From the NCBI RefSeq assembly GCF_000474745.1, contig NZ_ASJR01000002.1:62001-126000 (forward strand): 64,000 nucleotides of DNA. The letters run 5' to 3'. The translations under genes and the position numbers were made by a program. Origin of the DNA: Chitinivibrio alkaliphilus ACht1. Lineage in GTDB: Bacteria; Fibrobacterota; Chitinivibrionia; Chitinivibrionales; Chitinivibrionaceae. Position 1 is the first letter of the stretch, and each line of letters starts with the position of its first letter. The notes below the pieces were generated by a model that did not search any database, was not told the DNA's origin, and was given only the letters and a program-made list of their open reading frames with translations. This document shows positions 1 through 64,000 of this stretch, in pieces.

Positions 1-1618
1 CCGCTTTTTCTAAGAGAGATCTTCCGATCATGGGGTAGGTCATGGTTTCAATGAGATTTCCTCGTAACACAAGAAAATCGCGGAGTTTACGGGTAAATTG
101 AATCTCCGTGGCAGGACGAAGGGGGCGGATCGTCTCGTAGGTAGGAACAGGGGCGATATTGTCATATCCGATAATTCGTCCTACCTCTTCAATAATATCC
201 GCATCGCACTCAATATCCTTGGTTGCACGATAGGAAGGAACTGTTATGGAAAACAGGTCTTCCTCTATTTTAAGGGAGAAATCGAGTTTTGTAAGAATCT
301 CTGCAATGTGGTCACGGGAGATTTCTTTTCCGAGAATAGCACAGATTTTGTCTGTGGATACGGTGATAACACGCGGGGTATAGGGGGTGCTGAGATCAGC
401 CCCGCCTTTTTGTATAGCCCCTTCTACTACAGCATGGGGGCATTGTGAGCGTACGAGCTCAAGAGTACGAAGAAGTGTTCTTTCAAGAAGCTGTGAGTCA
501 AGAGACTTTTCATACCGCTGAGATGAATCTGTGCGTAGGCCGATCCGTGCAGAGGTTGTACGGACTTCGCTGGCTTTCCAATTAGCAACCTCAATAAAAA
601 TGGTTTCTGTGTCTTCCGTAACACCGCTGTTTGCGCCTCCCATAATGCCGGCGATAACAAGAGGCTTTTCCCCGTCAGATACAACGGTGTCTCCAGCTTT
701 AAGGGAGCGAATTTCCCCGTCAAGGGTCTCAAAGGATATCTCTTCTTTAAGCCGTTCTACGCGAATCGTATTGTCTGTGATATGGTCGCGGTCGAAAATA
801 TGCAGGGGGATGCCCAGTTCCAGCATAACATAATTTGATATATCCACGATGTTATTTATGGGACGGATGCCGCAGTTCGTAAGACGTTGCTGCATCCACT
901 GTGGACTTTGGCTTATCTGTATACCCGATAGGGAGAGTCCCAAATAGGCTTTGCAAGCTGAATCTTCTTCTACGTGAAGCTGTACGGGGGCCTTTCCCGT
1001 TCCGAGTTGGCGTAGTTCTTCACACCACTCCGGGGTAAAGGGATTTTGTAACGGGGTATTAAACACAGCCGCAAACTCCCGTGCCATTCCGAAATGCCCC
1101 CAGAGGTCGGGGCGATGGGTAATCGATTTGTTGTCAATATCGAGAAGTACATCGCGGCTCACACCGTATATGCTGTGCAAGGGGGTTCCCGGGGGGGTGT
1201 CTTCAGGAAGAGAGAGTAGCCCTTCGTGGGAGGTACCGAGGCCAAGTTCGTCTTCTGCACAGAGCATTCCCTGAGACTCCACGCCGCGAATTTTCTTTGG
1301 CACCAAGGTGAACCCGCCGGGGAGGGTCGTTCCAACAGGAGCGAAGGGAACGAGCATACCTCGGTGTACATTGGGAGCACCGCAGACTACACTATGGTGC
1401 GCTTGTCCTGCATCAACTGTAACAATTTGTAGATTGTCAGCATCAGGGTGTGCGGTAATATCGGTTACTTTTGATGCCACCACCTGTTCCATATAGGCTC
1501 CAACCTCCTGTACCGCTTCGACTTCGCAGGTTGCCATGGTGAAGCGTGTACTAATTTCTGCAGGAGGAAGGGAGGGAATATCCGTAAAATCACGAATCCA
1601 TTGTAGAGATATATCCAT
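1..1618 (-). CDS. pheT: Phenylalanyl-tRNA synthetase beta subunit (partial, C-terminus off the window)
   Basis: Large subunit of the heterotetrameric enzyme that charges tRNA-Phe with phenylalanine in the cytoplasm. The visible 539 residues begin MDISLQWIRDF. They hold an EMAP/tRNA-binding domain (residues about 40-150, with HPDADNLQ and CAEDELGLG), then B3/B4-like segments with the conserved motif GIMGGANSGV, typical of the editing region. The reading frame stays open to the window edge, so the remaining B5, core and anticodon-binding domains lie outside. It starts 18 bases after the pheS stop, in the usual pheS-pheT order, and the two are surely co-transcribed. It cannot be mistaken for another synthetase. 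Confidence 0.95.
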   Translation of the reverse strand, partial: MDISLQWIRDFTDIPSLPPAEISTRFTMATCEVEAVQEVGAYMEQVVASKVTDITAHPDADNLQIVTVDAGQAHHSVVCGAPNVHRGMLVPFAPVGTTLPGGFTLVPKKIRGVESQGMLCAEDELGLGTSHEGLLSLPEDTPPGTPLHSIYGVSRDVLLDIDNKSITHRPDLWGHFGMAREFAAVFNTPLQNPFTPEWCEELRQLGTGKAPVQLHVEEDSACKAYLGLSLSGIQISQSPQWMQQRLTNCGIRPINNIVDISNYVMLELGIPLHIFDRDHITDNTIRVERLKEEISFETLDGEIRSLKAGDTVVSDGEKPLVIAGIMGGANSGVTEDTETIFIEVANWKASEVRTTSARIGLRTDSSQRYEKSLDSQLLERTLLRTLELVRSQCPHAVVEGAIQKGGADLSTPYTPRVITVSTDKICAILGKEISRDHIAEILTKLDFSLKIEEDLFSITVPSYRATKDIECDADIIEEVGRIIGYDNIAPVPTYETIRPLRPATEIQFTRKLRDFLVLRGNLIETMTYPMIGRSLLEKA

Positions 1619-1635
1619 GGGGGTATCCTTTATTT

Positions 1636-2676
1636 CTAGTATTCTGAGAATTGTTGTCCAAAACGAAGATCACCGCTGTGAAGATATCGAATATCATCAA
1701 TACCGTAGCGCATCATTACCAACCTGTCAAGGCCAAGTCCAAAGGCAAAACCGTTGTATTTATCTGTATCAACCTGCCCATATTCAAGCACTCTTGGATG
1801 TACCATGCCGCAGGGAAGCAGTTCTACCCATCCAGTTTGTTTACAGACAGAACAGCCCGAACCACCGCAGATAAGGCATTTTATGTCCAATTCAAAACCG
1901 GGTTCTACAAAGGGGAAATAGCCTGGGCGAAGGCGTACTTCCACTTCCTTGCCAAATATCTCAGCAAGAAGCACTTTCATAAAGTAGATGAGATTTGCCA
2001 CGGAGATGTTTTCCCCCACCATCATGCCTTCAAGTTGGTGGAAAACCATTTCATGGGATGCATCTGTATCTTCACAGCGAAACACCTTTCCCGGACAGAC
2101 AAATTTAAAGGGGGCTGTATGGGTTTCCATGCCCCGAACCTGCATGGGAGAGGTATGGGTTCGGAGAAGATGTTTCATGTCGGAGAACCAAAAGGTATCC
2201 TGCATATCACGGGCAGGATGGGTCTCTGGTATGTTTAAGGCTTCAAAATTGTGGTAGTCATCTTCAATGTGCGGGCCGTTGAGAATGGTAAACCCCATGG
2301 ACGTGAAGATATCCTCAATCTCTCTCTGTACTATTGTTACCGGATGATACGCCGCAGGATGGCGCTGTCCCAAGAGCGATTTTGTGAGGCTGATGTCTTG
2401 TCGATTCTGCCGAAGCTGTTCTTCAATTTCCTGTTTTTCTCTCTCTGAGAGCGCTTGAGAAATGGCTTTATGCATCTCTTGCTTCAGCCTGTTTGACTCT
2501 TTGCCCACGGTTTTCTTTTCCTCAGGTGAGGCATCTTTCATCCCCTTGAGGATGGAACTGATCTCACCTTTTTTACCAATGTATTTTGCTTTAACCGCAA
2601 GAATATCTGCCTGGGACGCTGCTTCGCCCAGCTCAGCTTCAAACTGTTTTGAAAGTTTTTGTAGTCTATCCAGCAT
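1636..2676 (-). CDS. pheS: Phenylalanyl-tRNA synthetase alpha subunit
   Basis: Catalytic alpha subunit of PheRS, 346 residues from the chosen ATG (MLDRLQKLSKQ), matching the family's usual 330-350. An N-terminal coiled coil (residues 1-90) binds tRNA. The class II catalytic core follows, with HPVT, GFTILNGPHIEDDYHNFEALN, the motif-2 region FKFVCPGKVFRCEDTDASHE and the motif-3 region GLGLDRLVMMRYGIDDIR. The frame stays open upstream to 2799, but that extra 41-residue segment is unlike PheS and would overlap the kinase gene, so 2676 is preferred. No T-box or leader peptide is evident in the 76-base gap to the kinase gene. Confidence 0.96.
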   Translation of the reverse strand: MLDRLQKLSKQFEAELGEAASQADILAVKAKYIGKKGEISSILKGMKDASPEEKKTVGKESNRLKQEMHKAISQALSEREKQEIEEQLRQNRQDISLTKSLLGQRHPAAYHPVTIVQREIEDIFTSMGFTILNGPHIEDDYHNFEALNIPETHPARDMQDTFWFSDMKHLLRTHTSPMQVRGMETHTAPFKFVCPGKVFRCEDTDASHEMVFHQLEGMMVGENISVANLIYFMKVLLAEIFGKEVEVRLRPGYFPFVEPGFELDIKCLICGGSGCSVCKQTGWVELLPCGMVHPRVLEYGQVDTDKYNGFAFGLGLDRLVMMRYGIDDIRYLHSGDLRFGQQFSEY

Positions 2677-2752
2677 ACGATCCCGTTTCGTATAGAGTTG
2701 TAGTACTGGACAAAATACATAATTCAGCGTTCTGCGGGGAAGATAATTTCCC

Positions 2753-4563
2753 TCAACTCTCTGAGGAGGATGAGCAATACTCGGGGAGATATATTTCAAA
2801 GGTCGTGCCTTCTTCGGGGGTAGAATAGAGAATAATCCCCCCCTTATGTGCCTTGACGGTCTTGTAGACAGAGGAGAGCCCTAAGCCGGTACCTCGGTCT
2901 TTGGTTTTTGTGGTAAAGAATGGAGTGAATATTTTTTCTTGTATTTCCCGAGGAATACCGCTCCCCGTATCTTCTACAATGAGGTGGGCATAAAACCCTT
3001 CTGAGAGTGCAAGAAGTTTTGCCTGTGGTTTATTAAGGTAGGTTCGTTTAACAGCAATGGTAATTTCACCCTCCTCTGTAAGTGAGTCCCGGGCGTTTAC
3101 GCAGATATTGGTCAAGGCATTTTGAAGATTTGCCCGATGTCCCTCCACGCACATATCAGGATGGCTTATACAGGTATGAACTGTAATGGCTGCCTCAGGC
3201 GGGAGATAGAGGTGTTCGAGGGTTGCTGTAATAAGGGCAGAAAGAAAAATCTTATCGGTTCCTCTTGTACCTTTCTGAGAAAAATCGAGGAGCTGACGAA
3301 TATATTGGGAGGTGGATTCTGCAATGGAAATAATGTCTTCTACGGACTTTCTGTGAAACTCTTCGCTTGCCAGGAGCATGTCTGCATAGCCGAGAATACT
3401 GGTGAGTTGGTTATTAAAGTTGTGCGCAATTTCACCGGCAAGCTCCCCTAAGGAGGTAAATTTTTCTACCTGTGCTATTTTTTCCTGCATTATCTTTTGC
3501 GGCATTCGATTGATGGATATCCCAATTAACCCCTGAATTGTACCATCTTTATTTCTTAAGGGAGATTTATAGGTGAGGTAGGAGTGTTCTTTGCCCCCAT
3601 AGGAGAACTCTTCTTCAAACTCGTCACTTGCACCGGTTTGCAGTATGTAGCTATCAGCCTTGTGGATGCGGGCTGCTTCGTGGAAGGGGATAAAGTCCTG
3701 TATGGTTTTTCCCTGTACCTCCTTTTCTGTTTTGTTAAGTATCTTACAGATATGTTTTCCCGGTAGGACAAAACGACTGTTCCGGTCTTTGGTGAAGATG
3801 CCAATGTCATCATTGTTTAAGAGTTGTGAGAGCTGTTGATTTCGTTCAAAGAGGAGCTCTTTTTGGAGGAGTCCCTCATTCATTTTGTTTCCCAATATAA
3901 CGGCAATGCCACCAAAGAGTCCTGCCGTAATGAATGGAGTTAATTGGATCATGCTTATGGTATGATTGAGAAAAAGAGCATCCACAGAGAGGGTGATGAG
4001 AAAGAGTGTATGAAGGGGAAATAAGGTGGGGGGGCATTTGGCATTATGGCGGTGTGCATGGTGAATAATACTGCCCGTATACACCACCATGGCAATGAAG
4101 AGTATGTTATGGATAAGTTTCAACGGTTCTGTTTCTTCATGGAATAGATAGATTGTTTCTCCCCAGGGGAGTATCGTTTGTGTGAATAGAATATCTGTTC
4201 CGTAACCAAGGGTATATCCGAGGAGTATGCGAAGTATCGTTATTCCAGCCAAAGATCGTGCCAGGATAGTGTATGTTTGTGTGTGAGGTCTTTGAATAAT
4301 TTGGTGAATTACTAAGGGGTAATAGATCATGGAGATGTTGAGAGTTATAAGGTGGAGTACACGCAGGGTATAGCTATGGGTATGCGGCCCGACATGGTAG
4401 ATGTGGTAAAGAAGTGCCATGTAGAGCGCGGCCGGTAGGCAGGTAAAACAGAAGTACGTGTGGGCTTTATCCTTGCGATACTTCTCCGACAGGAGAAAGA
4501 AAAAAGCGCCACGGCGAGTAAAATTCCCGATGTTACCAGCAGGATATTTTGGTATGCATTCAT
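2753..4563 (-). CDS. Multi-TM PAS sensor histidine kinase, apparent frameshift near the N-terminus
   Basis: Membrane sensor kinase of about 600 residues. Seven or eight hydrophobic helices come first, then a PAS domain (DDIGIFTKDRNSRF through GLIGISINR), a HisKA phospho-acceptor (GELAGEIAHNFNNQLTSILGY) and an HATPase_c domain (N box NALTNICVNARDSL; G1 DTGSGIP; FTPFFTTK; G2 GTGLGLSS). A natural start lies at 4563, directly after the TAA of the preceding gene with GGAGG upstream, and gives MNAYQNILLVTSGILLAVAL. That frame is lost at a run of six A (4500-4505). One more base would join it to FFFLLSEKYRKD and complete the first helix. The frame as given also has an ATG at 4576, but its first 25 residues look unnatural. 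No receiver partner is adjacent and the signal is unknown. Confidence 0.85.
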
Positions 4564-5370
4564 TTACACCCTCCATCGAAGAGAGAGGCGAAAGAAAAAG
4601 CGTTGATCTTGGTCGAGGGGGACGCCATCGGTTTCCTTATCTACAAAAAGAAGAACTCCTCCTTTTGCACGAATAAGCAGGTCTTGAACAAGAATACGAT
4701 CGGTGTATACACCGTTTTTGAAATACTCCTGTGTGGTAATCTGGGTGCCGGAAAAACTGTTTTTTTGTCGGTGGTACGAGCTTTTTATTCCCCCTTCCCA
4801 GAGCGGAGAGAGGCTCTTTTTGAGTATAATGTGGCGCGGAACAAGAAGTTCGGCACGGATGGTTGGTGAAAAGGCATGGCTCACTCCGACTACTGGAAAG
4901 AGAGCTCCCTCTTCAAATTCATAGAGAAATGCTGCACCCAGACGAAGGTAGGTGTCCCCCCTGTGTTGTCCGAGAAAAGAGAGTATGAAGTGCGATTGTC
5001 CCTTCTGGGGGGAGTCCCAAAGGCTGTTGATTCCTCCGTTGTATTCACTATAGAGGTGGAGGTTGTTTCGAAGTCCCTGGTTTACTACTGCAATGACTTG
5101 TCCGACCTGAGCACTGTGCAGGCGAGATTCGTTCAGCAAAATATCTCTGCGATACAATATGCCTGAAGCTATATAGCGATTGGATGACATGTGGAGAGGG
5201 ATTTGCCCATAGATGTCAACTGCGGGGGAGTGTGCTGTGTAAGATTCTACAGGAAGGGATCCACCGATTTCAAAGAGGGAAATACCTTCCCAGTAGTGGC
5301 GGTCTGAGGTCTCGGCAGAGAGTAGCAACGGGAGGAGAAGTATCATAACGATATGGTGGTGTTTCAGCAT
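4564..5370 (-). CDS. Secreted or outer-membrane protein of unknown function
   Basis: A 268-residue protein starting MLKHHHIVMILLLPLLLSAETS, which is a signal peptide with a likely cleavage after the Ala-Glu region. The rest is rich in alternating hydrophobic and aromatic stretches (for example HFILSFLGQHRGDTYLRLGAAFLYEFEEG), ends in RFFFRLSLRWRV and resembles a small outer-membrane beta-barrel. I do not recognise a family. Start 5370 is supported by GGGAG five bases upstream; an in-frame ATG at 5403 lies inside a terminator hairpin. Its stop touches the start of the sensor kinase gene (TAAATG), so the two are translationally coupled, and the protein might be part of that sensory module. Confidence 0.75.
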   Translation of the reverse strand: MLKHHHIVMILLLPLLLSAETSDRHYWEGISLFEIGGSLPVESYTAHSPAVDIYGQIPLHMSSNRYIASGILYRRDILLNESRLHSAQVGQVIAVVNQGLRNNLHLYSEYNGGINSLWDSPQKGQSHFILSFLGQHRGDTYLRLGAAFLYEFEEGALFPVVGVSHAFSPTIRAELLVPRHIILKKSLSPLWEGGIKSSYHRQKNSFSGTQITTQEYFKNGVYTDRILVQDLLIRAKGGVLLFVDKETDGVPLDQDQRFFFRLSLRWRV

Positions 5371-5381
5371 TTTTTCTCCCG

Positions 5382-5421
5382 AAAAAAAAGGTGAATCGTC
5401 CATATAGTAGGATGATTCACC
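5382..5421 (-). terminator. Rho-independent terminator after purB
   Basis: Read on the minus strand, a 12-bp stem (GGTGAATCATCC against GGACGATTCACC, one A-C mismatch) with an 8-base loop is followed at once by eight T. It sits after the purB stop at 5448 and directly before the ribosome binding site of the next minus-strand gene, so it could also attenuate transcription into that gene. Confidence 0.85.
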
Positions 5422-5447
5422 GATACCTGCAAGAAAAAAAGAAGATC

Positions 5448-6884
5448 TTATACGGAGAGTTCTACCTCGTCTATATTTCCAAACTTTTTTCCGTGTGACA
5501 GGATGGGAGCAAGGTATTCAGAAAGGAATTCGTCGGTTTGCTCCGGTGCTCGCCCAATGAAATCTTTGAGATTCAGTATCCGCGCCATATCTGTATCGTT
5601 CATTTTAAACAGAGGGTCTGCCACAATACGTGCAAGCAGATCGTTTTCTTCTCCTTCAAGCTTTACGCGTTTTCCTGCTTCCATGGAGTGTACGCGAATT
5701 TGTTCATGTAGCTCTTGGCGGTCACCGCCTTTTTTAACAGCTTCCATGATAATGTTCTCCGTGGCCATGAAGGGGAGCTCTTCACGAAGATTTTTCTCAA
5801 TAACTTTGGGGTACACCACGAGCCCCTTGGAAACGTTCAAGCCAATGGTAAGAATTGCATCGGTTGCAAGAAATGCTTCGGCTATGGCAAGGCGCTTGTT
5901 TGCTGAATCATCTAAGGTACGTTCAAACCACTGTTCTGCTGCAGTCATGGCAGGAGATGAGGCAAGGGATATGATAAAGCGTGCCAAGGCAGTCATGCGT
6001 TCACTGCGCATGGGGTTGCGTTTGTACGCCATGGCTGAGGAGCCTATCTGGTTTTTTGCAAAGGGTTCTTCAATCTCTTTACGATTTGCTAAAAGGCGAA
6101 TATCATTTGCCATTTTGTGGATTGATTGGGCCACCCCAGAGAGAAGTGCCGAGATCTGTGCATCGATTTTTCGAGTGTACGTTTGGCCGCTCACAGGGAG
6201 TTTTCGTGAAAATCCCATCTTTTGGGTAATCATATCATCGAGTTGTTTTACCTTGGCATGGTCGCCATTGAAGAGGTTGAGAAAGCTCGCTTGTGTTCCC
6301 GTGGTGCCTTTGGCCCCACGAAAAGGAAGGGTCTCATAAAACCGGATGAGATCTTCTAAATCCATGGATAAATCAAGAATCCAGAGGGTTGCCCGCTTTC
6401 CTACAGTGGTACACTGTGCCGGTTGGTAATGAGTAAAACCAAGGGTGGGGAGATTTTTATATTCCCGGGCAAACTCACTTAAGGCGTCAATCAGCATGGT
6501 GAGTCGCTGGATAATCAGTCGGGTGGCTTCTTTAATCTGAATAATATCAGTGTTGTCGCCGACAAAAGCACTGGTTGCTCCAAGGTGAATAATGGGACGC
6601 GCTGTGGGGCAGGCCTCCCCATAGGTGTGTACGTGGGACATGACATCGTGGCGCGTTTTCTTTTCCCACTCCGCAGCTCGCGCAAAATCAATTGTTCCGG
6701 CCTGTTCCTTCATTTCTGTAATTTGCGCATCCGTAATGGGGAGCCCCAGCTCCTGTTCAGCTTCAGCCAAGGCAATCCATATTTTTCGCCACGTGCCAAA
6801 TTTAAAATCGTGAGAAAAAAAGTATGACATTTCTCGTGAGGCGTATCGCTCAATAAGGGGGCTTGCATATTGGGATGTATCCAT
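5448..6884 (-). CDS. purB: Adenylosuccinate lyase
   Basis: Cleaves SAICAR and adenylosuccinate to release fumarate, giving AICAR in purine synthesis and AMP in the last step of adenylate synthesis. The 478-residue length and features fit the fumarase/aspartase superfamily: MSHVHTYGE and HLGATSAFVGDNTD near residues 80-110, the TTGTQASFLNLF region, and the superfamily signature GSSAMAYKRNPMRSE near residue 280. The sequence type is closer to the eukaryote-like ADSL subgroup (its FEHTLDDSANRR-like element here reads FERTLDDSANKR) than to the short Bacillus PurB. It stands alone between an intergenic promoter region and its own terminator, separate from other pur genes. Confidence 0.95.
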   Translation of the reverse strand: MDTSQYASPLIERYASREMSYFFSHDFKFGTWRKIWIALAEAEQELGLPITDAQITEMKEQAGTIDFARAAEWEKKTRHDVMSHVHTYGEACPTARPIIHLGATSAFVGDNTDIIQIKEATRLIIQRLTMLIDALSEFAREYKNLPTLGFTHYQPAQCTTVGKRATLWILDLSMDLEDLIRFYETLPFRGAKGTTGTQASFLNLFNGDHAKVKQLDDMITQKMGFSRKLPVSGQTYTRKIDAQISALLSGVAQSIHKMANDIRLLANRKEIEEPFAKNQIGSSAMAYKRNPMRSERMTALARFIISLASSPAMTAAEQWFERTLDDSANKRLAIAEAFLATDAILTIGLNVSKGLVVYPKVIEKNLREELPFMATENIIMEAVKKGGDRQELHEQIRVHSMEAGKRVKLEGEENDLLARIVADPLFKMNDTDMARILNLKDFIGRAPEQTDEFLSEYLAPILSHGKKFGNIDEVELSV

Positions 6885-6954
6885 CTCTCTGTCTCCTCTC
6901 CAATGAAATTTTGTATAAAATATGTTGTGCCTTCAGATTGGCTCTTATTTGTTT

Positions 6955-6982
6955 TTGAAAAACATTCATAAAGTGTTTTAAT
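6955..6982 (+). promoter_or_regulatory. tolQ: Candidate sigma-70 promoter for the Tol-Pal operon
   Basis: TTGAAA, 16 bases, then TTTAAT (each 5 of 6 matches to consensus), in the 154-base gap between divergent purB and tolQ. The implied start is near 6990, leaving a leader of about 50 bases that contains GGAGG nine bases before the tolQ ATG. The call rests on pattern only. Confidence 0.5.
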
Positions 6983-7038
6983 GTGCGAAGCACCGTTATA
7001 TATCTTTAGACTGAAAATATCACAGGAGGGCTGACAGT

Positions 7039-7776
7039 ATGGATATTCCTGCGTTGCATTTAATTATGGATTCCGGAGCAATGGCAAAGGCTGTGCTTCT
7101 TCTATTACTCATCTTCTCTGTTTTTTCCTGGGGGATTATTGTTAATCGTTTTTTTGTACTCGCCTCGGTGCGACGACACAATAAACGGTTTATTTCATTT
7201 TTTTCATCCTTGGAAAGTATTCGCGATTTGAGTTCCGTTGCCCATGATAGTGCCGAGTCTCCTGCGGGAGAATTGGGGCGCATGACCGTGGAGGAGTTTA
7301 AACGAATTATTCGTGATGCTCGGTTGCATAAGGGGGTCAGTGATTGGTCATTCTATTTGCAAAATCAATTTTACATGGCTCGGGAACGTCTTGATGCAGA
7401 AGTGGGACGCCTTGCGCGAAAACAGGATTGGGGACTCTACCTTCTGGCCGTGGTGAGTAGTGTGGCACCCTTTCTGGGGCTCTTCGGAACGGTGTGGGGT
7501 ATTATGCTTGCGTTTTATGAAATAGGAGAACAGGCTTCAGCAAACCTTGCTGTTGTTGCTCCGGGTATTTCTGCTGCTTTGATTACTACCATTGTGGGGC
7601 TTGCCGTGGCTATTCCGGCGGTTGTTTTTTATAATATTTTCAACCATAAAGTCGAAAGAATAGAGGATGAGTTAGAGGAGTTTAGCGATCATCTATTGCT
7701 AAACCTGAAGCGGGAGCTTTTTAATATGCTCTATGCAAAGGGGAAAAAGGACACTGCTCATGAACAAACGACGTAA
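7039..7776 (+). CDS. tolQ: TolQ/ExbB-type proton channel subunit
   Basis: Inner-membrane subunit of the Tol-Pal energy module; with TolR it uses the proton motive force to drive the TonB/TolA-like protein. The 245 residues show the family layout: an N-terminal helix (AMAKAVLLLLLIFSVFSWGIIVNRFF), a large cytoplasmic loop, then two long helices (LYLLAVVSSVAPFLGLFGTVWGIM and ISAALITTIVGLAVAIPAVVFYNIF). These carry the conserved Gly/Pro/Thr-rich channel motifs of the MotA/TolQ/ExbB family. The start has a strong AGGAGG. It is the first gene of the operon and overlaps tolR by 17 bases. The tolB and pal genes that follow decide TolQ over ExbB. Confidence 0.93.
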   Translation: MDIPALHLIMDSGAMAKAVLLLLLIFSVFSWGIIVNRFFVLASVRRHNKRFISFFSSLESIRDLSSVAHDSAESPAGELGRMTVEEFKRIIRDARLHKGVSDWSFYLQNQFYMARERLDAEVGRLARKQDWGLYLLAVVSSVAPFLGLFGTVWGIMLAFYEIGEQASANLAVVAPGISAALITTIVGLAVAIPAVVFYNIFNHKVERIEDELEEFSDHLLLNLKRELFNMLYAKGKKDTAHEQTT

Positions 7777-8176
7777 GAGACGCCGCAATAAATCGATCAG
7801 TGAGTTAAATATAACAAATCTGGTTGATGTGGTTTTTGCCCTGCTTATCATATTTATGATAACAGCCCCCATGATGACACAGGGGGTGCAGGTTGATTTG
7901 CCGGATACTGAGTCAGAAGCTGTTGAGCTTCCAGAGCGAGTAATACAGGTGGTGGTTACCAAGGAGCAAGATATCTATATAGACGAACGACCCGTTTCGC
8001 TTCGTTCCTTTTCCCGCGAGTTTGCACAGGTGTTTGCGGGAGATCTGGCTACACCGGTCTATCTCAGTGCTGACAGGGAGGTTCCGTACGGGGTTGTTAT
8101 GCGCCTCATTTCAGAAATTCAAAATGCGGGGGTGGTTAACCTCGGTTTTTTAACAGAGCCTTTAAAAGAGGATTAG
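7760..8176 (+). CDS. tolR: TolR/ExbD-type proton channel subunit
   Basis: Partner of TolQ, 138 residues from the ATG at 7760, which has AAGGA nine bases upstream. A short basic cytoplasmic start (MNKRRKRRRNKSISELN) leads into one membrane helix, LVDVVFALLIIFMITAPMM. Its Asp is the conserved proton-carrying residue of the family. A periplasmic ExbD/TolR domain follows, ending in VNLGFLTEPLKED. A frame extension to 7733 exists, but the basic N-terminus directly before the helix and the ribosome binding site favour 7760. The stop abuts the GTG start of the next gene. Confidence 0.92.
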   Translation: MNKRRKRRRNKSISELNITNLVDVVFALLIIFMITAPMMTQGVQVDLPDTESEAVELPERVIQVVVTKEQDIYIDERPVSLRSFSREFAQVFAGDLATPVYLSADREVPYGVVMRLISEIQNAGVVNLGFLTEPLKED

Positions 8177-8983
8177 GTGGTGAAACGGACCCTTATTACT
8201 AAGGCAGATCCGCAGGAAAAGGGGGTTGTATTCTCCTTTGTGGTTGCTTCTTTTATATTGCACCTCTTGCTTATCGGTATTATTCCTGTGGCAATGCTTC
8301 TGTTTCATCGTCCGCAACAGTACGAACGACCTCAGACCTTTTCTCTGTTGGAAGCTCCGCAGCCAGATCCCGAGCCTGAGCCGCAACCAGAGCCTGAGCC
8401 GGAACCTGAGCCGGAGCCGGAACCTGAGCCGGAGCCGGAACCAGAGCCTGAGCCGGAACCTGAGCCGGAGCCGGAACCAGAGCCTGAGCCGGAACCTGAG
8501 CCTGAGCCGGAACCTGAGCCTGAGCCGGAACCTGAGCCGGAGCCGGAACCTGAGCCGGAGCCGGAGCCGGAACCTGAGCCGGAGCCGGAACCTGAGCCAG
8601 AGCCGGAACCTGAGCCAGAGGATGATATGCGGGATCTTGAAGAGCTTCTTGCTCGTCAAGATACAGAATCTGCGGCAGATGTTCAGGAAGTACAAGTGGA
8701 AGAGGGCTTTGCCTATGACTGGTATATTGCAAGTATTGTAAATCAAGTACGGCGGAATTGGCGTCCCACCGTACGTGATGAAAGTATATTTGTTGTTGTG
8801 GGCTTTACAATTGAGCGAAGCGGGTCATTTCGTGATCTTCGTGTGCTGGAAAGTTCTGGGAATCGTGTATTGGACCGACAAGCGATGCAAGCGGTGCAAA
8901 GGGTTGAACAGTTTCGCCCTCTTCCGTCAGGCTATCGTGAGCCGGAGCTCCGTGTGGTGTATCGATTAATTCCGGAGGTATAA
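8177..8983 (+). CDS. TonB/TolA-like energy transducer with a long Glu-Pro repeat
   Basis: Links the TolQR motor to the outer membrane. Residues 20-43 form a single membrane anchor. Residues 61-148 are almost pure Pro-Glu dipeptides, which form a stiff periplasm-spanning rod as in TonB. The last 85 residues (YIASIVNQVRRNWRP, FTIERSGSFRDLRVLESSG, LDRQAMQAV) are a TonB-family C-terminal domain. Position between tolR and tolB makes it the functional TolA, although TolA of Proteobacteria has a helical Ala-rich rod instead. Two GTG codons in a row (8177, 8180) could start it. The rod is coded by an 18-bp tandem repeat and may vary in length. Confidence 0.9.
   Translation: MVKRTLITKADPQEKGVVFSFVVASFILHLLLIGIIPVAMLLFHRPQQYERPQTFSLLEAPQPDPEPEPQPEPEPEPEPEPEPEPEPEPEPEPEPEPEPEPEPEPEPEPEPEPEPEPEPEPEPEPEPEPEPEPEPEPEPEPEPEPEPEDDMRDLEELLARQDTESAADVQEVQVEEGFAYDWYIASIVNQVRRNWRPTVRDESIFVVVGFTIERSGSFRDLRVLESSGNRVLDRQAMQAVQRVEQFRPLPSGYREPELRVVYRLIPEV
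8402..8620 (+). repeat. 18-bp tandem repeat coding (EP)3, 12 units
   Basis: Twelve consecutive units with the consensus GAACCTGAGCCGGAGCCG. Ten are exactly 18 bp, one is 24 bp (an extra GAGCCG) and the last is 15 bp. Variation is confined to third codon positions, so the protein repeat stays perfect. A less regular Pro-Glu/Gln stretch precedes it from 8357. Confidence 0.95.
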
Positions 8984-8984
8984 T

Positions 8985-10250
8985 ATGAAGGAAAATAGAG
9001 TTATAACGAGTGGGCTGTATGCTCTGTGGGTTCTCCTGTTAAGCAGTGTTGTTGTGATAGCGCGAGAAGTGCATGTTGAGTCACGTATGTTAGAAGATGA
9101 CGCCGTTGGTATTGCTGTGTTTCCCTTTGAGAATCGTGGGGATATATCACTTACTGAAAATCGCCCCGATGAGATTATGGCAGCCAATATGGATTTTTCT
9201 CCTCGGTTTCGATATTTTGAATCGGTGCAGGAGTTTGATACGCTTGTGTTTCAGGATAGTCTTATTGCCATGTACCTTGATGGGTATTATCGTATTGAGA
9301 ATGATACCATCGATCTAACGGTGCGCTTGGTTGATGCTTTTCGTGATGATGTGATACAGCAGCGTCGGTATCGATATACCGCTACGGGAGCGCGACGCGT
9401 GGCGCATCGTTTTTCTGATACGGTGTACGAACGATTATTTGGAGAAACAGGGCCGTTTAGCAGTTACATCTACTATGTTGACCGGGATGAACGGGGCCGT
9501 AATATTTTTCGTATTGATTACGATGGTCATAATCAACGTGTTGTGACACGAGGTGAACTTAATATTATGCCTGCTTTTGGAGTAGAGGGCGATCTTTTTT
9601 GGATTGGATATGAACGGGGTAAGGCAGATCTCTATGCCGGGAATCTCCGTGATGGTACGCGAAAACCTCTTTTCGCATCTCGACGGGTTGAGTCGTCCCC
9701 ATCGTACTGCCCCAGTAGTGATCGGGTTGCCTTTGCCTCCTCTCATCGGGGGAGCATGGATATCTATTCTATTCGCCGCGATGGTACGGGTTTGAGGCAC
9801 CTTGCACATTCTCCGGGCATTGATATTGCTCCGTCGTGGTCTCCCAACGGGTACCGACTTGCCTTTATTTCAGATCGGAGTGGGACTCCACAAATCTATA
9901 CCGTGACCCGTGATGGTGAATCGGTGGAGCGAATTACCTATGGAGGAACCTACTACGACTCCCCTGCCTGGTCTCCTCAAGGAGACTATCTCGCCTATAC
10001 ATCTCGCCGCGATGGTCGCTTTGATGTGTTTATGAGTGCAGCAGATGGAAGTGGTGAAGTGAATCTTACAAAGGAGCTACCGGGAAACCATCAGTATCCC
10101 TCGTGGTCTCCCGATGGAGCGCATGTAGCATTTCAAACGCAGCATGCAGGTGCAAGTAATATTTGGCTGATTCGTGTTGAAGACGGAGCGGCTGTAAAAA
10201 TAACAACCAGTGGTTCTGGGGGCATGCCCGCATGGACTCGAGGTAACTAA
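8985..10250 (+). CDS. tolB: Tol-Pal system beta-propeller protein
   Basis: Periplasmic TolB, 421 residues. It docks on Pal and is part of the system that pulls the outer membrane inward at division. A signal segment (residues 8-27, ending near VVVIAREV) is followed by an N-terminal alpha/beta domain. A six-bladed propeller from about residue 160 shows the classic blade repeats SYCPSSDRVAFAS, APSWSPNGYRLAFIS, SPAWSPQGDYLAYTS and YPSWSPDGAHVAFQT. It starts right after the energy transducer stop and is followed by pal 14 bases later. Family identity is clear from the WSPDG-type repeats plus the gene order. Confidence 0.94.
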   Translation: MKENRVITSGLYALWVLLLSSVVVIAREVHVESRMLEDDAVGIAVFPFENRGDISLTENRPDEIMAANMDFSPRFRYFESVQEFDTLVFQDSLIAMYLDGYYRIENDTIDLTVRLVDAFRDDVIQQRRYRYTATGARRVAHRFSDTVYERLFGETGPFSSYIYYVDRDERGRNIFRIDYDGHNQRVVTRGELNIMPAFGVEGDLFWIGYERGKADLYAGNLRDGTRKPLFASRRVESSPSYCPSSDRVAFASSHRGSMDIYSIRRDGTGLRHLAHSPGIDIAPSWSPNGYRLAFISDRSGTPQIYTVTRDGESVERITYGGTYYDSPAWSPQGDYLAYTSRRDGRFDVFMSAADGSGEVNLTKELPGNHQYPSWSPDGAHVAFQTQHAGASNIWLIRVEDGAAVKITTSGSGGMPAWTRGN

Positions 10251-10263
10251 AAAGGAGTTTGCT

Positions 10264-10812
10264 ATGAAAGCAAAAGGGTTTCTACTAAGTGTGCTTGTGT
10301 TTTTCCTCTTATTCTTGGGAGGGTGTGGTCGTGATACAGGGGTTGTTGATGACATCGATATGGATCCTGTAGAAGAGTCGGTTGTTCCTGAGGAAGAGCC
10401 CTTAGATACGGCTGACTGGGATGAAGTGGATACAACAACCCTTGAACCGGTAGATATGGATTCCTTAGCTGCTGAGTATCTTCAAACGATTTATTTTGAC
10501 TTTGATGACTACAGCTTGAATAATACAGGGCGAGAAAAGGCTATTGCTGCAGCGGAATTTCTGCTCGACCATGATACAATTCGAATTCGTTTGGATGGGC
10601 ATTGTGATGAGCGAGGAAGTTCGGAATACAATATGGCCTTGGGTGAACGTCGCGCCGAAGCAGTATACGCAATATTTATGAGTTATGGTGTACCTGAAAA
10701 CCGTGTAGAGGTTACGTCCTTCGGTAAAGAGTCTCCTGCTGAGTTTGGTTGTACTGATTCTGAATGTCACCAATTGAATCGTCGTGTTGAAATGACACAG
10801 ATACGAAGGTAG
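10264..10812 (+). CDS. pal: Peptidoglycan-associated lipoprotein Pal
   Basis: Outer-membrane lipoprotein that binds peptidoglycan and TolB. The 182 residues start MKAKGFLLSVLVFFLLFLGGC, a type II signal peptide with lipobox LGGC. A strongly acidic linker (residues 25-75) follows, then an OmpA C-terminal domain: TIYFDFDDYSLNN, LDGHCDERGSSEYNMALGERRA, VTSFGKESP, LNRRVEM. The conserved Asp and Arg that bind diaminopimelate are in place (CDERG and LNRRVE). Start 10264 has AAAGGAG upstream; an in-frame extension to 10210 would destroy the signal peptide. Confidence 0.95.
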   Translation: MKAKGFLLSVLVFFLLFLGGCGRDTGVVDDIDMDPVEESVVPEEEPLDTADWDEVDTTTLEPVDMDSLAAEYLQTIYFDFDDYSLNNTGREKAIAAAEFLLDHDTIRIRLDGHCDERGSSEYNMALGERRAEAVYAIFMSYGVPENRVEVTSFGKESPAEFGCTDSECHQLNRRVEMTQIRR

Positions 10813-10815
10813 GAT

Positions 10816-11526
10816 ATGATGAGGTTGATGGGAACTTTTTTGATACTGGTTTTCCTCACGGGGTGCGCGAACATCACTGTCTTGCGTACACAGGAAATAG
10901 AGCGTATTACTGCGCAGGAACGTGATTCCGTAGTGCACGTATATGAGGAGCGCATGGATAGTTTGGAGCGCCAGAATCGTCGGGATCAAGTTGCGCTCAA
11001 TGATGTATTGCGCCGCCTTGAAGCAAAGATTGATCGTATGGCTAATAACTTAAATGAGAGCAATATGAAGATGTCTGCCATAGCTGAGCAAACCGGTGTG
11101 ATTACAAAACATTGGGAAGAGCGGGCTCGAAGAGACTCTCTTGAAGCAGCCATTGCCGAAAATGAACGTCGTGCCCTTATTCGTCAAGGCGTAGAGGCGT
11201 TTCGCAGTGGAGATTTTGATTTAGCCTTGGAAGATTTTGAGCTGTACCGTGAGACCTATCCTGAAAGCGATGACGCCGTAAGGGCATATTATAAAAGTGC
11301 GGAAAGTCTCTTTCACCTAGAGGAGTATGAAGCCGCGGAGGAGCTTCTTAAGGAGTTCTTCAATGAGCACCGTGAAAGTGAATATGCTCCTCGAGCACTA
11401 TTTCGCCTCGGTCAGACTTACGAAAAGCGTGGGGAAGAACAACGAAGTTCCTTTGTCTTTGATCAATTGCGCGACCTTTTTCCCGAGAGTGATGCGGCGC
11501 AGCGTTTGAATGAAGATGGTGAATAG
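10816..11526 (+). CDS. ybgF: YbgF/CpoB-like TPR protein, predicted lipoprotein
   Basis: The last typical member of the tol-pal locus; CpoB (YbgF) coordinates peptidoglycan synthesis with outer-membrane constriction. The 236 residues begin with a lipoprotein signal (LILVFLTGC). A coiled coil (residues 30-125, Glu/Arg rich) and TPR-like repeats follow (RQGVEAFRSGDFDLALEDFELYRETYPES, AYYKSAESLFHLEEYEAAEELLKEFF, ALFRLGQTYEKRGEEQ). CpoB of E. coli is a soluble periplasmic protein, so the lipobox is a difference, though lipidated versions are common elsewhere. It starts four bases after the pal stop. Confidence 0.85.
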   Translation: MMRLMGTFLILVFLTGCANITVLRTQEIERITAQERDSVVHVYEERMDSLERQNRRDQVALNDVLRRLEAKIDRMANNLNESNMKMSAIAEQTGVITKHWEERARRDSLEAAIAENERRALIRQGVEAFRSGDFDLALEDFELYRETYPESDDAVRAYYKSAESLFHLEEYEAAEELLKEFFNEHRESEYAPRALFRLGQTYEKRGEEQRSSFVFDQLRDLFPESDAAQRLNEDGE

Positions 11527-11541
11527 TATGAGGAAGGATAT

Positions 11542-12381
11542 ATGAATTTGGCCGGCCTATTGCACCTTCTTTTGGTATCGCCCGGGTTTTGGCTTGTTAC
11601 GATCCGAGAGAAATCTCTTTTCGATTTGGGCCGGCTTTTGGCCTTAAGTGTTCTCTTCTTTTCTCTTCTTTCTTCTCTCTTAGCAATGCCGCGGATGTAT
11701 CAACGTCTGCCTGAGGTTCTTGCTGGTGTGTTTTCTGAGGTCACTCTTCGTGATGGGCTGCTTCATTTTTCAGAAGAGACTCCACAAAACCCAAGCCCCC
11801 GGCAAAACATGTTGCTGCTCACAACACTTATGGATAAAAGAAGCTTTTACTATGTATATAATCGCGAAACCGTGGAGGATCTTTTTTCTCCGTCGCCGCT
11901 CCGCTTTGCGTCCCATGGAGTAGATTCTCTCGGGACGGGACTACAAGTAACACGCCATGGTCTTGTCCTCCCGGGAGATTCTACGAAGGCCCTATCATGG
12001 GTGCAGATATTCCCCGAAGGTAAGTTTTCCTTCTCTGAAGATGCACTTCGTAGCCGGGTATTCCATCATGTTATGCCTGCCCTTGTGGTGTTTTTTCTTC
12101 TTTTTACAGCTAATACCCTTTTTTTGATGGGGACGACCCTCTTTAACAGCTTGTTCCTCGGTGGGTTTATTCTTATTTTAGGACGGTACCTTCCCGAGGG
12201 TGGGTTGGGGAAATTGCTGCTCCTTTCACTTCTTTTTCCTCCTCTTCTCCATCCTCTTTTTACTCTGGCCGATGCGGGGTGGCAGTATTTTGGCAATATT
12301 ACAATGATGATCATGGTTCTTGAAGTGTCCCGCGTATTATTTTACAGTCGAAGATTGTACGAGAAGGAGAATGATGAATAA
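11542..12381 (+). CDS. Multi-pass membrane protein of unknown function (DUF1189-like)
   Basis: 279 residues with one hydrophobic helix near residues 28-50 (LLALSVLFFSLLSSLLAM), a soluble loop of about 125 residues, then three or four helices close together near the C-terminus (VMPALVVFFLLFTANTLFLMG, LFLGGFILILGRYL, LLLLSLLFPPLLHPLFTL, NITMMIMVLEVSRVLFY). The layout, with an extracytoplasmic loop between membrane segments, recalls the DUF1189 family. I am not certain of membership. It lies in the Tol-Pal transcript and overlaps the next gene's start, so an envelope role is likely but unproven. Confidence 0.7.
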   Translation: MNLAGLLHLLLVSPGFWLVTIREKSLFDLGRLLALSVLFFSLLSSLLAMPRMYQRLPEVLAGVFSEVTLRDGLLHFSEETPQNPSPRQNMLLLTTLMDKRSFYYVYNRETVEDLFSPSPLRFASHGVDSLGTGLQVTRHGLVLPGDSTKALSWVQIFPEGKFSFSEDALRSRVFHHVMPALVVFFLLFTANTLFLMGTTLFNSLFLGGFILILGRYLPEGGLGKLLLLSLLFPPLLHPLFTLADAGWQYFGNITMMIMVLEVSRVLFYSRRLYEKENDE

Positions 12382-13264
12382 TTTGTTTAATATCCTTCAG
12401 AAAAAAGGGGATCCGCACAATATGGCGGGGCTTCTCACGGTTTATGCCCGTCTTGAAAATTCTGAAGAACTACCGCACAGCGAAGAGAATCGTATAGAAA
12501 ATATTATTCAAAACGGCCTATTGGTGGCCCAAGGCAATTATAGAGATCAAAATAGTCTCCGAGATTTTCTCCGTCAGGAATTTGGTGGCGGGGGAGACGA
12601 TGAAGAGGGGATGCATAAGTTTATCGAAAGCCTTGGTGGCATTGAAGGTGCCTTAGACCCGGATAAATTTCGCGATAAGCTGAAAGAGCTTGAATCTATG
12701 GAAGATTATATTCCAACACCCGCGAAGATGGTTGCCTTTTCTTCGGAAGAAGAGATACTTCATGAAGAGGGAGATATCTACTATCTGGGTGTGTTTAACA
12801 ATACGGCAAATGCTAATTTAGCAGTAAATGCGATTACCATCCTGTATCAGGCGAAATACCGGGAAGCGCAGATCGTAAATGTTCGTGGTGAGATAGATTC
12901 CATGATCTCACAGTTAGAAACGGGCGGAGCGTATAAAACCGTACAGATTGCTCCGGAAGAGAGTGGTGATGTAAAGGGGGTTTTACTCCGAAAATTTATA
13001 CCAGAGTTAATTCACTCGCGGGAAAACGACTCACTGCGCACAGATGTTGAAGAGGATGTACGACGGTTTCTTTCATGGTATGAGTATCCGGAAGATGTGG
13101 CTACAATCTTTGCCTTAACCCGCACCCCGTCCATGGGAGAAGATGAAAACCAGTATCTCTCACTCTTGGTAGAAAAGGTTGATGCTTTGGGGCGAGAAGA
13201 TTTTGACCGTGCTGCGATGATTATGAGCAAAATTCGAGATGTTCGAGGCGCTGAAGATGCATAA
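12374..13264 (+). CDS. Hypothetical cytoplasmic protein
   Basis: 296 residues, no signal peptide and no membrane segment. The first 140 residues are acidic and helical, containing HSEENRIENIIQNGLLVAQGN and a Gly-rich GGGGDDEEG. The second half contains a compact alpha/beta region (GDIYYLGVFNNTANANLAVNAITILYQ) and an acidic tail. I do not recognise a family. Of two adjacent ATG codons, 12374 is better spaced from AAGGAG. Its start overlaps the previous gene and its end overlaps the next one, so it is translationally coupled within the Tol-Pal transcript. Confidence 0.7.
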   Translation: MNNLFNILQKKGDPHNMAGLLTVYARLENSEELPHSEENRIENIIQNGLLVAQGNYRDQNSLRDFLRQEFGGGGDDEEGMHKFIESLGGIEGALDPDKFRDKLKELESMEDYIPTPAKMVAFSSEEEILHEEGDIYYLGVFNNTANANLAVNAITILYQAKYREAQIVNVRGEIDSMISQLETGGAYKTVQIAPEESGDVKGVLLRKFIPELIHSRENDSLRTDVEEDVRRFLSWYEYPEDVATIFALTRTPSMGEDENQYLSLLVEKVDALGREDFDRAAMIMSKIRDVRGAEDA

Positions 13265-14675
13265 AAAATGGGTGCGCCATGGACTTTTCCTTGTACTCCT
13301 TCTCTGCGGAATCTTTGTATATTTTAACAGCAATTTTCAGCACAGTCCGTATGAATTTTCAGACCCCTCCGGGCAGATCGATCGATCTGTGGCTGCGCAG
13401 ATTACTCGTGATATGGCCATTCTCTATGAAGAACATGGGTATCGTTTTTTTATCTCCGTACTTGATACATCTTTTGAACGCTTCAACGAAAAATCAGCCC
13501 AAGAGTACTTTAATGAGCGGACGTCCTCCCCCGAGGAACCATGGTTTGGCCTTGTTTTCTTGAGCGAAGGAACATTGTACACAACGGCCTCGCCAGAGCT
13601 TCAGCGCCGTATTGATCTTGAAGAGCTGGAGATACATAAAAGTATGTCTCGCATTGAGGCTGCACAGACAAATGTCTCCCGGGGGCTCTATCATTTCTTT
13701 ATCAATGCGGTAGATCTCATAGCCCGATATGAAGGAGTAGAGCTTGCTACATTTTTAACACCTTCCCGAGATTTTTTCGCCATGCGACTGCATCTTCGCC
13801 GTTGGTTTTTATTCTATTTTCTCTCTGCTGGTCTTTTGCTTCTCTTTATGCTCTTATGGCAGGGGCGAAGAAAAGACTGCCTTCCCGAAGGTGACACCGC
13901 CTTATTATTTGGGGGGGTGTCCTTTGCAAGATCCCGGGAAAAGCACGTTTTTTCAGCTCTTATGGAATACCGGAAAACCTATGATAGCAGTGCTATTCTT
14001 CTTGAAGCTGAAGCAGTAACAAAGCAGTTGGTTGAACATTTCGGAGACACCTTAGTGTCTGTTGTTCTTGTTGGCAATGATGCGCTCTTAAACCGTCTTG
14101 CGGGCAACAAACCGCTGCTTCTTGTTGTTACATCCTCTTGGGGGGGGGAACATATCTCCACCCTTGATGGAGTGTGTCGTTCTCATGGGGTAGTAGAAGA
14201 GGCGCAACTTCTTTTCTTGGAAGAGTCAGAACTTTCCTACGTACGCACTGTGTATCCTCTCGATTTTCTGTATACACAGGAGCGTGCTCATTTGCTCTGG
14301 GGCCAAGATCTCTATACTGGAATAGAGCTTTCTCATGAAGAAATTCGGACCCATCTCTTAGCCCGATGTGTACAGACAGTCTCTTTTTTGCGACGTGCAG
14401 AGGTTTGTAAGGATATGCCAGCCCTCGTGCTACTGTATGCGATGCAGCAATATCTTATTATTTTTCGTGGGATCTTATACCTTCGTGGCATTCATAAATA
14501 TACTGAATGGAGTTGGATTGTCTCCGTTGTGGAAAGCAGCTGTTCTATCAAAGATTCCTCCTTTTCTGAGGCTGTGGCTGCGGTAAGTGCAAACCGTTTT
14601 GATGAGGCTGAGCAACTTGTGCCTCGATTGATCGCAGCTACACGCCAAACTATCGAAAAAATTAGAGAGATGTAA
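13257..14675 (+). CDS. TPM-domain-like membrane-anchored protein
   Basis: 472 residues. An N-terminal signal anchor (GLFLVLLLCGIFVYF) is followed by an extracytoplasmic domain (DPSGQIDRSVAAQITRDMAILYEEHG, FFISVLDTSFERFNEKSAQEYFNER, GLVFLSEGTLYTTASPELQRR). This resembles the TPM (YgcG) fold found in photosystem II repair proteins and membrane proteins of uncertain function. A second helix (WFLFYFLSAGLLLLFMLLW, about residues 185-205) leads to a cytoplasmic domain of about 260 residues that I do not recognise. ATG 13257 has GAGG nine bases upstream; ATG 13239 is a weaker alternative. Its end is ten bases before the kinase gene, so it might supply a sensed signal. Confidence 0.7.
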   Translation: MHKKWVRHGLFLVLLLCGIFVYFNSNFQHSPYEFSDPSGQIDRSVAAQITRDMAILYEEHGYRFFISVLDTSFERFNEKSAQEYFNERTSSPEEPWFGLVFLSEGTLYTTASPELQRRIDLEELEIHKSMSRIEAAQTNVSRGLYHFFINAVDLIARYEGVELATFLTPSRDFFAMRLHLRRWFLFYFLSAGLLLLFMLLWQGRRKDCLPEGDTALLFGGVSFARSREKHVFSALMEYRKTYDSSAILLEAEAVTKQLVEHFGDTLVSVVLVGNDALLNRLAGNKPLLLVVTSSWGGEHISTLDGVCRSHGVVEEAQLLFLEESELSYVRTVYPLDFLYTQERAHLLWGQDLYTGIELSHEEIRTHLLARCVQTVSFLRRAEVCKDMPALVLLYAMQQYLIIFRGILYLRGIHKYTEWSWIVSVVESSCSIKDSSFSEAVAAVSANRFDEAEQLVPRLIAATRQTIEKIREM

Positions 14676-14684
14676 CGAGTGGTT

Positions 14685-16376
14685 ATGGAATATACGCACG
14701 GTGATATTCAGGGTGTCCAAGAAGGCATTATTGTGGCTGACACGTCCGGTAAGGTTGAATATGTAAATAGTAAAGTGTGCGAGATGCTCTTGTTTAGTCG
14801 AGACCAATTGGTGGAGCAACCTGTGACGGATATTGTGTATGACCGCACATTTCGACAGGAGTGGGATCATTTGGTGAGAGCCTTAGAGAGCGGAGAGAGT
14901 GTCGAGCGTCCTGAGATACGACTTGTTTGTAAAAATGGTGCCTTTGTACAGGTTAATATGACCTGTACTCTTATGAAGAATCCTGCTCGCGGTGAAAACT
15001 GGATTGTTTTTTATTTGATCGATATCAGCAAGGAAATTTCCACTACTAAGGAGCTTGAACGCCGAAACCGCGAGCTCACTCGAGAAAATTCGAAATTAGT
15101 AAAAGAGAGCACTAATTTTAGGCGTATTAGTGAGTTGAAAACAAAGTTTCTTGGCATTGCGTCTCACGAGTTAAAAACGCCCTTAACGTCCATAAAAGGA
15201 TATTCAGAATTACTTATTGATAATATGAGCGACGAGTTGACGCCGCAGGTTGAAAAGATGTTGCGTCGTATCAAAAAAGCGGCTGACAAACTTCATAATG
15301 TAATTAATGACATGTTGGATGTCTCCCGTATTGAACAGAATCGATTGCGTCTTAAGCCGGAAACCGTTGATCTGGAAAAAATTCTTCGCGATGCGATTCA
15401 GGATTTGGGGCATTTCATCGGGAAACGAAATATTGGTGTTGAGGTTGACATTGAGTCTGCTCTTCCCGATTATTACGGAGATGAGATTCGCCTGCATCAA
15501 GTTTTTACAAATTTAATGAGTAATGCCATAAAATACTCTCCTGACCATACGGTTGTGACGTGCTCCATTGCTGTTCGTGACGGTGCTTTTCATATTTGTA
15601 TCAAAGACGAAGGAATCGGCATTGATGAGAGTGAGTACGATAAAATATTTACCCCATTCTACGAGGTGTCTCACGCGGCAAATCACTGTAGTAGTCACGT
15701 GAAATACATGGGGGGTGGCACCGGTCTTGGTCTTTCCATTGTGAAAGGCATTATTCAGCGTCATGGCGGTGAAATTTGGGTCGAAAGCAATGGTACGAAG
15801 AGAGAAAGCTGCGCTCAGGGGAGTGAATTCAATATTCAACTTCCCCTTGATTCCCAAATTCCCTGGGATGATGACGAGACACGAATGATGCATCTGAATT
15901 CTATTATGAATCAGCCCATTATCTCTTCGGGAAAGTATGGAGTCCTTCCTCACGACAGGGATGATTCTACTGAGAGCGAAGCAAAAAAACAGAAGATTTT
16001 GATTATTGATGATGATGCTGAGACCATTGAAATCTGTCGGGTTCTTTTAGAAGAGCAGTATACCCTCCTCACCTGTGCCACAGGCGAGATCGGCCTTCGA
16101 ATGGCCTTTGAAAATAATCCAGACCTCATACTGTTGAATATCTACCTGCCCGGTTTGGCGGGAGATCTTACTTGTCGGATATTAAAATCCCAGGGAGAAA
16201 CCAAGAAAATCCCCGTGGCATTTTTCTCAGCTGCAACGCAGGATAATGAAATAGAACAGGCTTACGCCTCGGGGGGAGATGATTTCATCATAAAACCCTT
16301 TAATAACGCAGAGTTAATTGATAAAGTTCGGGGGTTGCTCAATCCTCAAGGGGCTTTTTTCAAGGGAGAGTCATGA
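14685..16376 (+). CDS. PAS hybrid histidine kinase with a pseudo-receiver
   Basis: Soluble kinase of 563 residues with no membrane segment. An N-terminal PAS domain (QEGIIVADTSGKVEYVNSK through FYLIDISKE) and a coiled linker lead to HisKA with phospho-acceptor His161 (GIASHELKTPLTSIKGYSELL). HATPase_c follows (NLMSNAIKYSPD, DEGIGI, FTPFYEV, GGGTGLGLSIVKG), then a C-terminal receiver (ILIIDDDAE through GDDFIIKPF). In the receiver the expected phospho-acceptor Asp is Asn485 (PDLILLNIYLPGLAG), so it probably cannot accept phosphate and may act as a constitutive or docking domain. GTG 14679 could be used instead of ATG 14685. It lies in the Tol-Pal transcript; its stop overlaps the next start (ATGA). 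Confidence 0.9.
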   Translation: MEYTHGDIQGVQEGIIVADTSGKVEYVNSKVCEMLLFSRDQLVEQPVTDIVYDRTFRQEWDHLVRALESGESVERPEIRLVCKNGAFVQVNMTCTLMKNPARGENWIVFYLIDISKEISTTKELERRNRELTRENSKLVKESTNFRRISELKTKFLGIASHELKTPLTSIKGYSELLIDNMSDELTPQVEKMLRRIKKAADKLHNVINDMLDVSRIEQNRLRLKPETVDLEKILRDAIQDLGHFIGKRNIGVEVDIESALPDYYGDEIRLHQVFTNLMSNAIKYSPDHTVVTCSIAVRDGAFHICIKDEGIGIDESEYDKIFTPFYEVSHAANHCSSHVKYMGGGTGLGLSIVKGIIQRHGGEIWVESNGTKRESCAQGSEFNIQLPLDSQIPWDDDETRMMHLNSIMNQPIISSGKYGVLPHDRDDSTESEAKKQKILIIDDDAETIEICRVLLEEQYTLLTCATGEIGLRMAFENNPDLILLNIYLPGLAGDLTCRILKSQGETKKIPVAFFSAATQDNEIEQAYASGGDDFIIKPFNNAELIDKVRGLLNPQGAFFKGES

Positions 16377-17091
16377 AACAGCACCATCATAGTAATCGTC
16401 AAGAAAGTACCGAATATGCAGGGGTGCTTCTTCCTCTTGCTGGTACGGAGTATTACCATGACTCACTTCCTCTTACAGCCTCAGGGAAGATAACCGAATG
16501 CGTTGCGCAGGCGGTGTCTACACAAAAAAAACTGCTCTTGGCGCCTCCCCTTTCTTTCACATATAATACACCCCTGCATGGATATGCCGGTGTGGTGGGA
16601 GTACGCAAAAAAAACTGTTGCGAAAATAATTTTAGAGCTTGCCCTGGGATATTATTCTATGGGTATGTCCCATATAACCGTACTTGAACAGAGTGTTTTT
16701 GCACCACTCATTGGTGTTTGCTTTTTTTCAAAAATATCGCAAGATTCTCCCCGAATCCATGACTGTTGAGTTTATTTCATGGCAGGATCTACCGGCTGTT
16801 CGAGCAGGGGTTCGTCAGCGGTTTTCTCGTCTTACAGAGCTGTGGCGAAGCGAAGCTGCTGTAAGGCTTTTGTATCGGGAGCTTTGTGACAAAACGGTGG
16901 AAATTGAAAAAAACGGGAACGTCCTCTTACCAAAAGATATTTTCCAACGATGGAAAAAACGAGGAATGGACCCTCATAAATTGACAACGTATACAGCGAC
17001 CTACAGCCTTTCGCAATGGGATCGTCTAATTGATGATACCCCCTTATTTCCAGAGGTTGTAGAGGCTGTAAACGAGGCTATTCAAATATAA
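16373..17091 (+). pseudogene. Creatininase-like gene interrupted by two single-base frameshifts
   Basis: Three consecutive frames together read as one protein of about 237 residues. Frame one starts at the ATG overlapping the kinase stop and has GVLLPLAGTEYYHDSLPL and LLLAPPLSFTYNTPLHGYAGVVG, which match the start of the creatininase (creatinine amidohydrolase) fold. That frame is lost at a run of eight A (16607-16614). The next frame supplies KKTVAKIILELALGYYSMG and is lost near a run of seven T (about 16721-16727). The last frame supplies FQKYRKILPESM through VNEAIQI. Removing one base at each run restores a single frame. The usual metal-ligand pattern E-x-H-G-x-H is altered to EYYHDS, so catalysis is doubtful even if the gene is intact. 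Confidence 0.55.
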
Positions 17092-17108
17092 ACGTGGAGC
17101 GCGGTGTT

Positions 17109-18137
17109 ATGGCATTTCGATTTATTCAAAAGCTGAAAAGTCCTGAAGAGATAAAAGAACAGATCCCCCTTGGGGCAGATCTAGTGGCATTGAAACAAAA
17201 AAATGATCAGGTCCTTCGGGATATTTTTACGGGCAAAGATTCTCGCCTTGTGTGTATTATTGGTCCCTGTTCTGCCCATGATCCTGCTGCAGTTATGGAA
17301 TACACCCATCGTCTTGCCCGTCTGCAAGAGGAAATTCGGGACTCTGTGATACTTGTTCCCCGAGTCTATACCAATAAACCGAGAACCCTTGGGGTTGGCT
17401 ATAAGGGGTTATTGCATCAACCGGATCTTTCAAAGAAGCCCAGTATTGCCGAAGGAATACAGGCGATTCGTCAGCTTCATTGTCAGATTATTTCTGAAAC
17501 ACATCTTCCCTTGGCAGATGAGATGTTGTATCCCGAGAATCATAAGTATGTGGATGATCTCTTAAGCTATGTTGCCGTGGGGGCTCGTTCGGTAGAAAAC
17601 CAAGAACATCGTCTTACGGCAAGTGGGGTGGATATTCCTGTGGGAATGAAGAATACCACGGGTGGTAATACAGAAATCATGCTTAATTCTGTAGAAGCAG
17701 CACAGGCACCGCACATCTTTGCCTTTGCCGGATATGAAGTAGAAACGAATGGAAATGATTTGGCTCATACAATCATGCGTGGGTTTCAACGCAAAAATGG
17801 TGAGCATGTCCCCAATTACCACTATGAAGATTTACATAAACTCGTGTCTGCCTACGGTAATCGTCAGGTGAAAAACCCCGGTATTATTGTAGATGCAAAT
17901 CACTCCAATTCGGGAAAACGCTATGGAGAACAGCCACGTATTGTTCAGGAAGTACTAAATCATTGTGACTACTCTCCTGAAATCCGTGCAGCCGTTAAGG
18001 GCTTTATGGTGGAAAGCTTTCTTGTGGGAGGAAATCAAAAACCAGAGGGGACCACGTTTGGTCAGTCAATTACCGACCCCTGTTTGGGATGGGATGAGAC
18101 CGAGGCACTTCTTCGGAGTATGGCTGAACGACATTGA
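17109..18137 (+). CDS. aroF: DAHP synthase, class I AroFGH type
   Basis: Condenses phosphoenolpyruvate with erythrose 4-phosphate to give DAHP, the first step of the shikimate pathway. The 342 residues carry the family landmarks: IIGPCSAHDPAAVMEYTHRL, VILVPRVYTNKPRT, GYKGLLHQPD, VGARSVENQEHR, MKNTTGGNTEIMLNSVEAA, IIVDANHSNSGKRYGEQP and GFMVESFLVGGNQKPEG. These include the metal-binding Cys and His positions. Which paralogue (F, G or H, and so which amino acid inhibits it) cannot be told. The start at 17109 has GGAG nine bases upstream; GTG 17094 is a weaker alternative. It belongs to the long transcript begun at tolQ, an unusual setting. Confidence 0.93.
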   Translation: MAFRFIQKLKSPEEIKEQIPLGADLVALKQKNDQVLRDIFTGKDSRLVCIIGPCSAHDPAAVMEYTHRLARLQEEIRDSVILVPRVYTNKPRTLGVGYKGLLHQPDLSKKPSIAEGIQAIRQLHCQIISETHLPLADEMLYPENHKYVDDLLSYVAVGARSVENQEHRLTASGVDIPVGMKNTTGGNTEIMLNSVEAAQAPHIFAFAGYEVETNGNDLAHTIMRGFQRKNGEHVPNYHYEDLHKLVSAYGNRQVKNPGIIVDANHSNSGKRYGEQPRIVQEVLNHCDYSPEIRAAVKGFMVESFLVGGNQKPEGTTFGQSITDPCLGWDETEALLRSMAERH

Positions 18138-18640
18138 TGTCCATGCCGTGTCCCTGTTGTAAGGGTATTCTGACAAAGAAAGAGTATGGCTGGGAATGTT
18201 CCCACTGTTCTTTCAAGATACCCTATGTGTATCGTCAAGTGCGTCTTCGGCAGGACGATGTATCTGCCTTGGTGCACGAAGGAAAAACACCCTGGCGGGG
18301 TGAGTGGAAAACACGACGAGGCCGAACTTGTCAGGGAAGGTTACTTGTAAGTAAGGAGTATACGCTTCAGTTTCAGGGGCGTCGCTTTCCCGCAGCCCCA
18401 TGTCCTCTGTGCGGAAGTACCTTGTATGTGGCTGACGCGTATCTTTTTTGTGAACACTGCTCTTTTATTCTTTTTCGCAAGATTGCTTCCCGAACTCTTA
18501 CGCCGAATGAACTCCGTGATCTCTTGAATCGTCGTAGGACAGATATTCTATCGGGATTCCTCAGTCGAGAGACCGGGAAGTTTTTTTCGTGTCGTCTCTG
18601 CTTGGAGCAAGACGGAACAGTGCGCTTTGATTTTGAATAA
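18137..18640 (+). CDS. Stand-alone topoisomerase C-terminal-repeat zinc ribbon protein
   Basis: 167 residues containing two tandem copies of a zinc ribbon plus a beta segment. Copy one: CPCCKGILTKKEYGWECSHCSF, then FKIPYVYRQVRLRQDD, GEWKTRRGRTCQGRLLV. Copy two: CPLCGSTLYVADAYLFCEHCSF, then LFRKIASRTLTPNELRDLL, FLSRETGKFFSCRLCL. This matches the repeat found at the C-terminus of bacterial topoisomerase III-type enzymes (Pfam 'Toprim_Crpt'), but no topoisomerase core is attached. It probably binds nucleic acid. The ATG overlaps the DAHP synthase stop (TGATG), so it is translationally coupled to it. Confidence 0.75.
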   Translation: MSMPCPCCKGILTKKEYGWECSHCSFKIPYVYRQVRLRQDDVSALVHEGKTPWRGEWKTRRGRTCQGRLLVSKEYTLQFQGRRFPAAPCPLCGSTLYVADAYLFCEHCSFILFRKIASRTLTPNELRDLLNRRRTDILSGFLSRETGKFFSCRLCLEQDGTVRFDFE

Positions 18641-18712
18641 ATGCTTTTTTATCCACAAAGAAGACGCTACCCCGTATATTATACACATGGAGTAGTCTTG
18701 GGGAGGTGACCG

Positions 18713-19695
18713 ATGAAAGGTCTGATGATTCTTATCTACATTCTCTTTGTCTCCTGTCGGCAGGACGTCTCTCACGAAGCACCATACGGTAGCTCTGTGC
18801 CGCTGAATTATCGTATTGCACCCCGTGACACGGTGGTGTCACTGTCTGTTCCGGTGGCGGGGGTATTTACGCAGGCGCAGCCTGTACGGGCACCACGTTC
18901 AGGTCGTCTTACGGGGCACTCTATTCCTTTAGGTGCTGTGAATGAGCAGGAGTTATTACTTTTGTGGGAACAGCATGCGGTGTATGGAAAAAAATAGAGC
19001 AGTATTCCACAGAGAAAAAAATTGCACGATTACACTATGTCAATGCAGAGCAGCTTGCTACACAAGAGCGAATTTCGCGGCGGGAATATCTGCAGGCAAA
19101 GAAACGCTTTCAAGAGACAGAAGCACTGCTTCGGGAATATCGTCTCCGTCAGAGACACGCACGACTTGTGGCTCCTCATGAAGGATACTTTCTACCCGCA
19201 GAGAATGTGTATCCCCATGGGTATGTAGCGGAAGGAGAGGTGGTTGGTCAAACTATGCCAGAAACAGAATTTATGCTCACTTTTTCTCTGGAGGAGTATG
19301 TTTTAGAGCAAATTGATACACTTTTTCTTCAAAGGGTGCACGGTGATACGCTTCACGCTTTTTCCACATCACATATTCAGGGAGAGGGAAGCCGACGTAC
19401 CGCCCGTGTTGCTCCCCCTGCTAATAAAATGGAACGCTGGAACAATACGGATTCTCTCCGGCTGACAGGAGCACTTACCCATACTGATGTTGTACCGCTA
19501 TCATCAGAGTTGCTGCTCTCTCGCACCCCCGCTCTTGTCGCCCACGTCGACACAACGGGGGCAGTAGATGTCCGTGAGGCATTTCCCCTTTCTCCCGGTG
19601 GAGATCTCTTTGGTATTTCTTCACAGGACACCCTTTCCATAGCGATTCCTCATATATTGAAAGATTGGAAGAGTCAAAATAAAGTAGTGAAGTAA
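18713..19695 (+). pseudogene. Membrane-fusion (HlyD/RND-adaptor-like) lipoprotein with a frameshift
   Basis: The first frame (18713-18997) begins MKGLMILIYILFVSC, a lipoprotein-type signal, and contains VPVAGVFTQAQPVRAPRSGRL, typical of the first half of a lipoyl-like hairpin domain. It stops at a TAG straight after a run of seven A (18988-18994). The second frame continues without an obvious start and gives a coiled-coil hairpin (KIARLHYVNAEQLATQERI, AKKRFQETEALLREYRLRQ). It then has the second lipoyl half (ARLVAPHEGYFLPAENVYPHGYVAEGE) and a beta-barrel region. One extra A would fuse the two into about 327 residues. It has a strong GGGGAGG ribosome binding site. No efflux pump gene is adjacent. 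Confidence 0.65.
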
Positions 19696-19740
19696 TCGTA
19701 ATGAGCATAGAAGACATATCAGTAAGGAGAGTAAGAACGA

Positions 19741-20730
19741 ATGGAACGTGACATTTCTCGTATCACCGATACGGTGCAGGAAAACAGCAGTTTTGTATCC
19801 AGAATCCGGCAGGAAATGAGCCAAGTTGTTGTGGGCCAGGAGAATATGGTTGATAAGCTTCTTACAGCCCTCATTGCGGATGGACATATCCTCTTGGAAG
19901 GCCTGCCTGGTCTTGCGAAAACCCTCTCTATTTCAACCTTGGCTCGTATTGTAAATACGGGGTTTAAGCGATTGCAGTTTACCCCAGATCTGCTGCCCGC
20001 AGACTTGATCGGTACAATGATTTATGACCAAAAGAACGGTGAGTTTGTACCGAAGAAAGGCCCTCTCTTTTCCAACTTTATTCTTGCTGATGAGGTAAAC
20101 CGAGCTCCTGCGAAGGTGCAGTCGGCGCTTCTTGAGGCAATGCAGGAACGGCAAGTAACCATTGGAGATACGACCTATGCCTTAGAACAACCCTTTCTTG
20201 TTATGGCGACACAAAACCCGGTAGATCAAGAGGGAACATATCAGCTCCCCGAAGCACAGGTTGACCGTTTTATGCTTAAGGTGAAAATAACATATCCATC
20301 GCGGGATGAGGAGATGGCTATTTTACGTACTATGAGCTCTCCCGATCGTCCTCAGATAGAACCGGTTGCATCCGTAGAGGATATTCTTGCTGCCCGAAGT
20401 GTTATTCCAAAAATCTATATGGATCCGCGTGTAGAAGAGTATCTCATCGATTTGGTTATGGCAACGCGGTCTCCCAAGGAATATGGCCTTGCTGATTTTT
20501 CCGAGTATATTGAGTATGGTGCATCACCGCGGGGGACCCTCGCTTTGGCAAAATGTGCACGGGTTACCGCTTTTTTACATGGCCGTGGATATGTAACTCC
20601 TGAGGATATTAAGTCTGTGGGGTTTGATGTGCTGAACCACCGTATTGCCACTACCTATGAAGCAGATGCTGAAAATGTTGTCTGTGAAGATATTGTGCGC
20701 GCAGTATTCGATTCTATCGAGGTACCGTAA
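19741..20730 (+). CDS. MoxR-family AAA+ ATPase
   Basis: Chaperone-like ATPase, 329 residues, of the MoxR/RavA class, which usually helps mature or activate complexes containing von Willebrand factor A domains. The sequence shows Walker A LLEGLPGLAKT (residues 43-53), a sensor-like segment PVDQEGTYQLPEAQVDRF, Walker B FILADEVNRAPAKVQSALLEAMQE and the C-terminal AAA lid (EYGASPRGTLALAKCARVTAFLHGR). It stops directly before the DUF58 gene with no gap, the standard MoxR-DUF58 pairing. The usual BatA/BatB VWA genes are not present here. Confidence 0.93.
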   Translation: MERDISRITDTVQENSSFVSRIRQEMSQVVVGQENMVDKLLTALIADGHILLEGLPGLAKTLSISTLARIVNTGFKRLQFTPDLLPADLIGTMIYDQKNGEFVPKKGPLFSNFILADEVNRAPAKVQSALLEAMQERQVTIGDTTYALEQPFLVMATQNPVDQEGTYQLPEAQVDRFMLKVKITYPSRDEEMAILRTMSSPDRPQIEPVASVEDILAARSVIPKIYMDPRVEEYLIDLVMATRSPKEYGLADFSEYIEYGASPRGTLALAKCARVTAFLHGRGYVTPEDIKSVGFDVLNHRIATTYEADAENVVCEDIVRAVFDSIEVP

Positions 20731-21609
20731 ATGCTTCCCCGTGAGGTTTTGCGGTCTGTCCGCAGGATAGAGATTACAACTCGCTCCATGGTAGATTCAA
20801 TCATGGGGGGAGAGTACAAAACGGTGTTTAAAGGTAACGGCATGGAATTTGCCGATGTTCGACCCTATATTGAGGGAGATGATGTTCGATCTATCGACTG
20901 GAATGTCACAGCTCGTACGGGGGAGCCTTACATAAAGAAAAATGAGGAAGAGCGAGAACTGACCGTCCTTTTGGCCATAGACATGTCTGCCAGTGAAGAT
21001 TTTGGTACCCGTGTACATTTTAAAAGTCGTATGATTGCGGAGCTCGGAGCACTCTTGGGGTTTTCTGCCATACGAAATAATGACCAGGTGGGCCTTGTGC
21101 TTTTTACAGATCGTATTGAACGATTCATCCCGCCTCGGAAAGGGCGCAAGCATGTATTGCACCTCATTCGAGAGTTGCTTTATTTTCGTCCTCGTGGTAC
21201 GGGGACAGATATTACAGCAGCTTTACGGTATATAAATTCTATCCAAAAGCGAAAGGCTGTTTTGTTTCTTGTTTCTGACTTTCTTTCGGAATTTTCCTAT
21301 GAAAGATCACTCCAGGCGACGGCAAGACGTCATGATCTTATTGCGGTGACGGTGGAGGATCGGCGCGAATACGAACTTCCCGCAATGGGACTTGTTGATC
21401 TTGTTGACCCCGAAACGGGAAAAAAATGCGTGATAGATACGGGGAGTCGTCGCGTGCGGGACGCCTTTGCCCGTAAAGCTGCCTTACACCGCGAAAAACG
21501 GCAGGCTCTTTTGAAGAAAAATCGTATTGATACCTTTAGTATTGATACGGAACGGGGCTATGCCGAACCGCTCATTTCTTTTTTCCATAGACGTGAAGTG
21601 CGTGCATGA
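20731..21609 (+). CDS. DUF58 / VWA-like protein, partner of MoxR
   Basis: 292 residues. Its core is the DUF58 motif EFADVRPYIEGDDVRSIDWNVTART (residues about 36-60). It continues into a VWA-like fold with LLAIDMSASEDFG (a MIDAS-like DxSxS), FLVSDFLS and the RGTGTDITAALRYI segment. It probably acts in the cytoplasm with MoxR. It starts immediately after the MoxR stop. A hairpin follows its stop. Confidence 0.9.
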   Translation: MLPREVLRSVRRIEITTRSMVDSIMGGEYKTVFKGNGMEFADVRPYIEGDDVRSIDWNVTARTGEPYIKKNEEERELTVLLAIDMSASEDFGTRVHFKSRMIAELGALLGFSAIRNNDQVGLVLFTDRIERFIPPRKGRKHVLHLIRELLYFRPRGTGTDITAALRYINSIQKRKAVLFLVSDFLSEFSYERSLQATARRHDLIAVTVEDRREYELPAMGLVDLVDPETGKKCVIDTGSRRVRDAFARKAALHREKRQALLKKNRIDTFSIDTERGYAEPLISFFHRREVRA

Positions 21610-21612
21610 AAG

Positions 21613-21638
21613 CCCCGGAGACAGCAACGTCTCCGGGG
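21613..21638. terminator. Hairpin between convergent genes
   Basis: A perfect 10-bp GC-rich inverted repeat (CCCCGGAGAC and GTCTCCGGGG) with a 6-base loop, lying between the DUF58 stop (21609) and the convergent outer-membrane gene stop (21645). Neither side has a long T tract, so it may be a weak or bidirectional terminator or an mRNA-end stabiliser. Confidence 0.6.
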
Positions 21639-21644
21639 AGTAAC

Positions 21645-23234
21645 TTACTCGTTTGTGGGAATGTTGAATATGAGATCCATGTTCAGCGCAATTCCAGAAG
21701 TGGTCTCGTCGTCTTCACCAGGAGTTGAAAAGACTTGTTCGAGGAATGCCGCATTGGCATGAAGCTCCATACGTCCATCGTTAAAATGTCCTCGGAGCCC
21801 TGTGGCTATATTTCTTGTACGTACTTCTGTTTGGTACTCTTCCCACGGTGCATACCGAAACCGTTGGCTCTCTGTGCGAGCATCAGTGATGTATGATCCA
21901 AAATCAGAACTATACCATGAGCGGTTCAGGCTGTTTTCTTGCTTGAGAAGAAAAGAAAAATCTATATAGAGACGATTATCTTGGGAAAAATCTGTGCCAG
22001 ACATATTGTGGATTCCCAAGGAAAACCCCGTATTAAAACGGTGATACCCATCATTATCATCCACGTCATGCTGAAGTTCTTCCCCGGTGAGATCAAGATT
22101 TAAGGTGCTAAACTGATATTCGGAGAAAAGATCCAAGGCAGGGGTAAGGTGTATGGAGAAGCCCGTTCCTGCAGAGAAAGAGGTTTCGCGCCAGTCATAC
22201 CCTGATATTTCGCCGTTGTATGAAAAAGGGTAGTTGTCTGATCCAGGTACCATCCTGCGTTTACTGGCGTGGGTAATGCCCAGCTCAACGGCGGGAGAGA
22301 AGAGTCGCTCACCACCAAAGGTATCAAGGTAGAGTCCCCAGATACTTTTAAGATGCGCCGTGAGAGAGTCCGTTACCAAGGCATCGGCATCATCAATTTT
22401 GTCAGGTCGAATCTCGGTTTGAATTGTATTGTCGAGGGGGATGAAAGATCCGCTTGAGGCGTCATTTCGTGCTGAATAGACAAAATTACTACGAGCATAG
22501 GTAAGGCCAAAGCTTCCCTTATAGGGGCTGAGGTTGTCCTTAATTTCTAATACGGTAGATACGCGGGGGAACTCTATATCGAAAAAGGCATCCCGCATGG
22601 GATTGGCATTGCTTCGGTTTTCATGGTCTAAGGAATCATATCGAGCAGAAAGACCACCGGAAAACGTGAGAGTTGCTATTTCATGTATCACCGTCCCCAT
22701 CATTACTTCAAGATTGTCCAAATGGTAGTAATTCCGGGTGCTTTCACTGGTGCTTTCTTCTACCCGACCCGCAGCACCATCAAAATCAAAGCCGAATCGA
22801 AACGATTCATCCTCTGCTTGGGAGATCCAGGAAACCCCAAAGTCATGTTTTATGGTAGAAAGCTCTTCTGCCCCGGAAGGGGTACGTTTTGCTGGGGTAA
22901 TACCGTAATAGACAGAGAAGTACTTTTCCCCGGGGGTACCAACCATAAAATGCGGCGCAAGAATGGAGTTGCTTGTTATGTCTTGGTCATCACTGTCTAT
23001 AGATAGGTTTCTCCACTGTAAGGCTGTTATGATCGGAGTCGTACGAGTGTCTAAGAGCCCGGTTACAAGGCCAAAATGGTCGTAGGTATTGTAGTTTTTC
23101 CGATCGGTAATGGTACGATCATAGGTTGCCCGACTTCGTTGTTGTACCCGACTGCTTCGCCCTTTGGGTAAAACTTCTTTTGCGGAAATAATTGTTGCAC
23201 CTATGAGGAGGAGCAACATGGCTGTTTTTCTCAT
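21645..23234 (-). CDS. Predicted outer-membrane beta-barrel protein, unknown function
   Basis: 529 residues with a signal peptide (MRKTAMLLLLIGATIISA, then KEVL). The mature part is built of alternating strands with aromatic girdle residues, for example KYFSVYYGIT, TLTFSGGLSARYDS, GSFGLTYARSNFVYSARN, LYIDFSFLL and HFNDGRMELHANAAFLEQVF. This is a porin-like or barrel pattern, but the final residues FNIPTNE are not a classical C-terminal barrel signature. I do not recognise a family. It is followed on the same strand by nothing closer than the 21613-21638 hairpin; ybgC lies 21 bases upstream. Confidence 0.65.
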   Translation of the reverse strand: MRKTAMLLLLIGATIISAKEVLPKGRSSRVQQRSRATYDRTITDRKNYNTYDHFGLVTGLLDTRTTPIITALQWRNLSIDSDDQDITSNSILAPHFMVGTPGEKYFSVYYGITPAKRTPSGAEELSTIKHDFGVSWISQAEDESFRFGFDFDGAAGRVEESTSESTRNYYHLDNLEVMMGTVIHEIATLTFSGGLSARYDSLDHENRSNANPMRDAFFDIEFPRVSTVLEIKDNLSPYKGSFGLTYARSNFVYSARNDASSGSFIPLDNTIQTEIRPDKIDDADALVTDSLTAHLKSIWGLYLDTFGGERLFSPAVELGITHASKRRMVPGSDNYPFSYNGEISGYDWRETSFSAGTGFSIHLTPALDLFSEYQFSTLNLDLTGEELQHDVDDNDGYHRFNTGFSLGIHNMSGTDFSQDNRLYIDFSFLLKQENSLNRSWYSSDFGSYITDARTESQRFRYAPWEEYQTEVRTRNIATGLRGHFNDGRMELHANAAFLEQVFSTPGEDDETTSGIALNMDLIFNIPTNE

Positions 23235-23255
23235 TATAAACCTCTCTTCAAAAAA

Positions 23256-23657
23256 TTAGTTCGATGGAGTAAGATAGGGGTGTAAGGTGTCATAATAGTG
23301 GTCATCAACACGGGTTACCTTCATGGTGGCACTGTTTACTGCCACAAGTTTTAGGTGTGCACTACAGCATAGGGTGTCCTCGTGCGTATAAATACGATTT
23401 TTAAACCCTGTGCGGTAGGTGGTGAGTTCTGTAAGATCTGTTTCCACCCGCAATAGATCGTTATACCGTGCGGGAAAACGGTATTTTATTTGAAGCTCCG
23501 TTACGGCGAATACGATATTCTTGTGGTGGTAGGTGTCAAGGTGAATTCCTCGTTCCCGCAAAAACTCTGTGCGTGCTCGCTCCATGTAACGGAGGTAGTT
23601 TGCATGGTATACAACGCCCCCGCAATCAGTATCTTCGTAATATACACGTATATTCAT
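23256..23657 (-). CDS. ybgC: YbgC-type acyl-CoA thioesterase (hotdog fold)
   Basis: 133 residues of the 4-hydroxybenzoyl-CoA thioesterase/YbgC class. The start YYEDTDCGGVVYHANYLRYMERARTEFLRE carries the active-site Asp (EDTDCGGVVYH) and the usual Tyr-His-x-Asn-Tyr segment. In many Gram-negatives ybgC is the first gene of the tol-pal operon; here it lies 12 kb away on the opposite strand. Its ATG overlaps the stop of the sigma-54 activator gene (ATGA), so the two are expressed together. It likely hydrolyses short or medium acyl-CoA; the physiological substrate is unknown. Confidence 0.92.
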   Translation of the reverse strand: MNIRVYYEDTDCGGVVYHANYLRYMERARTEFLRERGIHLDTYHHKNIVFAVTELQIKYRFPARYNDLLRVETDLTELTTYRTGFKNRIYTHEDTLCCSAHLKLVAVNSATMKVTRVDDHYYDTLHPYLTPSN

Positions 23658-25078
23658 TTTTCATCCTTTTCTTTCAATTTTCTCCACAGTGTCGAACGGG
23701 ATATGTGCAGTTTTTTTGCTGTTTCTGAGTAGTTATGTTGTGACAGGCGCAGAGCGAAGTCAATATACTTTTCTTCAACTGCTTCAAGGGGAATAATTTC
23801 CGGACCGAGAACAAAGCTCTCCCTCTCTTTTTCTCCATTTTCAGGAATGGTGTATTCCCCCTCTTTTTCTACATAATAGGGAAGTAGGGCGTGACTTGTA
23901 TGAGAATTGTCGGGAATACCGGGCACGGTATGTTCCGTAAGGTAGGGGGGGAGGTCTTCCTCCGTAATAATGGAGGTTTCTGCCATGATTGTTGCATGTT
24001 CAATAATATTCTCAAGCTCACGAATATTTCCCGGATATGTGTGGTTTCGCAGAATTATCTCTGCGTTTTGGGAAAATCCACGAAAGAATTTGTTTGCCTT
24101 TTCACTATATTTCACGATGAATGTACGGATAAGATGGGGAAGGGTCTCCATGCGCTCCCGTAAGGGGGGGATATGAATCGGGAATACGTGAAGACGATAA
24201 AAGAGATCTTCACGAAAGGACCCTTCCTGCACCATGGTACGAAGGTCACGGTTGGTTGCAGAAATAACCCGTATGTTTGCATGGCGTTCTGTATTTGACC
24301 CGACCGGTTTAAACTTCTTTTCCTGGAGAAAACGGAGCAGCTTTACCTGATTTTGCAAGGAAAGTTCACCCACTTCATCTAAAAAGAGCGTTCCGTCTTC
24401 TGCTTCTTTTGCGAGGCCGTCACGGTCTTTGTCAGCACCGGTAAATGAACCGCGGGTATGTCCAAAAAGCTCACTTTCAAAGAGGTTGTCGGGTATGGCA
24501 CCACAATTTACGGGAACAAAGGGGCCGTTCTGGTTTGATTTGTTATGAATAATCTGTGCAAAAAACTCTTTTCCCGTTCCGTTTTCGCCACTTAAAAACA
24601 CCGTCGCAGAAGAGGGGGCCACCTTTTGGGTAAGACGTAACACGCGCTCCATGCGGGGGCTTTCTCCAATAAGATCATACATAAACTCCTGTTCTTTCTC
24701 TATCATTCGGGCGTAGTTACGCCGCGACTCCTGGATGTGGCTGAGAGCTTGCTCTATGATTTTACAGGAGACAGGAAGTATTAAATAGAAAAGTGCTCCC
24801 GATTGAATTGCACGGGTTGCTTCATCGATGTGAGAAAGGTCGGTAAGAATTACGAGGGGAAGAGTTGCATGGAGTTGGTGAATATAGTGAATGTAGTCTA
24901 TTTCTTGGGTAGCGATAGTTTGAATGTCTATAATAAGGGCGTTGTGCTCCTCTTTTCGCAGGTGGGTAATAGCTCCCTCAATGGTGTCAATTCGCTGCAG
25001 AGATGTATCAATGGAATTTTCTTTAAGCAACTCATCGTATAAGGTTATATTTTCCGTTACCAGTAAGAGTTTGAGCAT
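23654..25078 (-). CDS. Sigma-54-dependent activator with a degenerate receiver
   Basis: 474 residues in NtrC order: receiver (1-115), AAA+ sigma-54 activation domain (Walker [15 protein letters not shown] loop, Walker [12 protein letters not shown]-finger region) and a Fis-type helix-turn-helix at the end ([22 protein letters not shown]). The receiver lacks the N-terminal acidic pair (LLVTEN) and the conserved Lys (YLILPVS), though an Asp remains in ALIIDIQ, so normal phosphorylation is doubtful. The contact loop reads GSFTGA where GAFTGA is usual. Start 25078 has GGAAG upstream; an in-frame extension to 25156 is not receiver-like. It is coupled to ybgC. No recognisable -24/-12 promoter was found by eye. 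Confidence 0.9.
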
Positions 25079-25146
25079 AGGGCTTCCTTGCTTCGAAAAG
25101 ATGAGTAATCCCGCCGTACACCAGCTAAAATATAACAGGGGAAAGC

Positions 25147-26319
25147 ATGAATTCAAAAACTATGGCAATCGTCGTCCTTCTCTTTGGTACTTTTGTGGTA
25201 CTTCTGCGTGTTTCTTTCTCCCTCGGTGATTTATACGACGTACCCCGCGACTATTTGGAATCCTTTGGTTTTCACTTCCATGCAGACTCCTACCGTATTG
25301 ACCTTCGCGGCCGTTTTGTCTATTCTGATGTCGCGGTACGCACAGAGGATGGACAGGAGTATTTTCGTGCAGATACCATACAGGGGCGCATCCCTCTTTT
25401 TAGAGCGATGCAGCTTCGTCAGACCTTACGGCGTGGTGAAGAAGATGTATGGCCCCGCCTCTTGGATCTGCGTTCTGTGCGCATAGAAAATATATCGGCG
25501 ACAGTGCCCTTTGAAGAGACGGCGGCTCAGGTGGAGCGGGGGAGGCTTGACATAGGCGGCCGTGGAAACAGCTTACGCGGAATCTTTTCGGCTGATCGTG
25601 GGCTTTTAGGCCCCTTTACAGTAGACTCTCTGTCTCTCCCCGTAACCCTTGAAGAGACTCAGCTTATGGCTACGTCAGCCAGCCTGACTCTTGCAGAGGG
25701 AGTATTGACCTTTGATGGATTGTATGATCATGAAAAAAAGGCACTTCAAGGGAATCTTCGCGGTGACTCGCTTTCTTTGGAAGCACTTCTTCCGGAAGCA
25801 CGTTTGGGAGGACAGCTCTCTTTTTCTTTCTCCTCAGATACTCTTACAATTCCAGATATACGAAACCCCTATCGTCTCTCAGGGAACGGGCGATTTTCCC
25901 TTGAAAAGTTTTCCGATTCAGAAAGCGATTACCTCCAGCGGGCCCGGCGGGAGTTGGCGCGCATTGGTATTGCCGACCTTGATTTTGACCACATAGGAGG
26001 AGACGTACGGCTGCGAAACGGGATTGTGGAAAGTCACGAGATCTCCTGCATACACGACTATTACTCCTTACATCTTGCGGGTATGTATCTGCTTGTCCCG
26101 GGAACCTTTGCCTATTCCATAGAGGGGCGTATCTCCCCTGAGTTTCGCACCTATGTACGTCCTGTCATATGGGATGCCCTTATCGAGGATGAAAAGATTG
26201 ATGGAGGACGCCTGTTTTATGGTACCATGGAAGGGCGTCCAGAGGCATATCGTGTTTCTGTTGATGCTGAAATTATAAAAAGAGGGGTTCGTGGATTCTT
26301 TCGTAACATATTCAACTAA
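25147..26319 (+). CDS. AsmA-like envelope protein, unknown function
   Basis: 390 residues with an N-terminal anchor (MAIVVLLFGTFVVLLRVSF) followed by a long beta-rich periplasmic part. Segments such as IDLRGRFVYSDVAVRTEDG, FRADTIQGRIPLFRA, VRIENISATVPF and FTVDSLSLPVTL resemble the repeating strands of AsmA/TamB-like or GspN-like proteins. Such proteins form grooves for lipid or act in outer-membrane assembly. Membership is inferred from pattern only. It is transcribed divergently from the sigma-54 activator across a 68-base gap and is followed by a small helical protein and an M23 peptidase. Confidence 0.6.
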   Translation: MNSKTMAIVVLLFGTFVVLLRVSFSLGDLYDVPRDYLESFGFHFHADSYRIDLRGRFVYSDVAVRTEDGQEYFRADTIQGRIPLFRAMQLRQTLRRGEEDVWPRLLDLRSVRIENISATVPFEETAAQVERGRLDIGGRGNSLRGIFSADRGLLGPFTVDSLSLPVTLEETQLMATSASLTLAEGVLTFDGLYDHEKKALQGNLRGDSLSLEALLPEARLGGQLSFSFSSDTLTIPDIRNPYRLSGNGRFSLEKFSDSESDYLQRARRELARIGIADLDFDHIGGDVRLRNGIVESHEISCIHDYYSLHLAGMYLLVPGTFAYSIEGRISPEFRTYVRPVIWDALIEDEKIDGGRLFYGTMEGRPEAYRVSVDAEIIKRGVRGFFRNIFN

Positions 26320-26369
26320 CCTTAAGTATATTTAGATGGTATGAATATCACTTTTCCGTGGAGGATACT

Positions 26370-26726
26370 ATGGAGAATACATTCTGGGATAATGTTCGCA
26401 GTAGTATTAATGCCGGTGTTGCAGTTTCAAAAGATGCCATCAATCACTATTCACAGCTTGGGAAGTTAAAAATTGAAAAATTTCAGGCTGAAAAACGTAT
26501 TGAAACAGCCTTTAAAGACCTTGGACAACGTGTGTATGATATGAAAAAAGATGGGTTGGACGCGTCCATTGCCGCCGATGTTGCCGTAGAAAGCTTTGTT
26601 GCAGATATCGATGAAAATTATGCTGGTATTGCTCGGCTTGATTCCGAAATTACAGAGTTAAAAGAGCGCGAAGCACAGGAAGAGGAACCTTCTTCACAAG
26701 AGGAACAGGCAAAAAAGGACGCCTAA
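26370..26726 (+). CDS. Small helical coiled-coil protein, unknown function
   Basis: 118 residues, mostly charged helix: SKDAINHYSQLGKLKIEKFQAEKRIETAFKDLG is a likely coiled coil, and the tail (ELKEREAQEEEPSSQEEQAKKDA) is strongly acidic. No signal peptide or membrane helix. ATG 26370 is chosen because GGAGG lies seven bases upstream; a GTG at 26358 is in frame but poorly placed. It abuts the GTG start of the M23 peptidase gene, so the two are one transcript. Confidence 0.75.
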   Translation: MENTFWDNVRSSINAGVAVSKDAINHYSQLGKLKIEKFQAEKRIETAFKDLGQRVYDMKKDGLDASIAADVAVESFVADIDENYAGIARLDSEITELKEREAQEEEPSSQEEQAKKDA

Positions 26727-27578
26727 GTGCTCACAAAAAAAACGGTTCTGCTTCGAGTAAAGTTACTCCGTAATGAGGGAAAACGGAAACGGCGCATCCT
26801 GCGAAACCTCTTTCTATTTTCTCTCTTTTTGGTTCTTTTGGGGGTTCGTTTCTGGATTCTACCCACTCTTTCACAGGAGAAAGAGCGGGTCTCCTTTCGT
26901 GAACGTAACCTTCATAAGCGCGTTGAGACCTTGGCTTATCGCACTGAATCCGTGGGGCGTCTTAAAGCAGATATTGGTGCGGAGATTTCATCCTTGAAAG
27001 AACATAATTCCTGGCTTATGGTTTCGGATACGGCGGAGGATACCCGCACCGTACCATGGGATACGTCTCTATTTCGTGATATCCCCTTTCTTACTTCATA
27101 TGTTGATAGCCTCCACGGTGAGTTTGCTACCATTGCCCAGGCGATTTCAGAGGGGAATAATATCTTTTCTGATATTCCCGTTATAAAGCCCTTGCCTGAT
27201 TCTGTAAGATTTTATCAAACAAAGAGTTTTGGGACCTACAAAAGCCATTTTGATCATCGCGAACAGATGCATAACGGTGTTGATTATACTGCTCCCGTGG
27301 GGGCACCTGTCATTGCAACGGCGGGGGGAGTGGTGCGTGAAAGGGGAGAAGACTCTTTTTGGGGAAAGTATGTACGTATCCGACATAGCCAAGGTGTGGA
27401 AACTTTTTATGCTCATTTAGATGAGATCTTTGTGCGGCGCGGTCAGCGTGTGTCCAAGGGACATCGAATTGGGGCGCTTGGAGAGACGGGGTATTCCGTC
27501 GGCCCGCATGTTCATTATGAGGTACGGATACAAGGAACGCCCGTAGATCCTGAGGCCTATATGGTGTCCTATGAATAA
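26727..27578 (+). CDS. M23-family (LytM-like) peptidase, membrane anchored
   Basis: 283 residues. A basic cytoplasmic start, a single membrane helix (LFLFSLFLVLLGVRFWI) and a coiled-coil linker lead to a C-terminal LytM domain. The zinc-site motifs are in place: MHNGVDYTAPVGAPVIA (HxxxD), FYAHLDE, and GPHVHYEVR (HxH). All ligands are present, so it should be an active cross-link-cleaving endopeptidase in the periplasm. The start is GTG with AGGA eight bases upstream. It overlaps the next small gene by eight bases. Confidence 0.9.
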   Translation: MLTKKTVLLRVKLLRNEGKRKRRILRNLFLFSLFLVLLGVRFWILPTLSQEKERVSFRERNLHKRVETLAYRTESVGRLKADIGAEISSLKEHNSWLMVSDTAEDTRTVPWDTSLFRDIPFLTSYVDSLHGEFATIAQAISEGNNIFSDIPVIKPLPDSVRFYQTKSFGTYKSHFDHREQMHNGVDYTAPVGAPVIATAGGVVRERGEDSFWGKYVRIRHSQGVETFYAHLDEIFVRRGQRVSKGHRIGALGETGYSVGPHVHYEVRIQGTPVDPEAYMVSYE

Positions 27579-27867
27579 TCTCTGTGCCGTACTTCTCTGC
27601 CTTTGTATGAGTTATGGCGTTGCCATGGCCTCTTCTGATTCATCTCGAATGTCTGCAAAGGAGCAGGTTGTGGCGGGGGTAATTATCCTTGAAGACAATG
27701 CACGCTTTCTGACACCGGCTGACAAAGCACGGTTCCTACAGGCACTTCTTGATGTTACAGGACACTCTGTAACGGATGTGATAGATATATTACACCACTA
27801 TGATGACTCACCTGAACAATGGCTGCAATTGCTTGACCGTATCTTGCAGCAGATGGAGGATGAATAA
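27571..27867 (+). CDS. Small predicted secreted protein, unknown function
   Basis: 98 residues with an N-terminal hydrophobic signal (CAVLLCLCMSYGVAMA, likely cleavage near AMA-SSD). The short helical mature part ends HYDDSPEQWLQLLDRILQQMEDE. No family recognised. It overlaps the end of the M23 peptidase gene and is two bases from the glycosyltransferase start, so it is certainly in the same transcript; it might be a partner or regulator of the peptidase. Confidence 0.7.
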   Translation: MNNLCAVLLCLCMSYGVAMASSDSSRMSAKEQVVAGVIILEDNARFLTPADKARFLQALLDVTGHSVTDVIDILHHYDDSPEQWLQLLDRILQQMEDE

Positions 27868-27869
27868 TA

Positions 27870-29027
27870 ATGGATCTACTGTTTTATACATCTCTTTTCT
27901 TTTTTTTCCATGCCTATGTTTTTTTTCCGCGTGGTATGAACTGGTTGGGGAAACGCTGGAAAAAAGGGATCGCCCGAGACGATACGTTTCTGCCCACGGT
28001 GTCTCTTTTTATTCCCGCCTACAATGAAGAGAAGGTGATTGCGGAGAAACTGGAAAACACTCTTTCCTTGGAGTATCCTCGGGAAAAACTGGAAATTCTG
28101 GTTTGTTCAGATAAGAGCAGCGACCGGACCAACGAGATAGTGACGACGTACGCAGAGAAGTACCCATCCATTACCTTTCATGCCTATACAGAGCGAAGTG
28201 GGAAAACGGGGATGATTAATAAGGCTGTCCCCGATGCACGGGGAGATATCATCGTTTTATCTGATGCTAATACCATGTACGAAACAAAGGCTCTTCGCAC
28301 AATTGTATCGGCCTTTGCCGCCCCTGATATAGGGGCTGTGTTAGGGGCCTTGCGTCTCTATGTCCCCCGCGGAGTACAGGGGTTGAAAAAGGAAGTTACC
28401 TATCGTCAGAGTGAAGCCAATATCAAATATGGTGAAGGTCTTTTTGGGTATGCCATGGGTGCTTTCGGTGGGTTTTATGCCATACGAAAAGCATATTTTC
28501 AGCCTTTACCAGCCAATGCGTATTCCAATGATGATTTTCTGATTCCCGTGCGCATGATTCAGAAGGGGCTTCGGGTTATCTTTGATCCTGAGGCTCGTGC
28601 GTACGAAGAAACCGGTGAGACTCTTTCAGAGGAGTTTTCTCGTCGTGTACGAATTGGAGCGGGGAATTATCAATCTTTCTCACTCTTACCCCGAATGCTA
28701 TCGCCACTTCATCCACTTCGATTGTTCTTTTATCTCTCTCATAAGGTGTTGCGCTGGTTTTCTCCGTTCCTCCTTGTAAGTATGTTTGTGTCCAATATGC
28801 TTCTGCTTCAGCAACCGCATTTTGTGACAATTTTTATGGGACAACTCCTGTTCTATATTCTTGCGGGTGTCGGGTGGCTCTGTTACCGGTGTGGCATATC
28901 AATTCCGTTATTGTCATCGCTTGCGCATTTTGTTTCTATGAATATAGCCCTGCTTTTTGGTTTTTTCCGATTCTGTCGGGGCATAAAAAGTGCGACATGG
29001 TCCAGCACAGAAAGGGGAAATGCATGA
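27870..29027 (+). CDS. Membrane glycosyltransferase, family 2
   Basis: 385 residues with a GT-A fold. An N-terminal helix precedes SLFIPAYNEEKVIAEKLENTL, then CSDKSSDRTNEI, VLSDANTMYE (the DxD-like metal site is DAN) and YAMGAFGGFYAIRKAYF. The acceptor-side motif region FSRRVRIGAGNYQSF stands in the place of QxxRW. Three C-terminal helices follow. It resembles processive or polyprenyl-linked GT2 enzymes that build extracellular polysaccharide. It overlaps the formyltransferase gene by four bases (ATGA). Confidence 0.88.
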   Translation: MDLLFYTSLFFFFHAYVFFPRGMNWLGKRWKKGIARDDTFLPTVSLFIPAYNEEKVIAEKLENTLSLEYPREKLEILVCSDKSSDRTNEIVTTYAEKYPSITFHAYTERSGKTGMINKAVPDARGDIIVLSDANTMYETKALRTIVSAFAAPDIGAVLGALRLYVPRGVQGLKKEVTYRQSEANIKYGEGLFGYAMGAFGGFYAIRKAYFQPLPANAYSNDDFLIPVRMIQKGLRVIFDPEARAYEETGETLSEEFSRRVRIGAGNYQSFSLLPRMLSPLHPLRLFFYLSHKVLRWFSPFLLVSMFVSNMLLLQQPHFVTIFMGQLLFYILAGVGWLCYRCGISIPLLSSLAHFVSMNIALLFGFFRFCRGIKSATWSSTERGNA

Positions 29028-29773
29028 GAGTAGCCGTAATCACGGAGGAAGACCTTTTCTATGTGCGTGAGTTTTTTTGTGAGTTCCTTCCCCGCGCACG
29101 TCATAGTGAGTACGAGATTTGTGGGGTCACAATTCTTCCGGCGTTCAATAAAGGTTCAACCTGGGCGTTGGCACGACAGATGTATGGATTCTATGGTATG
29201 CGTGATTTTATCCGTATGGGGTGTGCCTATGCATATCGAAAGTTTCGTAAGAAGACAATACGTTCCCTGGTTGAGCAGGAACGTATTCCCTGTATCGATG
29301 TTGCATCGGTTCATAGTGAAGCGTATCTCTCGTGGCTTAAGGACGAAAAAATAGATGTCCTTGTATCTGTGGCTGCACCGGTTATCTTTAAAAAAGAACT
29401 CTTAGGGATTCCTCCACGGGGATGTCTCAATTCTCATTCCGCTCTTTTGCCGGAAAACCGTGGAATGATGCCCGTATTTTGGGCTTTATATAAGGATGCC
29501 CCCGAACTTGGTGTAACGATTCATACAATGGAAGAAGAGGTTGATCGGGGACATATGCTTGTGCAGGAACGTGTCCCCATCGGGCAGGAGAGTTTAGATG
29601 AGATGATCCGTAAAACAAAGAAAATTAGTGCACGTCTCATGGATCACGTTCTTGCTCAGATGGTTCATGAGGATGTGGTTGGAACTCCCATTCCAGCGGG
29701 AGGATCTTATCAAACATTTCCGACTCCAGAGGAAGTGCGGGATTTTAAGAAAAAGGGAAAACGGTTGCTCTAA
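29024..29773 (+). CDS. Formyltransferase-fold enzyme (methionyl-tRNA/ArnA/PurN-like)
   Basis: 249 residues ending in a formyltransferase catalytic domain. The segment CLNSHSALLPENRGMMPVFWAL carries the Asn and His, and VDRGHMLVQE carries the Asp, of the N-H-D catalytic triad used by folate-dependent formyltransferases. The N-terminal half (MRVAVITEEDLFYVREFF) fits the Rossmann-like folate-binding part. Given the glycosyltransferase and deacetylase neighbours, it probably formylates an amino sugar on a surface glycan instead of tRNA. The ATG at 29024 overlaps the previous stop and its stop overlaps the next ATG. Confidence 0.8.
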   Translation: MRVAVITEEDLFYVREFFCEFLPRARHSEYEICGVTILPAFNKGSTWALARQMYGFYGMRDFIRMGCAYAYRKFRKKTIRSLVEQERIPCIDVASVHSEAYLSWLKDEKIDVLVSVAAPVIFKKELLGIPPRGCLNSHSALLPENRGMMPVFWALYKDAPELGVTIHTMEEEVDRGHMLVQERVPIGQESLDEMIRKTKKISARLMDHVLAQMVHEDVVGTPIPAGGSYQTFPTPEEVRDFKKKGKRLL

Positions 29774-30603
29774 TGACCTGTATGCATGCCCTCTCCATAG
29801 ATCTTGAAGATTGGTTTATGGTGCAAAATTTTGCCAATCGATACTCCCATGCCGACTGGGATCGTCTTGAGCTTCGTGTTGCTGCAAATACGGCGAAGCT
29901 TTTGGATCTCTTTGATGAATGTGGAGTGCGGGCGACTTTTTTTGTTCTGGGGTGGATTGCACACCGCCTGCCGGATTTGATCACTGAGATAGAGCATCGT
30001 GGTCATGAGATCGGTACACATGGCTATGGACATGAGCGCGTGATTGACTTGGGACCGGAGGCATTTCGCAGAGATCTCTTTGTCTCCCTCGAGCACCTTG
30101 CTAGATGTGCGAAAAATCCAATTATCGGATTCCGTGCCCCGTCTTTTTCAGTTGATCCTACGCAAGACTGGATCTTTAAAACACTCTCTGATGCGGGAAT
30201 TCTCTACGACTCGTCCTTGTTTCCTGTGCCCTTTCATCCAGATTACGCCAATGCGGGGGTTCCCTTAGAGCCATACGAGATACGTCAAGGCCTGATGGAA
30301 TTTCCCATGACCTGTATTCCGCGCTTTGGCATGAATATTCCCTGTAGTGGCGGTGGGTATTTCCGTATGTTTCCCTATCAGTGGTTTAAATATGGATTCC
30401 GCCATTGCGAAAAACACGGCCGACCAGGTGTGTTTTATCTACATCCGTGGGAGATAGATCCGGGGCAGCCTCGTGTTACGGGACTACCTCTTTCAAAAAG
30501 GTTTCGCCACTATGTGAATCAGCATAAAACCTATCCACGGTTACGGAGATTATTGCACGATTTCTCTTTTTCTCCCCTAAAAGATGTATTGGAGCTGGGA
30601 TAA
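29773..30603 (+). CDS. Polysaccharide deacetylase, XrtA/PEP-CTERM-locus (DUF3473) type
   Basis: 276 residues of carbohydrate esterase family 4. Motif 1 is SIDLEDWF, motif 2 is EIGTHGYGHERV, then FRAPSFSVDP, and the C-terminal GGGYFRMFPYQWFKYGF plus YLHPWEID match the DUF3473 extension typical of deacetylases in exosortase/PEP-CTERM exopolysaccharide loci. It would remove acetyl groups from N-acetyl sugars. No exosortase is visible in this window. A TAATG overlap couples it to the formyltransferase, and another (TAATGA) couples it to the aldo/keto reductase. Confidence 0.88.
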   Translation: MTCMHALSIDLEDWFMVQNFANRYSHADWDRLELRVAANTAKLLDLFDECGVRATFFVLGWIAHRLPDLITEIEHRGHEIGTHGYGHERVIDLGPEAFRRDLFVSLEHLARCAKNPIIGFRAPSFSVDPTQDWIFKTLSDAGILYDSSLFPVPFHPDYANAGVPLEPYEIRQGLMEFPMTCIPRFGMNIPCSGGGYFRMFPYQWFKYGFRHCEKHGRPGVFYLHPWEIDPGQPRVTGLPLSKRFRHYVNQHKTYPRLRRLLHDFSFSPLKDVLELG

Positions 30604-31568
30604 TGAAGTACAGACTCCTTGGGAAAACAGGTATCGAAATCTCTGAGATAGGCCTTGGCTGTTGGGCCCTTGGTGGGCCGAATTGGCATGGCGGATACCC
30701 CAATGGGTGGGCTCCCTGTGATGAATCAGAGGTGCGTAAAGGTGTTTCCTATGCTCTTGATCACGGGGTAACCCATTTTGATACTGCTGATGTGTACGGT
30801 GATGGACGGGCAGAACGCCTTCTGGCCCTATGCCTGGGGAAGCGGACGAGGGATGTGGTTATTGCCAGTAAGGTGGGGTGGTTCCGTGGAACTGGTGAGC
30901 ATGCCTACACCCCCCTTAATATTCGTCACCAATGTGAGCAGTCACTCATGAATTTACAACGTGAAGTGATAGATCTGTACTATTTTCATCATGGAGATTT
31001 CGGTCCAGATGATGTGTATTTGGATGATGCCGTTGCGGAGATGCGGAAGCTACAGGAAGAAGGAAAAATTCGTGCCATTGGTCAATCGGCCTACTCGCAA
31101 AAAGATTTTAAGCGCCTTTTTCCTGTCGTACAGCCCGATGTCTGCCAAAGTTGGGCGCATATGATGGATTACCATTTTATAGAGAAGAATAGTGATCTTA
31201 TGCAATTATGTGAGCGGTATGATTGCTCCTTCGTAGGGTTTTCGCCCTTGAACCAAGGGTTGTTGCTACATAAGTATCGGCCGGAAAACCCTCCCGTCTT
31301 CGGTGAAGGAGACCATCGCCGTGGACAAAAGAAATTCATGAAGAAATCCCTTGAACAAGTAACTGCCGCCATGCAGCAGATTGAACATCGTTTTGGTACA
31401 ACTCCAGAAGAGTTAAGTCGTGTGGCCTTGCAGTTTGTATTGTATCATAAAAATGTTGCAGGGGTTATCCCAGGGTTTCGTACTCTGCAACACGTACAAC
31501 AAAATATACACTATGCTGATTCTCCCCTTACACGGGATGATATTGCTTATGTGTATAAAAATTTTTAG
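30603..31568 (+). CDS. Aldo/keto reductase
   Basis: 321 residues with an (alpha/beta)8 fold. The sequence shows LGKTGIEISEIGLGCWALGG, THFDTADVYGDGRAERLL (the catalytic Asp and Tyr), VVIASKVG (catalytic Lys) and YYFHHGDF (catalytic His). The substrate is unknown. As the last gene in the chain GT2, formyltransferase, deacetylase, it may act on a sugar or an aldehyde made in glycan synthesis. Confident as to superfamily only. Confidence 0.9.
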   Translation: MKYRLLGKTGIEISEIGLGCWALGGPNWHGGYPNGWAPCDESEVRKGVSYALDHGVTHFDTADVYGDGRAERLLALCLGKRTRDVVIASKVGWFRGTGEHAYTPLNIRHQCEQSLMNLQREVIDLYYFHHGDFGPDDVYLDDAVAEMRKLQEEGKIRAIGQSAYSQKDFKRLFPVVQPDVCQSWAHMMDYHFIEKNSDLMQLCERYDCSFVGFSPLNQGLLLHKYRPENPPVFGEGDHRRGQKKFMKKSLEQVTAAMQQIEHRFGTTPEELSRVALQFVLYHKNVAGVIPGFRTLQHVQQNIHYADSPLTRDDIAYVYKNF

Positions 31569-31589
31569 CGTAGAAAGGTTCTGCCGGTA

Positions 31590-33527
31590 ATGAATTACAG
31601 AGGATTAGAACTCGATAAATTTCAGGAAGACGCAATTCAGGCTATTGAAGAGAATACTTCCGTCTTAGTATCTGCCCCAACGGGGTGTGGAAAAACAATT
31701 GTAGCAGAGTATGCCGTAGAAAAAGTGATTAACGAGGGGGGACGGGTTGTTTATACAGCGCCGATCAAAGCCCTTTCAAATCAGAAGTATCGCGATTTTA
31801 AACTGCGATTTGGCGATGATGCTGTGGGCATCCATACGGGAGATCTTTCTATTAATCCTGATGGTCAGATTTTGGTGATGACCACGGAAATCTTTCGGAA
31901 TATGATTCTTGAGGGGGCTCAACGCCTTGAAAATGTGCGGTATACAGTTTTCGATGAAGTTCACTTTATCGATGATGAAGAGCGGGGGACCGTGTGGGAG
32001 GAATCAATTATTCTTGCACCAAAACATATCCGTTTTGTCTGTCTCTCAGCGACAGTTCCAAATATTGATCGCTTGGCAGAATGGATGGAGGTTGTTCGTG
32101 AACAGAAAATTGCCGTGGTATGTGAGACGGAACGTCCTGTTCCCCTTAAGATGCACCTTTTCAGTGCAAAATATGGGCCGGTTTCTTTTGATCTGCTCAA
32201 AGAGCGGTACGTCAAAAATCCCAAGCAACGCAAACGGTTTCGGTTTCGCAAGCCCTCTCCGAAACGATTAATCAAAAATATCGTCCGAAAAGAGCGTGAT
32301 CCCATACTGTATTTTGTGTTTAATCGCAAAGGGTGCGAAGAAAATGCCCGTCGTATGGCCGTGCTCAACCTTCTTTCCGATGAAGAACAGGTGGAGCTTG
32401 ATACCATGGTTGACACCTTAATTCATATGTATCAAATTGAAGATTACAGCCGTTTGGACAATATGGAGCGGTTATGGCGCCGTGGTATTGCCTATCACCA
32501 TGCCGGAATATTGCCTGCGGCAAAGGAAATTGTAGAACGATTGTTTGCCACGGGACTTATCAAGCTTCTTTTTTGTACGGAGACCTTTGCCCTTGGGGTG
32601 AATATGCCTGCTCGAACGGTTGTGTTTGATGATGTCGAGAAATTTAACGGCGTGGAGTTCCAATATCTGAGTAATCGTTCCTTTCAGCAGATGGCAGGAA
32701 GAGCAGGACGGCGCGGCTTAGATGATATTGGCCATGTCTACTGTCATATTATCCCTGAAACAGTTGAAGAAAAAGAAATAAAACGACTTTTCTACACAGA
32801 GAGTGAACAAGTAGAAAGTCGTTTCTTTGCATCATATTCGACAATTCTTAGCTTGTATAGTCGGTTTGGAGAAGAGGCCTTTGTTCTTTTCCGAAAAAGC
32901 TTGCGTAACTTTGTAAAAGGGACGTTTCACTTATCTGCGTCATATAAAAAAGAGGAAGATCAGATTCGTCGCCGCGTACGTTTTCTTCAGAAAAACGGCT
33001 ATCTTGACGGACAAAATCTCACTCCCAAAGGTCGCCTTGCCTCTTTGGTAAACGGCTATGAGATACAGGCGGCAGAACTCTATTATCGACGTATCTTTGA
33101 TGCTCTTTCGCCGCAGGAAATCTGTGTTGTTTTGGGAGCACTCATTACAGAAAGCAGAAAAAAAGATGGGCCACTCAGTGATTTTGAGATAACCACTGAT
33201 GGCGGTAAGATTATTCGTAAACTACGGCAGAAAGAGTTGAAAGAGGGGATTAAAGATCCTATTCCTGAACTTGATTATCGTTTGGCAGCGCCAATCTTAT
33301 CTTGGGTAAATGGCGGCAGCCTCGGAGACCTTCTTGCCTTTGGGGTACCCGAGGGAGATCTGATTCGTGTATTGCGTATGGTTGTTCAGTTAATCCGGGC
33401 CATTAAAGCAAATATTGAAGATCCGGTTACCATTGAGAAATTGGCAGAATGCAGATTGCTGATTAATCGTGGTGTCGTAGATGCAGAGGCAGAACTGAAG
33501 GTTGAAAGTACTCCCCTTGATATATAG
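31590..33527 (+). CDS. Ski2-like DExH-box helicase
   Basis: 645 residues with both RecA-like helicase domains. Walker A is SAPTGCGKTIVAEY; motif Ia TAPIKALSNQKYRDF; the DEVH box is VFDEVHFIDDEERG; motif III is LSATVPN; motif VI is QMAGRAGRRGLDDIG, preceded by AYHHAGILPAAKEIVERLF and TETFALGVNMPARTVVF. The form closely resembles eukaryotic Mtr4/Ski2 and actinobacterial HelY-type RNA helicases. It likely unwinds structured RNA, with no exosome-like partner visible nearby. It starts 21 bases after the reductase and ends just before a cupin gene. Confidence 0.93.
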   Translation: MNYRGLELDKFQEDAIQAIEENTSVLVSAPTGCGKTIVAEYAVEKVINEGGRVVYTAPIKALSNQKYRDFKLRFGDDAVGIHTGDLSINPDGQILVMTTEIFRNMILEGAQRLENVRYTVFDEVHFIDDEERGTVWEESIILAPKHIRFVCLSATVPNIDRLAEWMEVVREQKIAVVCETERPVPLKMHLFSAKYGPVSFDLLKERYVKNPKQRKRFRFRKPSPKRLIKNIVRKERDPILYFVFNRKGCEENARRMAVLNLLSDEEQVELDTMVDTLIHMYQIEDYSRLDNMERLWRRGIAYHHAGILPAAKEIVERLFATGLIKLLFCTETFALGVNMPARTVVFDDVEKFNGVEFQYLSNRSFQQMAGRAGRRGLDDIGHVYCHIIPETVEEKEIKRLFYTESEQVESRFFASYSTILSLYSRFGEEAFVLFRKSLRNFVKGTFHLSASYKKEEDQIRRRVRFLQKNGYLDGQNLTPKGRLASLVNGYEIQAAELYYRRIFDALSPQEICVVLGALITESRKKDGPLSDFEITTDGGKIIRKLRQKELKEGIKDPIPELDYRLAAPILSWVNGGSLGDLLAFGVPEGDLIRVLRMVVQLIRAIKANIEDPVTIEKLAECRLLINRGVVDAEAELKVESTPLDI

Positions 33528-33535
33528 GAGGTTCT

Positions 33536-33814
33536 ATGGCTGATAAGATTACAATTACGCGAAATCCCGCACGGGAAGAGCTTGATCGCATGGGCGTTTT
33601 TTCTTGGCCCATATGGGAAAAGGAAGTGTCTTGCTTTCCTTGGACCTACGATGCAGAGGAGGTCTGCTATATTCTCCAGGGCGCGGTGCGGGTTACCACG
33701 TCCCATGGAGAAGTGTTTTACATTGAAGCAGGTGATCTTGTCACTTTTCCACAAGGCCTTTCATGTGAGTGGGATATCACCGCGGATCTCAAAAAACATT
33801 ACTCCTTTGTGTAA
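33536..33814 (+). CDS. Small cupin-domain protein (DUF861-like)
   Basis: 92 residues forming one cupin barrel: SWPIWEKEVSCFPWTYDAEEVCYILQG, HGEVFYIEAGDLVTFPQGLSCEWDI. This is the EutQ/DUF861 type of short cupin. The typical His metal ligands are mostly absent (EEVCYILQG, FPQGLSCEWDI), so a catalytic role is uncertain. The 3' end overlaps the convergent lipoprotein gene by 16 bases. A good AGGAGG precedes the start. Confidence 0.85.
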   Translation: MADKITITRNPAREELDRMGVFSWPIWEKEVSCFPWTYDAEEVCYILQGAVRVTTSHGEVFYIEAGDLVTFPQGLSCEWDITADLKKHYSFV

Positions 33815-34344
33815 GGAATGCCCTCGCGTCTAAAGTACTCTTCTGCAGACTGCAGATAGGAATCATTTCCCGGTGCAACAATATGGCGCCGGGCAAAGAG
33901 GCGTCCACCGCTGTGTGCATCTCCCATATAGATTGTTGTATCCCGTGTGGCTCGTTTTCCCCGACGACCAAGGTCTTGTGCCCATTGTAGGGCATCAGCG
34001 TAAGCATAACTCAACTCATGTTGTACTGCAGAATCCCCCAATCGATACATATTGGCAATGGCCCACGTGAAATGCCACTGATCAAAGGATGTTTCGATAT
34101 TATCCTTATATGTAAAGTAGAGTTCTCCTATGCGAGCAGCCTCTTCAGCCGTGAGCTCTTGGTCTTTGATAACCCAAAATACTAAGCTGTTGCGTCGGTC
34201 GGTGCTTTGCATCATCTGTTCTGCCACAAGCAGAGTTTGCGAAATATCTATGTGTTCTACGCGAGCTTCCTGGCGTTCATGGGTCATATAGCGCATACAC
34301 GAGCTCAAAAACAGTACTGTAACTAACAGGTATAGTCGTCTCAT
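33799..34344 (-). CDS. Predicted lipoprotein, unknown function
   Basis: 181 residues starting MRRLYLLVTVLFLSSC, a type II signal peptide with lipobox LSSC. The mature part is helical, with VEHIDISQTLLVAEQMMQS, LTAEEAARIGELYFTYKDN and an end rich in charged residues. No family recognised. The aligned helix pairs could be tetratricopeptide-like, but no clear repeat is seen. Convergent overlap with the cupin gene. Confidence 0.7.
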   Translation of the reverse strand: MRRLYLLVTVLFLSSCMRYMTHERQEARVEHIDISQTLLVAEQMMQSTDRRNSLVFWVIKDQELTAEEAARIGELYFTYKDNIETSFDQWHFTWAIANMYRLGDSAVQHELSYAYADALQWAQDLGRRGKRATRDTTIYMGDAHSGGRLFARRHIVAPGNDSYLQSAEEYFRREGIPYTKE

Positions 34345-34410
34345 CTCTTCCTCCTCAGTATGGGTCTATTGTAATATATGTCATTGAGAGACGCGGAGGA
34401 GGAGGCTCCT

Positions 34411-35247
34411 TTACGGTAAAGAGATATGGTGTCCTTTTTTTATACGTATACGCCCTTTTTTATAGAGACTTCCCACGGTTTTTTTGAATGTTTTTTTGCT
34501 CATGGAAAAGGCGTTCTGAATAGACGCTGCATCACTTTTGTCATGATAGGGGAGCACCCCCCCCGGAGCAGCCTGCAATGCAGCGAGTATTTGCTGTTCT
34601 AACTCATCCCGTTGTCCTGCCGAAGCGGGGGCAAAGGTGAGATCAATCTTTCCATCATCTTGGACAACCTTTACCGTCGCCGTATAGGATGTTCCAACCG
34701 TAAGAAGAGAACTTTCCTGAGGAGGAAACATTCCACTCCATTGACCGTTTACTACCGCTAAGGCACCGTGAGGAGAAATATGATACACCATGGCTGATAC
34801 GTCTGCTGGTGTGGCAAGATCGCTCTCCGCCGGTTGTTGAAGATGTGGCCCGAGACGAGTTGTGCCGTAGAGGCGTCCCGTGTCATCGTCACGACAGAGG
34901 TATACCACGGCGGTTTCGTCTTTTTTTAGAGGTGAAAACATTTGGAAATACGGGATAAGGAGTTCCTTAGTAAGCCCCCAGTCGCAAAAGGCACCCATGG
35001 CGTTTACATCAGTGACGGTAAGGGGAGCAAATGTATGGAGTCGTAGGGCAGGAGTACGAAGGGTTGCCGTGGGACGATCCTCAGAATCGCAGTAGAGAAA
35101 CACGCGAAGTGTGTCATTTTCGGCAAGAGATTCGGGTGTCTCTGCACGGGGCAAGAGTACTTCCTCTCCCGACGTGGTGGTAAGAAATGTGCCAAAATCG
35201 GTAAACCGAGTAACCGTGAGGGAAGCATATTCACCTGTATGAATCAT
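34411..35247 (-). CDS. cvfB: CvfB-family S1-domain RNA-binding protein
   Basis: 278 residues with tandem S1-like segments: VTRFTDFGTFLTTTSGEEVLLP, LTVTDVNAMGAFCDWGLTKELLIPY and GTSYTATVKVVQDDGKIDLTFAP. A winged-helix-like tail follows (LPYHDKSDAASIQNAFSMSKKTFKKTVGSLYKKGRIRI). This arrangement is the CvfB/YitL family, thought to bind RNA and affect expression of virulence or stress genes in Firmicutes. Its start overlaps the stop of the DUF368 gene. Confidence 0.88.
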   Translation of the reverse strand: MIHTGEYASLTVTRFTDFGTFLTTTSGEEVLLPRAETPESLAENDTLRVFLYCDSEDRPTATLRTPALRLHTFAPLTVTDVNAMGAFCDWGLTKELLIPYFQMFSPLKKDETAVVYLCRDDDTGRLYGTTRLGPHLQQPAESDLATPADVSAMVYHISPHGALAVVNGQWSGMFPPQESSLLTVGTSYTATVKVVQDDGKIDLTFAPASAGQRDELEQQILAALQAAPGGVLPYHDKSDAASIQNAFSMSKKTFKKTVGSLYKKGRIRIKKGHHISLP

Positions 35248-36308
35248 TGGGAACGCTCCTTAAGATAGATACATATAATCATAGTACCAGCTCCAAATAG
35301 AAACGCTGTTAGAGCCGGAAGAAGCGTGTCACCTGAAGGAGCTTGGTTGATAGCCGTAATAAGTTCGTACCCTTCAACTCTAACGATTTCTCCGTCTTCT
35401 CGAAGAAATACTTCCGGGAGTATCTGTCGTTCCTTGAAAGGCCAGAGGGTGTAAAGAGAGCCAAGAATAAGCCCTGTTAGAAAACTCATGGTACCGTCAT
35501 GAAACCGCTGTAAGGTTGTATGAATAACCTTTACAAAAAATATCAGACCAAAGAGCATCCCCATGGCCATGATTGTAAGAAGTAGTATGTGTTCTGGCGC
35601 GGGAGAACGCAGGAGGGCTGATATGGCTGAGATAACCACTAGGTATTGTCCAAGCATCAGAAGTATTAAAGAGCCGCTGAGACCGGGGAGTATCATGGCT
35701 GCCATGGCAAGGGCACCACTGATAAATACGGCTCCGTAGGTTCTCGGGGAGTAGGCTGTCTGCTTGAGGGGGCTTTCATCGGCTGAAGTTTCATCCTCGG
35801 CATAATACCGCGCCTCATATTGAGCAGAACGGCTGAGGGTTGTTTCCACGGGCTGGTCGAAGCTGGAGAGTCCGAGGGAAAGAAATCCGCCCATAAGGAG
35901 GGGTAAAAAAAGCGAAATGGAGGGAGTTCTTAGGAGTCGTATAGGAATATAACTTGAGATAAGAATTAGCCCAAAGAAAAAGGCATAGGTAATCGTATGG
36001 TGTGATTCAAGAAGAATGGTTATTACATGGGAGAGCGTAAAAAGCGCAAGGGCCGCGCCTCCCACAAGACGTACAAGGAAGAGTAGGTCTTCTCGGGGAT
36101 GAGCCAGGGGGCGGGACTGTTTTCTGAAGGGTACTATACAGTTACCGAAGTCGAACAATAGCTGCATCGGATGTATGCTGCTGAGGATGGTAATCAGACG
36201 TTCGTACAATCCGAGAATAAGAAGAAATGTACCTCCGGATACGCCGGGTATGATATTTGCTGCTCCGACAACATAGCCAGCCAGAAGTTCTTTTATGGTT
36301 CTGTTCAC
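35244..36308 (-). CDS. DUF368 membrane protein
   Basis: 354 residues with about eight to nine membrane helices. The family hallmark is at the start, AGYVVGAANIIPGVSGGTFLLILG, with the second copy ALAMAAMILPGLSGSLILLMLG; DUF368 (PopT/UptA-class) proteins are undecaprenyl-phosphate flippases. An atypical inserted hydrophilic loop (residues about 165-195, TLSRSAQYEARYYAEDETSADES) separates the halves. Its stop overlaps the cvfB start, and its start immediately follows the pcm stop. Confidence 0.88.
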   Translation of the reverse strand: MNRTIKELLAGYVVGAANIIPGVSGGTFLLILGLYERLITILSSIHPMQLLFDFGNCIVPFRKQSRPLAHPREDLLFLVRLVGGAALALFTLSHVITILLESHHTITYAFFFGLILISSYIPIRLLRTPSISLFLPLLMGGFLSLGLSSFDQPVETTLSRSAQYEARYYAEDETSADESPLKQTAYSPRTYGAVFISGALAMAAMILPGLSGSLILLMLGQYLVVISAISALLRSPAPEHILLLTIMAMGMLFGLIFFVKVIHTTLQRFHDGTMSFLTGLILGSLYTLWPFKERQILPEVFLREDGEIVRVEGYELITAINQAPSGDTLLPALTAFLFGAGTMIICIYLKERSQ

Positions 36309-36971
36309 TTATTCCCTCTCTTTCCATCCTTGTTCGCCAATGAGGGGAACAAAGACAACATCAGTATAGGTGGTTCGCTCTATGCGGTCTGGGCGTTTTT
36401 TATATACTTCAAGACGCTGATTTTCACGGTCTCCTGTGGGAATCACCAAGATTCCTTCAGGAGTAAGTTGTTGCAAAAGCCGTGTCGGTACTGCCGGTGC
36501 TCCCGCCGTGACAATAATACGATCAAAGGGGGCATAATGCGGCCATCCACAGGTGCCGTCCCCGTATTTACAAATAATATTTTTAATGCCGCAACGGGTA
36601 AATGCGTCCCGTGCTTTAAAGGATAGTTCCTTAATACGTTCCACCGTAAAAAGCCGGTGCGTAAAATAACGCAGAACCGCACTTTGGTATCCCGACCCCG
36701 TGCCAATTTCCAAGACTTTCATGTCTGGTTGTACATCAAGAAGTTGCGTCATAAGGGCAACAATAAAGGGTTGAGAAATTGTTTGGTTATGATCAATGGG
36801 AAGGGTAATATCTTCATATGCCTTATGAGAAAGGCCTGGGTCAACAAAGGCATGGCGGGGCACTGACTCTATGGCATGCAGTACCTGTTCATTGGTAATT
36901 CCTTTGGTACGAAGCTTTCGTACTAATCGACCCCGGGCGACATCCGGGGGTAAAAAATGAAAAGAGTCCAT
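36309..36971 (-). CDS. pcm: Protein-L-isoaspartate O-methyltransferase
   Basis: 220 residues. Methylates L-isoaspartyl residues in damaged proteins so they can be repaired. Features: VPRHAFVDPGLSHKAYEDITLPIDHNQTISQPFIVA (substrate-binding loop), VLEIGTGSGYQSAVL (SAM-binding GxGxG), PFDRIIVTAGAPAVP, LVIPTGDRENQ. Start 36971 gives MDSFHFLPPDVARG, as in the family; the frame continues upstream through unrelated sequence. The start is two bases from the end of the glycosyltransferase gene. Confidence 0.94.
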   Translation of the reverse strand: MDSFHFLPPDVARGRLVRKLRTKGITNEQVLHAIESVPRHAFVDPGLSHKAYEDITLPIDHNQTISQPFIVALMTQLLDVQPDMKVLEIGTGSGYQSAVLRYFTHRLFTVERIKELSFKARDAFTRCGIKNIICKYGDGTCGWPHYAPFDRIIVTAGAPAVPTRLLQQLTPEGILVIPTGDRENQRLEVYKKRPDRIERTTYTDVVFVPLIGEQGWKERE

Positions 36972-36972
36972 T

Positions 36973-37677
36973 TTAACTATTCCATAGAAGCGATATTTTG
37001 GTACTTCCCACGGCAAAGATCCACCGCAGGGTATCGGTAAGGTGTGAGATATGGCTTGGTCCATCCTCTATGTATACTGTTTTTACCGGCACTGAATCTA
37101 CCTCATATTGAGCCGCACGAAGGCGAAGAAGCACTTCCGATTCAAATTCAAATTTTCGAAATCGGGTGTGTATCCGCATAAAGACAGGTAGATTATACGC
37201 GCGAAATCCACATTGTGAATCCTCGATAAACCGCATGCAGAGAAGAGAGAGTGCGAGAGAAGTGAGTTTGTTTGAAAGCATACGAAGTATGGGCATTTGT
37301 CCGAAAGACATGTTCCGTACGCCGAAAATGAGGGCACAATGAGCTGGAGCATGCAGTATTGCATACAGAAAATGGGGAATGTCACTGGGCCGGTGTTGCC
37401 CATCGGCATCCATGGTGATTACCCACTCATAGTGGTGCACAAGGTGGAAAAACCCCGTACGGAGTGCTGCACCTTTTCCCCGGTTTTTGGTGTGAGAAAA
37501 ACACACAATTCCCAGGGAGGAACAGAGGGCTTGCGTAGCATCGGTAATACCGTCATTGACGACGTAAATATGTTGGGCGGGATAAAACTCAAGCAACTGC
37601 GGAATAAACGTACGGAGTTCTTTTTCCGCCCGGTATGCAGGGATGAGTATGGCGGGAGTTCCCTTATGTTGTGACAT
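36973..37677 (-). CDS. Glycosyltransferase family 2 (DPMS/GtrB-like)
   Basis: 234 residues with a GT-A catalytic fold: AILIPAYRAEKELRTFIPQLLEFY, IYVVNDGITDATQ, NRGKGAALRTGF, WVITMDADGQHRP (DxD site), then EDSQCGFRAYNLPVF. It resembles short dolichyl- or polyprenyl-phosphate glucosyl/mannosyltransferases but lacks C-terminal membrane helices. Start 37677 (MSQHKGTPAIL) is chosen; it overlaps the mtnN stop by 14 bases. An upstream extension to 37743 lies fully inside mtnN. Confidence 0.85.
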   Translation of the reverse strand: MSQHKGTPAILIPAYRAEKELRTFIPQLLEFYPAQHIYVVNDGITDATQALCSSLGIVCFSHTKNRGKGAALRTGFFHLVHHYEWVITMDADGQHRPSDIPHFLYAILHAPAHCALIFGVRNMSFGQMPILRMLSNKLTSLALSLLCMRFIEDSQCGFRAYNLPVFMRIHTRFRKFEFESEVLLRLRAAQYEVDSVPVKTVYIEDGPSHISHLTDTLRWIFAVGSTKISLLWNS

Positions 37678-38377
37678 GTGAGAGCAGTTTTGAGATAAGG
37701 GGTGGAAGAAGGGTCTTTTCGCCCTCTTTAATAAATGACTCATACTCTGATACAGCCGAATGATCAGCTGTGTCAGACACTAGTTTAATAACAGCTATGG
37801 GGAGATTGTACTCATACCCGACATGCGCCAGGGAGGCGCTCTCCATATCAACAGTAAGAATTTCAGGACTGATTTTACTGATTCTGTTTCGCCGTTGCCT
37901 ATCTGCTACAAAGGTGTCGGCACTTCCCATACACCCCCGGTGCAGAGAACCTTGTTTTATTTCCTTCGAAAGAGAAAGTATTTCTATAATACGATGCGTG
38001 AGGTCTTTGTTTGCCGAAAATCGTGAAAAACCATGCAAGGGAATTTCACATGTTGTACCTCCTAAGGCACTTACATCCGCATCATATTGCACAAAACTTT
38101 CAGGAACTATAATATCTCCGGGGATAATGTTGTTTCTGAGTGATCCGCAAAATCCAAATAGAAAGAGTTGATCTACGGAGAAATGAATCGCCAATACGGT
38201 TGCAGCAAGGGAGGTTGCCACCTTACCGTGACTGGTAGATACGGCCACCACTTCGGTTTTACCGTAGAACCCGTGTACATAGGTGTTCAGACCAAGGCGG
38301 GTTGCCTGCTTTTTTTCCAGTTGTTCCTGAAGCCAAGCGAAAGAAGTATGACCCGTGAGAAGAACACCAATTTTCAT
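37664..38377 (-). CDS. mtnN: MTA/SAH nucleosidase (phosphorylase superfamily)
   Basis: 237 residues. Likely removes adenine from 5'-methylthioadenosine or S-adenosylhomocysteine. Characteristic segments are MKIGVLLTGHTSFAWLQEQLE, LFLFGFCGSLRNNIIPGDIIVP, FVQYDADVSALGG and the catalytic VDMESASLAHVGYEYNLPIAVIKLVSDTAD. Futalosine hydrolase is a close relative and cannot be excluded by eye. It is followed closely by the glycosyltransferase gene and sits ten bases downstream of ppa. Confidence 0.85.
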   Translation of the reverse strand: MKIGVLLTGHTSFAWLQEQLEKKQATRLGLNTYVHGFYGKTEVVAVSTSHGKVATSLAATVLAIHFSVDQLFLFGFCGSLRNNIIPGDIIVPESFVQYDADVSALGGTTCEIPLHGFSRFSANKDLTHRIIEILSLSKEIKQGSLHRGCMGSADTFVADRQRRNRISKISPEILTVDMESASLAHVGYEYNLPIAVIKLVSDTADHSAVSEYESFIKEGEKTLLPPLISKLLSHVTT

Positions 38378-38387
38378 ATACAGAGCC

Positions 38388-39065
38388 TCAGCTTGGGTCG
38401 CTCAAGATGTTTTCAAGGTTATTAAAGCGTGCATCATAGTCTTCTATGGACTTTTCAATAACCCGATGAGCATCGTCAATACCGTAGGTATGGGTTATTT
38501 TAACATTGCGCTTTTCACCGGGGAGATCTTTGTATGTAAGAAAATAGTGTTTTAGTCGATCGATAACCATATCAGGAACATCGGAGATGTCGCGATAATC
38601 TCCATACACCGCGTCGTGATTTAGCACGGCAACAATCTTATCATCTGCTTCGTTGCCGTCAAGCATGCGGAATCCACCGATTGGCTTTGCGCTTACAATA
38701 ATATCGCCATGAACAATACTTTTCTCTGTAAGGATACAAATATCAATGGGGTCTCCATCACCTTTTATACTTGCATCTTCTGTTTTGTCCTGGCTGATCT
38801 GAGCAACTCGTTTTCCCGAATATGTTTGCGGAATAAACCCGTAAATGGCTGGTACAACGTTACTATATTTTTGCGGACGATCAAGGTAGAGGTAGCCACT
38901 GGCCTTGTCTACTTCGTATTTTACGGTATCGGTTGAGACCATCTCAATAAATGATGTTACTACTTCCGGTGCATTTTTTCCAATAGATATGCCGTGCCAT
39001 GGATGTGACTTATAGCGTAGGCCCATGAGGCGTGCAACAATTGGATCAACTATTTTATTTCCCAT
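38388..39065 (-). CDS. ppa: Inorganic pyrophosphatase, family I
   Basis: 225 residues. Hydrolyses diphosphate to pull biosynthetic reactions forward. The sequence shows YEVDKASGYLYLDRPQKYSNVVPAIYGFIPQT (the substrate-binding Lys/Tyr segment) and GDGDPIDICILTEKSI (the DxDPxD metal site, here DGDPID). VLNHDAVYGDYRDISDVP and LTYKDLPGEKRNVKI follow. It is longer than E. coli Ppa and resembles the plant/spirochaete-type family I enzymes. A candidate promoter lies just upstream. Confidence 0.94.
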   Translation of the reverse strand: MGNKIVDPIVARLMGLRYKSHPWHGISIGKNAPEVVTSFIEMVSTDTVKYEVDKASGYLYLDRPQKYSNVVPAIYGFIPQTYSGKRVAQISQDKTEDASIKGDGDPIDICILTEKSIVHGDIIVSAKPIGGFRMLDGNEADDKIVAVLNHDAVYGDYRDISDVPDMVIDRLKHYFLTYKDLPGEKRNVKITHTYGIDDAHRVIEKSIEDYDARFNNLENILSDPS

Positions 39066-39090
39066 ACGTTTCTCCTTCCAGAACGCCTAT

Positions 39091-39119
39091 ATAATATACT
39101 ACGGTCACAGGAGATGCAA
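39091..39119 (-). promoter_or_regulatory. ppa: Candidate promoter for ppa
   Basis: On the minus strand, TTGCAT, 17 bases, then TATTAT (5 of 6 in the -10 box), in the 61-base gap between pdxA and ppa. This would give ppa, and the mtnN-GT2-pcm run behind it, a start independent of the upstream genes. Pattern evidence only. Confidence 0.45.
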
Positions 39120-39126
39120 CTTCTTT

Positions 39127-40116
39127 TTACTCTTTGCGGGAACGGGTTAGTTTTTCTGCTGTTGCATAGGCTTCGCAAAGACTTTCCGGTGAGGCACAAT
39201 TTTTCCCGGCAATACCGAAGGCGGTACCATGACCAACGGAGGTGCGAATAATAGGGAGCCCGATTGTAACATTTACTCCTCGTTCAAAATCGCGGGATTT
39301 CAACGCCACAAACCCGTGATCATGTAACATTGAAACCACCCCATCAAATTCGCCTTTAAAGGCGTTCATAAAGACCGTGTCAGGGGGCAGAGGTCCTACA
39401 ACAGCCATGCCTTCTTTGCGGGCATGGGTCACCGCAGGTAAAATATGTTCATAATCTTCATTGCCGAAGATCCTATTCTCACCGGCGTGGGGGTTGAGAC
39501 CGGATACGGCAATACGTGGGTTGTCTATACCCAGCAAGCACAATTCTTGGTGGAGCAGGCGAATATTAGAAAGAACAAGGGGTGGCTTAACCTTATCGAG
39601 AGCCTCACGAAGAGAACAATGGCTTGTCACATGTACAACGGAAACGCCGTCAAGGGAGAACATCATTGTATAGGAACTGCATCCCGTCTTTTCTGCAAAA
39701 ATTTCGGTATGTCCCGGATAGGCAATGCCCGCCATATGGAGAGCTTCTTTATTAATGGGGGCAGTAACAACGGCAGAGACCTGCTGAGATTGGGCCAGCT
39801 CAATAGAACGGCAAATGTAGGAATAGGCCGCAGCGCCACACTCCTTAGAAAGAATACCCGGTTTCCATGAGAATGGTGGCATATCCTGCTCCAGCACAGG
39901 TATCACCCCCGGCTGTATCTCCTGAGGATCTGTTACTCTTTGAAGGGGGGGGGCAGGCTCTGTAAGGCACGCAGCGTAATAGGAGAGTACTTCCATAGAA
40001 CCAATCACAAGGGGCGGTGTGGTAAGAGTGGGGAGTTTGCTGAAAAATTTGAGAATAATTTCTGGGCCAATACCTGCGGGATCTCCCATGGTTATGGCTA
40101 TGGGGGGATGTGTCAT
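39127..40116 (-). CDS. pdxA: 4-hydroxythreonine-4-phosphate dehydrogenase
   Basis: 329 residues. NAD-dependent oxidation of 4-phosphohydroxy-L-threonine in the DXP-dependent pyridoxal phosphate pathway. Hallmarks: IAITMGDPAGIGPEIILKF, VVTAPINKEALHMAGIAYPGHTEIFAEKTG, VVHVTSHCSLREAL, VSGLNPHAGENRIFGNEDYEHI, GPLPPDTVFMNA, VSMLHDHGFVALKSRDFERGVNVTIGLPIIRTSVGHGTAFGIAG. The His metal ligands of the family are present. Start 40116 (MTHPPIAITMG) is taken; the open frame above it is not PdxA-like. It follows the SDR gene by ten bases. Other pdx genes are not in the window. Confidence 0.95.
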   Translation of the reverse strand: MTHPPIAITMGDPAGIGPEIILKFFSKLPTLTTPPLVIGSMEVLSYYAACLTEPAPPLQRVTDPQEIQPGVIPVLEQDMPPFSWKPGILSKECGAAAYSYICRSIELAQSQQVSAVVTAPINKEALHMAGIAYPGHTEIFAEKTGCSSYTMMFSLDGVSVVHVTSHCSLREALDKVKPPLVLSNIRLLHQELCLLGIDNPRIAVSGLNPHAGENRIFGNEDYEHILPAVTHARKEGMAVVGPLPPDTVFMNAFKGEFDGVVSMLHDHGFVALKSRDFERGVNVTIGLPIIRTSVGHGTAFGIAGKNCASPESLCEAYATAEKLTRSRKE

Positions 40117-40126
40117 AGGCTTCCTT

Positions 40127-40885
40127 TTATCGATAGAGGGCGCGGCACCCAAGAAGTGCGGCAAGATGATTTGGAATACAGCGGTGTAGCACTCGCACAG
40201 CGATGGCGACACGACCGGCACAGGAGTAGGCATGATGTTTCTGACCATCAGCAAACGCTTTTTGTACCACTTTTTCCGGTGCTGTTTTTTGTGTAAAATA
40301 TCGTTTTTTTATTCCGGTACTTTTGCTTATTCTGTGAAAGGGGGTGTCTACGGAGGAAGGAGTTACGGTTACCACGGTAATATCCGGACGAAGTTCCTCA
40401 CGTAGACTTATGCCCAAACTTGTGGTAAATGCCTTTGATGCTGCGTATACGGCATAATTGCCCAAGGGAGAAAAGCCGGCAATGGAAGATAGGAGGAATA
40501 GAGTGCTGCCTTTGCCCATGGCAGGAAGAGCACAGTGGATGATGTCTACCACGGCGCGACAATTCAGATCAACCATGGTAAGCTGGTCTGTATAGGATGA
40601 TTGCCGAAATGGGCCTGCCTTTCCCATGCCTGCAGAAATAACAAGGTATGATATGCACGCCTTTGTTGTATGTAAGGCGTGCTCAATTTCGTGACCTACT
40701 GCTTTTGTTGTACAATCTCCCGGAAAGGTTCGTATGCGTGTTTTGCAGGAGCTCTGTATTTTCTCTAAGACAGTGATTCGTCGCCCAGAAACCCATATTT
40801 CATCCACTTCAGAGAGGGTGTCGATATGTTCTACAAAGGCGTATCCAATTCCAGATGTAGCACCAGTGATAAGGGCTATCTTCAT
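40127..40885 (-). CDS. Short-chain dehydrogenase/reductase
   Basis: 252 residues, classical SDR. The cofactor motif is LITGATSGIGYAFV; VISAGMGKAG corresponds to NNAG; LFLLSSIAGFSPLGNYAVYAASKAF has the Ser-Tyr-Lys catalytic residues (YAASK). VVTVTPSSVDTPFH follows. A short basic, Cys-containing tail ends HLAALLGCRALYR. It resembles DltE/YqjQ-type SDRs of unknown substrate. First gene of the minus-strand run leading into pdxA. Confidence 0.88.
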   Translation of the reverse strand: MKIALITGATSGIGYAFVEHIDTLSEVDEIWVSGRRITVLEKIQSSCKTRIRTFPGDCTTKAVGHEIEHALHTTKACISYLVISAGMGKAGPFRQSSYTDQLTMVDLNCRAVVDIIHCALPAMGKGSTLFLLSSIAGFSPLGNYAVYAASKAFTTSLGISLREELRPDITVVTVTPSSVDTPFHRISKSTGIKKRYFTQKTAPEKVVQKAFADGQKHHAYSCAGRVAIAVRVLHRCIPNHLAALLGCRALYR

Positions 40886-40955
40886 AAATCATCTCCACAA
40901 CAGGTTCAGTATAAATATATTTTATCGGGGTGGTTGGGTGTGAGACAGGAGTTCT

Positions 40956-42281
40956 ATGAAAATAACACGACAAAGAGCGTGGATACTCTACGGATGGGCA
41001 AACTCGGCCTATGCACTCCCTGTTTTAGCAGCCTTTTTTCCCATTCTATTCACTGAGTACTGGGGAGCGACACTCTCACCAAGCGCTGCTTTTTCATGGC
41101 TTGGCGCAGCAAACTCTTGGGCAGGTTTTGTTGTAGCTGTGGCATCTCCCTTTGCTGCAGCCTTTGCGTCCACCTCGGGTAGACGTAAGAGTTATCTTAT
41201 ATTTTGGGCTCTCGCGGGCATTGTCTCAACAGCGGGGTTATCTCTGATTGGGGTGAATCAATGGGGGGCCTCCTTGGCTCTTTTTGTTGTTTCCCAAGTC
41301 TCATTTCAGCTATCGGTTCTGTTTTATGATACGCTTTTGTATGATGTCTCAACGGAACAGAATAGACATCTCGTTTCCGCCAAAGGGTTTGCCTATGGTT
41401 ATCTTGGAGGGGTTCTCCTTTTTCTCGGAAATAGTGCTATTCTTCGTTGGCACGAACAACTCCCTGGTATAGATGGAGTATACCATGCCGCCAAGGTGTC
41501 TCTGATTTGCGCAGCTGTATGGTGGCTTGTTTTTGCACAACCTCTATTCTGCGCAAATTTTACTCCAAAAGTGAAAACGCCCCCTCCACATCGGTTTCGT
41601 AGATCCCTTGCATTGCTGAAAGATGATTTGAATATTTTGTTAGGGGATAGAAATATTCTTTTTTTTATTATCGCCTATTGGTTTTATATAAACGGTGTGC
41701 TCACCTTAATATCCATGAGTTCTGGCATGGCTCTAGCCATCGGTGTGAGTAACTCTGCTGTTATTGTCGCCCTGATTTTTGTACAGTTTGCGGCATTTCC
41801 TTGCTCCCTGCTTGCCGGACGAGCAGCTTCAAGAGGGAGTGCTCGTCGTGTGTTGCTGTTGCTTGTCGGTGGCTACAGTATCCTTGTTGCATCATCCCTT
41901 TTCTTTCTTCGCGGCACCTACAGCTTTTTTCTTTTAGCTCTGGGTGTCGGGATGCTTCAAGGGGGAACACAAGCGGTAAGCAGATCTTATTTTCTGAGTC
42001 TCATCCCTGGGGAGAAGCAAACATCTTTTTTTGGGATTTATTCAATGGTCGGTCGTTTTTCCATGATTCTCGGGCCTGCGATTATCTCTCTCATAACCTA
42101 CGGACTTACTCAGTTTTTCCAATATCGGTATGAGTATACCCTAATCCATATTTATTATGCACGCACGTTACCTGTACGCGCCGGGTTTTCTTCAATCGCC
42201 CTGTTCTTTCTTATTGGGTGGCTGTTTCTGTATTCTATTGGTACGTGTTCTGCTGGTATCGAAAATCGTGCTGAGGCGTAA
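40956..42281 (+). CDS. MFS transporter, UMF1/Atg22-like
   Basis: 441 residues with 12 predicted helices. The start AWILYGWANSAYALPVLAAFFPILFTEYW matches the UMF1 (unknown major facilitator 1, Atg22-like) group, as do FSWLGAANSWAGFVVAVASPF and GGTQAVSRSYFLSLIPGEKQTSFFGIYSMVGRFS, which has the second-half signature. The yeast homologue exports amino acids from the vacuole; bacterial substrates are unknown. CAGGAG lies six bases before the ATG. Its 3' end overlaps the convergent deacetylase by 47 bases. Confidence 0.88.
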   Translation: MKITRQRAWILYGWANSAYALPVLAAFFPILFTEYWGATLSPSAAFSWLGAANSWAGFVVAVASPFAAAFASTSGRRKSYLIFWALAGIVSTAGLSLIGVNQWGASLALFVVSQVSFQLSVLFYDTLLYDVSTEQNRHLVSAKGFAYGYLGGVLLFLGNSAILRWHEQLPGIDGVYHAAKVSLICAAVWWLVFAQPLFCANFTPKVKTPPPHRFRRSLALLKDDLNILLGDRNILFFIIAYWFYINGVLTLISMSSGMALAIGVSNSAVIVALIFVQFAAFPCSLLAGRAASRGSARRVLLLLVGGYSILVASSLFFLRGTYSFFLLALGVGMLQGGTQAVSRSYFLSLIPGEKQTSFFGIYSMVGRFSMILGPAIISLITYGLTQFFQYRYEYTLIHIYYARTLPVRAGFSSIALFFLIGWLFLYSIGTCSAGIENRAEA

Positions 42282-43125
42282 AAATACGCCATGGAGCATA
42301 GGATGGGTGGTATTTTGCCATGGCCGTTCCCTTGGCAAAGTGGGGAAGGATTGCTCCCCGCGTACGTCCTTGTGAGTAGCGGGGACGACATTGTAATTTT
42401 TCCAAAACATCTTGTGGAGAGTCAAAGGGGTATACACCGCGAGCCGCAAAGTGGGGAGGCGTAGCGGTATAGCGGGAGGGCATGCCAGTATAGAAAGAAA
42501 AGCGGCTATACCCAGCTTGTTTTGCAAGGGAAAGAACTCGCTTATTCCAAAGCCCGAGAGGAAAAGAGAGGGCTTCTACGGGCATTCCCAGAAGGTCTTC
42601 CAAATCTTTTTTTGATCCCTCCAATTCATACAAACACTCTTTAAGAGAAAGTTGTCGAAGGTCACGGTGATGCATGGTATGACTGCCTATTTCAAATCCT
42701 CGTTCTGCTATTTCACGAATATCAGCGGCAGAAAGATAGGATCTTTTTCCATAGATATCCAGGGGAGAAGATCCGTGCAAAGCCCCACTGATAATAAAGA
42801 TAGTTGCATTATGGCCGTGGGTTTCTAAAAAGGGGAGAGCGTGTTCTTTAATCGATGAAAAACCGTCGTCAAAGGTGAGTACCATATCCGTTGAACCGGC
42901 ATACTCGCGTAGCGATGTGATAGTATAGTGAGCAGCAACTGTTGTAATAATATCCTCAAAGGTATGGCGGGAAATTTCAGAGAGGGTACGAAGTTTTGGC
43001 GGTGTTATATATATATTATGAAAGAGTAGGCACGGTGGTGTCTTACCACTTGTTGCTCCGATATACCATATGGCCATAAGGCCTGTGAAAAACGGAAGCA
43101 GAGTTAGTATCAGAAGAAATACCAT
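42235..43125 (-). CDS. Membrane-anchored polysaccharide deacetylase
   Basis: 296 residues. An N-terminal helix (MVFLLILTLLPFFTGLMAIWYIG) is followed by a carbohydrate esterase 4 domain. Motif 1 is VLTFDDGFSSIKEHALPFLETHG, motif 2 is EIGSHTMHHRDLRQLSLKE, and LSFPLGLWNKRVLSLAKQAGYSRF follows. Asp and both His residues of the metal triad are visible, so it should be active outside the membrane, perhaps on peptidoglycan or exopolysaccharide. ATG 43125 is preferred over a TTG at 43176, although no clear ribosome binding site precedes it. Convergent overlap with the MFS gene. Confidence 0.87.
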   Translation of the reverse strand: MVFLLILTLLPFFTGLMAIWYIGATSGKTPPCLLFHNIYITPPKLRTLSEISRHTFEDIITTVAAHYTITSLREYAGSTDMVLTFDDGFSSIKEHALPFLETHGHNATIFIISGALHGSSPLDIYGKRSYLSAADIREIAERGFEIGSHTMHHRDLRQLSLKECLYELEGSKKDLEDLLGMPVEALSFPLGLWNKRVLSLAKQAGYSRFSFYTGMPSRYTATPPHFAARGVYPFDSPQDVLEKLQCRPRYSQGRTRGAILPHFAKGTAMAKYHPSYAPWRIFTPQHDFRYQQNTYQ

Positions 43126-43144
43126 TTTATGAGGAGTGAGGCTT

Positions 43145-43411
43145 GTGCAAGATACATGGAATTGTCCCTTTTGCAATTTTGAATTGGCTAGAGACGCTCA
43201 ATTTTGTCCGAATTGCGGCTCCGATGAGAGCACGGGATGGTCTGATATGGGGGGGTATGATCAGAACGATCTTCATGAACATGATTACGAACAGAGTGTT
43301 CGGAATGAGTTTGGCCACACCGAAAAGCACGCTGATTGGCAGGCCTTTGTAAAAACGGTTATCATTCTGTTGCTCATAGTTCTCTTATTTTTTATCATGA
43401 GCATATTCTGA
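43145..43411 (+). CDS. Small zinc-ribbon membrane protein
   Basis: 88 residues. Two CxxC pairs at the start (WNCPFCNFELARDAQFCPNCGSDE) form a zinc ribbon. A short acidic linker leads to one C-terminal helix (VKTVIILLLIVLLFFIM). Start GTG 43145 has AGGAG eight bases upstream; GTG 43136 is possible. It is divergent from the deacetylase and convergent with the roadblock gene, overlapping it by 27 bases. A role cannot be assigned. Confidence 0.7.
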   Translation: MQDTWNCPFCNFELARDAQFCPNCGSDESTGWSDMGGYDQNDLHEHDYEQSVRNEFGHTEKHADWQAFVKTVIILLLIVLLFFIMSIF

Positions 43412-43849
43412 GACATTAATATTAAGGAATGGGTCATTTTCAACGTGGGAGTAGAGCTTTTTTAGAGTTTTCTGAAATTCGGTTTTCCGTGTCTCTAAGG
43501 CATACTTTACTTTTTTGGCACTGGAATTTTTTGGAAATACCGTTGTGACAATATTGTTTGCATCAACTTGGGCAACAAATATATCTAAGGTATTGCCTTC
43601 AAGATGAATGGTATCAAAACCGGGTTCGTTAATCATATTTGCGATAGAATTACTTGATGCAAAGGTTCCCGATATAAGGGCAGAAATAGATATGGCATCA
43701 TAGGTACTTCTTTGTGCTTGAAAAGTTATGAGTCTCCCCGATTTATTGGTCAGCAATATAATTTCGCTGTGACTGTCATCAAGAATTGATGTGAGGATGA
43801 GATTTATGGAAAAAATATCATCCGGTCGTAATAAAAGGTCTTCCCGCAT
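43385..43849 (-). CDS. mglB: Roadblock/LC7 (MglB-like) protein
   Basis: 154 residues with the roadblock fold: ILTSILDDSHSEIILLTNKSGRLITFQ and ISISALISGTFASSNSIANMI, with VAQVDANNIVTTVFPKNSSAKKVKYALE at the end. Such proteins bind and stimulate the MglA GTPase. It follows the MglA-like gene by 12 bases, the same operon pairing as in gliding Myxococcus, where the pair sets cell polarity. It is called MglB-like from this pairing and the fold. Extra C-terminal residues (LYSHVENDPFLNINVSEY) extend past the standard domain. Confidence 0.85.
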   Translation of the reverse strand: MREDLLLRPDDIFSINLILTSILDDSHSEIILLTNKSGRLITFQAQRSTYDAISISALISGTFASSNSIANMINEPGFDTIHLEGNTLDIFVAQVDANNIVTTVFPKNSSAKKVKYALETRKTEFQKTLKKLYSHVENDPFLNINVSEYAHDKK

Positions 43850-43861
43850 GAATCCTCCGGA

Positions 43862-45334
43862 TTATTTATTAAAAAGATTATCAAGGAAATTTTTCTTGTA
43901 CTTTGGGTTAATGGGCTTTTTCTTGGCTTTCTTTGTGCTGTTTTCAATGGTACTGAAAAAAAGTTGGCTTTCTTCTTCCTCAGAATCGTTGGTTTCTGGT
44001 TTCATAGATGTTACGTCAAGAGGGGCGTCGTGTGGCTCTTCATGCTTCTTCTCTTCCTTTTTCTCTGGTGGAGTGGAAGGAGCATCATCCGAGAGAAAAC
44101 TACTTGATATGAGGTCATCGCTATCATCGTCAAAGGAGAAGTCTTCCAAGGAGAGTTCCGTTGGGCTTTCAGGTTGAGCTTGAGGTTTTTCTGAGAGTGA
44201 ATCAACCGTGTCGAGCTCTTCAAGCTCAAGATCAGTTCCAAGTGAGTCTTCGTCCATATCAAGAGATAGATCCTCATTGAAGGCGTCCAAATCATCTATA
44301 TCAAGATCAATATCATCGGAATCTTCCTGTTGTTGTGGGGGCTCGGGAGAACGTGGTACAACGGGAATCTCCTGTGTTTTTGAGGTTGACGACCCAAAGG
44401 ACATATCAAATTCAAGATCCTCTGAGTCTTCACTTGTATGAGCAGAGGGAGGAGGAGGTGTCTCTTGCTGTTGCCGAAGAAACTCTTGTCGCTGTTGCTC
44501 GAACATGCGTTGTTGTTCTTCAAGCTGTCGTTTTTGTTGCTCAAGCATTTGTTGTTGCAGTTGAATTTGCCGTTGTAGTTCCAGCTGTTGCTGTTGTTGC
44601 TCCTGCGGAGCCTGATTTTGCGCTGCGGGGGGAGGCTGTTTTTGAGGACGTGGCGTTGGGGCAGCTTTTTTAGGCGCAGCTTTTGGCTGGGCGAGTGGTC
44701 TTGGCTGAGTGGGTCTGCTATGATTCAGCCCGGGTTGGTTTGGGGTGCTGTACTTCTGGTTCAGGATATCAATAACCCGTTTGCCGATTACTTTGAGGGT
44801 TTCGAAGACCCCTTTGCCTTTATTGGCAATTGCCTCCTGATACTGTGTGTTATACCGATTGAGCTTTTGATTAAGATATTCAACGGGGAGGGCGTTATGA
44901 ATGTCCCGTTTGTTAAATTGTAAGATGACCGGTATCGTACGAAGATCATATCCGTACTCAGCAAGATTCTCTTCCATGTTATCGAGGCTTTCAATATTCT
45001 GGTCCATTTTGTCTTCTGCCGAGTCTGCCACAAAAACAATGCCGTCAACCCCGCGCAAAACAAGCTTTCGCGTTGCGTTGTAATATACCTGCCCCGGAAC
45101 AGTGTAGAGCTGTATCTTTGTGGTAAATCCCCGTATTTTTCCAAGATCTATGGGAAGAAAATCAAAAAAGAGTGTTCTGTCTGCTTCGGTTGCAAGAGAT
45201 ACCATATCGCTTTTTGAAGCATCGGGAGTTTTCTGATGTATAATTTGAAGATTAGTTGTTTTTCCGCTGAGTGCTGGGCCGTAATAGACAATCTTTACAT
45301 TTATTTCACGCGCAGCGTAGTTGATTGTTGCCAT
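43862..45334 (-). CDS. mglA: MglA-like GTPase with a long Gln-rich and acidic tail
   Basis: 490 residues, of which only about 195 form the GTPase: P-loop [33 protein letters not shown]3 [23 protein letters not shown]4 [11 protein letters not shown] typical MglA ends near residue 195. Here a Pro/Ala-rich linker (about 205-240) is followed by a Gln-rich coiled coil (240-295) and an acidic, low-complexity stretch (295-455) with repeated DLDLD/SLEDF-type motifs. It ends with a basic [21 protein letters not shown]. The tail probably anchors, spaces or recruits partners. It has AAGG before the start and is transcribed with mglB. Confidence 0.9.
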
Positions 45335-45386
45335 AAATAACCTTCGTTGTTTTTTTGTGACTGCTTTTCACTGTTGTATCACTAAT

Positions 45387-45415
45387 ATAATAATAGTTCC
45401 TAGCGGTGACTTAAA
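45387..45415 (-). promoter_or_regulatory. mglA: Candidate promoter for the MglA-MglB operon
   Basis: Minus-strand TTTAAG, 17 bases, then TATTAT in the 100-base gap between mlaD and mglA. The -10 is good and the -35 weak. It suggests the GTPase operon can be expressed apart from the mla genes. Confidence 0.35.
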
Positions 45416-45434
45416 ATAATACTACTTTCATGTT

Positions 45435-46382
45435 TTATTCCTCTCGATCTTCTTCTACTCTTCGGATACTTCGTTTTAAAAACCAGTGTTCACGAAGCCC
45501 TTCAAGAATAAGGGCAAACTCGGCAAGGACCGACTCAATTTCTTCAAAGCTTTGCTTCATTACAGGTGGCACCGTGGCTGTTGAATCTGCTAGATGATCC
45601 ATCTTTTCTGTCACAATAAAAAGTGAGTCTGCCACATGTTGTGCCATAAGGGCAAAGGTGTTGAGGTTTTGAGCCATGGAAACACCTTCGTGTCCCAGTT
45701 TATCAAGAGAAAGTATTGCCTGTTCCATGGTTTCGAGAATTGGCGGGAAGCTATCGAGAGATGTTTCCAGCTCTGCAAAAAAATGCTTGGTTTGATCCAC
45801 AAGTATGCGCATGTCTTGGGCAAGCTCCTCATCGGAGATAAGCATACTCACGATGCCTTCTCCATAGGCTACTTGATTTAAGATGGTGTGGGCACTTCGT
45901 GACATTGTGGTTAAGCGGTGCACCATATCTTCAATACGAATAAACTCAAACTGGCGAAGGGTATCACCGGCTGTTACTTTTTTTTCTGGATTTCTTGAGG
46001 GGGCTATATCTATGAGCCAGTCTCCAACAACCGTTTGTTTTTGTTTAATCATACACTTACTGTCGTGCCCAATGAGCGGTAAGTATTGTTCTTCAACACT
46101 CATTTTTATATCTAAGCTGCCTTCTTTGTTCAGAATAATCTCCTGTACATACCCCACTTTCTTTTCCATAATTGTTACATTATTCCCCTTTTCAATAGGC
46201 AGACTGTGCGTAACACGTAGATAGAGGGGGGCTCGAGGGGTGAAGTATTCGGAGCTTATAAAGACGTGTACCATAAAGGTAGGGATGAGAATAAGAGGAA
46301 TAAGTACAAACAAGCCAACAACTTGATTTCTATACCGATAGTAGAACGGATCTTTATTATGGTGGGCCGTAGTTGAGCTCAT
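45435..46382 (-). CDS. mlaD: MCE-domain (MlaD-like) substrate-binding protein
   Basis: 315 residues. One N-terminal membrane helix (VVGLFVLIPLILIPTFMVHVFI) and an MCE domain (APLYLRVTHSLPIEKGNNVTIMEKKVGYVQEI through TVVGDWLIDI) as in MlaD, where hexamers form a lipid channel in the periplasm. A long coiled-coil segment (residues 150-280, rich in Leu and Gln) and a basic C-terminus (EHWFLKRSIRRVEED) follow. It is longer than E. coli MlaD (183), closer to PqiB/YebT-type tube-forming MCE proteins. Its start overlaps the mlaF stop. Confidence 0.88.
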   Translation of the reverse strand: MSSTTAHHNKDPFYYRYRNQVVGLFVLIPLILIPTFMVHVFISSEYFTPRAPLYLRVTHSLPIEKGNNVTIMEKKVGYVQEIILNKEGSLDIKMSVEEQYLPLIGHDSKCMIKQKQTVVGDWLIDIAPSRNPEKKVTAGDTLRQFEFIRIEDMVHRLTTMSRSAHTILNQVAYGEGIVSMLISDEELAQDMRILVDQTKHFFAELETSLDSFPPILETMEQAILSLDKLGHEGVSMAQNLNTFALMAQHVADSLFIVTEKMDHLADSTATVPPVMKQSFEEIESVLAEFALILEGLREHWFLKRSIRRVEEDREE

Positions 46383-47083
46383 AATAAGGACTCTCTCCTT
46401 TGCAGGTAAGATTCATAATCAGGGCAGTAATGTATGGTATACCCGTCGAGATAGTAGAGGGGAGATTGTAGTTTTTCTATAATTGAGTTATCTCCTGTAG
46501 AGATGATTACGGTTTTCTCTGGAACTTGCCCAAGCAAATTCAGCACATCTAGAATAGTTTCGGCCTGCAATGGATCAAGCCCTTCCGTGGGTTCATCTAA
46601 AAAAAGAACCTTCGGAGATGCGATAAGTGCTCGTGCAAGGGAGACCAGTTTTTTCTGGCCGGTGGAGAGTCGTTCCGGTAGGTTGTGTTTTTGTTTTGTA
46701 ATTTCAAATTGCTGTATCATGGTTTCTACCCGTCTCTGTATAGACTCTGAGTCCATTCTGCCATGGTACGACAAGGGCAGAGAGAGGTTCTTTTCGACGG
46801 ATAGAAAGTTGATAAGGGTGGGTTGTTGCAGGGCAACCCCAAAGGAAGAACGATACTGTTTTTCTTCTAATTCCGATAAGGTTTGGATATCGCGATTATT
46901 CCATAGAATTGTGCCTATGGGAGGTTTTTTTATACCTGCCGCAAGTTCAAGAAGAAAGCTTTTTCCACTTCCGCAGGGGCCTGAAAAAACAATGGTGCTT
47001 CCTTCGGGGATTGAGAGGTCCGTGGGGGGGTATTTGCTCACGTGAGAATACATAGAGACTCCGCGTATGGTTATGGACGACAT
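46379..47083 (-). CDS. mlaF: ABC ATPase of an Mla-type lipid transporter
   Basis: 234 residues. Walker A FSGPCGSGKSFLLELAAG, Q-loop GVALQQPTLINFLSVEKNLSL, signature RLSTGQKKLVSLARALIAS (LSTGQ in place of LSGGQ) and Walker B VLFLDEPTEGLDPLQ are all present. The H-loop His is replaced: the segment reads KTVIISTGDNS, with Thr where the switch His is expected. It is the ATP-hydrolysing half of the Mla complex and sits three bases downstream of mlaE. Confidence 0.9.
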   Translation of the reverse strand: MSSITIRGVSMYSHVSKYPPTDLSIPEGSTIVFSGPCGSGKSFLLELAAGIKKPPIGTILWNNRDIQTLSELEEKQYRSSFGVALQQPTLINFLSVEKNLSLPLSYHGRMDSESIQRRVETMIQQFEITKQKHNLPERLSTGQKKLVSLARALIASPKVLFLDEPTEGLDPLQAETILDVLNLLGQVPEKTVIISTGDNSIIEKLQSPLYYLDGYTIHYCPDYESYLQRRESLL

Positions 47084-47085
47084 AA

Positions 47086-47877
47086 TTACAACAGAAATCC
47101 CCGTAAAAAGGTGGAAATGAGAGCAAGGGCAATATTTGCAAGAAGAATAAATATGATTGAGGTTACTACTGTTCGAAATACTGCCCGTGGCACAATACGA
47201 ATTGTTTTAACGTGCAGCCCGAAATAGCTTGAGGTTGTGGCAACCACCGATCCGAATATAATACATTTGAGAAGTATTACCATGATATCGATAAATACGA
47301 TGTGGGAGAATACCTGTTCTATCAAAATGTATACGGGGCGTCCCGTAAGGAAGTTTATTGTTGCGAGGCCAGAGAGAAGAAGGATACTGCTAAAGTAGAA
47401 ATTGAGGGCGAGGGTTGCGATAACCATACCAACAAAGTTGGGTATACAGAGAAAGTCAATGACAGGAATGGCCATGGCTTTGAGAGCGTCTGTTTCTCTG
47501 GTTACTTTCATATTTCCAAGAAAGGTTGTAAATCCTGAACCAGATCGCCCAATTATGACTACAGCCGTTATAAAGGGAGAGACCTCTTTGATAGATAAGG
47601 CCAGTAAAGTACCGAAAAATGACGTAACATCGATATTGGCAACATTGTTCACCAATTGTGTAGAAAGGGCTACCCCTAATGAAATAGCGATAAGGGTAAT
47701 CGTAAAAAATGCGTCTACGCCGGTAAACAGAATTTGATTAACCAGTTGTGGGCCGTTTACACGTGTGTCTCGATTGAACAGTAAGCGCGTAACCATGTCA
47801 TACCACAAACCGAGCAAATCTGTGTATGTGCTTATTGTTCTTAGGGTAGATGAACCAAGGCGGTTCAGGAATACCAT
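47086..47877 (-). CDS. mlaE: MlaE-family permease
   Basis: 263 residues of the MlaE/PqiA-class permease: an amphipathic N-terminal segment followed by five or so membrane helices (FFTITLIAISLGVALSTQL, VSPFITAVVIIGRSGSGFTTFLGNM, VIDFLCIPNFVGMVIATLALNFYF, IIFGSVVATTSSYFGL, VVTSIIFILLANIALALI). The motif RSGSGFTTFLGNMKVTRETDALKAM is the MlaE cytoplasmic coupling region. Start 47877 is preferred because GAGAG lies upstream; an in-frame ATG at 47913 has none. It heads the mlaE-mlaF-mlaD operon; no mlaB or mlaC is present. Confidence 0.92.
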   Translation of the reverse strand: MVFLNRLGSSTLRTISTYTDLLGLWYDMVTRLLFNRDTRVNGPQLVNQILFTGVDAFFTITLIAISLGVALSTQLVNNVANIDVTSFFGTLLALSIKEVSPFITAVVIIGRSGSGFTTFLGNMKVTRETDALKAMAIPVIDFLCIPNFVGMVIATLALNFYFSSILLLSGLATINFLTGRPVYILIEQVFSHIVFIDIMVILLKCIIFGSVVATTSSYFGLHVKTIRIVPRAVFRTVVTSIIFILLANIALALISTFLRGFLL

Positions 47878-47922
47878 GGTATGCTCTCTTCTGTGGAGAT
47901 GGTTCTTTCTCATAAAATATAT

Positions 47923-47951
47923 TTGCACGTTTGTTCATATTATAATATAGT
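47923..47951 (+). promoter_or_regulatory. Candidate promoter for the transglutaminase gene
   Basis: TTGCAC, 17 bases, then TATAGT in the AT-rich 126-base gap between divergent mlaE and the plus-strand gene. The implied start is near 47958, 46 bases ahead of the ATG at 48004. The same palindromic TATAATATA block could serve mlaE on the other strand. Confidence 0.45.
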
Positions 47952-48003
47952 TATCGCTGGAGCAATAATTTATTTTATCAGTCACTTTATCGGGGAAGTT
48001 TTC

Positions 48004-50781
48004 ATGAAATCATCAACGTGTTCCACGGTTTTTTTATGTCTCTGCTGTCTCTTTTTTACCCTTCAGGCCGCGCAGAGAAACGAAGGTGCTTTCCGCACCG
48101 CATCTGCCATGGGAGAGTCCGTAGAGTCGGCGTTGCATAAAGCGCAAAGAGATGCCCTTTGGGAGTATGCACAAACCCTTTCCGACCGTTCTTTTCTTCG
48201 TGAGTATGAACAGAAGGTAGAGGAGTTTTTCCAAACCCACAGAGAAGATCTTATCGTTTCTTCGGAGATCCTCGAAAAGAAAAGTCGTTATGGGGTATAT
48301 GAAACAACGGTACGGCTGAGAGTGAATGAAGATTTTTTTATAGACTCTTTTGAAGCCGAGGGGTTTCTCGTAGAAGAACAGGTTGAAAAGCCCCGTGTGA
48401 TGGTACTTCTGGAGGAGTATGAGCAGAATACACCTGTACACGATAATATTGTAACCCACGTAATTGAAGGAGCTCTCACAGCTCAGGGGTATCAGCTTCT
48501 TGAAGAGGAGCAATTGGAACGGGTACGCCAAGAGGATACGGACGGTGAAGATCTTGCCGCTTTGGGTTTTGCCCATGGAGCAGATATTATTATTCGCGGG
48601 CGTGTTGATATTGCAGCTCCCCGTGTACAGACCGCCTATGGAGTTTCGCAAGTCTCAGTGCCGGTAAATGTGAATGTACGGGTGATTCGTGCTGATAATG
48701 CAGAGATTATTACATCACTTTCGGAACGGGTCCTCAAACGTACACTTGATGAGTATACCGCTCGCGATGATGGTTTGCGTGAAGGTGGCGAGATTATCTC
48801 TGCTGGTATTGATGCGGCCATATCAGCCTACTGGCGTGAACATACGCGTGGCTTACGTCGTATAGAACTATTGGCACACTCCCAGAGTGAGGAAAAACTG
48901 TATGATCTTGAATCGTCCTTTGCGAAGATTCCCCAAATAAAGCAGGGCCATTTACGGTATGTTGAACAGGGGCGGGCCGTGTATGATGTTGAAGTGCTGG
49001 GAACTGTCCAGGCATTGCGCAGACAGATTGAGCAGCATGGAGTATGGAGAATTAGTGCTCTTGCTCCGGGACGTATTGCCCTTCAGGAAGGGGAACGCAC
49101 AACGCCGGGGAAGATTTCCTACGATATTGATATGCCCTCTCTTTCGGTACGCTCCGCTCAGATAGAACCCATATTCCCCTCACGGCTTCGCTATTATGAA
49201 GAAAACGATATTGCTGAAATTACCGTAGCAGGAGGTGGAGAACAGGTAGATGATCTTCGTGTCCATGTTTTTATACCTCGCTTAATGGATATGCCCACGG
49301 AGCGTGCCGTTTCCTTTTCCCAGGGTGGCGAGAAAACCCTTTCCATGCCTCTGCTTCTAAATGAGGAGAAACTCCTGGAGTTTTCTGCGGAACGGCAAGT
49401 GCCTGCAGAGGTGTCTTTGTCATACACGATTCAAGGGCGTCGGGAGTCGCGCGAGATTATGGTGCCCGTACGGGTATACACCCGTAATGGCCTTGATTGG
49501 AACAATCTACCCAGTCTTGGGTCTTTTGTAACATATCAAAACCCAACCATTGATCGGTTTGCACGGTATGTTGTTGCTGAGTATGATCGCTCGACCTCTC
49601 TCCCCGATGACCTGAGTGATGCTATCGCTATTTTTAGCGCCCTTCGAGAACACGGATTTACCTATGTAAGTGATCCCGTAAATATTGCGGCATCAGGTCT
49701 TGATCAAGTCTATTTTCCCGTGCAAACCTTAGAAAAACGCACCGGAGATTGTGATGATTTTGCCGTATTATACGCAGCTCTTCTTTCAGCTATTGGTATT
49801 CCCACGGCGTTCATTGTTTATGATGATCATGTCTTAACCATGTTTAATACAGGTGTTTATGAGAAAAATGCAGACATTCTTGGTGTAGATAGGAACAGGG
49901 TTATTATTCACAACAACCAGTGTTGGATTCCCGTGGAAACCACCATGTTATCTGACACGTTTTTTGACGCGTGGTCTGCGGCGGCACAGCAGTTTCGTCA
50001 AACCGTTGCTGATGGAGGTCGTTTTGATATTGTAGAAGTTGCCACGGCGTGGCAAACCTATCGTCCCTTTGATTATCGACATACCATAGATCTACCTCTG
50101 GAAAACCTTCTCTCCTCGGTAACGGTTGATTTAAGTCACGTATATGAGTATGCTCGAAATAGCATGTTTCAAGCCATCGAAGATCTTGAGAGTCGAGATA
50201 CACTCTCTCTGACTGAGAAGAATCGTCTTGGTCGTCTCTACGCTCGAAGTGGTGATTTTTTGGCAGCTCGCGAGCATTTTTCCGGCCTTGTTGAGCTGTA
50301 TGGGGAGAGTCGAGCTGTACGGAATAATTATGCCTGCGCTTTACTCTTAACCGGAGATGATGGAGCGGCCATTGGCCAAATAGAAGAGGCTTTGACCCGT
50401 GGTTCTTTTGAAGAAGGTTTAATTAATAAAGGGTTATTTTACTACGTATCTGATCGTTCTGATGGTATGGATGTCTTTTCTGATATGGTTCGTGAGGTGT
50501 ACACAAAAACAGGAAGCCTGGATAGTTTTGATCGACTGCTCGGTATTCCCGTAAGTACTGAACCGACAGAACGAGCCACGGATCACTCCGGTGAGGAGCA
50601 GCAGATAGATCGAAGTCGCTTACAAGATATGATTCGTCAGCAAGTGCTGGAAGATGATTTTTCTGGGGCTGGTGACACGGATTCATATGGCGGTAATGTT
50701 ATGCCCTTTGGTGGTGTTCGCGGTGCAGATCCTACACAAATTGCTGAAATTGCAGATCTACTTGTTTGGATGGATTTATGA
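48004..50781 (+). CDS. Secreted FlgT/CsgG-like, transglutaminase-like and TPR protein
   Basis: 925 residues with a signal peptide (VFLCLCCLFFTLQAA). Residues about 20-110 resemble the FlgT N-terminal domain (ESVESALHKAQRDALWEYA). Residues 115-290 resemble a CsgG/FlgT middle domain (LLEEEQLERVRQ, GADIIIRGRVDI). Beta-rich domains lead to a transglutaminase-like fold with catalytic Cys583 (KRTGDCDDFAVLYAALLSAIG) and His609 (VYDDHVLTMFN). TPR-like repeats follow near residues 725-840 (LGRLYARSGDFLAAREHF, NNYACALLLTGDDGAAIGQIEEAL). The Cys/His dyad suggests a periplasmic peptidase or amidase. Start 48004 has GGGGAA upstream. Its stop overlaps the cyclase start. Confidence 0.8.
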   Translation: MKSSTCSTVFLCLCCLFFTLQAAQRNEGAFRTASAMGESVESALHKAQRDALWEYAQTLSDRSFLREYEQKVEEFFQTHREDLIVSSEILEKKSRYGVYETTVRLRVNEDFFIDSFEAEGFLVEEQVEKPRVMVLLEEYEQNTPVHDNIVTHVIEGALTAQGYQLLEEEQLERVRQEDTDGEDLAALGFAHGADIIIRGRVDIAAPRVQTAYGVSQVSVPVNVNVRVIRADNAEIITSLSERVLKRTLDEYTARDDGLREGGEIISAGIDAAISAYWREHTRGLRRIELLAHSQSEEKLYDLESSFAKIPQIKQGHLRYVEQGRAVYDVEVLGTVQALRRQIEQHGVWRISALAPGRIALQEGERTTPGKISYDIDMPSLSVRSAQIEPIFPSRLRYYEENDIAEITVAGGGEQVDDLRVHVFIPRLMDMPTERAVSFSQGGEKTLSMPLLLNEEKLLEFSAERQVPAEVSLSYTIQGRRESREIMVPVRVYTRNGLDWNNLPSLGSFVTYQNPTIDRFARYVVAEYDRSTSLPDDLSDAIAIFSALREHGFTYVSDPVNIAASGLDQVYFPVQTLEKRTGDCDDFAVLYAALLSAIGIPTAFIVYDDHVLTMFNTGVYEKNADILGVDRNRVIIHNNQCWIPVETTMLSDTFFDAWSAAAQQFRQTVADGGRFDIVEVATAWQTYRPFDYRHTIDLPLENLLSSVTVDLSHVYEYARNSMFQAIEDLESRDTLSLTEKNRLGRLYARSGDFLAAREHFSGLVELYGESRAVRNNYACALLLTGDDGAAIGQIEEALTRGSFEEGLINKGLFYYVSDRSDGMDVFSDMVREVYTKTGSLDSFDRLLGIPVSTEPTERATDHSGEEQQIDRSRLQDMIRQQVLEDDFSGAGDTDSYGGNVMPFGGVRGADPTQIAEIADLLVWMDL

Positions 50782-52973
50782 CAAAAAAAGGGATGCCCAA
50801 AGAGCATAGACCACAATCACAAAAATATAAGCTGCTTTGGGGTGGTCTCGTTTTTTCATTTGCCTTTGTGGCACTTCTGTTTCGTATCCCCACTGTGGCA
50901 GTGCAAGAGTGGCGTGTATACGATTTCTGGACTCGGAATGAACATGGAGGAGATGTTTCATCTTCTGTTGCGGTTGTCGGTATAGACGAAGATTTTTTTG
51001 AAACTCTCGGATTTACATGGCCCCTGCGGAAAGATGTATATGCTCGTATTCTCATGATGCTTGAGGAGTATGGCGCTACTGTTACAGCCCTCGATATCAT
51101 TTTTATTGACGAGATGATCCATGACGATGATGCACTCTTCCTACAATACCTTGCTGCTTCTCCTTCCGTAATTCCCGGGTTTGGCTTTGTCGTTCGACAA
51201 AGCGACGGGGGACGGGGAGTTATTCCGGGACAACAACATCGCTTTATGGAACGATTTTCGCACGGAGATGGAGAAATCTATTTTGATGACCGGTCTGTGC
51301 GGCGAGTACAGCGTCCCTATGATGCTGTGGGTGATGTGGTTCAGCGTATGGGCTTTATTAATAGGGCCGTGCCTATGCCCGATGGGGTTGACCGAAAGAT
51401 GCCCGTACTGCTCTCGGCAAATTCACGGGTCTATGCTTCCCTTGCTCTTGAGGCAGTTCTTGCGTACACAGACCATACGCTCTCCTATGATCTTGATAAA
51501 TCAAAACTCCACCTCAGTGATGATACTATCTCTCTTGATGCGGAGTATGGCATTACGGTAAACTTCTCTGATTCGCTTCCCTTTTACTCTTTGAGTAGTC
51601 TCTATCGAGGCTATAATGCATATCTGCGTGGGGATACCGATTCGCTTCCGCAATTGTTGGACAAGGCAATTGTCTTTGTTGGGAGTGCTGCAGAAACCGT
51701 GGGAGATTTGGGATTGACACCTCTTTCTCAACGGTACAGCAGCGGACGATCTCCTATCGTGCAGCTACATGCTCAAACAGCCCACACATTGCTCGAAGGG
51801 GATCCCGTAGTAGACCTCGGTTTTAGAGCTGCTTCTATACTCTCCTTTGGAGCGCTCCTGTTGTTGTACGGTATATTTCTATTTCTTTCAAAGAAGTTTT
51901 TGTTTATATGCATTCCCCTTCTGTTTATTTCTCTTTATATGGGGGCGTATTTCCTGTATCTTGAAAATGTTTTTCTTCCCATGGTCCAGGCATTCGTCTC
52001 CGTAGCAATTTTTACAGGAATTGGGATTATTGTGGATTATCTTGAAGATAATCGGGAATACAAATATTTAACCTCTCTTTTTAAGACCTATCTTTCTCCC
52101 CAATACATTGAGGAAATGGCGCGTACCCATACAATACCCAAACTGGGCGGAGAGTCTGTATATGGTACTGCTTTTTTTACTGATATTGAGAAGTTTTCTA
52201 CTTTTTCAGAGAAATTTGATAATCCCCAGGATCTTGTGGCAGTTCTTAATACGTATTTTTCGAAAATGACCAATATTCTTCTTGAGAATAAGGGCACCCT
52301 TGATCGATACAGTGGTGATGCAATTATTGCGTTTTTTGGTGCTCCACAGCGTATTCCACAGAATGCGTTTCATGCCTGCAAAGCTGCGTGCCAAATGCAA
52401 CGTGCGTTACGAGAATTGGAAGTGCTGTGGCAAAAAGATCCTGATATATCTCAAAAAATCACATCTATGAGAACCCGTATCGGTATCAATACGGGTAATT
52501 TTGTCACGGGAAATATTGGGTGTGATATACGAATGAATTATACCATGATTGGCGACAGCGTAAATCTTGCTGCTCGCCTTGAGTCCGCTGCAAAGCAGTA
52601 TGGGGTTTCCGTTCTTGTGGGAGAAACCACTCGTGAAGATGCGGGAGACTCTTTCTTTTTTCGTTGGGTTGACACGATCACCGTAGTAGGAAAAAAGCAG
52701 CCGGTGCGGGTGTATGAACTCATGGGGGAGAAAGAGGTGTGTGAGACGGAAGAACAGACGCAGATAAACGACCTTATCAATGTGTATGAATCAGCTCTTC
52801 AGAAGTATACAGAGGGGGATTTTTCCACAGCCTTGGAAGAGTTTCGTCGTAGTTGCGAGAGGGAAATTTCTCCTGGGATGAGTCCATCCACAGTTATGGT
52901 GAAGCGAACGGAGTATTTATGTGTCCATCCCCCTTCACAGTGGAATGGAGTCTTCTCTCTGACTCAAAAGTGA
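50778..52973 (+). CDS. CHASE2 class III nucleotide cyclase
   Basis: 731 residues. An N-terminal helix is followed by an extracellular CHASE2 sensor (VAVVGIDEDFFETLGFTWPLRKDVYARILMML, TALDIIFIDEM, DKAIVFVGSAAETVGDLGLTP), then three helices (LSFGALLLLYGIFLFL, FIPLLFISLYMGAYFLYL, AFVSVAIFTGIGIIVDY). The C-terminal cyclase has both metal-site Asp residues (FFTDIEKFSTF; LDRYSGDAIIAFFGAP) and the IGDSVNLAARLES segment. The Lys that reads adenine in adenylate cyclases (DKxxGD) is Arg here. It is translationally coupled to the transglutaminase gene (ATGA). Confidence 0.9.
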   Translation: MTKKGMPKEHRPQSQKYKLLWGGLVFSFAFVALLFRIPTVAVQEWRVYDFWTRNEHGGDVSSSVAVVGIDEDFFETLGFTWPLRKDVYARILMMLEEYGATVTALDIIFIDEMIHDDDALFLQYLAASPSVIPGFGFVVRQSDGGRGVIPGQQHRFMERFSHGDGEIYFDDRSVRRVQRPYDAVGDVVQRMGFINRAVPMPDGVDRKMPVLLSANSRVYASLALEAVLAYTDHTLSYDLDKSKLHLSDDTISLDAEYGITVNFSDSLPFYSLSSLYRGYNAYLRGDTDSLPQLLDKAIVFVGSAAETVGDLGLTPLSQRYSSGRSPIVQLHAQTAHTLLEGDPVVDLGFRAASILSFGALLLLYGIFLFLSKKFLFICIPLLFISLYMGAYFLYLENVFLPMVQAFVSVAIFTGIGIIVDYLEDNREYKYLTSLFKTYLSPQYIEEMARTHTIPKLGGESVYGTAFFTDIEKFSTFSEKFDNPQDLVAVLNTYFSKMTNILLENKGTLDRYSGDAIIAFFGAPQRIPQNAFHACKAACQMQRALRELEVLWQKDPDISQKITSMRTRIGINTGNFVTGNIGCDIRMNYTMIGDSVNLAARLESAAKQYGVSVLVGETTREDAGDSFFFRWVDTITVVGKKQPVRVYELMGEKEVCETEEQTQINDLINVYESALQKYTEGDFSTALEEFRRSCEREISPGMSPSTVMVKRTEYLCVHPPSQWNGVFSLTQK

Positions 52974-53549
52974 TGTGATACCATGTAGAAGTTTCCAGTT
53001 AAAATTCGGTCCGGGGTCCTTCTTTTCATCTGGGCGGATACCCATTTTTATGGCTCGGCTTCCTGCAATGTCTTCATGGCCGAGTATCTTTTGAATGGAG
53101 TGGCGCGAACAGATATCTTTTATAAGTGGCACAAGGCTGTTGTATTGAGCGGGGGTGAACGGTTTTCCTGGTTCTCCTCCTACCAGCTCAATACCAATAC
53201 TAAAGGCATTTACCCCGTGCCGATTGTCTGGCGGAGGCATGATTGATTTTCCACAATGCCACGCTTTTTTCTCTTCCGGTACTAAGGCATGGCACACACC
53301 GTTGCGGAGTATGAGATAGTGTGCGCTCACCTCATACTCAAGAAAGAGGGATAGAATTTCTTCTCGGTCGTGGGGGCTTGTTTTTGTCCGTTCTATGGCA
53401 CTAATGGCATGTATCACAAGGGTATCAATGGCCGTGCCCCGTTCTTCCCAAAGTGCATTTATACCTTTTTGTTGCAGGACTTCTCCCAAGGAGGTATTTT
53501 TGTATGGATAGGATGAATCTTTCGATAAATAGGTTGGAATACAATGCAT
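52935..53549 (-). CDS. ampD: N-acetylmuramoyl-L-alanine amidase, AmpD type
   Basis: 204 residues, amidase_2 family, no signal peptide, so probably the cytoplasmic recycling amidase that trims anhydro-muropeptides. Motifs: LVIHAIS (first zinc His), VSAHYLILRNG, WHCGKS, FSIGIELVGG, ILGHEDIAGSR and DPGPNFNWKLL (second His and Asp). Metal ligands appear complete. An N-terminal extension (residues 1-40) is unusual. Its ATG shares the hexamer ATGCAT with the start of the divergent SDR gene. GGGAG lies six bases upstream. The 3' end overlaps the cyclase by 39 bases. Confidence 0.92.
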   Translation of the reverse strand: MHCIPTYLSKDSSYPYKNTSLGEVLQQKGINALWEERGTAIDTLVIHAISAIERTKTSPHDREEILSLFLEYEVSAHYLILRNGVCHALVPEEKKAWHCGKSIMPPPDNRHGVNAFSIGIELVGGEPGKPFTPAQYNSLVPLIKDICSRHSIQKILGHEDIAGSRAIKMGIRPDEKKDPGPNFNWKLLHGITSLLSQREDSIPL

Positions 53550-54266
53550 GAATCACTCCCGGAAAAGCAGACTGTCTTAGTTACCGGAGCAGGGCGGCGC
53601 CTCGGATTTTATGCAACCACGGCTCTTTTAAAAAAAGGGTATCGTGTTATTGCAAATTATCGTACCACCTCGCAACAGCTTTTTGCATGGCTACAGGACC
53701 ATCCCGAATATACATCATTTCTGATTCCGTGTCAGGCAGACCTCCAAAACGAATTTGATTGTATCTTAGATGCTGTAGATTCCTATGCCACTTCTCTCGT
53801 TGGATGTATTCATTCTGCTTCTCAATTTTATCCTGCCTCACTTTTTGATGAGGATTCTTTTGAATCGTTATATGATATTCACTGTCGTATCTCGATTAGA
53901 CTGGGAAAATTACTGTATACGAAAACTGCTTCTCCCACATTTTTGATTCCCATGATCGATGCGCAGATAGAAGGTTTGAACCAGACTTATCAAGCCTATC
54001 GTGTGAGTAAGCTCTTTTTAAAAGAACTTATCCGCCAGCTTGCCTATACCGGTGCACCTCGAGTGCGAGTAAATGGACTTTCTCCCGGAACAATACTTCC
54101 GCCTCTCCATGAATCGAGAGAAAGTTTTTCCGGAGCACAGAAAAAGGAGCTCATTCCTCGTTCTGCCACAGTGGAAGAGTTTCTCAATGCTCTCTTTTAT
54201 CTTATTACAGCAGAATCAGTTACGGGGCAAATTCTTCATGTTGATGGAGGTTCTCATTGTCTATAA
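53544..54266 (+). CDS. SDR of the pteridine reductase (FolM) type
   Basis: 240 residues. The cofactor motif is VTGAGRRLGFYATTALLKKGYRVIANYR; the Arg-Arg pair is the form seen in pteridine reductases and FolM. The catalytic Tyr and Lys are in YQAYRVSKLF, and the C-terminus has RVRVNGLSPGTILPP and GQILHVDGGSH. It may reduce dihydropteridines. No folate genes are adjacent. Its start overlaps the ampD start; a weak GGA precedes it. Its end overlaps the methyltransferase start. Confidence 0.82.
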   Translation: MHESLPEKQTVLVTGAGRRLGFYATTALLKKGYRVIANYRTTSQQLFAWLQDHPEYTSFLIPCQADLQNEFDCILDAVDSYATSLVGCIHSASQFYPASLFDEDSFESLYDIHCRISIRLGKLLYTKTASPTFLIPMIDAQIEGLNQTYQAYRVSKLFLKELIRQLAYTGAPRVRVNGLSPGTILPPLHESRESFSGAQKKELIPRSATVEEFLNALFYLITAESVTGQILHVDGGSHCL

Positions 54267-55000
54267 AACCACGTCCCTTGAAATGGTATGCACGTTTGCA
54301 GCAGGGGAAGTATCGGCGTGCAGAGGGGGTGTTCCTTGCTGAAGGAGCGCGAGTTGTTCGACAATTAATAGATGCTGGTTGTGTTCCCGAAGAGATTTTG
54401 TATACAGAAGGAGCGGGAGATATTCCTTTGTTACAGGAGTGTGGGCGTAATCTTTCTCAATCGCAAATGAGCAAGATTGCTACGACTGCAACGCCGCCGC
54501 GAGTAATGGCTGTTTTTTCTGCGGGGAGTACTTATACTGCAACGTTGCCTGAAACTCCGGGGAATCGTATTCTTTATATGGAAGATGTTCAGGATCCGGG
54601 TAATGTGGGAACGCTTATTCGGAGTGCTGCTGCGTTCGGATTCTCAGGGGTGATATTAACTGATGGCGGGGCTGACCCTCTTTCAACAAAGGTTGTTCGG
54701 TCTGCCGCGGGGGCATTGGGATCTCTTTGGATCCGACGTTCTTCTCATACCCAAGAACAAATAGAGACCCTGCGCCGTGGTGGATATCATCATGTGGTCC
54801 TTGACTTTCATGGGGAAGCAGCTCCATCACTGCAAACCCCCTGTGTGGTCTCTGTTGGGAATGAAGGACAGGGTGTTTCCCCAGGATTGCGAAAAAGTGC
54901 AGATACTGTATATACTATCCCCTACGAATCAGATCGGGTTGAGTCGCTTAATGCCGCAGTTGCCACCTCGATACTTATGAATAAATTATACGAGTTATAA
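54257..55000 (+). CDS. SpoU/TrmH-family RNA 2'-O-methyltransferase
   Basis: 247 residues. N-terminal RNA-binding part (KWYARLQQGKYRRAEGVFLAEGARVVRQLIDAG). The C-terminal SPOUT fold has motif 1 ILYMEDVQDPGNVGTLIRSAAAFG, motif 2 VSVGNEGQGVSP and motif 3 PYESDRVESLNAAVATSIL. It methylates a ribose in rRNA or tRNA. The start is TTG: GGAGG lies six bases before 54257 and no ATG fits. It overlaps the stop of the SDR gene. Confidence 0.93.
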   Translation: MSIKPRPLKWYARLQQGKYRRAEGVFLAEGARVVRQLIDAGCVPEEILYTEGAGDIPLLQECGRNLSQSQMSKIATTATPPRVMAVFSAGSTYTATLPETPGNRILYMEDVQDPGNVGTLIRSAAAFGFSGVILTDGGADPLSTKVVRSAAGALGSLWIRRSSHTQEQIETLRRGGYHHVVLDFHGEAAPSLQTPCVVSVGNEGQGVSPGLRKSADTVYTIPYESDRVESLNAAVATSILMNKLYEL

Positions 55001-55056
55001 AAAAATTGGAAGATATAATATATTAATTATATACTTGCAGAAAAAAAGGCAGGTCC

Positions 55057-55449
55057 ATGAGAACCTTAATAATTGAAGATGATTTCAGCTCTCGCATTCT
55101 TATGCACAAAATGCTTTCACCCTATGGGGAGGTTCATGTTGCGGAGAATGGCCGTGAGGCCCTCGGTATTCTTAAAGATATACATGTTCCCAGCGACTGG
55201 TATGATCTTATCTGCCTTGACATTATGATGCCTGAAATGGATGGCCATACAACCCTTGAAAATATCCGTAGTCTTGAGGATTCTCTTTCCTTGCGTCCTG
55301 GTGATCGTGCAAAAATTATTATGACCACAGCCCTCTCAGATAGTGAGAGCGTGGTTGGGGCGTTTAAAAAGAATTGTGATTCTTACATTGTCAAACCAGT
55401 TGAACGAGCAAAGCTATTAAAGCAGCTTCGCAAGCTCTCCCTACTCTAA
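55057..55449 (+). CDS. CheY-like response regulator
   Basis: 130 residues, receiver only. The acidic pair is LIIEDDFSS, the phospho-acceptor Asp55 sits in LICLDIMMPEMDG, Thr is in IIMTTALS and Lys in YIVKPVE, so all phosphorylation residues are intact. No output domain, so it works by protein contact, as in chemotaxis or relays. It precedes the DUF4914-like gene by about 125 bases; a hybrid kinase lies further downstream. Confidence 0.92.
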   Translation: MRTLIIEDDFSSRILMHKMLSPYGEVHVAENGREALGILKDIHVPSDWYDLICLDIMMPEMDGHTTLENIRSLEDSLSLRPGDRAKIIMTTALSDSESVVGAFKKNCDSYIVKPVERAKLLKQLRKLSLL

Positions 55450-55574
55450 TTTTAACAATTCTGTCGGTAGTTTCAGAGTGTATATTTCGAAAAAAAACGT
55501 CATCATGCTCCTGACGCTTAGTATATTCAATTTGTATAAATTCATATATTAGTATTTTTATTGGAGGTTTCTAA

Positions 55575-57470
55575 ATGGCCCTATCAGCCTTACCCCCGCA
55601 CGTTAAGGTCAAGGATGAAGTTCGCGATATCCTTGAGAATTGCAAAAGCGTAACTTATGCTGTAAATACGAAAGAACTGGTTGAACTTGCCACAAGAGAC
55701 GCCCGTGAAGACGGGTGGCACTATGTGGAGTATGATGTTCCTGGGAAAGGGCGTGTTCTTGAGGCGAAAGCATGTCAGGTGAAAAACGGTGTTTCTGCAA
55801 ACTACGTTGACCCGTACATGCGTCGTCGTGACCCCAATGCCATGGTTATTGCAGATACTCTTCCTACCGATAAAGTGACGCATCAGGAGCGTTTTAATAC
55901 TGACTTTTCTTCTATCCGTACCGAAACTTTTGAATGGCTTAAGCAACAAGATCTTGCAGTATTCTTCTTTCATTCCGGTGTGAAAGAGTGTGGATATCCT
56001 TCCATGGTGATAGCACCAGCAAATGCGGGTTTTTTCGCCCTTGGTCTGTCACAGCTCCAGGGAATTATTGATATCGAAAAAGAAACAGATGAGTTTGATA
56101 TTCGGGGCATTCTCTTTATTGCTCCTCCTTTTCGTCACACCCATTACGATGGAAAGCAGGTTGTCGTTCACAATCGCTCTGAGGTATACCATGAAATTTT
56201 TAGCTTTAATCTCTATCCAGGGCCAAGTGCTAAAAAAGGTGTCTACTCGATTCTTCTTCACTTTGGACAGCTTGAAAACTGGCTGACAGCCCATGCATCT
56301 TCTGTTCGGGTTTCAACGCCCTATGGCAATAAAACGGTAGTTATGCATGAAGGTGCTTCCGGTGGTGGAAAAAGCGAGATGCTGGAGCACATTCATCGTA
56401 ACCATGATGGAAGTATTATCTTTGGAACAAATAGTGTGACCGGTGAGCGGAAGAAAGTTGTTCTGCCAGAAGTGTGTTCTCTTGAACCAAATACCGATGA
56501 TATGACACTCTGCCTAAACCATCATCAAAAAAATGACGGTAAGTTATATATTACTGATGCTGAATCAGGCTGGTTTATCCGTACAGATCATATTACTCAT
56601 TACGGGTGTGATCCCGATATTGAGGCTATGACAATCTCTCCCAAAGAACCTCTCTTATTCCTTAATATTGATGCTCAACCCAATGGAACAGCCCTTGTAT
56701 GGGATCATATCGAGGATGAGCCGGGAAAAAAATGCCCCAATCCTCGGTACGTGTATCCTCGTCATTTGTCAGACTCCGTTGTAAAAGAACCTGTTGCTGT
56801 TGACGTAAGAAGCTTTGGCCTTCGTGCTCCTGTATGTACAAAAGATTTTCCAACCTATGGTATTGTTGGGCTCTTTCATGTGCTTCCGCCGGCTATTGCA
56901 TGGTTATGGCGCCTTGTTGCGCCACGTGGATTCGGTAACCCCAGTATTGTCGATGAAGCAGGTATGCAATCTGAGGGCGTCGGTTCATTTTGGCCCTTTG
57001 TTACGGGGAAACGAGTACGTTATGCAAACCTTCTCCTTGATCAGGTAAAGGCATATACGAAAACAAAGTATGTTCTTATTCCGAACCAGCATATTGGAGC
57101 GTGGGAAGTTAAATTTAACTCTGAATGGATTTCCCGTGAGTACCTTGCTCGTCGCAGTGGTAGTGCTATTACACGTGATGAGGTTGTTCCTTCACGGTGC
57201 CCCCTTCTTGGGTATAGCATGAAAGAAGTAAATCTTGAAGGACAAACTTTCGGCAAAGAGTTGCTTCGTGTAGAAACACAGCCGGAAGTTGGTGAGGCTG
57301 CGTATGATATCGGTGCGGAGAAACTGGTGAATTTTTTCAAAGAGCAGCTTGAATTGTATCGTCACGAAGATGCTCTTGACCCTCTTGGAAAGAAAATTAT
57401 TGAGGCGGTTTTTCAAGATGCTTCCGTTGCTGAATATGATGCTCTTATGGACGGTGCATGTCTTGAGTAG
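55575..57470 (+). CDS. DUF4914-like P-loop protein (PEP carboxykinase-related)
   Basis: 631 residues. Near residues 260-268 is a P-loop, EGASGGGKSEM, in a context (VVMHEGASGGGKSEMLEHIHR, then LFLNIDAQPNG) reminiscent of PEP carboxykinases. The length and the start (VRDILENCKSVTYAV) do not match the enzyme itself. From memory it matches the DUF4914 family, a little-studied group related to PEPCK. The N-terminal 250 residues contain FHSGVKECGYPSMV and RHTHYDGKQVVVHNR; the C-terminal part has YPRHLSDSVVKEP. Its function is unknown. GGAGG precedes the start and a strong terminator follows. Confidence 0.75.
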   Translation: MALSALPPHVKVKDEVRDILENCKSVTYAVNTKELVELATRDAREDGWHYVEYDVPGKGRVLEAKACQVKNGVSANYVDPYMRRRDPNAMVIADTLPTDKVTHQERFNTDFSSIRTETFEWLKQQDLAVFFFHSGVKECGYPSMVIAPANAGFFALGLSQLQGIIDIEKETDEFDIRGILFIAPPFRHTHYDGKQVVVHNRSEVYHEIFSFNLYPGPSAKKGVYSILLHFGQLENWLTAHASSVRVSTPYGNKTVVMHEGASGGGKSEMLEHIHRNHDGSIIFGTNSVTGERKKVVLPEVCSLEPNTDDMTLCLNHHQKNDGKLYITDAESGWFIRTDHITHYGCDPDIEAMTISPKEPLLFLNIDAQPNGTALVWDHIEDEPGKKCPNPRYVYPRHLSDSVVKEPVAVDVRSFGLRAPVCTKDFPTYGIVGLFHVLPPAIAWLWRLVAPRGFGNPSIVDEAGMQSEGVGSFWPFVTGKRVRYANLLLDQVKAYTKTKYVLIPNQHIGAWEVKFNSEWISREYLARRSGSAITRDEVVPSRCPLLGYSMKEVNLEGQTFGKELLRVETQPEVGEAAYDIGAEKLVNFFKEQLELYRHEDALDPLGKKIIEAVFQDASVAEYDALMDGACLE

Positions 57471-57494
57471 TCTTTCGAGTACGACATCTCTACA

Positions 57495-57531
57495 GGGCAG
57501 CCTGCAAATGCAGGGTGCCCGTCATTTTTTT
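57495..57531 (+). terminator. Rho-independent terminator after the DUF4914-like gene
   Basis: An 11-pair stem (GGGCA-g-CCTGCA against TGCAGG-g-TGCCC, one G-G mismatch, 2-base loop) begins 24 bases after the stop codon and is followed by GTCA and seven T. It ends the DUF4914 transcript before the hybrid kinase gene. Confidence 0.88.
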
Positions 57532-57571
57532 CAGAATGCTTTGTTTTTCATGATTTCAAAAGGATGCAAAT

Positions 57572-59008
57572 ATGCATACTCATGAGGCACATACAAGTGA
57601 TGACAGTACGGCGCAGTTAGCTTTTTTATCAAATATCGGTCATGAGCTTCGTACTCCCATGAATTCAATTCTTGGATTTATACAGCTTGTCTTGCGTGAT
57701 GAGCGTCTTTCTTCCGATTTGGGTGGATATCTGGAACAGGCACAAGATTCTGCGGATAAACTGCTCCATATGATCGATACCCTTCTTGATTTATCAAAGC
57801 TGCAGGCCCGTGTGGTTACACTGGAAAATCGTCCCCTTGATATTAATTATATTATTGAAACCGTTCGCAATAGTTACGAGGGCTATGGAGGTGATGAAGT
57901 TGTTCTCCAGGTGATAAAAAATAACTATGATCGTTTCTTTTTGGGTGATGCTGTGCGGATAGAACAGATTGTGAGCGAAATAGTGGGGAATGCCTTTAAA
58001 TTTACGCCGAAAGGCGCAATTACGGTATATCTAGAAAGTAGAGATCACCCTGAAAAAAAAGGATGGTCCTATCTCACTATCAATGTGAATGATACAGGGA
58101 TTGGGGTCCGTGAAAAGGATATGGCCTTAATATTCAAACCCTTTTCTCAGGTGGATAACTCTTCTACACGGCGTTTTGGCGGTATCGGGAGCGGCCTGAG
58201 TATTGTTTCAGAACTCCTTTCTCTCATGGATGGTTCCATACGCTTTTCCAGCGAGTATGAAGAGGGGAGCGCTGTCTCTATCCAGATACCCCTTGAAAAA
58301 AGTGATGCCTCACAGATTGAACAGCATGAATCAGAAGTTCTTTCAGCAATACACGCAGAATCGAGTCGATCGTATAAAATTCTCGTGGTTGATGATGTAT
58401 CCTTGAATCTTGAACTAGCCCGTGCTAATCTTGAGAAATTTGGTCATACAATACTCTTAGCACAAAGCGGGATAGAAGCAATTGAGCTGTATGAAAATCA
58501 TGTGCCTGAGCTTATTTTCATGGACTTACATATGCCTTTAATGAATGGAGCGGAGACGGTTCGTTATCTCCATGATATTGCAGAAGATAAAAGGACGAGT
58601 CCTTTTATTATCGCCATGACTGCAAGTATCATTAAAGAAGAGTATGCAGATTTGACAAATCAGGGGTTTGATTACGTGATTTCTAAACCGTTGGACTATC
58701 CAAAACTTGTGCGAAAGCTGGAAACAATATTACCCGGTGAGTTGTCGGGGCTTTCTCAAGAGAAATTACATGATCGTTCTCATGCAGAGTCAAAAGTGTC
58801 GGAATATCTTCATCATGATCGTCGAACTTTGGAACGGCTCATTCAAAAGCAATTTGAATCATATAATCCTGATGAAATACTTCCATATCTGTCAGCGTTG
58901 GCACAAAAAATGCCTGAATGTAATTTTTCTCTGGTAAAAAAGGCGTTACGTGTGTATAATTTCGACGAAGCCTATGAACTATATCGTCAAGAAATCGGGA
59001 AAAAATAG
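57572..59008 (+). CDS. Hybrid histidine kinase with receiver and C-terminal helical domain
   Basis: 478 residues, soluble, with no sensor domain: HisKA begins at residue 20 with phospho-acceptor His24 (IGHELRTPMNSILGFIQLVL). HATPase_c follows (SEIVGNAFKFTPKG, NDTGIGV, FKPFSQVDNSSTRRFGGIGSGLSIV). A receiver with intact Asp318 (LIFMDLHMPLMNG) and Lys (YVISKPLD) comes next, then a helical tail. The tail lacks an obvious HPt His motif. AAGGA precedes the start. It is nine bases from the HD-GYP regulator, its likely partner. Confidence 0.92.
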   Translation: MHTHEAHTSDDSTAQLAFLSNIGHELRTPMNSILGFIQLVLRDERLSSDLGGYLEQAQDSADKLLHMIDTLLDLSKLQARVVTLENRPLDINYIIETVRNSYEGYGGDEVVLQVIKNNYDRFFLGDAVRIEQIVSEIVGNAFKFTPKGAITVYLESRDHPEKKGWSYLTINVNDTGIGVREKDMALIFKPFSQVDNSSTRRFGGIGSGLSIVSELLSLMDGSIRFSSEYEEGSAVSIQIPLEKSDASQIEQHESEVLSAIHAESSRSYKILVVDDVSLNLELARANLEKFGHTILLAQSGIEAIELYENHVPELIFMDLHMPLMNGAETVRYLHDIAEDKRTSPFIIAMTASIIKEEYADLTNQGFDYVISKPLDYPKLVRKLETILPGELSGLSQEKLHDRSHAESKVSEYLHHDRRTLERLIQKQFESYNPDEILPYLSALAQKMPECNFSLVKKALRVYNFDEAYELYRQEIGKK

Positions 59009-59016
59009 GGTGGTAT

Positions 59017-60090
59017 ATGTATAAAATTTTAGTAGTTGACGATGAACCGGCAAATCTGAATCTTATTCAAAATATGTTGCGGGATGAGTATCGTCTCTCC
59101 TTTGCGACGTCCGGGAAAAAAGCCTTAGATATTGCTCGAAAAATCAAGCCTGATTTAATCCTATTAGATGTTATGATGCCCGATCTCAATGGCTATGAGA
59201 CGTGTAAGCGCCTTAAAGCGTCGGAGAGTACGGCAAAGATACCGGTTATCTTCTTGACAGCCTTGAAAGATTCTGATAGCGAGATACAAGGTTTTGAGGC
59301 TGGGGCGGTCGATTTTATCAAAAAGCCCATTACATCCCGTATTTTGGTTGAGAAACGAATAAAAACCCATATTATGCTGTATAATCAGCAGCTCAAATGC
59401 GAGAAAGCAATACGCGAGAGAACACGAGAATTGAATATCAGCAACAAAGCTGCCGTGGCCATGCTTGCAAATGCCGGGCATTATAACGATACTGATACGG
59501 GGGTGCATGTTTGGCGGATGGGTGCATACTCCAGTGCAATAGCTCGTGCCTCCGGTTGGGATATTGATGATGCAAATATCCTCGAATTGGCTGCGTCCAT
59601 GCATGATACCGGAAAGATTGGTATTTCCGACACAATTATTCGTAAGCCTGCGCGACTTTCCACGGATGAGTTTGCGGTTATGAAAGAGCATGCCACCATT
59701 GGATATGATATTTTGCATGTAAAACGAGCTCAGTCAAAACTCTTTGCTATGGCAGCGGATATTGCTATCAGTCATCATGAGAAGTGGGATGGGAGTGGCT
59801 ATCCACGAGGACTTTCGGGAGAAGATATTCCTGAATCTGCTCGTATTGCAGCTATTGCAGATGTCTTTGATGCCCTCACAATGAAACGTCCCTATAAAGA
59901 TGCATGGCCTCTTGATAAGGCCTTTGATCTGATCAAACATGATCGAGGAACACATTTTGATCCCCGTCTCGTTGATATCTTTTTCTCTATCAAAGATGAA
60001 ATTCTTACTATAAAAGTTGAATGGGATGATAAGGAGCGGGATGAACAGTATGAATGGTTCTTTGATGAGCTGAACAAGATAAGTTCTTAA
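59017..60090 (+). CDS. HD-GYP response regulator (RpfG-like)
   Basis: 357 residues. An intact receiver with Asp51 (LILLDVMMPDLNGYE) and Lys (VDFIKKPI) is joined by a coiled coil to an HD-GYP domain. His196-Asp197 sit in LAASMHDTGKIGISDTII, and HHEKWDGSGYPRGL carries the GYP motif, followed by ARIAAIADVFDALT. HD-GYP proteins cleave cyclic di-GMP. With the hybrid kinase next to it, it forms a two-component pair that lowers c-di-GMP on signal. Its stop codon overlaps the convergent WbuC-type gene. Confidence 0.95.
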   Translation: MYKILVVDDEPANLNLIQNMLRDEYRLSFATSGKKALDIARKIKPDLILLDVMMPDLNGYETCKRLKASESTAKIPVIFLTALKDSDSEIQGFEAGAVDFIKKPITSRILVEKRIKTHIMLYNQQLKCEKAIRERTRELNISNKAAVAMLANAGHYNDTDTGVHVWRMGAYSSAIARASGWDIDDANILELAASMHDTGKIGISDTIIRKPARLSTDEFAVMKEHATIGYDILHVKRAQSKLFAMAADIAISHHEKWDGSGYPRGLSGEDIPESARIAAIADVFDALTMKRPYKDAWPLDKAFDLIKHDRGTHFDPRLVDIFFSIKDEILTIKVEWDDKERDEQYEWFFDELNKISS

Positions 60091-60590
60091 TACGAATCTC
60101 CAATTGTGGCAGTCTTGAGCCACTGCAGAAACTTTTTTGCCTGGGGAGACTCTTCTGATGGAGCCCACGCACATTGGTCTGCGCGCGTCTTAGGAGTGTA
60201 TGGTCCTGGTTTTATCTCTAAAAGAATCGTATCATCTTCTTGGGCGTATACGGAGTGGGCAATTCCCGCTGGTATTTCACAAAAATAGGGCATCCTTTGG
60301 GAGCGAAGCGATATGCGTTGAGATATTGTACTGGTTTCATCGAAAAAAAGGAGCACCTCTGCAGCACCCCGACAGAGCGTAAAAAGTTCCCACGCCCCTG
60401 GGGATGTATGTGTATGCGGGGGAATATAACTATCCCGTTGCATAATATTGAGAAATCGCTGGGTGCTATCTTGCAAGGAGTCATGAATCTCGTAGTGGCT
60501 TCGCCGTCTATGAGAGTTTCGCGAATCGCGCAGGAGTCGTTCTTCTAATGCAGGGTGTATACCCTTAGGGAATATGTCGTTCATGCTCAT
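60087..60590 (-). CDS. WbuC-family cupin metalloprotein
   Basis: 167 residues. A cupin barrel with ligand motifs YIPPHTHTSPGAWELFTLCRG and FCEIPAGIAHSVYAQED. The N-terminal helical part (HDSLQDSTQRFLNIMQRD) and HxH spacing match the WbuC family, which is found with O-antigen and exopolysaccharide genes. Start 60590 (ATG) or 60584; both lie inside the end of fxsA, so the pair is coupled. Convergent with the HD-GYP gene, sharing stop-codon bases. Confidence 0.85.
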   Translation of the reverse strand: MSMNDIFPKGIHPALEERLLRDSRNSHRRRSHYEIHDSLQDSTQRFLNIMQRDSYIPPHTHTSPGAWELFTLCRGAAEVLLFFDETSTISQRISLRSQRMPYFCEIPAGIAHSVYAQEDDTILLEIKPGPYTPKTRADQCAWAPSEESPQAKKFLQWLKTATIGDSY

Positions 60591-60987
60591 CGGAAAGAAT
60601 GGTATAAAAAGTTCCCTTGGGATGCCCACGATGGTGCATAAATACTCCCTTGAGATAGGCTCGAAGCCCCTTTCTTCCCATGGGGGTTAAGAGCAGCAGT
60701 CCCAGAATATCTGTGAAGAGCCCTGGGATAAGTAGAATAACACCGGCGCAGAAAAGAATCAGTCCATCAATCATCTTTACCGCAGGAACTCGGCCTGCCT
60801 GTAGATCCCCTTGTATTTCTCCCAAAAGAGACAGCCCTTGTATGCGTGCCAGAAATGCACCAATGACACCTGTTCCCAGGATTATCGCAAGGGTTGGGAG
60901 AGCCCCAAAGTGGGCTCCCAGGGTTAATAAGGCATAGAGTTCAAAAAGCGGTATAAGTATAAATAACAGTAAGAGACGAAGTAACAT
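60565..60987 (-). CDS. fxsA: FxsA-like membrane protein
   Basis: 140 residues with three or four helices: LLRLLLLFILIPLFELYALLTLG, LPTLAIILGTGVIGAFLARIQGL, ILFCAGVILLIPGLFTDILGLLLLTP. The PGLFTDILGLLLLTP motif is the FxsA hallmark. The E. coli protein relieves phage exclusion when overproduced; its normal role is unknown. Start 60987 begins at the first hydrophobic segment with AGG upstream. It follows thiC by seven bases and overlaps the cupin gene. Confidence 0.85.
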   Translation of the reverse strand: MLLRLLLLFILIPLFELYALLTLGAHFGALPTLAIILGTGVIGAFLARIQGLSLLGEIQGDLQAGRVPAVKMIDGLILFCAGVILLIPGLFTDILGLLLLTPMGRKGLRAYLKGVFMHHRGHPKGTFYTILSDEHERHIP

Positions 60988-60994
60988 GAAAAAC

Positions 60995-62278
60995 CTACTT
61001 AAGCACTTCGTTTGATCGTTTGACGGCACAGAACTCACCACACATACTGCAACACTCTTCTGCTTTCATGCTTGGCGGCAGAGACTCGCGGTAGGCCCGT
61101 GCCTTTTCAGGATCAACACTGAGCTTGTAGATGGTTTCCCAATCAAAGGCAATTTTTGCACGAGTCATGGCATCATCCCGTTCAATGGCTGCAGGTACAC
61201 CTTTGGCAAGATCTGCGCTTTGAGCGGCAATTTTAGACGCTATCACTCCCTCCTTTACATCATCAAGAGAGGGCAATCGGAGGTGTTCTGCAGGAGTTAC
61301 ATAACAGAGGAAGTCAACTCCCGCCATACCCGCGAGGGCCCCACCAATAGCACCGGAAATGTGGTCATGCCCTAAGGAGGTATCTGTTGTGAGAGGGCCT
61401 AATACGTAAAAGGGGGCATTTCGACAGAGCCGTTTTTGTATTTGTATATTGGTAACAATTTGGTTCAACGGCACATGGCCGGGGCCTTCTACAAAGGAAC
61501 CGACACCACGCTTGCGCGCACGGTCTACAAGCTCTCCCAAAATAGAAAGCTCCTCAATTTGTGCACGATCAGTGGCATCACTGGTTGCTCCGGGGCGAAA
61601 TGCATCACCAAGACTTATGGCCACATCGTATTTAGCGAGAATATCAAGAAGTCTGTCGTATTGAGCATAGAGAGGGCTTTCTTCCTTGTTGTGGTGTATC
61701 CATTCCATGATGATGGTACCGCCTCGGCTTGTTGCGCCTCCCAGACGCTTAACTTCCTTAAATCGTTGTACCGTTTGTTTGGTCACGCCGCAATGAAGGG
61801 TAAGAAAATCAACGCCTTGAGCACAATGATCTTCAATAACTGCAAACATTTCATCGGCGGTAAGGTCAAGGACTGACTTCTTTTTTTCTTGTGCTCGGAA
61901 GGCCATTTCATAGAGTGGTACTGTTCCAAGGGCTAAGGAGGTCGTATCCATTATCTTTTTACGAATCGCTGCTAAATCTCCTGAGGTGGAAAGATCCATG
62001 AGAGCGTGAGCTCCATATTTTTCACAAAGACGAACTTTCTCAAGTTCCTGTGATAAATCTTCCTGAGAGGAGGATGTACCAATATTTGCGTTTACTTTTA
62101 TGGAGGTTCCTTCACCAATTATGAGGGGGGTAATGGAGCGTTTCGAATTTCGTACAATCGTAATATGTCCTTGGGCTACCTTTTCGCGAAATTGTTCCGC
62201 GTCCATATTTTCTAGTTTTGCAGCCGCGCGTATTTCTTCAGTTATCTGCCCATTTTGGGCTTCAAGCATTCGTGTCAT
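60995..62278 (-). CDS. thiC: Phosphomethylpyrimidine synthase ThiC
   Basis: 427 residues. Radical SAM-type conversion of aminoimidazole ribotide to hydroxymethylpyrimidine phosphate for thiamine. Hallmarks: VNANIGTSSSQ, DLSTSGDLAAIR, TLHCGVTKQTV, MEWIHHNKEE, GDAFRPGATSDATDRAQIEELSILGEL, FVEGPGHVPLNQI, YVLGPLTTDTSLGHDHISGAIGGA, LCYVTPAEHLRLP and the C-terminal cluster CSMCGEFCAVK (Cys ligands of the [4Fe-4S] cluster). It has a GAAGGAG ribosome binding site. No TPP riboswitch was recognised in the upstream gap. No other thi genes lie in the window. Confidence 0.95.
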   Translation of the reverse strand: MTRMLEAQNGQITEEIRAAAKLENMDAEQFREKVAQGHITIVRNSKRSITPLIIGEGTSIKVNANIGTSSSQEDLSQELEKVRLCEKYGAHALMDLSTSGDLAAIRKKIMDTTSLALGTVPLYEMAFRAQEKKKSVLDLTADEMFAVIEDHCAQGVDFLTLHCGVTKQTVQRFKEVKRLGGATSRGGTIIMEWIHHNKEESPLYAQYDRLLDILAKYDVAISLGDAFRPGATSDATDRAQIEELSILGELVDRARKRGVGSFVEGPGHVPLNQIVTNIQIQKRLCRNAPFYVLGPLTTDTSLGHDHISGAIGGALAGMAGVDFLCYVTPAEHLRLPSLDDVKEGVIASKIAAQSADLAKGVPAAIERDDAMTRAKIAFDWETIYKLSVDPEKARAYRESLPPSMKAEECCSMCGEFCAVKRSNEVLK

Positions 62279-62369
62279 TTTTTCTCCTTCGTATAGAATA
62301 AAGAAAAATATATGACGCTGATCTGGAATGCTTAAATTCTTCTTTTTTAAACAAATTGAGAGATTTTAT

Positions 62370-62398
62370 TTGCAAAGAGTGTGTCAGAGCGCTATATA
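62370..62398 (+). promoter_or_regulatory. dksA: Candidate promoter for the DksA-like gene
   Basis: TTGCAA, 17 bases, then TATATA in the 195-base gap between divergent thiC and the DksA-like gene. The implied start is near 62405, giving a leader of about 70 bases before the ATG at 62474. The remaining part of the gap is AT-rich and holds nothing else recognisable. Confidence 0.5.
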
Positions 62399-62473
62399 TA
62401 CAAATAAGATTTGCGTATTTACTCTATAAAATACATATTATCGGTGACTATTACCTTTTATCAGGGGAAATGT

Positions 62474-62875
62474 ATGGCTGAAAAACAGCGGTTGACACCA
62501 GAAGAGCTGGCGTATTTTAAAAATCTTTTACTGGAGGAGCGGGATCGAGTGTGTGAAGATCAGCGGAAGCTGGACGAGCAGAATTTAAAACAGACCGTAG
62601 AATCTGCTTCAGGTGAGGGCACGCACTTCTCCAATCATATAGGTGATGCCGCAGCAGCGTCGTATGATCGTGAATTTTCTATGAATTTGGCAGAACGACA
62701 GGCTAAATATCTTGAACAAATTGATGATGCGCTCTTACGCATTAAAGACGGGACCTACGGCGTGTGTATGGTGACGGGAAAGCTTATTCCCACGGAGCGT
62801 TTGGAGGCAGTTCTTGTTGCAAAGTATTCTATTGAGGGTAAGAATATTAAAAATAAACAGAAGCGTCACGGATAA
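62474..62875 (+). CDS. dksA: DksA/TraR-family RNA polymerase-binding protein
   Basis: 133 residues. A coiled-coil N-terminal part (LTPEELAYFKNLLLEERDRVCEDQRKL) precedes the conserved DksA elements: DAAAASYDREFSMNLAERQAKYLEQIDDALLRIKDGTYGVCMVTGKLIPTERLEAV. The zinc-finger pattern CxxCG...CxxC is reduced to a single Cys (CMVTG, then no second pair), as in some Bacteroidetes-type proteins. The coiled-coil tip DxxDxA motif, which modulates RNA polymerase with ppGpp, reads GDAAAASYD here. GGGGAAA precedes the ATG. Confidence 0.88.
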   Translation: MAEKQRLTPEELAYFKNLLLEERDRVCEDQRKLDEQNLKQTVESASGEGTHFSNHIGDAAAASYDREFSMNLAERQAKYLEQIDDALLRIKDGTYGVCMVTGKLIPTERLEAVLVAKYSIEGKNIKNKQKRHG

Positions 62876-62893
62876 ACGCACACGTTTTTTTTC

Positions 62894-64000
62894 TTGTTTT
62901 TCTTAAGTGTATTCTCTGTTTCATCCTCTGTGTATGCTGAGGTTGCGGTAGAACAAAATGAGGTCGAGAGGCGTTCACAACAGTTACTTGACTCCCTTAT
63001 TATTGCAGGATATCCCTTGGCTGTTGTGGAGACAGACCCCGTAACACCCTCTGATACATTTCTACTTTCTTATACGCCGGGGCCGTATATACAGGCCCCA
63101 CGCTTCGTTGTAGAGCCTTCCGAGAACCTACCTCCATGGCTCTACGAGTACTGGCTACGTCCATATGAAAACCGGGCATTCCTCCGCGATGATTTTCGGC
63201 AGCTTGATCAAACAGCTGCGTCTATTCCATATATTGAAGAGGTATATCGAGGGTTGCCGTATCGTGAAGACTCGTTGCTTCTATTTCCCACCAGTATTAC
63301 CAGCACCTCGTCTTTTATGGTACAGGGAGGGGTTGCTTATTCAAACCAAACATCAGAAGGACTTCATGGAGATCTTTCCCTTTCTCTTCTTCATCTTCTT
63401 GGTTTTGGTGAGGAATTTTTCTTAGAATATGTGGGGAGTGATGAGGTGCGAGAACTCTCCACACGTCTGAGAGTTCCGCATCTATTTCAAGGACCCTTTC
63501 ACTTGCGCAGCAGTTTTTCCCTTGAGTTGCGAGGGGACTCCTACAGTTTCTTTCAATACTCCCTTGGCGGTGTATACCCCGTGTATACCGATGGCGTCGA
63601 GATCTCCCTCGCCGTTTCTGCGTATGAGGTGCAAGACGATACCGTGCGCCGAACCTTTCGGGGGGTTGATTTTGGTGCCTCTTCTGTACAGAGACTGTTT
63701 CGGGCAGAGGAGCGCGGCTTGTTTTGGTATATTCAGTCTGAAACCGGACAGGTAAGATCCGAAGGGGCGGGGCAACTAATGTCCCGATTTACTTCTGGGG
63801 GAGGAGGCCAACATCCTTTGGGGAGATTTGCTTTGTATTCTGAAATACATCCGTGGTATCTGTATGTGGGGTCCTATGATGATCTTACCTTGAGTGAAGT
63901 TTTTCGTCTTGGCGGAGAACAGACAATACGGGGATATGCACGGAAAAGTATTCCTCAAACAGCTCATCTCCTTACACGTTCAGAACTACGCTATTTTCCA
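62894..64000 (+). CDS. Omp85/BamA-TamA-like outer-membrane protein (partial; start unclear)
   Basis: The frame is open from the dksA stop to the window edge, about 369 residues. It opens with a signal-like segment (FLSVFSVSSSVYA, then EVAVEQ) and a POTRA-like stretch. Towards the edge comes a beta-barrel with WYLYVGSYDDLT and RLGGEQTIRGY, the GGxxxIRGY motif of the Omp85/surface antigen family. No ATG or GTG opens this frame. TTG 62894 would give a short signal peptide without a basic start. A run of eight T (62885-62892) lies just upstream; one more T would join an upstream frame reading TDKRTRFFFLFFLSV, a far better signal peptide. The protein continues beyond the window. Confidence 0.75.
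   Translation, partial: MFFLSVFSVSSSVYAEVAVEQNEVERRSQQLLDSLIIAGYPLAVVETDPVTPSDTFLLSYTPGPYIQAPRFVVEPSENLPPWLYEYWLRPYENRAFLRDDFRQLDQTAASIPYIEEVYRGLPYREDSLLLFPTSITSTSSFMVQGGVAYSNQTSEGLHGDLSLSLLHLLGFGEEFFLEYVGSDEVRELSTRLRVPHLFQGPFHLRSSFSLELRGDSYSFFQYSLGGVYPVYTDGVEISLAVSAYEVQDDTVRRTFRGVDFGASSVQRLFRAEERGLFWYIQSETGQVRSEGAGQLMSRFTSGGGGQHPLGRFALYSEIHPWYLYVGSYDDLTLSEVFRLGGEQTIRGYARKSIPQTAHLLTRSELRYFP

Follow-up and report, generated by a model that had tools for sequence, protein, structure and literature searches.

The secreted protein P0001 and the CHASE2 class III nucleotide cyclase P0002 are encoded by overlapping genes in the 64,000-nucleotide window (the whole stretch of DNA that was analysed). 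Because these two genes are found together across several phyla, they are very probably parts of one envelope signalling device, and their functional linkage appears nearly certain to us. The reading that we favor, with a probability of roughly 0.6, is an envelope module in which the secreted protein acts upstream of the CHASE2 cyclase; it would involve contact between the two proteins, catalysis, and a signal that the cyclase receives from its secreted partner. CHASE2 sensors are common in bacteria and have no known general trigger. A partner whose presence matches that of one CHASE2 type in each genome, and which carries invariant putative catalytic residues and a short conserved tail, reduces the question of the CHASE2 input to a few bench tests.

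An earlier note on this DNA had described a 925-residue protein that shares an ATGA with a cyclase gene, and both reading frames and the overlap were found exactly as it had placed them. The features of the pair are the following.

48004..50781, + strand: P0001, secreted protein with FlgT/CsgG-like, Ig-like, transglutaminase-like and TPR parts, 925 aa (Pfam, AlphaFold, Foldseek)
48091..48357, + strand: FlgT N-domain-like region, residues 30-118 (AlphaFold, Foldseek), missing in Ignavibacteria homologs (alignment)
48394..48843, + strand: FlgO/CsgG-like domain, residues 131-280 (FlgO match in homolog P0005, AlphaFold, Foldseek)
49141..49476, + strand: Ig-like beta domain, residues 380-491 (AlphaFold), corresponding to the same module of NCBIfam ProA
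49504..50103, + strand: transglutaminase-like (papain-fold) domain, residues 501-700 (Pfam Transglut_core, PNGase fold match)
49750-49752, 49828-49830 and 49936-49938, + strand: putative catalytic triad of P0001, Cys583, His609 and Glu645
50119..50541, + strand: TPR region, residues 706-846 (Pfam, AlphaFold)
50701..50778, + strand: conserved C-terminal tail MPFGGVRGADPTQIAEIADLLVWMDL, residues 900-925, behind a low-confidence linker
50778..52973, + strand: P0002, CHASE2 class III nucleotide cyclase, 731 aa, starting inside the ATGA overlap (Pfam)
50871..51845, + strand: CHASE2 sensor, residues 32-356 (Pfam), lying between the first TM helix and the next three and presumably periplasmic
52167..52721, + strand: cyclase catalytic domain, residues 464-648 (Pfam, alignment)

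Read by eye, the upstream neighbour of the pair is a divergent MlaE-like ORF and the downstream neighbour a convergent ORF for an AmpD-like amidase that overlaps the 3' end of the pair by 39 bases; with neighbours so oriented the pair looks like an isolated two-gene operon. Three Fibrobacterota relatives retain the pair, and the genes outside it differ. The genome of the window (2.59 Mb) has only one CHASE2 receptor.

Homologs were sought with the secreted protein only, and the queries were thus blind to the partner. A scan of genome contigs with the single protein gave no relatives; an alignment-based scan found them. Full-length homologs number 36, from Fibrobacterota, Ignavibacteria/Bacteroidota and one myxococcote, and in 28 of them a CHASE2 receptor is encoded no more than two genes away in the same orientation. 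A Latescibacterota match (L136) was excluded from the 36, as it is divided between two ORFs and has no FlgO-like part. In Fibrobacterota, a CHASE2 cyclase lies directly downstream in the window and in three further genomes (G027, G153, G043). In G019 the order is CHASE2-histidine kinase, sigma-54 response regulator and then the P0001 homolog, so that here the output has changed and the sensor has been kept. The fibrobacterotal genome G020 has two P0001 homologs, neither with a cognate cyclase, which speaks against the favored reading. Among the Ignavibacteria/Bacteroidota of the alignment-based scan, 12 of 15 homologs adjoin a CHASE2 receptor, as does the homolog of the myxococcote (L087), and a class-wide survey added 13 genomes, 10 of them with adjacent genes. 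Both gene orders occur: the receptor comes first in three Ignavibacteria/Bacteroidota loci (L084, L088, L108), with one small gene in between, which in L084 is CsgG-like at a score below the cut-off. As a separate observation, both G020 homologs (L065:2364-5231 and L066:9637-12534) are directly preceded by a gene of about 285 residues that by eye looks like a member of the TIGR02147 Fibrobacter paralog family.

In one class, for which 245 genomes were surveyed, 20 genomes encode the full-length secreted protein and 20 encode the cognate CHASE2 cyclase, and the two sets are identical. Nineteen secreted proteins score at least 828 bits and one is a contig-edge fragment, the next match scoring 353 bits; for the cognate receptor, whose profile was built from linked receptors, the corresponding values are 19 at or above 739 bits, one contig-edge fragment and 610 bits. 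The Fisher value for this co-occurrence, 9e-30, ignores kinship and overstates the evidence because the 20 genomes are related. The co-occurrence search that the earlier note had proposed thus strongly bears out the pairing, by adjacency over three phyla as well as by identical genome sets. The same note had counted separation of the genes in relatives, with no interaction, against its idea. Such separation does occur, in 6 of the 20 genomes, but none of the six lacks the cognate receptor: the unlinked genes lie on the same contig about 7 kb (G419 and G292), 6 kb (G389) or 19 kb (G181) apart, or on different contigs (G249 and G177).

The CHASE2 sensors themselves point to a partner-specific type. 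Identity to the CHASE2 domain of P0002 is 28–37% for linked Fibrobacterota receptors and 19–28% for unlinked ones, which is suggestive, but since the ranges overlap a tree was used in place of identity. When the tree is built from the sensor domain alone, all partner-linked sensors group with the four that come from genomes whose two genes are unlinked, and the CHASE2 paralogs which these genomes also encode lie across the dividing branch. This deep branch is weak (73/80) and several rows are long, whereas most inner groups are strong. One row (L151) repeats the window sequence under the wrong label 'other' and inflates the count of label changes. Distances among sensors and among secreted proteins correlate with r = 0.967 over 23 pairs, a value computed without a third-gene control, of which shared ancestry alone could give much. 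Of the sensor pair proposed in the earlier note, then, the association itself is sustained by co-occurrence, a one-to-one CHASE2 type and this correlation, and the presumed contact, catalysis and signalling direction are inferences.

P0001 was modeled by AlphaFold from 21 homologs, with a mean pLDDT of 80.6. The model has alpha/beta domains at residues 30–118, 131–280 and 285–362, an Ig-like sandwich at 380–491, a transglutaminase-like domain at about 501–700 and TPR helices at 706–846, followed by a low-confidence linker (880–911) and a final helix (910–919). Pfam detects Transglut_core (PF01841) at residues 535–605 with 27.1 bits (cut-off 23), several homologs scoring just under the cut-off, and a weak TPR at 741–801. 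Best PDB matches of the model by Foldseek are FlgT 3w1e (E 6e-7, TM-score only 0.27 of the target), the ring structure 8z5n, LptE and CsgG; PNGase, which has a transglutaminase fold, ranks lower. The transglutaminase-like and TPR parts named in the earlier note are thus both recovered, by Pfam and by structure. Its FlgT/CsgG-like part appears to hold at the level of fold, but the Pfam FlgT and CsgG models, FlgT_N included, have no match in P0001; one homolog has FlgT_N at a score under the Pfam cut-off, and homolog P0005 matches FlgO with 23.6 bits against a cut-off of 22.6. The N-terminus, read by eye, is a hydrophobic helix with no lipobox and fits a secreted protein. We place P0001 in the periplasm because of this signal-like helix and because FlgT/CsgG-type domains build outer-membrane rings elsewhere.

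In the transglutaminase-like superfamily, the third residue of the catalytic triad is usually Asp. Cys583 of P0001 sits in a GDCDD motif and, together with His609 and Glu645, likely forms the corresponding triad, judging from the alignment. All 106 homologs in which these positions are occupied have the same three residues, even distant relatives whose N-terminal parts are different; the third, assigned by position, is Glu in each. This invariance speaks for a putative active site that has been kept, with Glu in place of the usual Asp. The Cys and His of the transglutaminase-like part named in the earlier note are thus conserved throughout; the unusual third residue is a point against the mechanism favored here.

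The last 25 or so residues of P0001 follow the pattern FGGxRGADPT...LLYW. Among the ORFs of the loci examined, this pattern was found only at the C-terminus of the P0001 family and in one spurious antisense ORF (L134). By alignment, one of the G020 copies retains it only weakly, and it has disappeared from the G019 homolog, where the histidine kinase replaces the cyclase. It is intact in genomes where the two genes are unlinked, so it may have another purpose. The tail would be the best candidate in P0001 for a docking or cleavage motif and, lying behind the TPRs, it is a better candidate for the contact site than the TPRs themselves.

P0002 has the architecture of a CHASE2 receptor. Pfam places CHASE2 (PF05226) at residues 32–356 with 113.8 bits (cut-off 26.3), the model shows membrane helices at 348–369, 372–395 and 403–435 after it, and Guanylate_cyc (PF00211) covers 464–648 with 74.1 bits (cut-off 21.9). 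By alignment, the metal residues D469 and D514 and the transition-state residues N596 and R600 are conserved, which makes the enzyme a member of class III, and the domain resembles CyaB, CyaC and Cya2. T589, N596 and R600 are as expected of an adenylate cyclase. Where close homologs have the near-invariant, substrate-specifying Lys, however, P0002 has Arg510 (window positions 52305-52307). We have therefore lowered the claim of adenylate cyclase for P0002, whose activity could, on this replacement, be altered or lost. Receptors for a cyclic nucleotide do exist, as the genome of the window encodes eight cNMP-binding proteins. Elsewhere in this genome (G000:C21:14484-16768), two neighbouring long frames of 690 and 725 aa give partial class III cyclase matches. 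In Fibrobacterota CHASE2 cyclases of about 1000 residues (L068, L069, G168:C335, G169:C150, G170:C211), a long insertion splits CHASE2 into two Pfam pieces.

In the mechanism that we propose, P0001 would sit in the periplasm as the dedicated upstream partner of the inner-membrane CHASE2 cyclase. Its variable N-terminal part would gather an envelope or external cue, and the constant part, from the Ig-like domain through the transglutaminase-like domain and TPRs to the tail, would engage or process what CHASE2 reads. As an enzyme, P0001 might cut off its own tail or cleave a different protein of the envelope. The resulting change in cyclic-nucleotide output would then act on at least one of the genome's eight cNMP-binding proteins, the direction presumably being from the secreted protein to the cyclase.

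The alternative that survives best is a shared pathway without contact, in which P0001 uses its FlgT/CsgG-like part to assemble or reshape some structure of the envelope, CHASE2 senses the envelope state or a small ligand, and the genes are linked only for co-expression. The folds of FlgT, CsgG and PelC are those of outer-membrane assemblies, and in six genomes the genes co-occur unlinked, both as this explanation would have it. We nevertheless consider it rather unlikely, as a dedicated partner would better account for the conserved, family-specific tail and for the fact that, of the several CHASE2 types in a genome, a single one corresponds to P0001.

In the LapD/LapG system, a membrane receptor controls LapG, a transglutaminase-like protease of the periplasm. 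A similar inside-out control, whereby a membrane protein would hold or release the transglutaminase-like protease for cutting an envelope substrate and the cyclase would report or tune, has this precedent and the invariant triad in its favor. It appears improbable, however, because the output domain of the receptor is a cyclase or histidine kinase, a producer of signal and not a messenger-binding effector, and because NCBIfam CystProtLapG matches P0001 negligibly (13.3 bits against a cut-off of 320), which also removes P0001 from the LapG family. LapD/LapG does resemble the window pair in tying a periplasmic transglutaminase-like protease to an inner-membrane signalling protein, but LapD binds c-di-GMP and the system has neither CHASE2 nor a cyclase.

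FlgT is the best fold match, and a flagellar FlgT-type part with the cyclase as bystander was therefore weighed. This is very improbable: no flagellar genes were recognised beside P0001 or the relatives examined (the window neighbours are, by eye, MlaE-like and AmpD-like), and the Ignavibacteria homologs keep the pairing without the FlgT N-domain. Accidental operons exist, but chance adjacency of two unrelated genes can hardly be maintained against identical genome sets and 28 adjacent cases in 36, where about 0.2% would be expected per case given about three CHASE2 genes per genome, the cases being treated as independent.

Several known systems bear on the favored reading of a secreted partner acting on CHASE2. 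The factors recognised by CHASE2 were stated in 2016 to be not known (PMC5192318). Since then a plant protein signal relayed via NsrA has become a well-studied CHASE2 input in one symbiont (PMC7529298): in Sinorhizobium meliloti, this outer-membrane protein was shown genetically to feed the CHASE2 cyclases CyaK and CyaD1/D2 (PMC7529298, PMC13001267). It is the nearest functional precedent, having an envelope protein upstream of a CHASE2 cyclase, as is proposed for the window pair; unlike P0001, NsrA is an outer-membrane beta-barrel for which no protease-like domain is described (PMC7529298, PMC13001267). Near precedents in gene order are two. A FecR/LysM protein and a CHASE2 histidine kinase form a Burkholderia biofilm operon (PMC5192318), and clusters of FecR, TPR and a CHASE2 adenylate cyclase occur in Campylobacterota (PMC9239204); here too a secreted partner stands beside a CHASE2 receptor with an interchangeable output domain, but the partner is FecR/LysM instead of transglutaminase-like and CsgG/FlgT-like. 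P0001 has no Pfam match to FecR and none to LysM, and so does not belong to the FecR-CHASE2 group. MtxA of magnetotactic bacteria (PMC4439547) is likewise secreted, has Ig-like and TPR parts and is followed by a CHASE2 adenylate cyclase gene; it has 313 aa against the 925 of P0001, and the word transglutaminase is absent from that paper. In Trichodesmium, a metacaspase-CHASE2 fusion (PMC2853523, PMC3501461) also couples a cysteine-protease fold to CHASE2, but in a single polypeptide, with a caspase fold and a protease predicted to be cytoplasmic. CHASE2 receptors partnered by FecR, MtxA or NsrA are thus already known, and a transglutaminase-like partner is not described in the papers that our literature search found; the only one among them to name both CHASE2 and transglutaminase (PMC8195603) does so in separate contexts.

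The Ig-like and transglutaminase-like module is also common to the anti-phage protein ProA (NCBIfam NF058533), with up to 73.9 bits in a homolog. ProA, however, has 1903 aa with the module at its N-terminus, and P0001 scores 45.7 bits against a cut-off of 1500 and is not a member. PADLOC returned no match for P0001 and, for P0002, no more than a generic similarity to Pycsar cyclases, which leaves a defence role of the window pair without support.

Most relatives from Gammaproteobacteria, which are about 1,700 residues long (NHL-TPR-transglutaminase; class B), have no CHASE2 neighbour within the flanks examined, so the wider family of Ig-transglutaminase proteins does not share the tie to CHASE2 that the full-length family shows. 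Six loci do have one (five divergent, and L112 downstream), and in G433 and G225 one lies downstream. Ig-transglutaminase-TPR proteins adjoin CHASE2 receptors in L097, L100, L105, L134, L148, L112 and L195; in those tested (L097, L112, L195), the FlgT/CsgG-like part gives way to an N-terminal beta-propeller of the NHL or Reg_prop type.

Other CHASE2 cyclases of the Ignavibacteria genomes that encode P0001 homologs have secreted-looking neighbours of different kinds: WD40-caspase in five loci, TPR-CHAT in one, SH3-M48 in two, and FecR and/or a protein of about 790–840 residues in nine, with roughly one partner type per CHASE2 clade in the sensor tree. On the basis of these partner types beside paralogous cyclases, we tentatively raise the possibility, from 20 loci, that CHASE2 in general is a receptor for dedicated secreted partners, often of protease fold, with one partner type per clade. 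If so, the input of CHASE2 would be a protein, its activity or a cleaved peptide and not a small molecule.

Some of these loci may be described individually. The WD40-caspase (Peptidase_C14) genes stand beside a CHASE2 cyclase in L203, L207, L210, L212 and L216 (G173, G175, G176, G177 and G181, respectively), and in L203 and L207 a DUF4384 protein is encoded between the two. The CHASE2 cyclase at L199:7152-10115 lies beside a TPR-CHAT protein, and those at L201:2849-4081 and L204:3247-4446 lie beside SH3-M48 metalloprotease genes. The protein of about 790–840 residues is encoded directly beside one clade of CHASE2 cyclases (L197, L200, L202, L205, L206, L208, L211, L213, L214); four of these partners were tested and gave no Pfam match, and a FecR protein was found nearby in the two loci tested for it (L197 and L202).
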